Program-made: the position numbers and the translations under genes
Virus record (IMG/VR): IMGVR_UViG_3300050119_000309
Location: 1 to 36,933 of that record
Source: a virus
DNA length: 36,933 nucleotides
Strand: one strand, 5' to 3'
The notes under the pieces: model-generated
Database searches by the model: none
Seen by the model: only the letters and a program-made list of their open reading frames with translations
What the model was told of the DNA's origin: nothing
Part shown: piece after piece, positions 1-36,933 of the stretch
Layout of the letters: each line of letters starts with the position of its first letter
Position numbering within the stretch: the stretch's first letter is position 1

Positions 1-13
1 CCCCGATTCGTCG

Positions 14-424
14 ATGACCGACTCTGACCACGGTCTGGTGTTCGTCGCCGAGCTCCCCGCCGCACGGGGTCACGCAACGTCCGCGGTCCAGACCAAGAGG
101 GCCGAGGCTCTGCGGGCCAACCCGAACGTCTGGGCCCGGTGGCCGACCAAGTCGTCGGTCCAGATCGTCCGCAAGGCGCTCGAGAAGATCGGGCCCGGGT
201 TCGAGGTCTGCATGAGGGAGCGGCGGGTCCACGCCCGCTTCGTCGACGGCCGTCCGGAGGTCAGCTCGACGGACCGAATGCCGCCGGCGGGCAAGCTGGT
301 CCGGGCCAAGTGCGCCTACTGCCGGGTCGAGCTGGGGGAGGCGGTCGACCCGGAAGAGCTGATCGAGATCCACCGGGCCAACAAGGCGGTCTGCGATCGC
401 CGGTACAAGCGGGACGGCCTCTGA
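14..424 (+). CDS. Small zinc-finger-like phage protein
   Basis: This predicted 136-residue protein is not recognised as a named family. Its C-terminal part carries Cys100, Cys103, His120 and Cys127 in a C-x2-C-x16-H-x6-C spacing that suggests one structural zinc site. The middle (about 38-80) is Trp/Arg rich and could form a small beta fold. It starts at an ATG 13 bases from the window edge, and the frame is open to the edge, so a start outside the window cannot be excluded. Its stop overlaps the next ATG by one base (TGATG), so it leads a three-gene unit. If the map is circular, this unit continues the operon that begins with the regulator at 36676. A DNA- or RNA-binding accessory role is only inference. 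Confidence 0.6.
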   Translation: MTDSDHGLVFVAELPAARGHATSAVQTKRAEALRANPNVWARWPTKSSVQIVRKALEKIGPGFEVCMRERRVHARFVDGRPEVSSTDRMPPAGKLVRAKCAYCRVELGEAVDPEELIEIHRANKAVCDRRYKRDGL

Positions 425-654
425 TGCCCGGCCGAGTCTGTCGGAGCTGCGGCGCCGACATCCGCTGGGCCAAGACGGCGAAGAACAAGTCGATCCCCGT
501 CGACCCGGTGCCGGTGGCCGACGGCAACCTGATGCTCGTCGACGAGGGGAACGGCGTCACCCGGGCCCTGCCCATCACCGGCGGTTACAACGGTGTCGCC
601 CACAAGAGCCACTTCGCCACCTGCCCCTACAGCGGCGAGCACCGCAAGCGGTGA
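424..654 (+). CDS. Small zinc-ribbon protein
   Basis: This 76-residue protein begins with a C-x2-C knuckle at Cys6 and Cys9 (CRSCGADIRW). A His-Phe-Ala-Thr-Cys segment near the C terminus could complete the metal site. Between them lies a Pro-Asp-rich stretch typical of a short conserved actinophage protein of unknown function. The ATG overlaps the stop of the upstream gene, and its own stop overlaps the GTG start of the next gene (GTGA). These overlaps make the start choice fairly secure and indicate translational coupling. The catalytic role, if any, is unknown; metal binding is inferred from the cysteine spacing. Confidence 0.65.
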   Translation: MPGRVCRSCGADIRWAKTAKNKSIPVDPVPVADGNLMLVDEGNGVTRALPITGGYNGVAHKSHFATCPYSGEHRKR

Positions 655-923
655 CCGAGGAGGAGCTGGTCAAGGAACGCCAGGCCCGGCTCGAGACATT
701 CGTCCGGAGCAACTGGGACATCTACGGGCCGCAGGCGATCGAGGAGTGCGACGACGCCTACCTCTACACGGGGGCCGTCCTGGTGCTGCGATCGCGAGAG
801 ATGACCCATGAGGACACCGAGGTGATCTTGAAGGTCCACACCGGTCTCGGCTTCTCGGAGCAGGTCGGTCTCCTCGAGACGGCGGTGGCCATGATGCACG
901 CCGACCACACGGCCGATCTGTAG
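651..923 (+). CDS. Hypothetical acidic helical protein
   Basis: This 90-residue acidic protein has a GTG start in a GTGA overlap with the preceding stop. Predicted content is mostly helical, with Glu-rich N-terminal and central segments. I see no catalytic motif, membrane segment or Cys pair, and the family is not recognised. It is the last gene of the plus-strand cassette and stops just before a strong inverted repeat (926-963) shared with the convergent portal gene. Confidence 0.6.
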   Translation: MTEEELVKERQARLETFVRSNWDIYGPQAIEECDDAYLYTGAVLVLRSREMTHEDTEVILKVHTGLGFSEQVGLLETAVAMMHADHTADL

Positions 924-925
924 AT

Positions 926-963
926 ACTCCTAATCTTCCTAAAAGTAGGAGCAGATTAGGAGT
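926..963. terminator. Bidirectional hairpin terminator between convergent genes
   Basis: A perfect 11-base inverted repeat (926-936 with 953-963, ACTCCTAATCT) encloses a second perfect 5-base stem (937-941 with 946-950) around an AAAG loop. Two unpaired bases separate the stems on one side. It fills the whole gap between the plus gene ending at 923 and the portal gene whose stop lies at 967-969 on the minus strand. The segment is clearly richer in A+T than its surroundings. The position and symmetry fit a terminator acting in both directions. A long U tract is lacking, so efficiency is uncertain. Confidence 0.7.
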
Positions 964-966
964 TGG

Positions 967-2823
967 TCAGTGCTGCGGCGCCCGGCCCGACTTGTCCCGG
1001 GCGGTGGCCTCGAGCGCCTTCTGCTGCTCGGCTTCCTTCTGCTCCATGCGCTGCTCGATCGCCGGCCAGTCGTGGATCCCGACGGCCTCGAGGAGGTACT
1101 GGCGGTCGACCGCTTTCAGCACGAACAGGTTGATCGCCTCGGAGACCCGGGCCTGCCTCGAGGTGGGCACGTCGGATCCGGCGTTGATGACGAGGCTGTA
1201 GCGGAAGGGGGCGAGGATGTTCTCGGTGGCCGACAGGAAGTGCCGCTCCCGGAGCATCACCACCGAGCGATCGCCTTCGGGCCCGATGATCGAGATCATC
1301 CTCGGCTGGGTGTAGTTCTCGATGATGAGCTGCGCCTCGATCCCACCGATGCGCCGGAGGCACCGCTCCATGTTCCGCAGCGCCGAGCGGACGCGCACGA
1401 ACCCGGACTCCTGGACCTGGTTGACCACGGCCTCCGGGGTCCGGGGCGCCGGCGACTTCCCCTTGGTGATGGTCGACAGGCCGGAGATGTTCTCCATGCG
1501 CTCGATCCAGAAGCGGATCAGGTTGAGCACGTCGGCCGACATCTGCGGCGGCTCGAGCCACTTGGGCCCGCCGTTCTGCATGGCCGACGGGTCGACCTTC
1601 ATCCGTTGGCCCGGGCGGTTGGTGACGAGGCCCTGCTGGGTCCGACCGGTGGCGCTCTCGACGAAGATCGGGTTACCGGTCAGCTCGGCCGATTGCTGCA
1701 GGGCGGCGAGGAGCCGGTTGATCGAGATCTGCGCCGGCGCCAGGTGGGAGACGAGCGGCGTCGGCCAGAACTCGCCGGTGTCCTCGTACACGAAACGGCT
1801 GTACGGGTGGGTGGCGCCTTCCCACAGGTCCGAGGCCCAGGCCTTCATCAGGATCGTGTTGGCCGACCAGATGATGACCTGCCAGTCGACGTAGGTCACG
1901 TCGACCATGGGCGGCTGGGCGTCGGGCTGGTTGGCCGGCGCCTCGAAGTGGGGCTGCGGGACCTGGGTGACCCGGTTCTCCTTCTTCCACATCTCGTAGA
2001 CGATGATCCCGTCGGGCCGGGTGTAGGCCTTCTGCTTGGCCTGGCCGGGCATCCCGCCTCCGGAAGTCGCCGGCGTCGGGTAACCGAGGTTCTGGGAGAA
2101 CGGGTACTGGCCCGGGCCCGTGCGCGTGTTGGTCGGGCGGTCGTCCGAATCGAGGCCACCCTCGGAGATCTCGTACACCAGGTTCGAGAGCAGCCGGCCG
2201 GCCGTGGTCGGGAAGCGGCGCTCGACCTCGTCCCACGACATCCGCCGCACCTCACAGTAGAAGTCGCCGTCCTCCTCGTTGCGGGCCATCGGGTCGGGGT
2301 AGAAGTTCCACGGATCCACCCGGCAGAAGTCGGCGTCGCCCACCCCACCCTCGAGGCTCTGGTCCCACACCGCTTTCAGGATCCCGGCGCCGAAGAGGCC
2401 GGCGTCCCACATGGACAGAGCGGCGGTGCCCTGCTGGTTGCGGACCTTCCAGTTGTTCTGCATCAGCAGCTCGAGGTCGTCGGCCGTCGTCTGCAAGCTC
2501 TGGTGGTAGGGGCTGTTCGGGACCGTGGCCGCCTGGATGGTGAACATGATCGACTGGTCGGTCAGCCACCCGATCAGGTTGGCCATGATGGGGAAGATCT
2601 CGCTGTCGGTGGGCGACGGCATCCAGGCCATCCGGAAGTCGTTCCACATCCGGTTGTTGAGCAGGAGCCAGTTGCGCTTCCAGTGCGAGTAGAGGTTCTT
2701 CTTGGCCGCCTTCGAGTAGGCGTAGGCCGTCTTGCACCGCTGCAGCAGGCGCCAGTCCTCGTACGTGGGCGGGTCAGGCGGGGCGATGACCAGATCGTTG
2801 AGCGGGTCCGAAGTGATGGTCAT
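967..2823 (-). CDS. Portal protein
   Basis: This 618-residue protein is the likely portal, the dodecameric ring at the capsid vertex through which DNA is packaged and ejected. It lies downstream of terL in the same minus-strand block and has the length of podovirus portals. The N-terminal region is Trp/Tyr/Lys rich with long helices, followed by a segment around 185-195 (DPWNFYPDP) typical of portal proteins that pass through a 'V-P-W-x-F-x-x-D' turn. The C-terminal 50 residues are Glu/Gln/Lys rich and probably helical, as in portal crown or barrel regions. The ATG start at 2823 follows a short gap after the upstream gene. The family assignment is by pattern and context; whether it is closer to P22 or SU10 portals cannot be decided by eye. 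Confidence 0.85.
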   Translation of the reverse strand: MTITSDPLNDLVIAPPDPPTYEDWRLLQRCKTAYAYSKAAKKNLYSHWKRNWLLLNNRMWNDFRMAWMPSPTDSEIFPIMANLIGWLTDQSIMFTIQAATVPNSPYHQSLQTTADDLELLMQNNWKVRNQQGTAALSMWDAGLFGAGILKAVWDQSLEGGVGDADFCRVDPWNFYPDPMARNEEDGDFYCEVRRMSWDEVERRFPTTAGRLLSNLVYEISEGGLDSDDRPTNTRTGPGQYPFSQNLGYPTPATSGGGMPGQAKQKAYTRPDGIIVYEMWKKENRVTQVPQPHFEAPANQPDAQPPMVDVTYVDWQVIIWSANTILMKAWASDLWEGATHPYSRFVYEDTGEFWPTPLVSHLAPAQISINRLLAALQQSAELTGNPIFVESATGRTQQGLVTNRPGQRMKVDPSAMQNGGPKWLEPPQMSADVLNLIRFWIERMENISGLSTITKGKSPAPRTPEAVVNQVQESGFVRVRSALRNMERCLRRIGGIEAQLIIENYTQPRMISIIGPEGDRSVVMLRERHFLSATENILAPFRYSLVINAGSDVPTSRQARVSEAINLFVLKAVDRQYLLEAVGIHDWPAIEQRMEQKEAEQQKALEATARDKSGRAPQH

Positions 2824-2848
2824 CGGAGCCCGACTCTACCGCCAGGGA

Positions 2849-3160
2849 TCAGTTGTTCTCGGGGACGATCAGCCCGGGCTTGACCACCGGGATCGGCATG
2901 TTGTTGGCTTTCTTCCCCTCGGCGATCATCCCCTCGGCGATCCGGGCCATGACCTCGGGCTCGAAGAAGTAGGTCGAGCTCCCCAGGGCGGTGAGCATGG
3001 TGACGGCCACCAAGGGCTGGCCGCCGGGGAGGCGGATGGCCTTCAACCGGCATTGGGTGTTGATGGGGAGGATGGGCGGGGGCTGCATCCCGGGGGCCTG
3101 GGCCGGGCGCTCGGTGCCGTGGGGGCCCTTGTCGGGCGGGATGTCGTCAGGGATGTCCAT
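2849..3160 (-). CDS. Small packaging-block protein, function unknown
   Basis: This 103-residue protein has a Pro-rich first 35 residues and then a compact alpha/beta-like region (about 36-103). I chose the ATG at 3160 because an AGGAG Shine-Dalgarno lies upstream; the frame stays open further upstream but overlaps the preceding gene. Its location between the zinc-ribbon gene and the portal gene suggests a virion-assembly or portal-associated accessory role, which is inference from position only. No known family is recognised. Confidence 0.65.
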   Translation of the reverse strand: MDIPDDIPPDKGPHGTERPAQAPGMQPPPILPINTQCRLKAIRLPGGQPLVAVTMLTALGSSTYFFEPEVMARIAEGMIAEGKKANNMPIPVVKPGLIVPENN

Positions 3161-3171
3161 GGTCTCGTCTC

Positions 3172-3492
3172 CTACTCCTCGGTCCGCCGGGTGGCGTCCT
3201 TGTCGGCCATGTCGATCGGCACGTACCGATGCTCCATGCCCGTGTCTTCGCTGGCTGCGTCGCTGGCCCGCTTCAAGAGGTCGACGTGGTGGCGCTTGTT
3301 CTGGACGTAGGTACCGAGCGACGGGGCGAACTGCGCCGGCATCTCCCGGTGGACCGCCGGCGGATTGAAGATCCGCTTGAGGCTGGCCTGGGAGTGGCCA
3401 CGCGGGCACACCAGCGGCTCCCGCTCCGTCGTCTCGAAGATCAGCCCCCCGCACCCCTCGCACTTGAAGTCGAACCTGGTTCCTAAAGCCAT
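3172..3492 (-). CDS. FmdB-like zinc-ribbon protein
   Basis: This 106-residue protein opens with a zinc-ribbon pattern: Cys10 and Cys13 in a CEGCGG knuckle, then Cys29 and His33 in a CPRGH knuckle. It is followed by a Lys/Arg-rich stretch and a basic helical C-terminal half. The arrangement resembles the small FmdB-type regulatory zinc ribbons often found beside phage terminase and portal genes. Its stop lies 12 bases before the next gene's start. Metal binding is inferred from the motif; a regulatory or structural role in the packaging block is not established. Confidence 0.65.
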   Translation of the reverse strand: MALGTRFDFKCEGCGGLIFETTEREPLVCPRGHSQASLKRIFNPPAVHREMPAQFAPSLGTYVQNKRHHVDLLKRASDAASEDTGMEHRYVPIDMADKDATRRTEE

Positions 3493-3502
3493 GGTGCCAG
3501 GT

Positions 3503-5182
3503 TTACAGATCTTCTGCGGGCCCGTAGGCCTCCCAGGGGGGGACGCCCATCAGGTCGTTGTTGTCGTCCATCGGCGGCCGGGGCGCCGGCGACCGGCGCT
3601 GGCCGGGGGGCGGCGCCTCGTAGTGCTCGGGCCGGCTCTCGAGCACGATGCAGGCGATGGCCTGGCAGTAGGCCATCACCGCGTCGTCGTGGCCGTCTTT
3701 CGACATGTGGCCCATCTCGCCGAAGTCCGAGATCACGGCGAAGTCCCGGAGCTGGTCGTAGGTGGTCTGGTCGTGGATCAGCAGCGTGTGGTCGTGCAGG
3801 CGCTTCTGGACGTTCGTCACCATGAGGTTCTTGCGCTGGAAGTTGGTCGACCAGCCGTAGTTGGTGGCCACCTTCCCCGGGTGGCGGTCGGCCCACCGGT
3901 GCTGCCAGATCCGGGGGTACCCCTTGGCCATCAGGGCGCCGATGGTGCCGTAGCCCGGCCCCTCGATCTCGGTGGACAGCATCGCCTCGTTGTAGTAGCG
4001 GCCGATCATGATGAGGTCGTCGGCCACCGACACGGCGTCCTTGTGCCCGTGCCACACCGCCACCTGCTCGAAGGTCCGCCTCGAGATGACCTGGATGCAG
4101 GCCGGGTCGCCCATCACCGTCCGCGACGGGTCGCAGGCGGCCATGTAGTCGCCCCACTCCCGGTCGCTCGAGGGCCAGCGGAAGATGGTCAGCGGGCCCA
4201 TCGGGTCGCGGACGAACTTCGGGGATCCCCACCCTTTGCTCATCAGGTAGCCGGTGATCCCGTTCTTGGGCTGGTAGCAGTCCATGAGCTGCTGCAGGGG
4301 GAAGACGTTGCGGCCGGTGGTGAGGAAGGCCTCCTCCGGCGTGGCCGGCATCTCCTGGCGGAACTTGGCCTCGTCGCCGTTGAATTCGTTGGCGATCGAC
4401 CAGCGCCGCCACTCGATGCGGAGCATGTCGACGCCCAGCTTGTCGTGCAGCCATCGCTCGTAGGGATCGAGGTCGACGTAGCGGAGTTCGGTGTAGGTGG
4501 CCCGGTACTCCGGGTGCAGGAACCAGGGGAAGAAGAGCGGGACGTAGTCAGAGAGCCCGGAGACGGCGTCGTTCCACATCTGCCAGTACAGGTTGCCGAC
4601 CCCGTTGGCCGTGCATTCGATGATGATGGCCGAGCCGTGGTTCGACGGCACCGTCCGGGTGAGACCGGTCATCAGGGTCTCGGGGTCGTCCCAGTGGCTC
4701 ATCTCCGAGGCGTGCAGGACGTTGATGGTTCGGCCACGGCCCGACTTCACGTTCTTGGCCGTGGCGATGTGGACCGAGCTCCCGGTCTCGAGGATCGTCA
4801 GCCGGCGGGCCGAGGCGTGGCGGAGGTGGCGCAGCGCCTTGAAGGCCCACCAGTTCCACGCGTCCTGGATCTTCTCGAAGATCGACTGCGTGGTCTCGGT
4901 GTCGTGGGCGATCTCGAGGGCCTGGCAGCCGTCGAAGATCTGGATCCAGTTGAAGACGATGGCGCAGCACACCGTCGACAGCCCGATCTGCCGGGCTTTG
5001 AGCACGATGATGCGGACCGGCTTGCCGGCGTTGTACTGCCGGATGACCTCGAGCACCACCTCCTTCTGGGCCCAGGCCTTCTCGGCGTCCAGGTCCAGGG
5101 GGACGACGTCCATGTCCTTGTCCCGGATCAGGACGAGGGAGATCAGGTCGTACAGGTGGTCAAGGCGAGCGGGGCGTGACAT
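3503..5182 (-). CDS. terL: Terminase large subunit
   Basis: This 559-residue protein is the packaging motor ATPase/nuclease, which translocates DNA through the portal and cuts concatemers. The N-terminal ATPase has a Walker A-like loop (KARQIGLST, 62-70), a Walker B strand with catalytic Glu (INVLHASE, 153-160) and a coupling motif (ECTAN, 189-193). The C-terminal RNase H-like nuclease shows Asp351 in AACDPS, Glu405/Glu407 in STEIEG and Asp499/Asp500 in GHDDAV, the expected three acidic clusters. The tail after 515 is Pro-rich. The ATG start at 5182 overlaps the preceding gene by 23 bases, as is common in this compact block. Length and motif order match complete terminases. Confidence 0.97.
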   Translation of the reverse strand: MSRPARLDHLYDLISLVLIRDKDMDVVPLDLDAEKAWAQKEVVLEVIRQYNAGKPVRIIVLKARQIGLSTVCCAIVFNWIQIFDGCQALEIAHDTETTQSIFEKIQDAWNWWAFKALRHLRHASARRLTILETGSSVHIATAKNVKSGRGRTINVLHASEMSHWDDPETLMTGLTRTVPSNHGSAIIIECTANGVGNLYWQMWNDAVSGLSDYVPLFFPWFLHPEYRATYTELRYVDLDPYERWLHDKLGVDMLRIEWRRWSIANEFNGDEAKFRQEMPATPEEAFLTTGRNVFPLQQLMDCYQPKNGITGYLMSKGWGSPKFVRDPMGPLTIFRWPSSDREWGDYMAACDPSRTVMGDPACIQVISRRTFEQVAVWHGHKDAVSVADDLIMIGRYYNEAMLSTEIEGPGYGTIGALMAKGYPRIWQHRWADRHPGKVATNYGWSTNFQRKNLMVTNVQKRLHDHTLLIHDQTTYDQLRDFAVISDFGEMGHMSKDGHDDAVMAYCQAIACIVLESRPEHYEAPPPGQRRSPAPRPPMDDNNDLMGVPPWEAYGPAEDL

Positions 5183-5414
5183 CGTCCGTCTCGAGGTAGT
5201 ACTCCGGGGTCCACGCGTCCATCTGCTCCCGCACCTTACGGAGAACCAGCTCGAGGGTGAACCGCTCGCCGGCGAGGACGGCGGCGGCCACGACGTCGGC
5301 CACCCGGTCGGAGATCACCAGCCGGTGACACCGGTTGCACAGGATCCAGCGCCCGTCCATCCCCTCGCGGAGCTCCTCATGGGGACAGGGGTCGCTCGGG
5401 CCCGGGAAGGTCAC
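5160..5414 (-). CDS. Small Cys/His zinc-binding protein
   Basis: This 84-residue protein starts at GTG 5414 in a GTGA overlap with the upstream stop. It carries a C-x-H...C-x2-C-H cluster (Cys10, His12, Cys26, Cys29, His30) likely to bind zinc. The rest is helical and its 3' end overlaps terL by 23 bases. The same Cys/His spacing style is present in the neighbour upstream (5411-5941), so the two may be diverged relatives. The pattern could belong to a small HNH-like or structural finger. I do not see enough catalytic residues to call an endonuclease. Confidence 0.65.
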   Translation of the reverse strand: MTFPGPSDPCPHEELREGMDGRWILCNRCHRLVISDRVADVVAAAVLAGERFTLELVLRKVREQMDAWTPEYYLETDDVTPRSP

Positions 5415-5941
5415 TCCGTCCGGGCCTGCTCCGGGTCGTCGAGCAGCTTCCGCACCAGGGCGGCGCGCTTCTCGACCATCTGCTGGGGGGAAGAGGTGTC
5501 GTCGATGTACCCGCCCGGTTCCACCTCGGCCTCGAAGATCTGGCGGCTGCTCACCCACCGGTGGCAGTTCACGCACTCGAGACCGGGCTGCGAGAACCGG
5601 TGCGGCCGAAGGGTGTCGTGGGTGCATTCCGACAACGGCGCCGGCACCGGCCGGGGCTCGAGCAGGATCCGGTCGAGGATGGCCAGCAGGGCGAAGTACT
5701 GCTTGGTCATCACCACCCCGGGCGGGAGCTGCATCTTGGTCAGGGCCTTGGCCGCCCGGGCGGCGTCGATCAGGGTCCGCAGCTCCGTCGGGTCGATCTG
5801 GACGGCCGCCTGGTTGCCCCGGACCTTCCGCATCCCCGCCTTCTCGCACCGCTCGAGAAGCGGTGGCAGCAAGACGTCGGGCATGTCGCCTTGCCCGTAG
5901 ACCTCGAGCATCTGTCCCAGGGCCATTTCCGAGATGGTCAT
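5411..5941 (-). CDS. Zinc-finger protein upstream of terL
   Basis: This 176-residue protein has a largely helical N-terminal two-thirds and a Cys/His cluster near residues 105-127 (a Cys-x-His pair, then a second His, then C-x2-C-H). That fits a zinc site similar to the one in the next gene downstream. The ATG at 5941 overlaps the upstream stop as ATGA, and its own stop overlaps the following GTG, so translation is coupled along the block. Position just before terL suggests a packaging-related accessory protein, but the family is not recognised. Confidence 0.65.
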   Translation of the reverse strand: MTISEMALGQMLEVYGQGDMPDVLLPPLLERCEKAGMRKVRGNQAAVQIDPTELRTLIDAARAAKALTKMQLPPGVVMTKQYFALLAILDRILLEPRPVPAPLSECTHDTLRPHRFSQPGLECVNCHRWVSSRQIFEAEVEPGGYIDDTSSPQQMVEKRAALVRKLLDDPEQARTE

Positions 5942-6411
5942 GGTTGGTCTCCCTCCGTGTCGTCGACCACTTCCGGCTCATCGTCAATCACCCGTCCCCC
6001 CGACAGGATCTGGTGGAGAAGGGTCTGCAGCTTGGCCTCCTGCTCCCCCAGGTCCGTCTGCATCCGGCGCATCGGGTGACCCGCCAGGGCCGCTATCAGC
6101 CGGATCCGGGTCGGCTCCGACCCCTCGTCGAAGATCCGCTCTCCCTCTTCCAGTGCTCGGTACGCGAGCGCGGCTGCCTTCGCTCCGAGTTCCTGCTCGC
6201 TTGGCGGCTGGCGCCTTGGGAGCCCGGGGAGCGCGAGCAGGTCGTCGACTTCCACTCCCGACGCTCTCGCCAGGATCGCCGGATCCACTCCCTCCTCCGC
6301 CAGCCGGAGGATCATTTCGTACGGATCCGGGTCGTGGCTTGCGGCGGAGCGTGACGATGATCTCCGAGCCGATCGTGGTGCGGGCTTTGAGGGCTGTCTC
6401 GGCTTCGGCAA
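5938..6411 (-). CDS. Terminase small subunit candidate (HTH)
   Basis: The protein read from a TTG at 6411 is 157 residues. It contains a segment (about 29-55: ILRLAEEGVDPAILARASGV) with the shape of a small-terminase helix-turn-helix, followed by helices with the 'Glu-Gly-Ser-x-x-Thr-Arg-Ile-Arg-Leu' pattern often seen in small terminases. Small terminase proteins recognise viral DNA and load the TerL motor. Coding-type third-base GC is clear only from about 6353 leftwards. To the right, the other frame (features 5984-6538) carries the coding signal. The TTG is therefore doubtful; an ATG at 6315 or entry by frame change from the upstream frame are alternatives. The stop overlaps the next ATG (ATGA). 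Confidence 0.6.
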   Translation of the reverse strand: MPKPRQPSKPAPRSARRSSSRSAASHDPDPYEMILRLAEEGVDPAILARASGVEVDDLLALPGLPRRQPPSEQELGAKAAALAYRALEEGERIFDEGSEPTRIRLIAALAGHPMRRMQTDLGEQEAKLQTLLHQILSGGRVIDDEPEVVDDTEGDQP

Positions 6412-6538
6412 ATGCCACGCTCATCATGTAGGCCACCCCGCCGGTGGTGGAGAGCTTCCCTCCGGACAAGGTGGCGGTGAAGGTGATCGGCTCCTCGAGC
6501 TCCGGGAGCCGAGGGTCACGGGGGATCCGGTTGGCCAC
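5984..6538 (-). CDS. Frame-shifted upstream partner of the small-terminase gene
   Basis: This frame shows good third-base GC from about 6610 down to about 6353 and encodes a compact alpha/beta-looking segment (helix, then a strand-rich stretch TFTATLSGGKLST). Beyond 6353 the frame stays open to 5984 but becomes a Gly/Pro/Arg/Ser-rich shadow, while the +1 frame (5938-6411) becomes coding. No ATG, GTG or TTG lies at the natural beginning near 6610; the first standard start is a GTG at 6538, used here. The true product is probably either a 90-residue protein missing its stop or the N-terminal half of a fused small-terminase protein. A single-base assembly error would also explain it. Confidence 0.45.
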   Translation of the reverse strand: MANRIPRDPRLPELEEPITFTATLSGGKLSTTGGVAYMMSVAFAEAETALKARTTIGSEIIVTLRRKPRPGSVRNDPPAGGGGSGSGDPGESVGSGSRRPARAPRAPKAPAAKRAGTRSEGSRARVPSTGRGRADLRRGVGADPDPADSGPGGSPDAPDADGPGGAGGQAADPSPPDPVGGTGD

Positions 6539-6621
6539 AGCGTCGCGGAGGGCCGCGACGCGGGCCAGGCGGGCGGGGTCGGTGTCGATCGCCTCGGCCC
6601 GGACGGTGGATCCGGGAGCTC

Positions 6622-7320
6622 TTACCCGTCCGGGTTCGGGTCCACCTGGCGGGCCTGCTCGTAGTGGAAGCGGGCCATCGACACCTCGTCCCCCGTCTCC
6701 TGGGGCGGGTGCATCTGCGGGCCGGCCGGCGCCGACTCCCACCCGGGCTGCTGTGTGTCCGGGGCGATGATCCACTCCCCGTCCTTCCACGCTCCCGCCG
6801 GCGGCGGCGGCCACACCACGTCGGGCTGGTTCTCCCGGACCTCCGCTCCGAAGGTCACCTCGTCCCACGGGTTCTGGGTCTGGACCGTGTCCTGATCGGG
6901 CGGCGAGGCGCTCGGTGGCCCGGGCGATGCGGTCGGAAAGATCTGCGAGCTGATGAGCCGAATCGTCTGCTGCGCGTCCTCCATCACGGCCTGGCTCCGG
7001 AGGCCGGCCTGGTCCACCGCCTCCTGGGCCCGGAGGCTCGAGATCTCGATCGCCGTCGCGGCGCGGATCCCAGCCGACTCCGCCAGGGCCATCGCCTTCG
7101 ACATCGTCAGCATCCCGGCCTGGTTCGCCTCCGCGAACGCCATCCCAGCCGTCTCCCCCGCCTGGACGATCGCCTTCTCCGCCGTCTGCGTAACCCGAAG
7201 GTTCGTCGCCGCCTGGCTCTTCGTCATCGTCGAGGCCAAGAGCATGACGCATCCCAACGAAAGCGTCGCCACCAGGACCACCAAAGCCAGGGCCAGGACT
7301 GTCAGGGTCATCGAACCCAT
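6622..7320 (-). CDS. Membrane-anchored coiled-coil protein
   Basis: This 232-residue protein has one strong N-terminal transmembrane helix (about 5-30, rich in Leu, Val and Ala). A long Ala/Glu/Gln-rich region (about 35-125) follows that is likely coiled coil. The Pro/Trp-rich C-terminal third is probably disordered. A second ATG four codons in (7311) is an alternative start. The topology would leave the coiled coil on one face of the host membrane. Such proteins occur in lysis, superinfection exclusion and virion roles, so no function is assigned. It lies at the start of the packaging block, far from the endolysin. Confidence 0.65.
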   Translation of the reverse strand: MGSMTLTVLALALVVLVATLSLGCVMLLASTMTKSQAATNLRVTQTAEKAIVQAGETAGMAFAEANQAGMLTMSKAMALAESAGIRAATAIEISSLRAQEAVDQAGLRSQAVMEDAQQTIRLISSQIFPTASPGPPSASPPDQDTVQTQNPWDEVTFGAEVRENQPDVVWPPPPAGAWKDGEWIIAPDTQQPGWESAPAGPQMHPPQETGDEVSMARFHYEQARQVDPNPDG

Positions 7321-7339
7321 CCCAGCTCGTCACCGATCA

Positions 7340-8023
7340 CTACTGCTGGGCCGGCGAGCGGTCCTCGATCAGGGCGGCCGGGACGCCGGCGGGGATGTCG
7401 TCGGGCGACGTCGGCAGCCAGGTCTCGCGGAGCCCACTCGGGGCCTCGGCGTCGGGGACCATGACCCGGCGCAGGACGACGGGCTGGCCCTGGCCGTCCA
7501 TCACCACCTTCATGTTCTCGCCGGCGGGCATTCCCGGATCCGGCACCGGCGGTGGGGGCGGGCCCTCGTCGACGCCGGATCCGAAGACGGCGGCGTCCGG
7601 GGTGGGGATCAGGTTGCCGGCCGCGTCCCAGGGCTGCGGCTCTGTCATGACACTTTCTGCGCCTACCAAATCGGCCCCCTCAATTCGGGAGCCCCCAGGG
7701 GTGTCGAGGTCGGCCGGCGAAGTACCCGGGTCGGCCGTAGATGGGGAAGCCGTGCTCGGTCCCGTCGTGGATGGGGCCGAGCTCCCGGTAGGGACCGAGC
7801 GGAGCGCGGGCGACCGGGCCTCGGTGGTCGGGTTCACCTCGACGAGGTCCCAGCAGTTCTCGGCGAAGGCGGCGATCGTCTCGCCCTGCGGGTGGGTCGA
7901 GTCGGCGGCCGAGTAGATCAGAAGTTCACCGTGGCGGCCTGTGTCGAACGACACCGCCTCCTGGAAGGTGTGGACGGCGCGAACGGTGCTTTCCCCGTCG
8001 AGCGCCTCGGTCACTCGGATCAT
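7340..8023 (-). CDS. Hypothetical two-part protein with Pro/Ser/Thr linker
   Basis: The ATG at 8023 is chosen because GAGAGGAGCGAC precedes it; the frame is open upstream to 8167. The 227-residue product has a folded-looking N-terminal domain (about 1-65), a Ser/Thr/Pro/Gly-rich linker (about 66-125) and a C-terminal Pro-rich part. An internal ATG at 7648 preceded by a drop in third-base GC could be the start of a separate 102-residue protein. This is the first gene of the leftward packaging transcript and is followed by a promoter-like region. Family not recognised. Confidence 0.6.
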   Translation of the reverse strand: MIRVTEALDGESTVRAVHTFQEAVSFDTGRHGELLIYSAADSTHPQGETIAAFAENCWDLVEVNPTTEARSPALRSVPTGSSAPSTTGPSTASPSTADPGTSPADLDTPGGSRIEGADLVGAESVMTEPQPWDAAGNLIPTPDAAVFGSGVDEGPPPPPVPDPGMPAGENMKVVMDGQGQPVVLRRVMVPDAEAPSGLRETWLPTSPDDIPAGVPAALIEDRSPAQQ

Positions 8024-8081
8024 GTCGCTCCTCTCGATGGTGGCCGGGCCGGCCTTTGTTTCATGAACCATTTCCAGTCGT

Positions 8082-8098
8082 CCCGGGGTCTCCCCGGG
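8082..8098. promoter_or_regulatory. Inverted repeat at the leftward start site
   Basis: The sequence CCCGGGG-tct-CCCCGGG is a perfect 7-base inverted repeat with a 3-base centre. It spans the expected start of transcription for the leftward promoter at 8100-8127, so it could be an operator or a 5' hairpin in the leader RNA. The mirror-image arrangement on the rightward side (palindrome just past the -10) makes a regulatory role more likely. Confidence 0.45.
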
Positions 8099-8099
8099 C

Positions 8100-8127
8100 A
8101 CCATACGGCCGCCCAGCGGGGCGTCAG
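8100..8127 (-). promoter_or_regulatory. Leftward promoter of packaging block
   Basis: On the minus strand a -35-like CTGACG (8127-8122) is followed after 16 bases by a -10-like TATGGT (8105-8100). Each matches the consensus at four of six positions. The predicted start near 8093 leaves a leader of about 70 bases before the ATG at 8023. Only one strand position fits this well in the region; strength is unknown. Confidence 0.45.
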
Positions 8128-8392
8128 AGGCGGATCCATCGCCCGGCGGGATCGTAGAGCATGTCATGACACCAGACCGTGATTTTCAGAACCGTCGGTG
8201 CTTCGAGGTGCGCTCCTCTCTCCGACGTGCGCCGGAATGGGACGTCCTGGATGCCCCCCGTGCCTGGCCTGGGCCTGGACGGTCGACCGTCGCAAGGTGG
8301 GCAGGGGGGGCGCGTCGTCGACGTCGATGTCATCGACGCGGCGCGTCATCGACGGATGGTCATCAGTGACCGGTCGATCAGTGTCAGTGGTG

Positions 8393-8422
8393 TTGACAGT
8401 AGGCACGATGACCAGCGACAAT
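8393..8422 (+). promoter_or_regulatory. Rightward promoter of accessory operon
   Basis: A perfect TTGACA (-35, 8393-8398) is separated by 18 bases from GACAAT (-10, 8417-8422), placing the start near 8429, about 53 bases before the ArdC gene. The -35 is overlapped by one copy of a 14-base repeat, and a palindrome begins at the start site, so this looks like a regulated sigma-70-type promoter. Confidence 0.65.
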
Positions 8423-8430
8423 GGTCAGTG

Positions 8431-8450
8431 GTGGTGACGATCGTCACCAC
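8431..8450. promoter_or_regulatory. 20-base perfect palindrome, candidate operator
   Basis: GTGGTGACGA is followed directly by its reverse complement, giving a perfect 20-base palindrome immediately downstream of the predicted rightward start site. A dimeric repressor bound here would block clearance by RNA polymerase. Read as RNA it could also fold into an 8-base stem with a GATC loop. A near-copy of the sequence overlapping its left half (TCAGTGGTG-K-TGAC) occurs 41 bases upstream over the -35. Confidence 0.6.
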
Positions 8451-8452
8451 GT

Positions 8453-8482
8453 AGGCGAGACCACTGAAAGCAGGCGAGACCA
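8453..8482 (+). repeat. Duplicated leader element with ribosome site
   Basis: The 11-base element AGGCGAGACCA occurs at 8453-8463 and 8472-8482, the second ending on the A of the ATG of the ArdC gene. The same element precedes the ATG at 9759 (9749-9759), and its first ten bases precede the ATG at 11356 (11345-11354). It includes an AGGCGAG stretch at Shine-Dalgarno distance, so it is likely the ribosome-binding leader shared by this operon. Confidence 0.55.
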
Positions 8483-9345
8483 TGACGAACACCCTTGACC
8501 GGTCGTCGACGTCGAAGACGGCCGACCGACTGAGCGAAGCACACGACCTACTGACGTCGGCCGTCGAACGGATGGCGACCGGCGACGACTGGCGTCGGAT
8601 GCTTGAGACGTCGGCGCGGTTCCACCAGTACAGCGCCAACAACGTCTTTCTCATCATGCTCCAAGCGCCCGACGCGACCAGGGTCGCGGGCTACCGGACC
8701 TGGCAGTCGCTCGGACGTCAGGTCCGGAAAGGTGAAAAGTCGATCCGGATCCTGGCACCTTGCAAGTACCGGACGAAGGACGTCGACGCGGTGACCGGCG
8801 AAGAGACCACCCGCGTCGGGATCCGAGGATTCACGACGGTCGGAGTCTTCGACATCGGCCAGACCGACGGCGAAGAGATCGCCGACGTTCGGCCGGTCCT
8901 GCTCGAAGGTCAAGCGCCGGAAGGACTGTGGGACCACGTAGCGGCCCAGGTCGCCGCGGCAGGGTTCACCCTTGAGCGTGGCGACTGCGAGGGCGCCAAC
9001 GGCTTTACCAGGTGGTCCGACAAGGTGGTCAGGGTCCGCGACGACGTCGACGACGCGCAGGCGGTCAAGACGCTGGTCCACGAGCTGGCCCACGTCATGC
9101 TTCACGACGGCCCGGGCGGCTGGTCCTGCCGCGGTCTCATGGAAGTCGAAGCGGAGTCTGTCGCCTATCTCGTCTGCCAGCTGGCGGGCATGACGACCGA
9201 CGCCTACAGCTTCGCCTACGTGGCCAGGTGGGCCCGGGATCCGATGCGGCCGGTCGATGACGTCCGGCTGTGCGCTGACCGCGTCATCAAAGCGGCCCGG
9301 GCCATCTACGCGCTCGGACTGGTCGAGATCGACGGGGAGGTCTGA
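8482..9345 (+). CDS. ardC: ArdC-type antirestriction protein with metallopeptidase domain
   Basis: This 287-residue protein has the two-part layout of ArdC. The N-terminal single-stranded-DNA-binding-like domain (about 18-125) includes FHQYSANNVFLIMLQAP, a YRTWQSLGRQVRKGEKSI segment and a beta-rich part. The C-terminal zinc peptidase domain has HELAH at 200-204 and a downstream Glu in EVEAESVAYL (221-230), the third ligand pattern of ImmA/IrrE-like peptidases. Known ArdC proteins protect incoming DNA from host restriction. As first gene of a promoter-controlled operon it fits an early anti-defence role. The ATG at 8482 follows the AGGCGAGACC element. Length and motifs are intact. Confidence 0.88.
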   Translation: MTNTLDRSSTSKTADRLSEAHDLLTSAVERMATGDDWRRMLETSARFHQYSANNVFLIMLQAPDATRVAGYRTWQSLGRQVRKGEKSIRILAPCKYRTKDVDAVTGEETTRVGIRGFTTVGVFDIGQTDGEEIADVRPVLLEGQAPEGLWDHVAAQVAAAGFTLERGDCEGANGFTRWSDKVVRVRDDVDDAQAVKTLVHELAHVMLHDGPGGWSCRGLMEVEAESVAYLVCQLAGMTTDAYSFAYVARWARDPMRPVDDVRLCADRVIKAARAIYALGLVEIDGEV

Positions 9346-9346
9346 C

Positions 9347-9664
9347 ATGTCCGACGTCACCAACACCGACCGAGCGACCTGGGCCCACGCCGCGCTGTGT
9401 GCGTTCGCCGAGGAAACCGGCCAGCTGAACGACCTGACACACGACCCTGAGTCGGTCGTCGGCGACCTGATCGCCGACCTCCGCCACTGGACCGACGTCG
9501 ACGATCTTGACTGGTCGGCGATCATCCGACGGGCGGACATGCACTATGAGTCCGAGACCATGCTCGAGTCCGACCGAGTGTCGATCGAGATCGACCTGGT
9601 GGCTGGTGTTGCCAGGTACCGGGACCCGACGACCAACGACACCTGGACGGAGCCGATCTCCTGA
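9347..9664 (+). CDS. Hypothetical acidic protein
   Basis: This 105-residue acidic protein follows ArdC with a one-base gap; a GGGGAGG ribosome site precedes the ATG at 9347. It is predicted helical at the N terminus (Trp/Ala rich) and strand-rich at the C terminus (IEIDLVAGVARYRD). No known family, Cys pair or membrane segment is seen. Its tight spacing implies co-transcription with ardC and possibly a partner role, which is inference. Confidence 0.65.
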   Translation: MSDVTNTDRATWAHAALCAFAEETGQLNDLTHDPESVVGDLIADLRHWTDVDDLDWSAIIRRADMHYESETMLESDRVSIEIDLVAGVARYRDPTTNDTWTEPIS

Positions 9665-9683
9665 TACCAGCGGGGGCCCGGGG

Positions 9684-9716
9684 GGGGCGGTCGGGGGTGG
9701 GCCCCGCCCCCGCCCC
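9684..9716 (+). terminator. GC-rich hairpin inside the accessory operon
   Basis: GGGGCGG (9684-9690) pairs with CCGCCCC (9710-9716), and the interior GGGTGGG/CCCGCCC segments can pair with one G-U wobble. There is no U tract, so it is at best an attenuator or an RNA-stability hairpin. The adjacent G runs (9671-9687) could also form a G-quadruplex. It separates the ardC pair from the next gene, which has its own ribosome leader. Confidence 0.4.
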
Positions 9717-9758
9717 ACGGTGCCATCAGGGGCGCCCAACGACCAGAAAGGCGAGACC

Positions 9759-10091
9759 ATGAACGACGAATTGCAGACGACCGTCAACGGGATTCTGACC
9801 ACCCATCACCTGACCATCCCGGAGCACGGCTGGCGGGCGGCGGGCGATCCGACCGACGTCGAAGAGGGCAACCGGGGAGACGAGCGGTCCCTACTGACGG
9901 CCGAGCTCGTCATAAACGGGACGTCGCATCACCTGGTGGCCTACCAGGTCGACGCGGCGGGCCATCCCGTGAACGACGACCACGGCGAGACGGTCGACCA
10001 GTACTACGCCGCGGCGGGCGCGCTCGGCCAGTTTGAGTCCACGACCATCGGCCACCGGGACTACCTGGTGGTCCTGACGCCGTTCGACTGA
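9759..10091 (+). CDS. Hypothetical protein
   Basis: This 110-residue protein has an ATG at 9759 that follows the shared AGGCGAGACCA leader. The sequence is mixed, with a His-rich N terminus, an acidic middle and a beta-like C terminus. No catalytic motif or membrane segment is seen, and the family is not recognised. Its stop overlaps the next ATG by one base (TGATG), so it is coupled to the HTH gene downstream. Confidence 0.65.
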   Translation: MNDELQTTVNGILTTHHLTIPEHGWRAAGDPTDVEEGNRGDERSLLTAELVINGTSHHLVAYQVDAAGHPVNDDHGETVDQYYAAAGALGQFESTTIGHRDYLVVLTPFD

Positions 10092-10555
10092 TGGCCCGTA
10101 TCGACCTGGCCGACGTCCGCGTATCGGTCCCACCTCCCCGCCGCCAGTCGGGCGGGGAGTGGGACTGGTACCACGCGCTCGCGTTCGGCGATCGCATGTT
10201 TGTCCGCCGGTTCATGGTCTCCGGTGGGACCAGCCCTGACGACCTGGCCACGCAGCTCGGCCAGGACATCGACGCCACCATGGCCCGTTGGATCGACAGT
10301 CTCCGGGCGGAGCGTGGGATCGGCGAATTCGGAGACGTCGACGACGTCTGGGACAATTTCGCCGTGGTCGACGACCTGAGCGAGCTGGTGGGCCCGGGCG
10401 AGGTGGCCGAGCTGCTCGGAGTCAAGGCGCCCACTGTCCACCAGTGGCGCCACCGGGGTCTTATGCCCGACGTCGTGGCGGTACTGACGTCGACGCCCAT
10501 CTGGCGGCGGTCCGACGTCGAGGCCTGGGCCCGGGACACGGGGAGGCTTTCATGA
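10091..10555 (+). CDS. MerR/excisionase-like helix-turn-helix DNA-binding protein
   Basis: This 154-residue protein has a C-terminal winged helix-turn-helix (about 98-148) of the excisionase/MerR N-terminal type: a GPGEVAELLGV helix, APTVHQWRHRG recognition helix and IWRRSDVEAWARD. The N-terminal 95 residues are a separate acidic domain. It is a candidate regulator of the nearby palindromic promoter or an architectural DNA-bending factor. No integrase is seen in the window, so an excisionase function is not assumed. The ATG overlaps the upstream stop. Confidence 0.72.
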   Translation: MARIDLADVRVSVPPPRRQSGGEWDWYHALAFGDRMFVRRFMVSGGTSPDDLATQLGQDIDATMARWIDSLRAERGIGEFGDVDDVWDNFAVVDDLSELVGPGEVAELLGVKAPTVHQWRHRGLMPDVVAVLTSTPIWRRSDVEAWARDTGRLS

Positions 10556-10758
10556 AACGTGTTACCCGATACCTGCTCCGGCTGGCGGCGGTCGCCCTGG
10601 TCGTGTTCCTGGTCACCCAGAGTCACTACGCGGGCCCGTCGCCGGTGCCTGGTGGCCTTCCGGAGACGGCGTGGCCGTCGCTGGGCGAAGAACTGGCCGT
10701 ACTCGCCGGGGCGGTCGCCCTGGTCGTGGTGTCGATGGTGGATAGCCTCCGGTCGTGA
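10552..10758 (+). CDS. Small two-helix membrane protein
   Basis: This 68-residue protein starts in an ATGA overlap. It has a short basic N terminus and two hydrophobic helices (about 8-22 and 46-62) joined by a Pro/Gly/Ser loop. It resembles small phage membrane proteins of unknown role. A holin role is possible, but no endolysin lies nearby. Its location in an accessory operon suggests interaction with the host envelope, an inference. Confidence 0.6.
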   Translation: MKRVTRYLLRLAAVALVVFLVTQSHYAGPSPVPGGLPETAWPSLGEELAVLAGAVALVVVSMVDSLRS

Positions 10759-10958
10759 ACCGGATCCGGTGGTGGTGGATTACGCGCGATCGCGCGGTGA
10801 CCCGGGGCCGACGTCGGCGCCGGTACCAGGTCGACGTCGACGTGGCGGTCGAGATGTGCTCCGACCGGCCCGCCAGCCCGGAGACCCTGGCCGCGCTCGA
10901 GGACATCGCCCGGGCGGCGGCGGCCATGGACCGGCGTGCCGGCCATACTCCGGACTGA
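10755..10958 (+). CDS. Small Arg-rich hypothetical protein
   Basis: This 67-residue protein has a GTG start in a GTGA overlap with the preceding stop. A basic Trp/Arg-rich N terminus (about 1-24) is followed by an acidic, helical remainder. It could bind nucleic acid through the basic region, but no family is recognised. Four-base overlaps on the upstream side support the start. Confidence 0.55.
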   Translation: MNRIRWWWITRDRAVTRGRRRRRYQVDVDVAVEMCSDRPASPETLAALEDIARAAAAMDRRAGHTPD

Positions 10959-10967
10959 CAGCCCACC

Positions 10968-11147
10968 GTGGCGAGGCGCCGGATCTACCAGGGCGACGGG
11001 GAGCGGGTCATCATCACCCACTACGTCTGCCCACCGGGCGAGGACCACGACCGCCAGTGGTTCTCGACGTCGCTGCACACGAACCCGTGCCCCGTCCACG
11101 GTTTCGAGAGGTTCGAGCCGGTCTGGCAGTACGTCGTCCCGGGCTGA
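10968..11147 (+). CDS. Small Cys/His protein, 59 residues
   Basis: GTG at 10968, nine bases after the preceding stop, opens a 59-residue frame ending at TGA 11145-11147. It contains His18, Cys21, His27, His36, Cys41 and His44 (NPCPVHGF), consistent with a small zinc site, and then a Phe/Trp-rich end. The third-base GC is high throughout. It shares the compact Cys/His character of several other genes in the window. The function is unknown. Confidence 0.6.
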   Translation: MARRRIYQGDGERVIITHYVCPPGEDHDRQWFSTSLHTNPCPVHGFERFEPVWQYVVPG

Positions 11148-11355
11148 TACGGCGCCGGGCGGGTGTCGGGTACCAGGAGCGGGGTCCACTTCCACCGGAT
11201 CCCATTGACGGGTCAACGTCGGGTGACCGTCCCGGATAACACCTACCGCAACCCTCGGCGACGGCCCGCCCGGCGCCGCCGCTGACGGTACCCCTGGCAG
11301 AGCTCGGCCGTCCAGCGGTACTATCGACGCCCAGCGACAACGGAAGGCGAGACCG
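11148..11355 (+). other. Intergenic region with leader and possible 40-residue frame
   Basis: About 208 bases precede the gene at 11356. A GTG at 11163 opens a 40-residue Arg-rich frame ending at 11285, with no clear ribosome site, so it is not called as a gene. TTGACGGGTCAA (11205-11216) is a short inverted repeat. A possible -10 TACTAT at 11319-11324 is not matched by a good -35. Just upstream of the ATG is CCAGCGACAACGG (11331-11343), close to CCAGCGACAATGG at 8412-8424, then AGGCGAGACC (11345-11354). Confidence 0.4.
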
Positions 11356-11826
11356 ATGACCCAAGGCGCCGATAAGCCTCGTTATGTCAACCCGGCCGAA
11401 CTGCCGGCGGGGACGGTCATCCGCCACCGGCCGAGCGGGGCCCGGCTGCAGCTCAGGATCCGAAAGCTGGACGTCGCCGGCACCCGGCCCGGCTGGTGGA
11501 TGACCGACGGGTCCGGTCTGGTCGACGACGCCTGGGACGGCGGCGAGTGGGAGGTCGACACGCCGGTCGATCTGCCGACGGCCCGGGCCCGCAACGCGCT
11601 GGCCGAGCTCCGCGAGGCCATGGACGTCATCCGACCGCCCACGCCGCGCTTCCCCGACGGCAACGGGCCGAGCCTCGAACAGATGATGCGCCTGGGCTTC
11701 GACCTGGTCGAGCACATCCTCACCCAGGTCGACACCCTGCTCGGATCCGACGACCGCTTCGAGCGGGCCCTGTACGACCACGACCTGCCGGCCATCCCGG
11801 CGGAGCCCCGGATCTGGCCGCTGTGA
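11356..11826 (+). CDS. Hypothetical protein with shared leader
   Basis: This 156-residue protein has an ATG at 11356 after the AGGCGAGACC leader. The first 70 residues look beta-rich (VIRHRPSGARLQLRIRKLD, Trp-rich segment) and the remainder is helical (about 75-135). I see no catalytic motif. It opens the second half of the accessory operon, and its stop overlaps the next GTG, so genes from here to 13095 are tightly coupled. Confidence 0.62.
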   Translation: MTQGADKPRYVNPAELPAGTVIRHRPSGARLQLRIRKLDVAGTRPGWWMTDGSGLVDDAWDGGEWEVDTPVDLPTARARNALAELREAMDVIRPPTPRFPDGNGPSLEQMMRLGFDLVEHILTQVDTLLGSDDRFERALYDHDLPAIPAEPRIWPL

Positions 11827-12212
11827 CCAGCCATCATCACCACCTCGAGCAGCAGATGGGCGGGCATCCCGTCACCATCACCACCCAGCTGCCCGGGTGC
11901 CCGTGGTGCGGCTACGGGAACGCCGTCTCGTCGACGGCCAGCCCGGTCACTCCGAAGGACGGGGACGCGGCCGTGTGCGTCTCCTGCGGCGCGGTGGCCA
12001 TCTTCACCGACGACGTCGGCGGTCGACGCCGGGCCACCCCGGAGGAGACGAGCGAGATCCTGGCCATGCCGGCGGCCCAGGAAGGCAAGCGTCGAGTCCA
12101 GGGGTTCATCGCCGAGATGAAGGCCAAGGCCATCCACGTCGGTGTCGGGATGCCGGCGGTGTGCGCGGCGTGCGACGAGCTCTGGCCGTGCTCGGGATCC
12201 TCCGATGGCTGA
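11823..12212 (+). CDS. Zinc-ribbon protein with C-terminal Cys cluster
   Basis: This 129-residue protein starts at GTG 11823 (GTGA overlap). It has a His run at residues 4-7, a classic zinc ribbon (Cys26/Cys29 in CPWCG and Cys52/Cys55 in CVSCG), and a C-terminal Cys cluster (Cys114, Cys117, Cys123). Small ribbon proteins of this type are frequent in actinophage genomes and have no assigned role. The His run is natural-looking in context. DNA/RNA binding or protein-protein contact is inferred. Confidence 0.72.
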   Translation: MTSHHHHLEQQMGGHPVTITTQLPGCPWCGYGNAVSSTASPVTPKDGDAAVCVSCGAVAIFTDDVGGRRRATPEETSEILAMPAAQEGKRRVQGFIAEMKAKAIHVGVGMPAVCAACDELWPCSGSSDG

Positions 12213-12627
12213 GATGCCGCCGATCGAGACGGCTGAGTGGGACCTGGTCAGTGGCGCCGCTGTCGAGTACCTGCTCGGGTCCGTGGCCATCGACCCGCAG
12301 CAGTCGATGGACGCCCTGGACGCGCTGTGGGGCCGCGTCGGTGGCGAGGAGATGGGCGAGGCCGGGATCGCGGTGACCACCCAGGCGGCCATGTGCGCCA
12401 TGGTGGGTCTCTTCGCGGCCGAGCTGGTCCGGATGCTGCTCGAGGCCGAGGACGACCCGGACGTCACCGCCGCCAGCGACAATCGGGTCTGCCGGGTCTG
12501 CGGCTGCACGGCCCTGAACGCCTGCCGGCCGGCGGCCGGCGCCGTCGGTGGCCACGATCGCCCGTGCCATTGGGTCGAGGTCGACCTCTGTAGCGCCTGC
12601 CAGGCGGTGGTGCCCGATGCCGATTGA
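12205..12627 (+). CDS. Protein with actinophage Cys-rich C-terminal domain
   Basis: This 140-residue protein begins at ATG 12205, overlapping the previous stop by eight bases. After an acidic helical part (about 1-85) it has a Cys-rich domain: VCRVCGCT (about 96-103), a further Cys, then HWVEVDLCSAC near 122-132. This CRxCGCT...WVExDLCSAC pattern recurs in small actinophage proteins of unknown function and is probably a zinc-binding fold. The stop overlaps the next ATG. Confidence 0.68.
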   Translation: MAEMPPIETAEWDLVSGAAVEYLLGSVAIDPQQSMDALDALWGRVGGEEMGEAGIAVTTQAAMCAMVGLFAAELVRMLLEAEDDPDVTAASDNRVCRVCGCTALNACRPAAGAVGGHDRPCHWVEVDLCSACQAVVPDAD

Positions 12628-12886
12628 CGATGAGGGCGTCGACGCCCTGACCCTGTCGCTCGTCGAGGAGGCATTCCGCCACGTCGCCGACGCCGTGGTG
12701 CATCAGTCCGAGGGCGACCAGTCCGAGAGCGCGCTGGCCGCCGCCAGCTACGCCGGGCCCCAGGTGATGCTCCTGTCGGCCGCCGTCAACGTGGCCGCCT
12801 CGCTGGTGGCCATGCTCATCATCGAGACCGGCGACAGCGCCCGGGAGCTGGTCGACCGGGCCCTGGCCGGAGTGGGAGATCTCTGA
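12617..12886 (+). CDS. Small hydrophobic hypothetical protein
   Basis: This 89-residue protein has an ATG at 12617 overlapping the upstream stop by 11 bases. Residues about 37-66 are Ala/Val/Leu rich and could form an amphipathic or membrane helix, while the ends are acidic. No family is recognised. It is coupled to the next gene by one-base overlap at 12886. Confidence 0.58.
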   Translation: MPIDDEGVDALTLSLVEEAFRHVADAVVHQSEGDQSESALAAASYAGPQVMLLSAAVNVAASLVAMLIIETGDSARELVDRALAGVGDL

Positions 12887-13095
12887 TGCCGATCGAGCCC
12901 GGGACCACCATCGACGCCGGCACGCGGGTGCTCATCACCGGCTACCACCCGTGGAAGGGCCACAGCGCCACCGTCGTCTCCTGGAATGACGATCTCCGGG
13001 CCTGGAAGGCCGACGTCGACGCCGGCGGATCCGTCTTCATCTGGGCGCCCGACTTCGACCTGGCCGACGTCGACGACTTCCACCTGGGAGTGTGA
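12886..13095 (+). CDS. Small beta-barrel-like (KOW/SH3-type) protein
   Basis: This 69-residue protein has the profile of a small all-beta domain: GTRVLITGYHPWKGHSA (about 12-28) with turns, then alternating strands to residue 60, resembling KOW/SH3-like folds. A nucleic-acid or ribosome-contact role would be conventional for such folds but is only inference. Its stop overlaps the following GTG. Confidence 0.58.
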   Translation: MPIEPGTTIDAGTRVLITGYHPWKGHSATVVSWNDDLRAWKADVDAGGSVFIWAPDFDLADVDDFHLGV

Positions 13096-13181
13096 CCGGG
13101 GCCGACCGGGTCCTGCTCTTCGCCGTGCTTCTGCTGGACTTGGTCCTGTGGGCCATCGTCATCCTGGTCCTGGTGAGGTGA
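13092..13181 (+). CDS. 29-residue single-span membrane microprotein
   Basis: GTG at 13092 overlaps the stop of the upstream gene (GTGA) and opens a 29-residue frame ending at 13181. Residues 7-28 are almost all Leu, Val, Ile, Ala and Trp with one Asp, forming one membrane helix with a terminal Arg. The tight overlap and high third-base GC support translation. It is short enough to be overlooked by standard gene calling. The role is unknown; small phage membrane peptides can disturb host envelope functions. Confidence 0.5.
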   Translation: MTGADRVLLFAVLLLDLVLWAIVILVLVR

Positions 13182-13185
13182 ATTC

Positions 13186-13914
13186 ATGAATAGATCCACA
13201 ATGGCGGAGCTGGTCCGGGACTTCGGGCCGCCGCCGCAGCGCGAGCCCTTGTGCGCGCCGGCCAGCGCCCGGATCACAGTGCTACCCGTCATCGCTCCGA
13301 CCGGGTTCTGGCTGCCACCGTGGCGGACGTACGGGGGGCTCCGGATCCCGGCGCCCCCCATTCCGGAGATCCCGGGCCCGGGTGGATCCGTGTCGATCGA
13401 CCCGGCCAACACCGAGCGGTACCTCGAGCGGCCGTCTGGCCTCTGGGAGCCGTTGCCCCGCCTCGAGTGGATGCGGTTCTACCAGCCGATGACGATCACG
13501 CCGGAGGATCTGAACGCCGTGATGACGGCCGAGATCTCGAGGGCGAGCGACGACTTCTGGCGGATGGTGGCCGAGCTCGCCGGCCAGTCCGCCGGTCTCG
13601 GCCGGATCCGGGCCCGGCTCGTCGACTACCGCTCCATCGGCTGGGATCCCCGCGACTGTCCCTGCCCGGACTGCCGGCAAGAGCTCGAGCGCGTCGCCGC
13701 CGTCGACGAGGTGCGGCCGGCGCCGGTGTACGACCACGCCCCGCTCGCGCACGGCGGGGTCGACAACGATCTCGACCCGGAGTGGTCGACCAGGGTGAGC
13801 TCCGAGGGCCCGGGCCTGCTCATCGAGGAGCTGCTCGACGACTCGACGCTCAAGTTCCTCGAGAAGCGCCGGCAGGTGAAGCCGGCTACGCGTCCACCCA
13901 GCGCCCGCCCCTGA
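13186..13914 (+). CDS. Last gene of accessory operon, hypothetical protein
   Basis: This 242-residue protein starts at ATG 13186, preceded by a GGTGAATTC stretch. The N-terminal third is Pro/Trp rich; a helical central region (about 105-145) is followed by a CPCPDC cluster near 161-166 that may bind metal, then an acidic region and a Lys/Arg-rich tail. Its 3' end overlaps a convergent minus-strand gene by 29 bases. No known family is recognised. Confidence 0.65.
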   Translation: MNRSTMAELVRDFGPPPQREPLCAPASARITVLPVIAPTGFWLPPWRTYGGLRIPAPPIPEIPGPGGSVSIDPANTERYLERPSGLWEPLPRLEWMRFYQPMTITPEDLNAVMTAEISRASDDFWRMVAELAGQSAGLGRIRARLVDYRSIGWDPRDCPCPDCRQELERVAAVDEVRPAPVYDHAPLAHGGVDNDLDPEWSTRVSSEGPGLLIEELLDDSTLKFLEKRRQVKPATRPPSARP

Positions 13915-14125
13915 CCCACCCGTGCTCGTCGCAGCCGCGACAGAGCAACGACGGACTGAGCTCGAGGGGGAACCAGGAGACGACGTCCCAGGTCGGCCGG
14001 GCCTCGTCTCTGATCTTGTCGATCGACACGAAGCCACCGCACGCGTACGCGGGTCGGCGGCGGTCACGGTGCCAGTCGATCCATCCGCCGATGGCCTTGC
14101 GACCACGACCTCGAACCGGTTGCAA
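13886..14125 (-). CDS. Small Cys-containing protein, start uncertain
   Basis: This 79-residue frame has a convincing C-terminal part: Trp/Arg-rich segment, a Phe-Val-Ser helix and LLCRGCDEHGW (C-x2-C knuckle). The only standard start in frame is TTG at 14125. Upstream, another frame shows coding-like composition to about 14110, so the true N terminus may be longer and reached by a frame change or sequence error. It converges with the accessory operon, overlapping it by 29 bases. The function is unknown. Confidence 0.5.
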   Translation of the reverse strand: MQPVRGRGRKAIGGWIDWHRDRRRPAYACGGFVSIDKIRDEARPTWDVVSWFPLELSPSLLCRGCDEHGWVRGGRWVDA

Positions 14126-14202
14126 CCAGGTGACCGCCGCCGATGTCGACAGCGCTGGGGTGCTCGGTCGGGATCTCCTGCCAGAGGAGACCCCCGAACC
14201 GA

Positions 14203-14655
14203 TCAGACGTTGGGGTTGGCGTGGCCCGTCTGCGCGGCCACGTTGGCCGCGTCCTGGGAGGCGACGACGCCGGTGTCGCCGGCACCCTGGCCACCGGAGT
14301 TCGAGCTCCCCTGGATGGGGGCACCCTCACCGGTCACCGCGCCGGGCACGACGTTGCCGGGCTGGCTGGTGATGAGGCCCTGCAGCGAGCTGATGGTCGA
14401 GTTGATCGCCTGGGCGGCCGCCTCCACCTGAGGGTCGTCCGGGTTCGAGGTGGCCGAGAGCAACGCCTCGAGCTGCTGCTCGAGCGACGTCACCAGCGCG
14501 GCGATGTCGGTACCTTCGGCCTGCAGGCCGGTGACGGCTGTCTGCAGGTCGGTGAGAGCTTGGGACTGGCCATTGACGACGGACATGAGTTGCCTCCACT
14601 GGGGGTGATTGAAGAATTCGTCGGGGGTGACGAAGACGAGCTTGACCTCGGCCAT
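14203..14655 (-). CDS. Coiled-coil protein
   Basis: This 150-residue protein starts at ATG 14655 in an ATGA overlap with a 23-residue membrane peptide gene. Residues about 25-100 have heptad-like Leu/Ile/Val spacing with Gln, Thr and Ala (LQTAVTGLQ... LEQQLEALL), typical of a coiled coil. The last 50 residues are Gly/Gln/Asn rich and likely disordered. It sits next to the divergent switch region at 14727-14775. The role is unknown; a partner for the membrane peptide is possible. Confidence 0.65.
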   Translation of the reverse strand: MAEVKLVFVTPDEFFNHPQWRQLMSVVNGQSQALTDLQTAVTGLQAEGTDIAALVTSLEQQLEALLSATSNPDDPQVEAAAQAINSTISSLQGLITSQPGNVVPGAVTGEGAPIQGSSNSGGQGAGDTGVVASQDAANVAAQTGHANPNV

Positions 14656-14726
14656 CAGTGCTTGGCGAGCCAGACGATACCCACGATTATCAGGACCACG
14701 GCAGCGACGGCGATGACGATATCCAC
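14655..14726 (-). CDS. 23-residue membrane microprotein, leaderless start
   Basis: GTG at 14726 opens a 23-residue frame ending at TGA 14655-14657, overlapping the downstream ATG. Residues 2-19 are Val/Ile/Ala rich and form a single membrane helix ending in Lys-His. There is no ribosome site; instead a -10-like TACCAT (14738-14733) lies six bases before the GTG, which suggests leaderless translation. A longer frame from 14867 runs through the divergent promoter and is unlikely. It could be a small holin-like or membrane-disturbing peptide, but this is not shown. Confidence 0.42.
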   Translation of the reverse strand: MDIVIAVAAVVLIIVGIVWLAKH

Positions 14727-14732
14727 GACCGG

Positions 14733-14768
14733 ATGGTACCGCGCCGCTGGTCGGAGCGGCGGTACCGT
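14733..14768. promoter_or_regulatory. Divergent leaderless promoters with shared inverted repeat
   Basis: GGTACC at 14735-14740 and GGTACC at 14761-14766 form the ends of an imperfect inverted repeat whose inner arms are GCGCCGC/GCGGC. On the plus strand TACCGT (14763-14768) lies seven bases before the XRE gene's ATG at 14776. On the minus strand TACCAT (14738-14733) lies six bases before the GTG at 14726. Each fits a TANNNT -10 at leaderless distance, so one palindromic operator probably controls both genes. Confidence 0.55.
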
Positions 14769-14775
14769 TGCGGCG

Positions 14776-14982
14776 ATGCCGGAGACCCGACTCGAGGCGC
14801 TGCTCTCGCGAGCTGCCGTTCCCGATTGGGAAGTGGCCGCCTCCGTCGGCATCCACCCGTCGACCATGTCCCGCTACCGCCGGGGCGTCCGGGAGATCCC
14901 GCTCAGGCACGCCCAGCGGCTCGCCGAGTACTTCGACGTCGAGCTCGGGGAGGTGATCGGCGCGCATGTGGAGCAGGTGTAG
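14776..14982 (+). CDS. XRE-family Cro/C1-type repressor
   Basis: This 68-residue protein is a single helix-turn-helix domain of the Cro/CI (XRE) type: helix 2 about 17-24 (WEVAASVG), recognition helix about 26-34 (HPSTMSRYRRG), and a following helix with PLRHAQRLAEYFDVEL. The size matches Cro-like repressors without a peptidase domain. It starts at ATG 14776 without a ribosome site, next to a palindromic double promoter, so autoregulation is likely. The downstream membrane gene begins four bases after its stop. Confidence 0.82.
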   Translation: MPETRLEALLSRAAVPDWEVAASVGIHPSTMSRYRRGVREIPLRHAQRLAEYFDVELGEVIGAHVEQV

Positions 14983-14985
14983 GAA

Positions 14986-15552
14986 GTGCGGCCGGCGGTC
15001 CCCCTTCGGGGAGCACTGTCCGGATTGCTACCCGACGCACTGACCGGGGCGGTCTCGAACGACGCAGTCCTGGCGGTGGTCGGCGCCGCCATCGTGGCCG
15101 CCATGGGGATCCTGCTCGAGGCCAACCGCCGGTGGAACAACCGCCTCGAGACCACCGTGACCGACAAGGCCCAGGAGGCCAAGGAGGACACCGCCGCGGT
15201 GGCCGCCACCGTCACCGAGGTCCGGGCCGCCCAGGCCGAGACGAACGGCCGGCTGCACGACGCCCGGGAGCGCCTGGCCCGGCTCGAGGGCGCCACCGAG
15301 TTCGTCATCGCCCGCCAGACGACCGTGGCCCAGACGGCCCGGGCCACCCACCAGGCGGTGGTGGCCGTGGCCCATGAGCTGCAGACCGACAATGGCCAGT
15401 CCGTGGGCAACCTGGCCGACGCCGACGAGGGCCGGCGCGTCCGGGGCATCGCCGTCGAGGACCGCACCGAGTCCGAGCAGGGCTACGTCGACCGCATCGA
15501 GGAGCGGGAACGGCGCGACCACGAATCGAACGGGCACAGCCCGCCCGACTGA
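14986..15552 (+). CDS. Membrane-anchored coiled-coil protein (DUF2746-like)
   Basis: This 188-residue protein starts at GTG 14986. One transmembrane helix (about 25-43) is followed by a long Ala/Glu/Thr/Arg-rich coiled coil (about 50-140) and an acidic charged tail. The layout resembles the DUF2746-type membrane proteins of actinophages, which have unknown roles, often near lysis or immunity genes. It shares an operon with the XRE repressor, and its stop lies one base from the convergent stop of the Acb2/Tad1-like gene. A role in superinfection exclusion or repressor-linked membrane function is possible. Confidence 0.62.
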   Translation: MRPAVPLRGALSGLLPDALTGAVSNDAVLAVVGAAIVAAMGILLEANRRWNNRLETTVTDKAQEAKEDTAAVAATVTEVRAAQAETNGRLHDARERLARLEGATEFVIARQTTVAQTARATHQAVVAVAHELQTDNGQSVGNLADADEGRRVRGIAVEDRTESEQGYVDRIEERERRDHESNGHSPPD

Positions 15553-15553
15553 T

Positions 15554-15874
15554 TCAGACGGCGTGGGTCCCTTCGACGCCGCGCTCTTCCCGGGCCATCG
15601 TCCGGGCGTCGCACCAGTGCAGCGCCTCCTCGAGGTGCGTGATGGCCAGGGAATTCTCCCGGCACCGGAAGGGCCCGTCGTTGTAGAACTGCAGGCGCCC
15701 GATGGCCGCCTGGATGACCCCTTCGACGAAGGCGCCGTTGGGCTCGATCCGCTCCTCGCCCCGGCCGAGCGGGCCGTCCTGCCACTGGATCTCGATCCCG
15801 ATGCCGCCCGTGGTGCCGCCGGCCGGGCGTCCCTCGGCGTCCAGGCGGTGGTCCTGGTAGATGGGCTGCCTCAC
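15554..15874 (-). CDS. Acb2/Tad1-like cyclic-nucleotide sponge candidate
   Basis: This 106-residue protein has a C-terminal helical hairpin (about 67-103) with the pattern FRCRENSLAITHLEEALHW, then RT-x-x-x-REERGVEGTH. The pattern fits the Acb2/Tad1 hairpin family, small phage proteins known to bind signalling nucleotides of CBASS and/or Thoeris defence. The N-terminal 65 residues (Gly-rich, with a GIGIEIQWQDGP strand, then a helix) are also typical of this group. GTG 15874 lies in a GTGA overlap with the previous gene. The family fit is by eye; which ligand it binds, if any, is not known. The gene is the last of the replication/lysis transcript. Confidence 0.7.
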   Translation of the reverse strand: MRQPIYQDHRLDAEGRPAGGTTGGIGIEIQWQDGPLGRGEERIEPNGAFVEGVIQAAIGRLQFYNDGPFRCRENSLAITHLEEALHWCDARTMAREERGVEGTHAV

Positions 15875-16386
15875 GATCCCGGCTTCTCCTCGAAGCGCCG
15901 GCCGACCGAGACCGTGATGTTCCACCCGAAGGGGCCGTAGCTGCCCATCATGTGACAGGTCCACCCCTCGGCGTTGCCGATGGTCCCCGACGCCACCAGC
16001 TCGACGCCGGCCGTCTTGGCCGCGGCGAACTGCTGCAGGACGTTCGGGTCGGTGGACGGGTCCTCCAACTGCAGCTTGTCGATGTCCACGGCGTGGTTGA
16101 CCGGGCCGTGGGTCTGGGCCGCCCAGCTCGAGCTCGGGGCCGACTCCGACCCCTGGCCGCCGATGGTGACGGTGACGTGGGCCGTCGGGTAGGCCTGGCC
16201 CGATCCCTGCAGGGTGACGTCGACGGGCAGCACCGAGGTGACCGGGCCCAGCGCGTCGATGATGTCGATGGCCGCGGCCAGGCCGGCCGCGTACTGCCGG
16301 TCCTGCTTGATGTCGGGTTTGGTGAGTTTCACCTGGTCGGCGATCTCGCTGACCGCGGTGCAGTTGCCTTCGGCTTTCCAGGTCAC
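15871..16386 (-). CDS. Hypothetical protein upstream of the sponge candidate
   Basis: This 171-residue protein starts at GTG 16386 after GGAGGAGA, eight bases away. It has a helical N terminus (about 10-45), a beta-rich middle (VDVTLQGSG... AHVTVTIGG), a helix near 113-126 and a final beta segment with a Trp-Thr-Cys-His stretch (about 142-146) and Phe-Gly-Trp. No known family is recognised. Coupling with the Acb2/Tad1-like gene by GTGA overlap suggests shared regulation and possibly related function, a testable inference. Confidence 0.65.
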   Translation of the reverse strand: MTWKAEGNCTAVSEIADQVKLTKPDIKQDRQYAAGLAAAIDIIDALGPVTSVLPVDVTLQGSGQAYPTAHVTVTIGGQGSESAPSSSWAAQTHGPVNHAVDIDKLQLEDPSTDPNVLQQFAAAKTAGVELVASGTIGNAEGWTCHMMGSYGPFGWNITVSVGRRFEEKPGS

Positions 16387-16444
16387 GGTGGTCTCTCCTC
16401 CGGTCTCGCCCGCCCAGCGCCGGACGGCGTGGGCGAGGCGGAGG

Positions 16445-17020
16445 TTACGTCCCCGCTGGCGGGGTCGCAACAAGGGTCTGCAGCCGGCCCAGGGCGCCCT
16501 GGACGTCGGCGATGGCCGTGCCCACGTCGGCCGAGACAGGGCCGGAGACGGGCGCCTGGGGGGCAGCGGCGGCGATCTGGCGGGCGGGGGCCGAGACACC
16601 CGACGGGTGGCGGACGACGAGGTTGGCCGCCTGGGCGGTGGCCACGGTCTTGTGGGCGCCCCGGTGGGTGATGACGTTCACGGCCAGGACCGCACCGGCG
16701 ACCACGGTGGCCACGGCCGGGATGAGGGCCTGGACGATGGACGGCTCGGTGAACCCAGGATGCACCGCGGCTATGACGCCGGCGGCGGCCGAGGCCAGCG
16801 CGGCCAGGTAGGCCTGCACCGACTGCGCGTCGGTCCAGGTGGGCAGGACGGGGGCGGATCCGGTCTCGGGCGGGGCGGGGTTCACGATGGTCATGCGGGC
16901 CTCCTGCTCGGCTCGAGCGGTCTCCCGTGAAACTACAGGGGTCGACGGGGCGAAGCCGGATTCCATGTACCGCCGGATGGTCTCCGGCTTCCGGTCCGGG
17001 AGCAAGACGCCCGGGCTCAC
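16445..17020 (-). CDS. Holin-like two-helix membrane protein, two possible starts
   Basis: The membrane part has two hydrophobic helices joined by a short Pro/Gly/Phe/Thr turn, then a Lys/Arg/His cluster and an Ala/Pro-rich tail ending in a helix. This matches small holins that open the membrane to the endolysin. Two starts are credible: GTG 17020 in a GTGA overlap with the nuclease gene (191 residues), and ATG 16894 (149 residues) with a strong AGGAGG six bases before it. Third-base GC is high between them, so both products may be made, as in dual-start holin systems. The endolysin lies separately at 31550. Confidence 0.62.
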   Translation of the reverse strand: MSPGVLLPDRKPETIRRYMESGFAPSTPVVSRETARAEQEARMTIVNPAPPETGSAPVLPTWTDAQSVQAYLAALASAAAGVIAAVHPGFTEPSIVQALIPAVATVVAGAVLAVNVITHRGAHKTVATAQAANLVVRHPSGVSAPARQIAAAAPQAPVSGPVSADVGTAIADVQGALGRLQTLVATPPAGT

Positions 17021-17343
17021 GGGGCCCGGAGCTCCGCCTCGATCGACCCGTCGAGCCAGTCCCGGGGCCGCCAGACGAAGACCCGGCCGGCCAGGGCCGA
17101 CTCGAAGCCGGCCAGCCAGGCGTCCTGGTCGATGGTGGTCCTCCCGGTCTCGCTCTTGAGCTCCACCACCAGGATCCGGGCCCGGCCCGGGTGGACCATG
17201 ACCAGGTCGGGGAAACCTTTCCCGTCGCCCTGGACGGCGGTGCGGTAGCCGGTCTCCGTGCGGGCCGGCCGGAAGTGGGCCGTCTTCCAGCACAGCGCCC
17301 GGCCGAGCTGGATCACCGCCTCGAGGAGATCGTCCTCCGACAT
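17017..17343 (-). CDS. VRR-NUC-type nuclease
   Basis: This 108-residue protein fits the small VRR-NUC nuclease fold: GDGKGFPDLVMV with Asp47, then a LVVELKSE strand with Glu61 and Lys63 (E-x-K core), and a Gln near 73. These are the metal-binding and catalytic positions of the PD-(D/E)XK superfamily as used in phage resolvase-like enzymes. A role in trimming or resolving replication intermediates fits its position between replication and lysis genes. The ATG at 17343 lacks a clear ribosome site. Confidence 0.78.
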   Translation of the reverse strand: MSEDDLLEAVIQLGRALCWKTAHFRPARTETGYRTAVQGDGKGFPDLVMVHPGRARILVVELKSETGRTTIDQDAWLAGFESALAGRVFVWRPRDWLDGSIEAELRAP

Positions 17344-17369
17344 GGTGGCGGCCAGGCCGGCGGGTTTTG

Positions 17370-17708
17370 TCACGCAGAGCGAGCAAGACGGGCCCGGGCC
17401 TCCCGGAGCGCGGAGCGGGCCTGGGGCCTGGTTGCGACCTTCGGTCCGGGGGGTGCGGCGGCGGGGGTCCGGTACTTCGAGACGGCCTTCAAGGCCTCCC
17501 AGATCACCGGGCAACCGGGGCGGTAGGTCGGGTGGTGGCCACCCTGGGCCAGCCGGCGGATCGCGGTGTTCCACTCGGTGAGCGAGACGTGCTCGGTCAT
17601 GGCGTAGAGCTCCCGCTCCTGGGCGTCGGTCAGGGTCGGCGATGGGCGCCTCGAGGGCCAGAGCGCCTCGAGCTGCTCCATGGCGGCGACGGCCTCAGTG
17701 GGGGTCAT
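17370..17708 (-). CDS. Replication accessory protein, possibly helicase-loader-like
   Basis: This 112-residue protein overlaps the replisome-organiser gene by 14 bases. The first 85 residues are helical with a Trp-Pro-Ser turn and a Trp-Asn-Thr-Ala-Ile-Arg-Arg-Leu helix; the last 25 are Ala/Arg rich. Size, helical pattern and position after a replication organiser resemble phage helicase-loader or loader-inhibitor proteins, but no specific motif proves it. Read as a replication-block accessory protein with low confidence for the exact role. Confidence 0.55.
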   Translation of the reverse strand: MTPTEAVAAMEQLEALWPSRRPSPTLTDAQERELYAMTEHVSLTEWNTAIRRLAQGGHHPTYRPGCPVIWEALKAVSKYRTPAAAPPGPKVATRPQARSALREARARLARSA

Positions 17709-18315
17709 CGGTGTCCAGCCCAGCCAGCACCTCGTCGAGTCCACGGCCGACAAGGGGGATTCCGGAAGTGGTGTCGACTTCCGGAAGTGGGGTCCTGTGA
17801 GAGTCACTGGTGGATGTAAGTAGGTAATTCTTCTCTTCTCTTATCTGCTCGATATTTGCTTGAGCCGATGCTAGAGCACTTGCTTGACCGTTTGGTGGAG
17901 CCGTTGCTGGTCGATTCGTGCGTGGCGGAGCTTTTGCTTCGAGCCCCCGCAAAGCACGGGCTCGGGCCTGTGCTGCAGCACCTCCTTTAGCGCCTGCTTT
18001 AGCACGGGCTTGAGCAACCTCGGCCCGCTTGCTTGCCGACTGGTGGTCGTCCTGCCACCCATCGAGAAGAAAGGCGGAGTCGTCGGGGATCCACCGGCCG
18101 ACGGCGACGAGACTGTCCACAAGTTCGTCCACACCCTGGGGATGGCCGTGGACCATCGCCACCATCTCGACGTCGTCCATCGTCACCCGGCCGTCGGTGC
18201 CCTGCAGACCGGACCAGAGGATCATCGCCTCGTCGAGGCCCCGGGCCGCCAGGCCGGCCTTGCGGAGACCGGGGTCGAGGGCCCGGGAGTACTGGACCTT
18301 CCCCCACCCGTTCAT
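17695..18315 (-). CDS. Replisome-organiser-like protein
   Basis: This 206-residue protein starts at ATG 18315 (ATGA overlap with the upstream stop). The N-terminal 95 residues resemble phage DnaD/replisome-organiser N domains: aromatic/Gly start, a Leu-rich helix, a 'G-R-V-T-M-D' turn and a Trp-rich strand pair (WIPDDSAFLLDGW). A long Ala/Lys/Arg helix (about 97-130) and an unstructured C-terminal part follow. The codons of the C-terminal half are richer in A and T than neighbouring genes, and several repeats lie there. This suggests the replication origin is inside the gene, as for initiators of lambdoid phages. Confidence 0.62.
   Translation of the reverse strand: MNGWGKVQYSRALDPGLRKAGLAARGLDEAMILWSGLQGTDGRVTMDDVEMVAMVHGHPQGVDELVDSLVAVGRWIPDDSAFLLDGWQDDHQSASKRAEVAQARAKAGAKGGAAAQARARALRGLEAKAPPRTNRPATAPPNGQASALASAQANIEQIREEKNYLLTSTSDSHRTPLPEVDTTSGIPLVGRGLDEVLAGLDTDDPH
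17755..18045. other. Candidate replication origin within the organiser gene
   Basis: TTCCGGAAGTGG occurs twice (17760-17771 and 17779-17790), each containing the palindrome TTCCGGAA. Leftmost repeats are followed by an A+T-rich stretch (about 17800-17885, with TTCTCTTCTCTTAT). Related GCTTGA/GCTTCGAG motifs occur near 17861, 17879, 17934, 18008 and 18028. AGCACGGGCT occurs at 17953-17962 and 18001-18010, and TTTAGC at 17986 and 17998. Repeats plus an easily melted segment in an initiator gene are classic origin features. No experiment supports it yet. Confidence 0.5.
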
Positions 18316-18614
18316 ACCGGACCCCTCCGGAACGTCCAGAAACCGCCGTGCGCCACCGTCTCGTCGATGAGTGATCCGTCGGCCGCACACTCGAGCCCGG
18401 CCTCGTTCACCGCGTCGACCGCCACCGCCTCCGAGACACCGTGGGACCGGAGGATGTCGATGATCTCGCCCGCTTCGATCACCACTCCCGGTGCTCGGGA
18501 CTGCATGATCCGGATGGCCGGCAGGACAAAGGGGTTCGCGGACGTCCGCGAAACTCGGGCGGCCGTGGCGGTGTCCTCGAAGAGGTTGGCCTGGCCGAGA
18601 TCCGGCTTGCTCAC
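18312..18614 (-). CDS. Hypothetical replication-block protein
   Basis: This 100-residue protein has a GTG start at 18614 preceded by GGGGAGG. Residues about 28-85 read as a compact alpha/beta or winged-helix domain (IRIMQSRAPG, EAGEIIDILRSHGVSEAV, ECAADGSLIDE). Its stop overlaps the organiser ATG (ATGA). A DNA-binding role would fit the shape and place but is inference. Confidence 0.6.
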   Translation of the reverse strand: MSKPDLGQANLFEDTATAARVSRTSANPFVLPAIRIMQSRAPGVVIEAGEIIDILRSHGVSEAVAVDAVNEAGLECAADGSLIDETVAHGGFWTFRRGPV

Positions 18615-18668
18615 GTAGCCTCCCCTCTGGCGCCCCTCGGTCTCGGGGAAGTGGCCGGGGGGCGCCGG

Positions 18669-19013
18669 TCACTTCTTGCCACCAGCGCCTCCCTCGGCGC
18701 CGTCCGGGGGGTCCTGGCCTGAAAAGAGATTCTGCACCCCGAAGGCCTCGTCGGCCATCATCTGGGCCTCGTCCAGCAGCCGGGCCCCCTGGGCCTCCTG
18801 CAGGGGCACCATGGCCACCACCGTGCCCTTGTGGCAGCGGGTGTAGACGTCCTTGCGGTACTGGTGGTTCACGCCGGCGACGACGCCCTTCACCACCAGG
18901 TAGAAGACCTCCTCCTGGGCCATGGCCCCGACCCGGTCCTCGGTGGCGCCGCTCACTTTCAGCTCGGCCGCCTCCACGTCGCGACCCTCGAACTTGGGCA
19001 GCTTGATCTTCAC
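18669..19013 (-). CDS. Hypothetical beta-rich protein
   Basis: This 114-residue protein starts at GTG 19013 with AGGAGG upstream. The first 65 residues are beta-rich and Val/Gly-rich, followed by a helix (about 75-95) and a flexible Gly/Asp/Pro-rich tail ending in Lys-Lys. The type is widespread in actinophages and has no assigned role. It lies near the start of the replication transcript, so it is probably an early protein. Confidence 0.62.
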   Translation of the reverse strand: MKIKLPKFEGRDVEAAELKVSGATEDRVGAMAQEEVFYLVVKGVVAGVNHQYRKDVYTRCHKGTVVAMVPLQEAQGARLLDEAQMMADEAFGVQNLFSGQDPPDGAEGGAGGKK

Positions 19014-19014
19014 A

Positions 19015-19230
19015 TCACCCTCCTGCTCTCTCGATGGCGGCCAGGACGAGCCGGGCCTCGGCTACCAGACGGTCCGCTGACCGCCTCATGGTGGCCGTGT
19101 GGGCGGTCAGGGCCCGGAGCGCCCCCTCGGTGGCCTGCGCCACGGAGCGGAGCTCCTGGGCCACCTCGAGGGCGTCGCTGGCCGCCTGCTTCCCCTTGTC
19201 GAGCTCGCGCCGGAGCTCGGGGGGGATCAC
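19015..19230 (-). CDS. Short coiled-coil protein
   Basis: This 71-residue protein has a GTG start in a GTGA overlap. Almost the entire length (about 5-66) is an Ala/Arg/Glu/Leu helix with heptad-type spacing, a likely coiled coil, ending in Gly-Gly. It may be an assembly or adaptor peptide. Its role is unknown. Confidence 0.58.
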   Translation of the reverse strand: MIPPELRRELDKGKQAASDALEVAQELRSVAQATEGALRALTAHTATMRRSADRLVAEARLVLAAIERAGG

Positions 19231-19439
19231 GACGTCTTGGCCCGGGTCCGGGCGGGCGGGTTGTTCATCCGGTCGACGATCTGCTGGGCGAAGGCATAGC
19301 CCTGGGAGACACTGGCCACTTCGACCCAGAAGGAGAGTTTGACCCCGGCCGCATCAGTGCCGTCCTCGAGGGCCAGGACCGAGCACGTCCCGTTGGGGTG
19401 CTTGAGCACGGAGAAGAGCTGGTGGTCAGGTTCCGGCAT
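19227..19439 (-). CDS. Hypothetical small alpha/beta protein
   Basis: This 70-residue protein begins at ATG 19439, overlapping the upstream gene by 14 bases. It has strands near 8-13, 17-24 and 34-41, and a helix near 47-58 (YAFAQQIVDRM), with a basic tail. No known family is recognised. It is the second gene of the replication transcript. Confidence 0.6.
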   Translation of the reverse strand: MPEPDHQLFSVLKHPNGTCSVLALEDGTDAAGVKLSFWVEVASVSQGYAFAQQIVDRMNNPPARTRAKTS

Positions 19440-19701
19440 CGTCCACCTCCGAGGCCTCGGCGAGCTCGGGGATGTCGGACTCGGTCCCTTCGAGGTACGG
19501 CATCATCAGCACCCCGGCCCGGACCCCCTCGGCCAGCCACTCGGCCGCCGGGCCCTTGTCCGGGAAGATGAAGAGCACGTCGAAGTCCGGGTATCCGACG
19601 GTCATGGCCACCTGGCGCCCGGGGAGCTTCCGCACCTCGAGCGTCGGTTTGGCCTCGCCCACGGTGATGCGGATGGTCTTCGACTTCGCCGGTCTCGCCA
19701 C
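19426..19701 (-). CDS. First gene of replication transcript, hypothetical protein
   Basis: This 91-residue protein has a GTG at 19701. A basic N terminus with Lys/Arg is followed by an alpha/beta-like part with aromatic positions in YPDFDVLFIFPDKGP (about 37-51), a helix (about 52-66) and an acidic tail. No ribosome site is seen; the nearest promoter elements put the start of transcription at the GTG itself, so it may be leaderless. Confidence 0.6.
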   Translation of the reverse strand: MARPAKSKTIRITVGEAKPTLEVRKLPGRQVAMTVGYPDFDVLFIFPDKGPAAEWLAEGVRAGVLMMPYLEGTESDIPELAEASEVDDAGT

Positions 19702-19709
19702 GGCTCGGG

Positions 19710-19739
19710 AGTCTCACCGCCGCCATGGGGGCCTGTCAA
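19710..19739 (-). promoter_or_regulatory. Leftward promoter of replication transcript
   Basis: On the minus strand TTGACA (19739-19734) is followed after 18 bases by GAGACT (19715-19710), and eight bases later by the GTG start at 19701. The -35 is perfect; the -10 matches only two or three positions, though it lies at leaderless distance. It sits just downstream of the hairpin that may end the virion transcript. Confidence 0.42.
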
Positions 19740-19750
19740 CTGGTGGAGTC

Positions 19751-19801
19751 GCCGCCGGCGGAGGGGGAGGCGAGACCAATCGACCCCTCCTCGCCGGCGG
19801 C
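19751..19801 (-). terminator. GC-rich stem-loop after the virion operon
   Basis: GCCGCCGGCG (19751-19760) pairs perfectly with CGCCGGCGGC (19792-19801), and the inner GAGGGG/CCCCTC segments add more pairing around a loop that includes AGGCGAGACCA. It lies in the gap after the last virion gene (19841). No U tract follows, so it may be a factor-dependent terminator or a processing hairpin. The large stem energy makes chance occurrence unlikely. Confidence 0.5.
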
Positions 19802-19840
19802 GGACCCCGTCATGGCACAGTGCCTCGCGGCCCCCCAAGG

Positions 19841-22800
19841 TTACTGGATGGTGGGCCCGTACGGCGGGGTGATGAGGTTCGACGGGGCGATGGTGGCCAT
19901 GGAACCATTCCAGTAGCCGGCCTTGATCGCCGAGTCGAAGGCCCACTGGCGCAGCGCCGACGGCTGGACCATCCACCCCTGGTAAGGCACGTAGCCGTAC
20001 TGCATCAGGGCTTTCCACGTCGGGCTGTTGGGGTTCGGGTCGTTCAGGGCCGCGGTGGCGGCGTCGCGGGCCACGTTGTAACGGTCGATCTCGGTCCGGG
20101 CGAGGGTCTGGGGGATCGAGATCTGCTGGGGGATCCACGGCACGCCGAGGGCGTCGCCGATGGCCTGCTTGTAGGCGTTCGGATCCGACTGCTTCGCGTA
20201 GCGGGCGTAGCTGGTGAGGGACAGGGCGGTCTCGACGGCGCCGGCCTGGGGGACGTAGCCGGCGATGCCGTTGTCGAGCACGGAGCTCCATGTCGTCGGC
20301 GTCGGCTGTTCGTTGCCGTAGAAGGAGTCGAGCGTCATCGTCGGATAGAGATCCTCCGGGCCGCCGGTGGCCGGGTTGATACCGAGGGCGGGGATCACCA
20401 CCGACTGGATGGCCGGGTTCAGGTCGCCCAGGAAGCCGGCCATGGTGAAGACGTCGGAGACCGAGCGCAGCGGGTCGAGCTGGCGGAGGTCGACGGCGGT
20501 GACGTTGCCCGCCGCGTCGATGCCCCCGATCTGGAAGAGGTACATCATCGACTGCGGGATCCCGCTATTCCAGTCCTCCCACTCCTGGTTGGTCATCTGC
20601 GACAGCAGCGCCGCCCGGTACGGGTGGTCGATCGGGTAGGTGGCCACGTACTGAGCGATGTGCTTGGTCCAGCCGTAGAACGGCATCACGTAGCGGATGA
20701 TCGACCGCTCGAGGGGGGTCATGGCATCCATGTCGGCGAAGACCTTCAAGGCGAACCGGATCCCGGCGTCGACGTCGTCGTCCTTGGCCTTGCCGATCAG
20801 GTAGGCCATCGACCGGAGCATGTTGGCCCCGAAGCTGGCGAAGGTGAGGCCGGCGTCCATGCCCCGCTTGGCCATCGAGTCGCGCAGTAGCCCGGCCTGC
20901 TTCTTGCCCACCGCGTAGTTGAATTCGTTGGTCAGGTGTTGCGGATCCGCCTCGGCCACCTCATGGGGGAGGCCGAGGGGCATCCCTTGGGTCTCGCCCC
21001 GCTTCTCGGCCCGGGTCTGCAGCCAGTCGAAGACGGGCTTGAACATCCCGCCCTTCTCCTGCATGTGGCGGAGCAACCCGTCGGAGTCCTGGATCATCAT
21101 GCCCAGGGCGGCCGGGAGTACTCGAGCCATCGACAGCGGGTCCGATCGCATCAGCAGCAGCATCGACCCACCGCCCCAGATGTGGACCTGGTAGCGCGGC
21201 GAGAAGTTGAGCAGGGTGTACCGGAAGAGTCGGGTGGCTCCGCCGTAGCCCTTGGCCAGAACGTTGTCGGGGCCCCGCAGCGCCTTGTAGGTGGCGTCGA
21301 GGGACTGCTTCACCGCGATGGGGACGAGGATCGGCTGGGTCGAGCTGGCGCCGGTCAACTCCGAGCTCTTGCGGGGGAAGTACGACGTCGGGTCGAGCTC
21401 GCCATAGTTGGCCTTCTGCCAGGCGTCGATGGCGTGGCGCTGGAGGAGAGGGTCCTCCGGGAGCTTCACCACCTGCATCGCCTGTTTGACGGCGTCGTCG
21501 ACCGTCGTCCCCCACCGGGTCACGATCCCGTGCTCGCCGTAGAACATCTCATGGGCGGCCTGCTCTTCGACATCCTCGAGCTGCTTACGCGTAAGACCGA
21601 TCACCGGCTCGTAGACGGCCGACGGATTGAACCGGGCCCGGCTCTTGGCCGAGCGGGTGACCGAGATCCGCTCCGGCGCGCTGGTGACGCCCAGGCGCTC
21701 GATGTCGCCGCCCCGGCTCGAGTAGACGAACTTGGGCGACAGGCCGGCGGCCCGCTCGGCCGTGAGCTCCTTCAAGGCGCTGTTCACGATCTTCGACATC
21801 TCGCCCGGGGTGATGATCTGGGCGAAGGTCTCGCCCTTCCAGATCCCGTTGGCCACCTGAAAGCCGAGCAGGGCCATGTCCGACTCGGTGACGTCCTTCC
21901 CGTCCAGCGCGGTGAGGAGGCGGTCCTGGACCAGCTCCGCCACCCGGGGCGTGAACCGGGCCTCGGGGAACTTGTCGATCGACTTGGTCAGAGCTGCTCG
22001 AGATCTCGAGAAGTTATCGAGCGCCCGCTTCGTCGACGGCCGCAGCGCGTATTGCAGAGTGGCCCGGGCCCGGCCGACGTCGGGGAGCAGAGCCGACAGC
22101 TCGGCCGAGCTCCGGGCGTACGGCGACTTCATGGTCCGCTCGATGGTGGCCAGCATCCGCTCGGCGTCCTCGAAGCGACCGGTGGAGATGGCCGCCTTCA
22201 AGTGGTTGAAGAGACCGCCCGGGCCCATCAGCCGGCCCACCCGCATCACCTCCTCGCGCTTCCACCGGAGGTTCTGCGGCTTGCCCCCTCGGCGGAGCAG
22301 CTCGGCCACGGCGTTCGGATCGTTCGGGTCGACCTGGTGGGCCCCGACCGGCTTGGTCGGCGGGAACTGCCGGCGCACGGCCAGCTCGTCCTTCCCGTCG
22401 ACGCCGATGAACGGCGTGGCCTTGTCGAGCACGGCGCTGTTCACGTAGTTGAGGACGGCCTGGGCCGCCCCGGGCGGATCCCGGGGGATGTCGTTGCCGG
22501 TCAGGTCGGCGAGTCCTGCGATGACCCGGTCGGCGGTGGCGGTTTTCTTCAAGAAGTCGTTGTGGCGGGCGAGCACGGTGGCATCGGTGCCGGAGGTGGC
22601 CCGCACCTCTTCGTGTCCGTCTCGAGGGTCGGTGATGGTGCCGAGACGGTTGCGGGCCAAATCCTTCTGCTTCTCGATCTCGACCAGGTTGTCGTAGTCG
22701 CGGAAGGCGTTCTCGAGCTTGGCCTGCTCGCCGGGGTCGAGCCTCCCCGCGTAGGCCGTCTTCCAGTCGTCGCGGTAGTGGGTGGCGATGTAGGCGAAGT

Positions 22801-23821
22801 CCTTGACCTCCTTCGCCGACGTGAGGCCGTTGCGGGAGTAGAAGTCGCCGATGTCCTTCACCACCTCGACGCCGGCCTCGGCCGCCTGGCGCCGACCCAT
22901 CTGCACCACCCGGCCGAGCGACGCCGCTACGGGGCCGAGCTGGCCCTTGGCCGCCTCCGTCGTCCGCTTCGACAGGTAGGCGCCGACGGTGTCCTCGCCG
23001 AAGGGGGCGTCGAACACGATGCGCCGCAGCGCGCCGATTAGCCCGTGGTTGTTGGTGGCCAACGCCCGGCGTACGGCCGATCCGATGGCGTCGCCGGCGG
23101 CGGCCCGGGCCGCCTGGGCCTGGGTCGAGATGTCGCTCGGGTGGTACTTGGCCGCCTCGTCGATGGCGGCGGTCGACGCGTCGTCGAGGCCGGCTCGAGA
23201 CAGGGCCCGGGCCGCGCTGCCGCCCACCCGGAGCTCCGGCACGATGTCGAGCAGCGCGGTGAGGGGATGCTCGGCCAGTTGCGAAAAGCCGGCCTTGCCC
23301 CGCTCGGCGGTGGCCACGTCGGCCAGGCCGGGGATGATGGCCGACAGCAGCGGCGAGCGCCCGGCCGTCTGGGCGAAGGAGTGGTAACCGCCCATCGTCT
23401 GCTCCGAGGCCGGGGCGTTGATCGACTTGAAGGGATCCTCGAGCACGGCCGGATCCCGCCACAGCGCCTCGATCTCATGGGGCCCGTTCATCGGGTGGAT
23501 GACGTCGGAGATCCCCTTCTTGAGCAGTCCGAACAGCCCGACGCCGATGTCCTTGGCATCGGTGCCGACGTAGCCCGGGATCTTCGATGCACTGAATGGT
23601 GCATTTGCCGCCGGGGTGATGGGGCTGCCCTGGCTCGCCGATTGGATGGCCGCCAGGGCCTCGGCCTTCGAGAGCTGGTAGCTCGTCCCCGACGCCAGGC
23701 GCGAATAGTCGAGGTTGTAAACCTGCGCCACCGCCGGCGTCGACAGGTTGTTCGCCTTGGCGTACTGATACAGGTCACGCCACTTGGTGTTGAAGCCCGA
23801 CAGCTCCGAGCTGTTCGCCAC
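19841..23821 (-). CDS. Large internal virion (ejection-type) protein
   Basis: This 1326-residue protein is the largest gene product. It is mainly helical, with a Ser/Ala-rich N-terminal part, central helices rich in Glu, Arg and Lys, and a C-terminal region with PFYGW near residue 1047. This 'R-Y-V-x-P-F-Y-x-W' pattern recurs in large polyvalent or internal virion proteins of phages. A Gly/Leu/Met-rich hydrophobic stretch lies near residue 890. It follows two Ala/Gln-rich proteins and the adaptor, as ejection proteins do in podoviruses. A transglycosylase motif is not evident. The ATG at 23821 is six bases from the upstream stop. Confidence 0.72.
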   Translation of the reverse strand: MANSSELSGFNTKWRDLYQYAKANNLSTPAVAQVYNLDYSRLASGTSYQLSKAEALAAIQSASQGSPITPAANAPFSASKIPGYVGTDAKDIGVGLFGLLKKGISDVIHPMNGPHEIEALWRDPAVLEDPFKSINAPASEQTMGGYHSFAQTAGRSPLLSAIIPGLADVATAERGKAGFSQLAEHPLTALLDIVPELRVGGSAARALSRAGLDDASTAAIDEAAKYHPSDISTQAQAARAAAGDAIGSAVRRALATNNHGLIGALRRIVFDAPFGEDTVGAYLSKRTTEAAKGQLGPVAASLGRVVQMGRRQAAEAGVEVVKDIGDFYSRNGLTSAKEVKDFAYIATHYRDDWKTAYAGRLDPGEQAKLENAFRDYDNLVEIEKQKDLARNRLGTITDPRDGHEEVRATSGTDATVLARHNDFLKKTATADRVIAGLADLTGNDIPRDPPGAAQAVLNYVNSAVLDKATPFIGVDGKDELAVRRQFPPTKPVGAHQVDPNDPNAVAELLRRGGKPQNLRWKREEVMRVGRLMGPGGLFNHLKAAISTGRFEDAERMLATIERTMKSPYARSSAELSALLPDVGRARATLQYALRPSTKRALDNFSRSRAALTKSIDKFPEARFTPRVAELVQDRLLTALDGKDVTESDMALLGFQVANGIWKGETFAQIITPGEMSKIVNSALKELTAERAAGLSPKFVYSSRGGDIERLGVTSAPERISVTRSAKSRARFNPSAVYEPVIGLTRKQLEDVEEQAAHEMFYGEHGIVTRWGTTVDDAVKQAMQVVKLPEDPLLQRHAIDAWQKANYGELDPTSYFPRKSSELTGASSTQPILVPIAVKQSLDATYKALRGPDNVLAKGYGGATRLFRYTLLNFSPRYQVHIWGGGSMLLLMRSDPLSMARVLPAALGMMIQDSDGLLRHMQEKGGMFKPVFDWLQTRAEKRGETQGMPLGLPHEVAEADPQHLTNEFNYAVGKKQAGLLRDSMAKRGMDAGLTFASFGANMLRSMAYLIGKAKDDDVDAGIRFALKVFADMDAMTPLERSIIRYVMPFYGWTKHIAQYVATYPIDHPYRAALLSQMTNQEWEDWNSGIPQSMMYLFQIGGIDAAGNVTAVDLRQLDPLRSVSDVFTMAGFLGDLNPAIQSVVIPALGINPATGGPEDLYPTMTLDSFYGNEQPTPTTWSSVLDNGIAGYVPQAGAVETALSLTSYARYAKQSDPNAYKQAIGDALGVPWIPQQISIPQTLARTEIDRYNVARDAATAALNDPNPNSPTWKALMQYGYVPYQGWMVQPSALRQWAFDSAIKAGYWNGSMATIAPSNLITPPYGPTIQ

Positions 23822-23827
23822 CGCGGC

Positions 23828-24547
23828 CTACGAGGACTGGAAGGGGTTCGAGATGGCCGGCGCCGGCGACGCTCCGCCCCCGGTCTTGGCCGGCTGGGTG
23901 ATGCTGGCCGGCAACGTGTTGGTGAGCTGGTTCCCGCCGGCGACGACGCTCGAGTAGAGCTGGGCCAGGGCGGGGTCCTGGGCCTGGTTGGGCGGAGCTC
24001 CGAAGTCGGTCTGCTTGTAGATGGCCTGGTACTTGGCCGCGTTGAGCAGGTCGGCCAGGAGACCGGCCGATCCGGCCTGGCTGCCCTGGGCGGCGATCGC
24101 CCCCGGCATCTGCTGGTTGGCCTGGCCGACCTGGGCCAGGCCGGAGGTGAGCGCGCCGGCCAGACCGGATCCGCCGGCGGGGCCGAGGGCGGGGTCGGCG
24201 GCGAGGCCCTGCTGGATCTGGCCGAGGTACTGGCTCAGTCCCGGGGCCGCGGTCGAGGCCTGCTGCATCTGCTTCGACGCGCCGGGCCCGGCCGAGGCGG
24301 CGCCCGCCGCGTTGCTGGCCTTGATCGAGTTCTCCTCCGGGGCCAGGAGCGGCTTCAAGGCGGTGGCCAGATCGAGCTTCACCTTCGCCGTCAGAGGCTT
24401 GGTGGCCTTCCCCGCCTCGTTCCCGGGCCCGCCGCCGGTCAAGTGCTGGACGACGTGGTGCAGGGCCTTGACCGGATTGCGCTCGGCTTGCCAGGCCCGG
24501 GGCGAGACGTTCGGCGGCTTCTTGCCCGGCGGGGTGACGGTGGCCAT
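23828..24547 (-). CDS. Ala/Gln-rich internal virion protein
   Basis: This 239-residue protein starts at ATG 24547 in an ATGA overlap, with GGAGG upstream. It has a basic Pro-rich N terminus (about 1-25) and a long Ala/Gln/Gly/Leu low-complexity region (about 60-200), as in podovirus ejection proteins that leave the capsid during infection. No enzyme motif is seen. The name is by composition and context. Confidence 0.65.
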   Translation of the reverse strand: MATVTPPGKKPPNVSPRAWQAERNPVKALHHVVQHLTGGGPGNEAGKATKPLTAKVKLDLATALKPLLAPEENSIKASNAAGAASAGPGASKQMQQASTAAPGLSQYLGQIQQGLAADPALGPAGGSGLAGALTSGLAQVGQANQQMPGAIAAQGSQAGSAGLLADLLNAAKYQAIYKQTDFGAPPNQAQDPALAQLYSSVVAGGNQLTNTLPASITQPAKTGGGASPAPAISNPFQSS

Positions 24548-25350
24548 CAGTTACCTCCGGATCCGGTCGACACGACGGGCATGGTGAACCCGCCGCCCTG
24601 CAGCACCGACAGCGGCGACGTCGCCTGGTTGATGGTCTCGGCCTGGTTGGCCTCCGCTCCGAGGTAGGCGGTCTGGTCCTGGGCCCCGGTGAGGGCGTTC
24701 TGCAGGCCCGACTGGATCGTGTCGGCGCCGTAGCCCTGCTGCAAGGCCTGGGTGGAAAGACCGAGCGACTTTCCTTGCAGGTTGAGCTGGCCGCCCTGGT
24801 AACCGAGCGAGGCGAGCTGCTGCTCGAGGCCGAGGTTGGCCTGGCCCATCTGGTTGTGGATGTTACCCAGGTTGTACTGCTGCTGCTCGGCCAGGGAGCC
24901 GAGGGCGGTGCGGTTCCCCACGGTGTTCGTGGCCCCCGACGCGGCGGCCGATCCCTCCTGGGCCTGCTGGGCCAGCGGGTACTGGTACTGCAGATTGGCC
25001 AGCTGGGCCTCGAGGCCGCCGCCGGCGACGCCGCCGGTCCCCTGGGTCAGGCCGGCCTGCTGCTGGGCGAAGCCTTGTTGCTGGCCGAGGTAGCCCTGCT
25101 CGAGGCCGAGACCCTGACCGGACAAGGCCTGTTGGCCGAGGCTGTTCTGGTACTGCTGGGTCGAGTAGCCCTGCTGCAGCGAAGCGAGGAACGGGGCGAG
25201 CTGCGTCTCGAGACCGGCCGTGCCGATGGCCGACTGGCCGGCGGCGAGCTCCGGCTGGATCTGCGACAGGAGCGTCTGGCTGAGACCGGTGGCCGGGTTC
25301 TGCGCGGCGAGCGGCGTGGCGCCGGCGCCTTGTCCGGGTTCGTAGGCCAC
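24547..25350 (-). CDS. Gln/Gly-rich internal virion protein with repeats
   Basis: This 267-residue protein is dominated by Gln, Gly, Leu and Ala with recurring Q-Q-x-x-G-L-x-Q-G-like short repeats (most dense 55-180). This resembles ejection proteins that form a channel or stay extended in the capsid. The Gly-Gly-Asn end overlaps the downstream start. The ATG at 25350 is three bases from the upstream stop. The function is inferred from composition and order. Confidence 0.65.
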   Translation of the reverse strand: MAYEPGQGAGATPLAAQNPATGLSQTLLSQIQPELAAGQSAIGTAGLETQLAPFLASLQQGYSTQQYQNSLGQQALSGQGLGLEQGYLGQQQGFAQQQAGLTQGTGGVAGGGLEAQLANLQYQYPLAQQAQEGSAAASGATNTVGNRTALGSLAEQQQYNLGNIHNQMGQANLGLEQQLASLGYQGGQLNLQGKSLGLSTQALQQGYGADTIQSGLQNALTGAQDQTAYLGAEANQAETINQATSPLSVLQGGGFTMPVVSTGSGGN

Positions 25351-25353
25351 CGG

Positions 25354-26040
25354 TTACTCCCAGGCCCCGAAGGCGCCGAACTGCCACACCGGCGCCGACG
25401 GCGTCCCGTAGCTGACCGAGCCCATGGCGTCGGAGTAGCCGGCCGCGTTCTGCTCGAGGTCACTCAGCACCTCGAGGTATTCGTTTCTGATGTCTTTCCA
25501 CCGGGGGTCGAGGGTCTTGAAGAGAGCTTTGTACTGCGCGTAGAGGATCGCCCCCTCGCCGAACCCCTCGGAGACGTCGAGGTCTTGGCTGTCCTGGGTG
25601 ACGGTCTGGGAGATCCGGAAGTACTGGACCCGCATCACGCCGGCGGTCGACGGCACCGGGAAGACGACGAACTGGGTCCGGGGCGGCTCGCGCCACAGCG
25701 TGATGTACTCCGGGTAATTCTGCTGGATGGTCTGGTTGACCCCCCACAGGGCGTCCATCTCCGAGTAGTTCCGGAAGCGCAGCGGGTAGACGTTGATCGA
25801 CCCGTCGGGCAAGTACTCCGTCCGGTGGTGCTCCAAGAAATCGCTCGGCGCCCGGTATTCGGCCTGCTCGGCGAAGACGATGATCGACTCCCGGCCGAGA
25901 AGCGAGCGGGCCTTCCGGGCCAGGTCCCGGCACCCCTCGTTGAGCATCTGGTTCAGCCACTCATCCGTGTAGAAGTTGGCCACCGTCTCGTTCAGACGTT
26001 GGCGGAGATCTCCTCGAGCTGTCCCCAGGGTGACCGGCAC
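25354..26040 (-). CDS. Head-to-tail adaptor (SU10-type)
   Basis: This 228-residue protein begins with RGDLRQRLNETVANFYTDEW and a following helix pair, then a beta-sandwich-like middle with Tyr/Asp/Phe segments and a closing helix. This is the layout of SU10/P22 gp4-type adaptors, which bind the portal ring and hold the nozzle. Position between the nozzle candidate and the ejection proteins supports it. The ATG is at 26040, and the stop is three bases from the next gene's start. Confidence 0.8.
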   Translation of the reverse strand: MPVTLGTARGDLRQRLNETVANFYTDEWLNQMLNEGCRDLARKARSLLGRESIIVFAEQAEYRAPSDFLEHHRTEYLPDGSINVYPLRFRNYSEMDALWGVNQTIQQNYPEYITLWREPPRTQFVVFPVPSTAGVMRVQYFRISQTVTQDSQDLDVSEGFGEGAILYAQYKALFKTLDPRWKDIRNEYLEVLSDLEQNAAGYSDAMGSVSYGTPSAPVWQFGAFGAWE

Positions 26041-26044
26041 CGGC

Positions 26045-26317
26045 TCAGTCTCCCACCGGGGTCATCGCCGGCGGGGCCTTCTGGGCCCCGAAGTTGGCCC
26101 GGGCGGCCAGCTCGGCGAAGTCGCCGGCGACCAGGAGCCCCCGGCAGTCCTGGCAGAGCTGGATGGCCTTGTTCGACGGCACGTCGGCCGCCTTGGTGGC
26201 GTTCTTCGGGAGCTTCGGGGCCTGGACCACCCGGACCTGCCACACCTCGATCGCCGCCGGCGTCGGCTCGACGTCGGCCTCGCACCCGCAGCACCCGCAC
26301 GTCACGGTGAAAGCCAT
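26045..26317 (-). CDS. Small Cys-rich virion-block protein
   Basis: This 90-residue protein has an N-terminal CGCCGC cluster (Cys7, Cys9, Cys10, Cys12) and CQDC near 55-58, suggesting zinc binding. It is placed between the fibre and adaptor genes in the virion operon. Its role in particle assembly or regulation is unknown. The start at ATG 26317 follows a GGAGACGACG ribosome site. Confidence 0.62.
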   Translation of the reverse strand: MAFTVTCGCCGCEADVEPTPAAIEVWQVRVVQAPKLPKNATKAADVPSNKAIQLCQDCRGLLVAGDFAELAARANFGAQKAPPAMTPVGD

Positions 26318-26329
26318 CGTCGTCTCCTA

Positions 26330-27085
26330 TCAGGCGCAGAGGCCGAGGTTGGTGAGAATGGTGATGACCTGGGCCAGCGTGGTCGGAGCGGCGGCCTGGG
26401 GTACCGGCGTGGCTCCGTAGAAGCCGAGATCGCTACCGGTGCCGCCGACCACCACGTTTCCGTTGCTCGGGTTGAGGACGAGGCCCTGCTTGGCCCCGGG
26501 AGGATTCGGGCCGGCCGGGTTCGGGAAGCTGCCGGCGTCGATGACGATCGGGGCGCCGATGGCCCCGGATCCGAAGACCGACGTGATCCAGATGGCGCCG
26601 TAACCGAGGTTCTGGATGAAAACGGCGATGTCGTTGGTGGGGTCGGTGTCGTCGATCACGGTGACCCACTCGGCGCCGGGCCCGGCGAGATCGAAGTCGA
26701 CGAAGTCTCCGTCGATATTGAGCAACGCCCCGATGCCCCCGGAAAAAGTGTTGAGGAAGATCTGACCCAAGGCGGTGGAAAAAGTGATGCCGTGCGCTGC
26801 GTTGTCGGTGACGGTGAACCCGCCGAGCTGGGTCAGGTCGCCGGGCGTGGTCGTCTCCCCGGGCCCGGTCAACGAGGCGTAGCCACCCGATCCGGTGTCG
26901 ACCGTGACGATGCCCGTTCCCTCGCGACCGAGGATCGGGATCGAGAAGGCGTCGTCGACGTTCGTGATGCGGTTGACCACCTGGGTGTTGGCCCACCGCT
27001 GGATCTTCTGGATGATGATGCCGACGTCGGCCATCGTCTTCGGGCTGGTGTCGAGGACGAGCTGGTTGCCCGACTGGTTGCTCAT
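26330..27085 (-). CDS. Fibre-like virion protein with trimer-end motif
   Basis: This 251-residue protein starts at ATG 27085 in an ATGA overlap with the nozzle gene. A helical N-terminal 40 residues is followed by a beta-rich body, and a C-terminal segment (about 216-251, GTGSDLGFYGATPVPQ and a helix) of the type found at the ends of phage fibre and head-decoration trimers. It likely attaches to the tail or nozzle. A receptor target cannot be predicted. Confidence 0.68.
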   Translation of the reverse strand: MSNQSGNQLVLDTSPKTMADVGIIIQKIQRWANTQVVNRITNVDDAFSIPILGREGTGIVTVDTGSGGYASLTGPGETTTPGDLTQLGGFTVTDNAAHGITFSTALGQIFLNTFSGGIGALLNIDGDFVDFDLAGPGAEWVTVIDDTDPTNDIAVFIQNLGYGAIWITSVFGSGAIGAPIVIDAGSFPNPAGPNPPGAKQGLVLNPSNGNVVVGGTGSDLGFYGATPVPQAAAPTTLAQVITILTNLGLCA

Positions 27086-28800
27086 GTGGGGCCGACGAGA
27101 AGGGTCTGCACGACACCGGTCGAGATCCCGTAGATGATCGGCGCCGGGCCCCCGCTGTCGCCGGTCGCCGTCACCTGGACGGTGACGTCCTGGGCCTCGA
27201 TGCCGGTGTCGAAGCGGAGGTACACCGGCTGCAGCGTCGAGTTCACGTCCACGTCGACCGGCACGGTGACGTCGGTGGACCCGCCCACGCCCTGCAGGAC
27301 GACGGTGATGGTTCCGAAACCCTGGGCCCGGACGACCACCTCTCGCACCACGATCGACTTGAAGATCGACCGGGGCATCGGGTAACTGGTCCACTGGTAG
27401 CTGTTGGCTGGCTGGGTCTTGTCGTACGTGTAGCAGATCGGGTCGGTGTCGCTCGTCACCATGGGCGGGAAGGCGTAGAGGACGTTCGAGTCCCACGACT
27501 GCCCGAACCACATGAACGGCGGGGTCTGGTCGTCCAGAATCCACCATCCGCCGGTGACGGTGTCATAGACCCAGTTGTTCGAGGTGACGACCATGTCGAC
27601 CCAGGAGAAGGCCTGGTACACCTGGCCGATGGCGGGCAGCCCCGGCGGGCACCGGAAGAAATCGTCATTCAGCTGATTCGAGATCTTCTGCGAGACGTTG
27701 GACCCGTTCCACAGCCAGCACCCGTTGTTGGTCGACAGGTAGATCAGGCCGATCGGTGTCTGGCAGGCGACCGTCGTCCCGTAGGCCGGGGTCACGCCGG
27801 CCAGGAAAGTGACGGTCGGTTCGTTCAGGTCGCCGGAGACGATGTACCCGCCGCCGCGGTGCTTGACCACGAAGAGCTCGCCGGCGGACATCGACCCCCA
27901 GGCGCCCGCCCCCACGGGCCACTCCTGCACAAAGACGACGTCCTGCTTCAAGCTGTCGGTGTTGCCGTTACCGGGCACGGTGTTGGCCGGGTCGGTGTAG
28001 TAGATCTGGTCGTAGGGGCCGCCCAGCACTTCGGATCCGGTCCACAGGTAGTCGTTCTGCTGGAAGATGACGATGCGGCCCTGGTGGCCGAAGATGATCC
28101 CGGTCTCGCCGTCGGGCTGGCCCGGCAGGTCGGCCGAGTAGTCCTTGTAGAACGGCGCCGAGCCCTTGCTTGGGTTGGTCGGATCGGGGTACAGAAGCAG
28201 GATCCCGGTGGCCCCGATGGCCGCCGCGTCGTTGATGAAGGCGGTCGTCATGGCCACCACGGCCGTGCCGGTGGCCGCTCCGGTCGAGTCGCTGGCGTTG
28301 GCCATGGTGAGCACGGCTGAGAAGCCGTAGACCTCGCCGGCGCCGTTGACCGACGACGCCGGCCCGGAAGTCTTCAAGATCCGGTTCCACGCACCGCCGG
28401 TCTGCAGGGCGCAGATGCACTGTTTGCGGAGATCGGAGCTGTCTACCGAGTCGATGCAGAAGAGCAGCTCGTCGCCCGGGCTGCCGCCGGCGCCGCCTTC
28501 GATGACGCCGTAGACGAGGACCCCCGTAATCCAGTTGTCGACCCCGTTCTGGAAGGCGGCCGACGGACCGAGCAGGGTGCCGGTGCGGCCGGGCATGGGA
28601 CCGAGCCCGCCGTTCGGGAGAGCGATACAGCCGAAGGTCCCGTCAGGTTGGGCGGCCACCGACGGGCCCTTGTAGGGCACCGGGGCGCCGTTGTCGGTCC
28701 CGAAGGCCGCGTAGGCGTACTTGGACTGGGAGATGATCCCGGGCGAGAAGTCGGTCCAGGTGTCCCACTCGAGACCCCGGGGATCCGGTGTACCGGGCAA
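27082..28800 (-). CDS. Tail nozzle/hub-like protein
   Basis: This 572-residue protein is nearly all beta, with recurring Trp/Tyr/Gly-rich blades and segments such as LFVVKHRGGGYIVSGD and LIYLSTNNGCWLWNG, typical of beta-propeller hubs of podovirus tails (P22 gp10 and T7 nozzle classes). These form the lower part of the portal-adaptor-nozzle channel. The C-terminal 120 residues are beta-rich and could be an extra domain. Its order (fibre, nozzle, small basic protein) matches other podoviruses. Confidence 0.72.
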   Translation of the reverse strand: MPGTPDPRGLEWDTWTDFSPGIISQSKYAYAAFGTDNGAPVPYKGPSVAAQPDGTFGCIALPNGGLGPMPGRTGTLLGPSAAFQNGVDNWITGVLVYGVIEGGAGGSPGDELLFCIDSVDSSDLRKQCICALQTGGAWNRILKTSGPASSVNGAGEVYGFSAVLTMANASDSTGAATGTAVVAMTTAFINDAAAIGATGILLLYPDPTNPSKGSAPFYKDYSADLPGQPDGETGIIFGHQGRIVIFQQNDYLWTGSEVLGGPYDQIYYTDPANTVPGNGNTDSLKQDVVFVQEWPVGAGAWGSMSAGELFVVKHRGGGYIVSGDLNEPTVTFLAGVTPAYGTTVACQTPIGLIYLSTNNGCWLWNGSNVSQKISNQLNDDFFRCPPGLPAIGQVYQAFSWVDMVVTSNNWVYDTVTGGWWILDDQTPPFMWFGQSWDSNVLYAFPPMVTSDTDPICYTYDKTQPANSYQWTSYPMPRSIFKSIVVREVVVRAQGFGTITVVLQGVGGSTDVTVPVDVDVNSTLQPVYLRFDTGIEAQDVTVQVTATGDSGGPAPIIYGISTGVVQTLLVGPT

Positions 28801-28803
28801 CGA

Positions 28804-29043
28804 TTACCCCCGCTTCGAGCTGCTGCGCCGGCCCCGCCGCTTGCTCGACCGCTTGGCCGTGCGGGCGAAGGTCTGGGCCAGGACCGCCTGCTTCTTGGTG
28901 CGCGGCGAGGCCTTCGGGTCGTTGCGCTCCTTGCGGGCGTACGCCTGGGTCGACATGCCGGCCTTCTCGGCCTTGGCTCCGAAGGCGCCCGGCCGCTTTA
29001 CGGCGCCGGCCATCCAGTTGCCACTCTTGCCCGATGCAGCCAT
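28804..29043 (-). CDS. Small basic virion-block protein
   Basis: This 79-residue Lys/Arg-rich protein contains the common phage motif P-G-A-F-x-x-K-A-x-x-A-G-M-S-x-x-x-Y-A (about 18-36) and a highly basic tail. Such proteins are frequent in phage structural operons and may bind DNA or the portal region. The stop lies three bases before the nozzle gene's start. The exact role is unknown. Confidence 0.68.
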   Translation of the reverse strand: MAASGKSGNWMAGAVKRPGAFGAKAEKAGMSTQAYARKERNDPKASPRTKKQAVLAQTFARTAKRSSKRRGRRSSSKRG

Positions 29044-29056
29044 GCCTACCTCCTCG

Positions 29057-29413
29057 CTAGAAGAACCGGAAGAAAGTCGGTTCGCTGGTGGCGCCGGCGG
29101 CGGTGATGCCGATGGTCGCCGGCGGCCCGGCGATCGGCCAGACGATCGGCCCCGTCGGCACGTTGATGGCGATCGGGATCCCGGTGTCTCCGGTGGCTCC
29201 CTTCAAGATGAGCCCCTCGGTGTTGGCCGCCGGCGGAATGATCTGGACCCCCGACGACCACGACGGCACGGGGATCGAGTTGTAGCCCGACGCCAGGACC
29301 ACGGCCGCCACCTCGTAGAAGCCGCTGCTGTTCGAGGCGATCGACGTCGACGACTGGACGTTATCGCCCGACGCCAGGAGGTCGAGTTGGAACTGGACCA
29401 GAACGGTGCCCAT
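29057..29413 (-). CDS. Beta-rich virion protein
   Basis: This 118-residue protein is strand-rich with Ser/Gly/Ile/Pro turns, and resembles small tail or capsid surface proteins. No Cys, no catalytic residues and no membrane helix are seen. Location among fibre and nozzle genes supports a virion role. Confidence 0.6.
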   Translation of the reverse strand: MGTVLVQFQLDLLASGDNVQSSTSIASNSSGFYEVAAVVLASGYNSIPVPSWSSGVQIIPPAANTEGLILKGATGDTGIPIAINVPTGPIVWPIAGPPATIGITAAGATSEPTFFRFF

Positions 29414-29424
29414 CGGTGCCTCTC

Positions 29425-30132
29425 TCAGTTGGCCCGGAAGATGACGGCGCTCGAGCTGTCACCCACGCCGGCGCCGGTCTGGGTGCCGGTCGGCGAGTAA
29501 CTGGTGGCAGCGGCCAGGTCGGTGTTGTAGGTGATGTTCCGCCCGGCGGCCGGGGTGGTGATGATGGTGAAGCCGGCCGGGGCCGCCCCGCCGGTGCCGG
29601 TGTTCGAGTACTGGATCCCGACGTAGGCCTCGCCGGCCAGGACCGAGACAAGGGTGGGGAAGGGGATCGTCGTCCCGCTCGTCAGGTCGAAGGTCGTCCC
29701 GTTCTTGATGACCGACCACACGGTGGCGGCGCCCTTGGTTGACTCAAACTCCATGACAGAGAAGGTGCCGCCGGTGAAGGAGCCCGTCCAGGAGACGGTG
29801 ACGGTCGTCGACCCGGCCGTCTGCACGGTCGACATCCAGATCTCCGTCGGCCCGTAGACGCCGGAGTCGTTGGCCAAGGGACCCGCCACCCGGGTCCAGG
29901 CCCCGGGTCCGCTCGAGGGAGCTCCGCCGCCGGTGATGCCGGAGATGACGGCGTTGGTCGAGTTGCGGGCGATGTACATGAGGAACTGGACATCGCCCAC
30001 GTTGGCCGGCGTGATGGCGAAGGCCTGGGGGCTGCCCTGCGCCCCCGGCTCGTTGGCCGTGTTCTGGACGAAGGTGATCGCCGCGTCGGACGGTGCCGGG
30101 TTGTTCGGCGTGAGGAGTGACCGCATCCGCAT
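29425..30132 (-). CDS. Fibre or receptor-binding-type virion protein
   Basis: This 235-residue protein starts at ATG 30132 (ATGA overlap; a second ATG two codons later). A beta-sandwich-like body with Ser/Thr/Gly/Ala and aromatic positions (FLMYIARNST, TVTVSWTGSFTG, SVMEFEST) resembles phage tail-appendage or carbohydrate-contact domains. No enzymatic motif is visible. Function in attachment is inferred. Confidence 0.63.
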   Translation of the reverse strand: MRMRSLLTPNNPAPSDAAITFVQNTANEPGAQGSPQAFAITPANVGDVQFLMYIARNSTNAVISGITGGGAPSSGPGAWTRVAGPLANDSGVYGPTEIWMSTVQTAGSTTVTVSWTGSFTGGTFSVMEFESTKGAATVWSVIKNGTTFDLTSGTTIPFPTLVSVLAGEAYVGIQYSNTGTGGAAPAGFTIITTPAAGRNITYNTDLAAATSYSPTGTQTGAGVGDSSSAVIFRAN

Positions 30133-31229
30133 CAGGCGAAGGCTTGACCGACGGTGGTCTCGAACCACGACGTGCCGTCGGACACGAACGAGAAGATGTC
30201 GACGGCGTTGTCCCCCGTGGAGATGGTCGGCGGCGTCCCTCCTGGCCACTTGACGCCGGTGAACGTGACGGTGTCCCCGCCGCCGGCGGCCTGGCGGACG
30301 ATGACGTAACAGGTGGACCCGGCGGCCGCCGTGGGCATGGTGACGGTGAGGTTGGCCGACAGGGTGAAGTCGTTGCCACCGACCTTCGCCGTCTGGGCCG
30401 CCCCGGCAGCGGCGACCACGTTGACGGTGGCGGCGCTGTTGGGGCCGGCGATGGCGGCCCAGTGGTGGTGAGCCAGGCCGCCGTCCTGGTCCGACCCGTA
30501 GAGGATGACGGCCGTGAACGGGGGCACGGTGGCCGTGTCGCAGGTGTCCGAGCCGTGGGGGGTGATCGTCATGACGCCGTGGTTCTGGTTCGAGATGATG
30601 ATGACCTGGGGGACGCCGGTGGTGGTGGCCGGCAGGGTCACGGTGCGGGCCGTCGCCTGCAGGTACGAGATGTAGAGGTCGCCGGCGAGGGCCTGGTAGT
30701 TGGCCGTCTGCGTGTTCTCCCCCCACCCGAGCGGACCGGCCAGGAACAGATCGCCGATCATGTCGCCCTGGCCGTAGTCGTTGCCGGTCGAGTAGAGGAT
30801 CGACCAGAGCGTCGTCGACTTGGCGACGAGGGCCACCTTCATCGGGTAGCCGGTGGGCAGGACGTTGAGCGATCCTCCGCTCTGGGTGATCGAGGCGTTG
30901 CCGTCGATGGTGGATCCGGAGTGGGCGTCGATGGTGGTGACGAAGCCGGCGGCGTCGGTCTCGACCACGACGATGTCGCCGGCCACGGTGGAGGCGGCGG
31001 CCGGCAGGGTGACGATGATGCCGGTGGCGTCGATGACGTAGTCGAAGGCGGCGGCCTGGTAGTTGGCCGTCTTCGTCACCACGTTGAAGAGCGGCTGCCC
31101 GGATCCGCCGGAGCTCTGGGGCGTGAGCGTGTGCTGGGCCAGCTCGGAGCCGGTCGTCTCCACGGCCTGGAAGGCGCCGGTCGGGTTCTGGATGATTGCT
31201 ACGCCTGGTACCTCAGGGTTGTCGGCCAT
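30132..31229 (-). CDS. Tail fibre with three related beta modules
   Basis: This 365-residue protein has three beta modules (about 48-146, 172-260 and 284-365). The first two share a K/Q-T-A-N-Y-Q-A-x-A start and a V-T-L-P-A end of the first hairpin. The third has the TGVKWPGGTPPTIS...VDIFSFVSDGTSWFETTVGQ ending seen in many phage fibres. It is likely a trimeric fibre built from repeated modules. The start overlaps the preceding gene's end by 17 bases. Confidence 0.72.
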   Translation of the reverse strand: MADNPEVPGVAIIQNPTGAFQAVETTGSELAQHTLTPQSSGGSGQPLFNVVTKTANYQAAAFDYVIDATGIIVTLPAAASTVAGDIVVVETDAAGFVTTIDAHSGSTIDGNASITQSGGSLNVLPTGYPMKVALVAKSTTLWSILYSTGNDYGQGDMIGDLFLAGPLGWGENTQTANYQALAGDLYISYLQATARTVTLPATTTGVPQVIIISNQNHGVMTITPHGSDTCDTATVPPFTAVILYGSDQDGGLAHHHWAAIAGPNSAATVNVVAAAGAAQTAKVGGNDFTLSANLTVTMPTAAAGSTCYVIVRQAAGGGDTVTFTGVKWPGGTPPTISTGDNAVDIFSFVSDGTSWFETTVGQAFA

Positions 31230-31545
31230 CGCCGGCCTCCTTCAATCGAACGTCGATCATCGTGAGAAGGAAGCTCTTCTCCTCGCGCAGAGCCACGATC
31301 TGGTTCTCGGTCTCGATCTTGACGGTGGTGGCGGCCAGGGCCTCGTAGGTGGCCGACCGGTCGCGGGCGTTGACCGACGTCTCCTCCGACTGCATCCAGC
31401 CGTCGCGCTTGGACCGGAGCTCCTCGACCCGGGCCGAGGCCTCGAGAGGGTAGAGGTCTACGAGGGCCGAGGCGACGAGGGCCAGGCGCTCGAGCAGCTC
31501 GGCCAGGGACCAGGCCAGGTAGCCCGTGAAATCGGTGTCGGCCAC
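31213..31545 (-). CDS. Helical coiled-coil protein
   Basis: This 110-residue protein is almost entirely helical (about 10-50 and 60-102), with heptad-like Leu/Val/Ala spacing and acidic and basic patches. It lies between the endolysin and the fibre genes, so it may be a small virion or lysis accessory protein. It has no membrane segment. The start is ATG 31545. Confidence 0.6.
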   Translation of the reverse strand: MADTDFTGYLAWSLAELLERLALVASALVDLYPLEASARVEELRSKRDGWMQSEETSVNARDRSATYEALAATTVKIETENQIVALREEKSFLLTMIDVRLKEAGDGRQP

Positions 31546-31549
31546 TCCA

Positions 31550-32434
31550 TCACCCGAACGTGTCCAGCGCCGACCACGTCACGGGGCCGATGACGCCGTC
31601 GACGGTGAGGCCGAAGAACTTCTGGAAGTTCTTGACCGCGGTGTCGGTCTTGGACCCGAAGTCGCCGTCGACGACGAGGCCGGCGTTGGCCACCCCGTTC
31701 AGGAGGCGCTGGGCCTGCTTGACGGATCCGGACAGCGAACCGGCCGCGAGCGTCGGGGGCATGAAGACTCCTGAGGGAACGGGCGCCGGCGCGGGGGCGG
31801 GGTGCGGAGCGGGTGCTGGGGCCGGCGCAGGCACCGGAGCGGGGGGTGCCGGCGGTGCCTGCGCCGGGGGGAAGAAAACGGCGCCGAACTGAGCGTCGGT
31901 CCCGTTGAAGCGGTTCACGTCGAAGGTCTGGCCGCCGATCGACTGCTGGCCGAACTGGTGGATGAGACACGGCGCCTGGGGGTTCGACGGGTGGTCCGGA
32001 TCCGCCAGCCACAGCATGAAGCCCCACGGCGCCTCCGGCAGCGTGGCCAGCTCGGAGAGGTTCAGGTACGGGCCTCGGACGAAGTGGTTCGGGATCGACG
32101 CCAGGAAGGCGTGGGCGTCGGTGGCCACCTGGGCCGGGTCGAGACCGCCGGTGGTCTCGACGTCGCACCAGAGGAGCTGAATCCCGGGCGGGAGGTTCTT
32201 CCCGAACCAGCCGACCTGCTCGATGGCCGGCTGCTCCGGGTGGAAGTAGTGGTACGCCGAGACGCCGAGCCCGTGGGCTCGGGCCGCCTCGACGTCGCCG
32301 GCGGCGTCAGGGTTCACATAGTCGAGACCCTCGGTGATCTTGACGATGACACCCTTGACGCCCGCCGCGACGAGTTCCACCCATGGGAGCGGGTGGGCGT
32401 TGTTGCTCGAGACGTCGATGACGAGCTCGTTCAC
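31550..32434 (-). CDS. Endolysin, GH25 lysozyme with peptidoglycan-binding domain
   Basis: This 294-residue protein cuts the glycan backbone of host peptidoglycan at the end of infection. The GH25 domain (about 1-190) has Asp7 in VIDVSSN, Glu35 in KITEG and Asp91/Glu93 in WCDVET, the catalytic pair and active-site strand pattern of the family. A Pro/Ala linker (191-225) joins a C-terminal peptidoglycan-binding domain (about 230-294) with AQRLLN, VDGDFG and VDGVIGPVTW. No signal peptide is seen, so release needs a holin. The start overlaps the preceding gene (ATGA). Confidence 0.92.
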   Translation of the reverse strand: MNELVIDVSSNNAHPLPWVELVAAGVKGVIVKITEGLDYVNPDAAGDVEAARAHGLGVSAYHYFHPEQPAIEQVGWFGKNLPPGIQLLWCDVETTGGLDPAQVATDAHAFLASIPNHFVRGPYLNLSELATLPEAPWGFMLWLADPDHPSNPQAPCLIHQFGQQSIGGQTFDVNRFNGTDAQFGAVFFPPAQAPPAPPAPVPAPAPAPAPHPAPAPAPVPSGVFMPPTLAAGSLSGSVKQAQRLLNGVANAGLVVDGDFGSKTDTAVKNFQKFFGLTVDGVIGPVTWSALDTFG

Positions 32435-33006
32435 CCCCGGCTACCACCAGGCGGAGTGTCGGCCGTGACGTCGGCGTCGTCCGGGTGGGCGGTGGCGGCG
32501 GCGGCCTGAGCCATCAGCTGGTCGAGCTGCTGCTGCATCTGGGCCACCCGGGCATTCAAGGCGTCGGGGGTCGACAAGTCAACCGGGAGCGCCACGGGGT
32601 TCTGGCCGGTCGGGTCGGAGATGACCGTGTCGACCGGCGTCCCCTCGACCGTCTGGACCGTGATCTTGGGCGCCATCTGCTGCAGGGTGACGACGCCGAG
32701 ATCCCGGCCCATGGCCCGGCTCTCGATCTGCCGGCGCAGGATCTCGGCCGAGACCCCGTACAGCGTCTCGAGCCGGTTGCGCTCGTCGGCCCGGCTGGCG
32801 ATCTGGATCTTCTCCCGGCCGTCCTCCGAGACCGCCGTGGTCTTGGCCACGCCGGAGCGGGGATCGCCGAAGTGGATCCGGACCACCTCGAAGGGGACGT
32901 GGACGGCCACGCCCGGGGGGAAGCCGTACAGCCGGCCGGCGTACCGCTTCTGGAAGGCCTTGTCGCTCTCGTTGGTGACCAGGAGAGAGTCTTGCTCGGT
33001 CAGCAT
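32431..33006 (-). CDS. Virion-operon protein with C-terminal coiled coil
   Basis: This 191-residue protein starts at ATG 33006 (ATGA overlap). An alpha/beta N-terminal part (about 1-95) is followed by a helix with Arg/Glu/Leu, then a coiled-coil segment near 153-168 (VAQMQQQLDQLMAQ) and an acidic tail. It lies between the decoration-like and endolysin genes. It could be a capsid or neck component; the family is not recognised. Confidence 0.62.
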   Translation of the reverse strand: MLTEQDSLLVTNESDKAFQKRYAGRLYGFPPGVAVHVPFEVVRIHFGDPRSGVAKTTAVSEDGREKIQIASRADERNRLETLYGVSAEILRRQIESRAMGRDLGVVTLQQMAPKITVQTVEGTPVDTVISDPTGQNPVALPVDLSTPDALNARVAQMQQQLDQLMAQAAAATAHPDDADVTADTPPGGSRG

Positions 33007-33485
33007 CAGGACGGCCTCACCCACACCGCCAGCGGGGTGGCCACCACGGCGGCCGACGTCTGCAGCGCCGTCCCGATGACCTGGCCCACGGTCGGGGTCG
33101 ACGCCGTCATGACGCACTGGTCGTCGGTCGAGGCGGTGCCGCCGGTGATCTGGTCGCCAGCGGTGATGCCGGCGGTGGACCCGAGCGCCAGGCAGGGCCC
33201 CTCGGTGCAGACCCGGCCGTAGCCACCGACGGGGATGGCGTCGAGGGCGATGCCCACCACCTCGCGCAGAGTGCCTCCGTGGACGCCGGCCTTGCAGCCG
33301 TTGATGTGGCCGGCGGTGCCGGCGACGTCGAGGGCCACCCAGCCACCGGACTTGATGGCCACGGCGCCGGAGTTATACATGACCTTGTACGTCTGGCCCG
33401 GCACGCCCGGCGGCGTGGTGATGGTGTCGCCGGAGCTGGCGTACTTGAACGCCGCACTCGGGTTCTCGATGAGCTGGTCGCCCAT
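33006..33485 (-). CDS. Capsid decoration-like protein (DUF2190 type)
   Basis: This 159-residue protein is beta-rich with the 'G-D-T-I-T... G-V-P-G-Q-T-Y-K-V' start and repeated Val/Gly strands of the small capsid-stabilising proteins near many major capsid genes (DUF2190-like). Its place directly after the capsid gene is typical. The start is ATG 33485 with GGAGG upstream. Confidence 0.72.
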   Translation of the reverse strand: MGDQLIENPSAAFKYASSGDTITTPPGVPGQTYKVMYNSGAVAIKSGGWVALDVAGTAGHINGCKAGVHGGTLREVVGIALDAIPVGGYGRVCTEGPCLALGSTAGITAGDQITGGTASTDDQCVMTASTPTVGQVIGTALQTSAAVVATPLAVWVRPS

Positions 33486-33521
33486 GGGGCGCCTCCTTCT
33501 ACGTGGCGATCGTGGACGAGA

Positions 33522-34493
33522 TCAGGTCAGGTCCCAGAGCGCGCCCTGGGTCTGCAGGTTGTTGAAGCAGAGGTCGCCCATCCAGTACAGCTTGGCGACC
33601 ATGGCGTCCTGGTTCGGGGGGGTGACGAAGTCTTCCAGGCGGAAGTCGACGCCCCGGGCCACGATCAGGTTCATGAAGTTCTCGTTGAGCATCCACATCG
33701 AGTGGGCGCTGCCTTCGATGCCGGTGGGGACGTGGGAGTCCACGACGACCGGGACACCGTTGAAGAGGGCGTTGGTCCACCCGGCCTGGGCCAGCACCTC
33801 GTCGTAGCCACCGGGACCCCGCTCGAAGTAGGTGGTGGCGGTGAACAGCCCGATGAAGTTGTTGTACTCATGCTGGTCGGTGAGGATGATCGTCGGGTGC
33901 CGCCCACCGAAGGTGCAGGAGCCGAAGATCGCCTGCATGGCCGAGAAGGTCAGGGTGGTGGTGGTGCTGTCGATCTGGCCATTCCAGAAGGTGTTGCCCG
34001 ACCGGGTGATGCCACCGTAGGTGGCCTCGAGGGTGCCGTTGTCGACGGCGGTCGGCACCGAGTCGGGCTGGTTGTTCGGCGGGGCGGTCGACCACAGGGC
34101 GGAGCCGATGATCTCGGCCAGCTCCATCTCGGCCTGGCCGAAGTAGTACGACAGGAAGTTCGCCACCGCCTCCATCGAGTCGGCCCGCACCAGGGTCAGG
34201 CCGTCGACGGTGACCGGCACGTAGGCCTGCTTCCAGTTGAAAGCGGCGTTCTTGGCCGTGTCGGACGGGCTGATGTTGAGCGCGTCGAAACCGGTGTACC
34301 ACCCGCCGGCGGCGAAGCGGGCGTACATGATCGGCAGCTCGATCTGGTACCCGCCCTGGACCTTCTTCTTGCCCATCCGGTTCATCCGGAAGAACAGCGG
34401 GTTCGAGTTGTAGACGTTGTCCGCGATCTCCGGAAGGATCCACCGCCGGCTGATGGCGGTGACGACGTCGGTACCTACAGGCGTTGCGCCCAT
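33522..34493 (-). CDS. Major capsid protein
   Basis: This 323-residue protein follows the scaffold gene and has the HK97-like coat pattern: N-terminal arm, an extended loop region with KVQGGYQIELPIMYARF, a spine helix near 102-130 (ADSMEAVANFLSYYFGQAEMEL) and a beta-rich P-domain with later 'TIILTDQHEYNNF' and 'VVDSHVPTG' strands. Hundreds of copies would form the shell. A strong AGGAGGATC ribosome site precedes ATG 34493, consistent with high expression. Family by pattern. Confidence 0.88.
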   Translation of the reverse strand: MGATPVGTDVVTAISRRWILPEIADNVYNSNPLFFRMNRMGKKKVQGGYQIELPIMYARFAAGGWYTGFDALNISPSDTAKNAAFNWKQAYVPVTVDGLTLVRADSMEAVANFLSYYFGQAEMELAEIIGSALWSTAPPNNQPDSVPTAVDNGTLEATYGGITRSGNTFWNGQIDSTTTTLTFSAMQAIFGSCTFGGRHPTIILTDQHEYNNFIGLFTATTYFERGPGGYDEVLAQAGWTNALFNGVPVVVDSHVPTGIEGSAHSMWMLNENFMNLIVARGVDFRLEDFVTPPNQDAMVAKLYWMGDLCFNNLQTQGALWDLT

Positions 34494-34512
34494 TGTTCAG
34501 ATCCTCCTGGTG

Positions 34513-35682
34513 TTAGGCCGGCTGGCCTTGTGCGTACGCTTCGAGCTCTCGGGCCATGCCCTGGATCCGTTGGTCCGGAGTCATGGTCATGACCTGAGGA
34601 GCATCCTGGCGAGGGGCCGTCGCACCAGTGCCAGCCACGGCGGCGAGCTGCGCCTGCCGTTGGTTGATCTGGGCGTCGTTCATGGGGCGGCTCGAGAGCC
34701 GGGCCCGGATGGCCGGGTCGGGCATCGTCTCCACCGCTGTCTCGAGGGCGAAGCGGGCCGCCTCGTAGTAGTCGCCCGATGTCTGGAAGCGACCGACGGC
34801 GAAGCCCATCTGCGAGGCGTAGGCCTCGGCCTTGCCCCAGTCGTCGAAGGACAGGTTCGGGTACTTCTGGCCGACGTCGTGCCGGGCCCGGGCCACCCCA
34901 CTCGAGAGCTGGCTCTGGGTCTGCTGCGCCTGCATGGCGCGCTGGGCGTCGAGCTGCTGCTGGATCTCGGCCCGCTGGGCCAGCACGAACTGGACCGTGG
35001 GGTCCTCCATGTCGACGCCGGCGGGGAGCTGCGGGAGAGTCGGCGCCCGGGTGGGCAGCGGCGGGTAGCCGGTCGGAGCTCCGGGCGCCGGCGGGAGCGC
35101 GGGCGGCTGGAAGGCCGGCGGGGTCGGAGGCTGGTACTGCGGCGGGTAGCCGGCCGGCGCCGGCGGCGGCTGGGCCACGCTCGGGAACATCCCGGCCCGG
35201 TTGACCGCGTCCTCGACGGCGCGCTGGACGTCGGGCCGCGAGCGGAAGGCGTGGTCGAGAACCGAGAGCTGCTGCAGGCGATCGCCGCCGACCGAGGCGA
35301 TCTGGCGGAGCGTCTCGACGTCGATGGTGGACCCGTCCGGGAGCTGGACGAGCTGCGGGCCGGTCGGGGGCAGCGGGCCGCCGGCGGGCGGCTGGTACGG
35401 ATCCGGCGCCAGCGGAGGCGGCTGGGCCGCGGGCGGAGGGGCGACGAGAGGCTGGACCGGCAGCGGGCCCGGGGGCATCCCCGCCGGCGGCGGAATGGTC
35501 GGGTCCGGGATCTGCGTCGACGACGGGCCGGTCGGCCAGGCGGCCGGGCCCTGGGGCCACTGTTGGTTCTGGCCCGGAGCGGCCGGTGGGATGGGCGGTG
35601 CTTGAGGCGGGGTCCCCTCCACCATCTGACGAACGATGTCGTTCGTCGCGGCGGCGTCCGCAAAACCTGAGAAGTCGGTCAT
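34513..35682 (-). CDS. Scaffolding protein
   Basis: This 389-residue protein has a Pro/Gln-rich N-terminal half (about 20-230) and a Gln/Ala/Arg helical C-terminal half (about 240-389), features of internal scaffolds that guide capsid assembly and then leave. It lies immediately before the capsid gene and overlaps the upstream gene (ATGA). The C-terminal basic/amphipathic helices probably contact the coat. Confidence 0.82.
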   Translation of the reverse strand: MTDFSGFADAAATNDIVRQMVEGTPPQAPPIPPAAPGQNQQWPQGPAAWPTGPSSTQIPDPTIPPPAGMPPGPLPVQPLVAPPPAAQPPPLAPDPYQPPAGGPLPPTGPQLVQLPDGSTIDVETLRQIASVGGDRLQQLSVLDHAFRSRPDVQRAVEDAVNRAGMFPSVAQPPPAPAGYPPQYQPPTPPAFQPPALPPAPGAPTGYPPLPTRAPTLPQLPAGVDMEDPTVQFVLAQRAEIQQQLDAQRAMQAQQTQSQLSSGVARARHDVGQKYPNLSFDDWGKAEAYASQMGFAVGRFQTSGDYYEAARFALETAVETMPDPAIRARLSSRPMNDAQINQRQAQLAAVAGTGATAPRQDAPQVMTMTPDQRIQGMARELEAYAQGQPA

Positions 35683-36044
35683 GGTCCTGTCCTATTGCCG
35701 AGGTAGGCCTGGAGCTCGTTGGCGGACGGGATCGGGCTGTTGGGGAAGAGGCCCTGTCCCGGTGCCGAGGGCATTCCGCCCTGCGGTGATGGCTGGCCGG
35801 CTGCCGGCCCGGGCGCGTGTGGCGGTCCCCCCCGACCACCGGCGCCCGGGCCCTGCTGGCCGGGTTGTCCTTGTCCTTGCTGCGGAGGGATCTGGCCGTG
35901 CTGGATGATCGCAATCACGTTCGTGTGGAGCTGGCGGAGCACTGGCATGTACGCCATGGCGTCCGGAGCGGCCATCGCCTCGGTGATCGAGGTGGCGGCT
36001 TGGCTCAGAGCATCACGAACGGATTGCGCGACATCCTTGGCCAC
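35679..36044 (-). CDS. Small Gln/Pro/Gly-rich leader protein of capsid block
   Basis: This 121-residue protein begins at GTG 36044. An N-terminal helix (about 5-50) is followed by a Gln/Gly/Pro-rich disordered part and a short C-terminal helix. It may be an accessory scaffold or assembly factor, given its overlap with the scaffold start. No known family is recognised. Confidence 0.6.
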   Translation of the reverse strand: MAKDVAQSVRDALSQAATSITEAMAAPDAMAYMPVLRQLHTNVIAIIQHGQIPPQQGQGQPGQQGPGAGGRGGPPHAPGPAAGQPSPQGGMPSAPGQGLFPNSPIPSANELQAYLGNRTGP

Positions 36045-36047
36045 GGA

Positions 36048-36209
36048 TCACTCAGGCTTCAGCGGCGTGACCGCCTTGTCCGGCTTGGCGATCGCCGTGG
36101 TCATGTAGGGGTCATTCCCGTACGGACCCGACGTCTGGCCCTGCGGGACGATTTTGGAATCGCCTCCGGCGGCGGCCGTCGCTGTCGTGTCCGAGCTTGA
36201 AACTCCCAT
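36048..36209 (-). CDS. 53-residue leader protein of virion operon
   Basis: ATG at 36209 with GAAGGGAAG upstream opens a 53-residue frame ending at TGA 36048-36050. The N terminus is Ser/Thr/Ala rich, the middle has Gly-Pro-Tyr-Gly-Asn-Asp, and the C terminus is Lys/Pro rich. It is short enough to be overlooked by standard gene calling, but spacing to neighbours and codon use fit a real gene. The role is unknown. Confidence 0.55.
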   Translation of the reverse strand: MGVSSSDTTATAAAGGDSKIVPQGQTSGPYGNDPYMTTAIAKPDKAVTPLKPE

Positions 36210-36260
36210 CTACCAACTTCCCTTCGCGTTGTGAATCTGGTGGACGTTCACGGTGCGGAC

Positions 36261-36404
36261 TCAGCCGCGCTTGCCGTGACGGCCCTTCCGACGCTCGCGG
36301 ATGACCATGGAATCACCCCCTCCCGGGAGGAAGCGTCGACCTCCTCGGCCGCGCTGCTCAACCGGTGTCCGGTCGATCTCGTCCGCCGTGCCGTAGCTCG
36401 TCAT
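36261..36404 (-). CDS. 47-residue basic leader protein
   Basis: ATG at 36404 overlaps the upstream stop (ATGA) and opens a 47-residue frame ending at 36261. The C-terminal 24 residues are highly basic (RERRKGRHGKRG), suggesting nucleic-acid contact. An internal ATG at 36308 lies behind a very strong ribosome-site sequence (GGGAGGGGGTGATTCC), so a 15-residue peptide could also be made from it. It is too short to be found by usual cutoffs. Confidence 0.5.
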   Translation of the reverse strand: MTSYGTADEIDRTPVEQRGRGGRRFLPGGGDSMVIRERRKGRHGKRG

Positions 36405-36583
36405 CGGGGCTGGGGCACGTCGGTTCGCAACGGGGTGCAGTTGTTCCGGCCCATGTTGCAGGTCTCATCCATGGGCTCGCCGGTCTCGTACTCAGACCAG
36501 GACTTCGGACCCGGCACCTGTCCGATGATCGACGGTGCAATTCCATCGCCGTCTTCGCCGGGAGATTCCGAGTAGGGCTGCAT
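36401..36583 (-). CDS. First gene of the virion operon, small protein
   Basis: ATG at 36583 opens a 60-residue acidic protein with a Cys-Asn-Met-Gly...Asn-Cys-Thr pattern (Cys42 and Cys49) and a Pro-rich ending. A longer frame upstream passes through the divergent operator and is unlikely. The stop overlaps the next start. No family is recognised; being first in the late operon it may be a leader or regulatory protein. Confidence 0.55.
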   Translation of the reverse strand: MQPYSESPGEDGDGIAPSIIGQVPGPKSWSEYETGEPMDETCNMGRNNCTPLRTDVPQPR

Positions 36584-36620
36584 CGCGGCCCGATGGTACG
36601 GCCCCCGTCGTTCGCCGTGG

Positions 36621-36669
36621 CGCCATAGCAACCCGCCTCCGGAACATTGGTGCTGACGGTTGCTATGTT
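36621..36669. promoter_or_regulatory. Divergent promoters with perfect 10-base inverted repeat
   Basis: CATAGCAACC (36624-36633) and GGTTGCTATG (36658-36667) form a perfect inverted repeat 24 bases apart. On the plus strand TGcTATGTT (extended -10, TATGTT at 36664-36669) lies six bases before the regulator's ATG at 36676, so its mRNA would be leaderless. On the minus strand TTGCTATGGC (-10 TATGGC, 36626-36621) would start the virion operon near 36614. A dimeric regulator bound to both arms would control both promoters. Confidence 0.6.
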
Positions 36670-36675
36670 CTGCGG

Positions 36676-36833
36676 ATGCCAGCGAAGACGTCCGAGCGGG
36701 TCGAGAAGTCGGTCCGCTTGCCCCGTGACCTGGCCGAGTGGTATGTCGCCACGGCGGAGGCCCGGGACGTGTCCGTGAACTATCTGTTGACCACCGCAGC
36801 TCGCCAGTACCGCGAGCGCCAGGAGGCGAGGCC

Positions 36834-36837
<4 letters not shown>
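36676..36837 (+). CDS. Ribbon-helix-helix regulator
   Basis: This 53-residue protein has an N-terminal strand with basic residues (SERVEKSVRLPRDL), then helix A (about 18-28, LAEWYVATAEA) and helix B (about 33-47, SVNYLLTTAARQYRER), the CopG/Arc ribbon-helix-helix order. Such proteins bind operators as dimers or tetramers. It lies next to a palindromic divergent operator and probably autoregulates and controls the virion operon. The ATG has no ribosome site, and a -10 lies six bases upstream. Confidence 0.75.

Positions 36838-36933
<96 letters not shown>

Follow-up and report, generated by a model that had tools for sequence, protein, structure and literature searches.

A predicted Tad1-type signal sponge of a short-form subfamily, encoded near ArdC in a variable block of a viral contig

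The stretch of DNA considered here (the window) is a viral contig of 36,933 nucleotides that carries genes for portal, large terminase, capsid, and endolysin. On its minus strand, positions 15554..15874 hold an open frame of 106 codons plus stop, running from GTG to TGA, and that interval is exactly one gene, predicted to encode a Tad1-type sponge. Two motifs quoted in an earlier, sequence-only reading of this DNA, CRENSLAITHLEEALHW and RGVEGTH, are both found in the minus-strand frame without a mismatch; the plus strand of the same interval has neither, nor anything else of note. The GTG at 15874 shares four nucleotides (GTGA) with the stop of the upstream gene (15871..16386, minus strand; 171 aa from a GTG at 16386, in a frame open to 16599), a gene for which no relatives were detected. 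The sequence GAGGAG (15886..15891, minus strand), which resembles a Shine-Dalgarno site, lies 11 nt before the Tad1 GTG, and homologues begin at the position equivalent to 15874. A longer form of 136 aa, from GTG 15964, was rejected, because 15874 is where homologues start and the codons gained would run into the upstream gene. A scan for promoters and terminators found none.

Where the gene differs from its relatives, the change is most often in the third position of a codon (fractions of about 0.25, 0.2, and 0.55 at positions 1, 2, and 3), and comparison with five relatives by the NG86 method gives dN of about 0.3 against dS of 1.0-1.4, for a dN/dS of about 0.2-0.3. Since differences are biased towards third positions and dN is less than dS, the gene at 15554-15874 is real and conserved, under purifying selection.

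The only Pfam family matched by the protein is Acb2_Tad1_hairpin (PF24729), at residues 67-87 (E 1e-5), with a score of 26.1 bits that lies just under the curated cut-off of 27. The profile search proposed by the sequence-only reading thus did not come back empty. Similarity to solved proteins is much stronger: the single sequence, run by phmmer against PDB, matches Tad1 chains with E values between 6e-14 and 1.3e-9 (8kbb at 6e-14, 7uav at 1e-9). With a profile built from 63 relatives, 8kbb reaches E 3e-17, and every chain below E 1 is of the Tad1 family. The phmmer search also found phiKZ gp184 (8y6v), a Tad1-family chain, matched through its C-terminal hairpin at E 3e-5. Among PHROGs, the match is to phrog_2428 (E 4e-21), whose function is unknown, and a PADLOC search gave no match.

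The hairpin model of Pfam covers Acb2 as well as Tad1, and the protein might on that ground be an Acb2-type sponge, built of a hairpin preceded by a short N-terminal helix, whose only ligands are cyclic oligonucleotides. The fold does not favor this. An AlphaFold2 model from an alignment of 63 rows (mean pLDDT 87.5) predicts an N-terminal part (15674..15874, residues 1-67) with three beta-strands (residues 5-11, 17-24, and 27-31) and helix 1 (50-66), in which the motifs PxGG, WQxGPL, and EPNGAFVE are conserved, followed by the second helix of the hairpin (72-98) and a C-terminal tail (both within 15557..15661, residues 72-106: CRENSLAITHLEEALHW ... RTMAREERGVEGTHAV). A beta-sheet followed by two long C-terminal helices is the arrangement of Tad1, whose N-terminal antiparallel sheet has been described with four strands (PMC12043709) where three are predicted here. 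Acb2 has the short helix and hairpin but no sheet (PMC12043709). When the model was compared by Foldseek with PDB, 20 chains were matched at E <= 0.001, every one of them Tad1, and the next unrelated chain appeared at E 0.4. Alignment by VIA-align to CbTad1 and CmTad1 superposed 98-100 residues at 2.2-2.7 A with Z scores of 9.8-10.0 (the best, with Z 10.0, covered 100 residues at 2.7 A), while unrelated helical hairpins reached a Z of 6.8 or less and were matched in their helices only. Likewise, the phmmer search of PDB sequences brought up no Acb2 chain as far as E 10, and despite the hairpin model held in common with the Acb2 proteins of PaP2 and PaMx33 (gp24), it is very improbable that the protein is of that type. 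What the sequence-only reading had put forward as an Acb2/Tad1-like sponge candidate therefore holds as to family, by profile, sequence, and fold, and as to the hairpin, which the model shows joined to a beta-sheet as in Tad1; it is the Acb2 half of the name that falls away.

The kinship with Tad1 is closest in the C-terminal half. The Tad1 of Bacillus phage SBSphiJ7 (OM982674), a protein of 142 aa that has been genetically tested (PMC12043709), is 56% identical over residues 46-104, and the window protein has in common with it and with Firmicutes Tad1 the motifs CREN..AIT.LEEAL.W, RT..RE.RGVEGTH, QxGP, and NG. A comparison by hhalign of profiles from the short-form subfamily to which the window protein belongs and from the SBSphiJ7-type subfamily aligned their C-terminal 76-80 residues at E 1.4e-31, and both subfamilies retain N74, R91, R95, E101, and G102. 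CmTad1 (8kbb) and CbTad1 (7uav, 8smd, 8kbf), which the predicted fold matches, are 28-35% identical to the window protein in structural alignments and have the same hairpin asparagine and two arginines: N74, R91, and R95 correspond to N93, R110, and R114 of CbTad1 (chain count), and Tyr64 stands in place of F83. We take these four CbTad1 residues to be among those that contact gcADPR.

The N-terminal half is another matter. The Tad1 proteins that have been tested are 123-142 aa in length, as against 106 aa here, and the half that is shorter is the N-terminal one, weakly alignable to that of SBSphiJ7 and, over residues 1-27, aligned unconvincingly with characterized Tad1 in general. In a tree of Tad1 proteins, built from few columns and weak at its inner forks, a branch with 100/100 support separates the short form (together with two variants from Actinomycetes MAGs) from the form found in Firmicutes and SBSphiJ7. 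By sequence, then, the window protein falls in a well-supported subfamily of Tad1 in which the N-terminal half is shorter; the subfamily consensus reads GNPAGG...WQNGPLGRG..R.EPNGAFVE...CRENA.AIT.LEEAL.W...RT.DRE.R.VEGTH. One scan turned up at least 126 viral contigs that encode relatives of the short form, and another at least 183; no experimentally tested member of the branch was found. The branch is large and coherent, and it is partly missed by the curated threshold of Pfam; 37 of 63 members match PF24729 at E <= 0.001.

Could the subfamily hold a signal different from those tested for Tad1? The loops of the Tad1 pocket come partly from the N-terminal half (PMC12043709), so that a half that differs, in a subfamily set apart at 100/100, may be counted in favor of this idea, along with the tyrosine at the position of CbTad1 F83. 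The strong conservation of the hairpin residues speaks against it. We regard such a retuning, which would be a special case of the Tad1-type sponge and would apply to the short form as a whole (at least 183 viral contigs), as rather unlikely. If it were true, the subfamily would mark a nucleotide defense signal in poorly studied hosts.

The surroundings of the gene bear on what it is for. The closest relatives of the phage have capsids 72-80% identical to its own and structural genes in common with it, but the longest sister contig (37.9 kb, a record that may be incomplete) lacks the Tad1 gene and also the block around it, 6.4-19.7 kb, apart from a brief stretch that matches an HTH protein. 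About 6 kb from the Tad1 gene, in the same variable block, lies an ArdC-type anti-restriction gene (8482-9345, plus strand), as the sequence-only reading had maintained, with an ArdcN domain at 51.5 bits (Pfam cut-off 22.6) and a marginal Peptidase_M78 (IrrE-like) domain. Since the block is not common to the sister phages, the Tad1 gene is most likely an accessory anti-defense gene, carried along with ArdC. Also near it is a gene for a VRR-NUC domain nuclease resembling Holliday junction resolvases (17017-17574, minus strand). A conserved partner gene for Tad1 was sought and rejected: the neighbors of homologues are diverse, and only the terminase recurs across unrelated loci. At 12 loci (for example L058, 5872-7914), in phages otherwise unrelated, the Tad1-like gene is found just upstream of the large terminase.

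That proximity to terminase, and the occurrence of some homologues in phage records with annotations as structural proteins, might suggest that the Tad1 fold serves here in some role other than sequestering signals, perhaps as a component of the virion. Against this, the phiKZ gp184 protein, from a jumbo phage, longer (230 aa) than the window protein but similar in its C-terminal hairpin, is a virion protein of the Tad1 family that is injected together with the DNA, and the literature describes the phiKZ Tad1 as a sponge delivered by injection that counters CBASS and Thoeris. Furthermore, the window protein retains the residues conserved in tested Tad1, and the sister contig lacks the gene even though it has the structural genes in common. 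A role apart from signal sequestration is thus unlikely, if not so improbable as the Acb2 type.

The best explanation remains that the gene encodes a Tad1-type sponge, to which we assign a probability of roughly 85%; homology and the predicted fold come from the searches and the model, and the sponge function is inferred from the family. By analogy with Tad1 (PMC12043709, PMC11025887), and judging from its family, the protein would assemble into dimers and then hexamers (trimers of dimers), with pockets between hexamer protomers that may hold gcADPR and/or cyclic nucleotides. During infection it would bind nucleotide alarm signals of the host and hold them without cleavage. The signals in question would be those of Thoeris (1''-2' or 1''-3' glycocyclic ADP-ribose), of CBASS (cyclic di- and trinucleotides), or of both. 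With its signal sequestered, the effector would never be switched on, and the infected cell would not abort the infection. The gene would then be a counter-defense added to a phage already carrying ArdC. Tad1 sponges give away the alarm molecules in use among hosts, and members of this branch could therefore show the reach of signal-based immunity in uncultured hosts.

Which host this may be is not indicated by the relatives of capsid, terminase, and endolysin, which were uninformative. The idea that the virus is an actinophage gained no support: capsid and terminase have only distant relatives among named phages (for capsid, the closest are Myxococcus phages, about 31% identical), and no prophage relative of the capsid was found in genome contigs. 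Tad1-like genes of both forms are present in genome contigs of many bacterial lineages.

Some Tad1-like proteins depart further from the known forms. In the two Actinomycetes MAGs (L088, 5992-6429; L090, 5983-6390), an insert of about 30-40 residues rich in Cys and His follows the GPL loop and precedes the (E)PNGAFVE motif; it may bind metal and lie near the ligand pocket. A shorter Cys-rich insert occurs in L094, while one viral scan gave no further case of a Tad1 with a Cys/His insert. Five viral contigs (L115-L119), four of them with 61-69% GC, carry yet another form of Tad1, and several of these have an N-terminal motif of the type GxGGAxHxY, resembling GPGGAYHEYVI of CbTad1. Elsewhere in the window, a protein of 1326 aa (19841-23821, minus strand) that has no match in PHROGs and is 34% identical to a protein of the sister contig is perhaps a large virion protein, and the long final stretch of the window (36843-36933) consists almost entirely of G, probably an artefact of sequencing or assembly.
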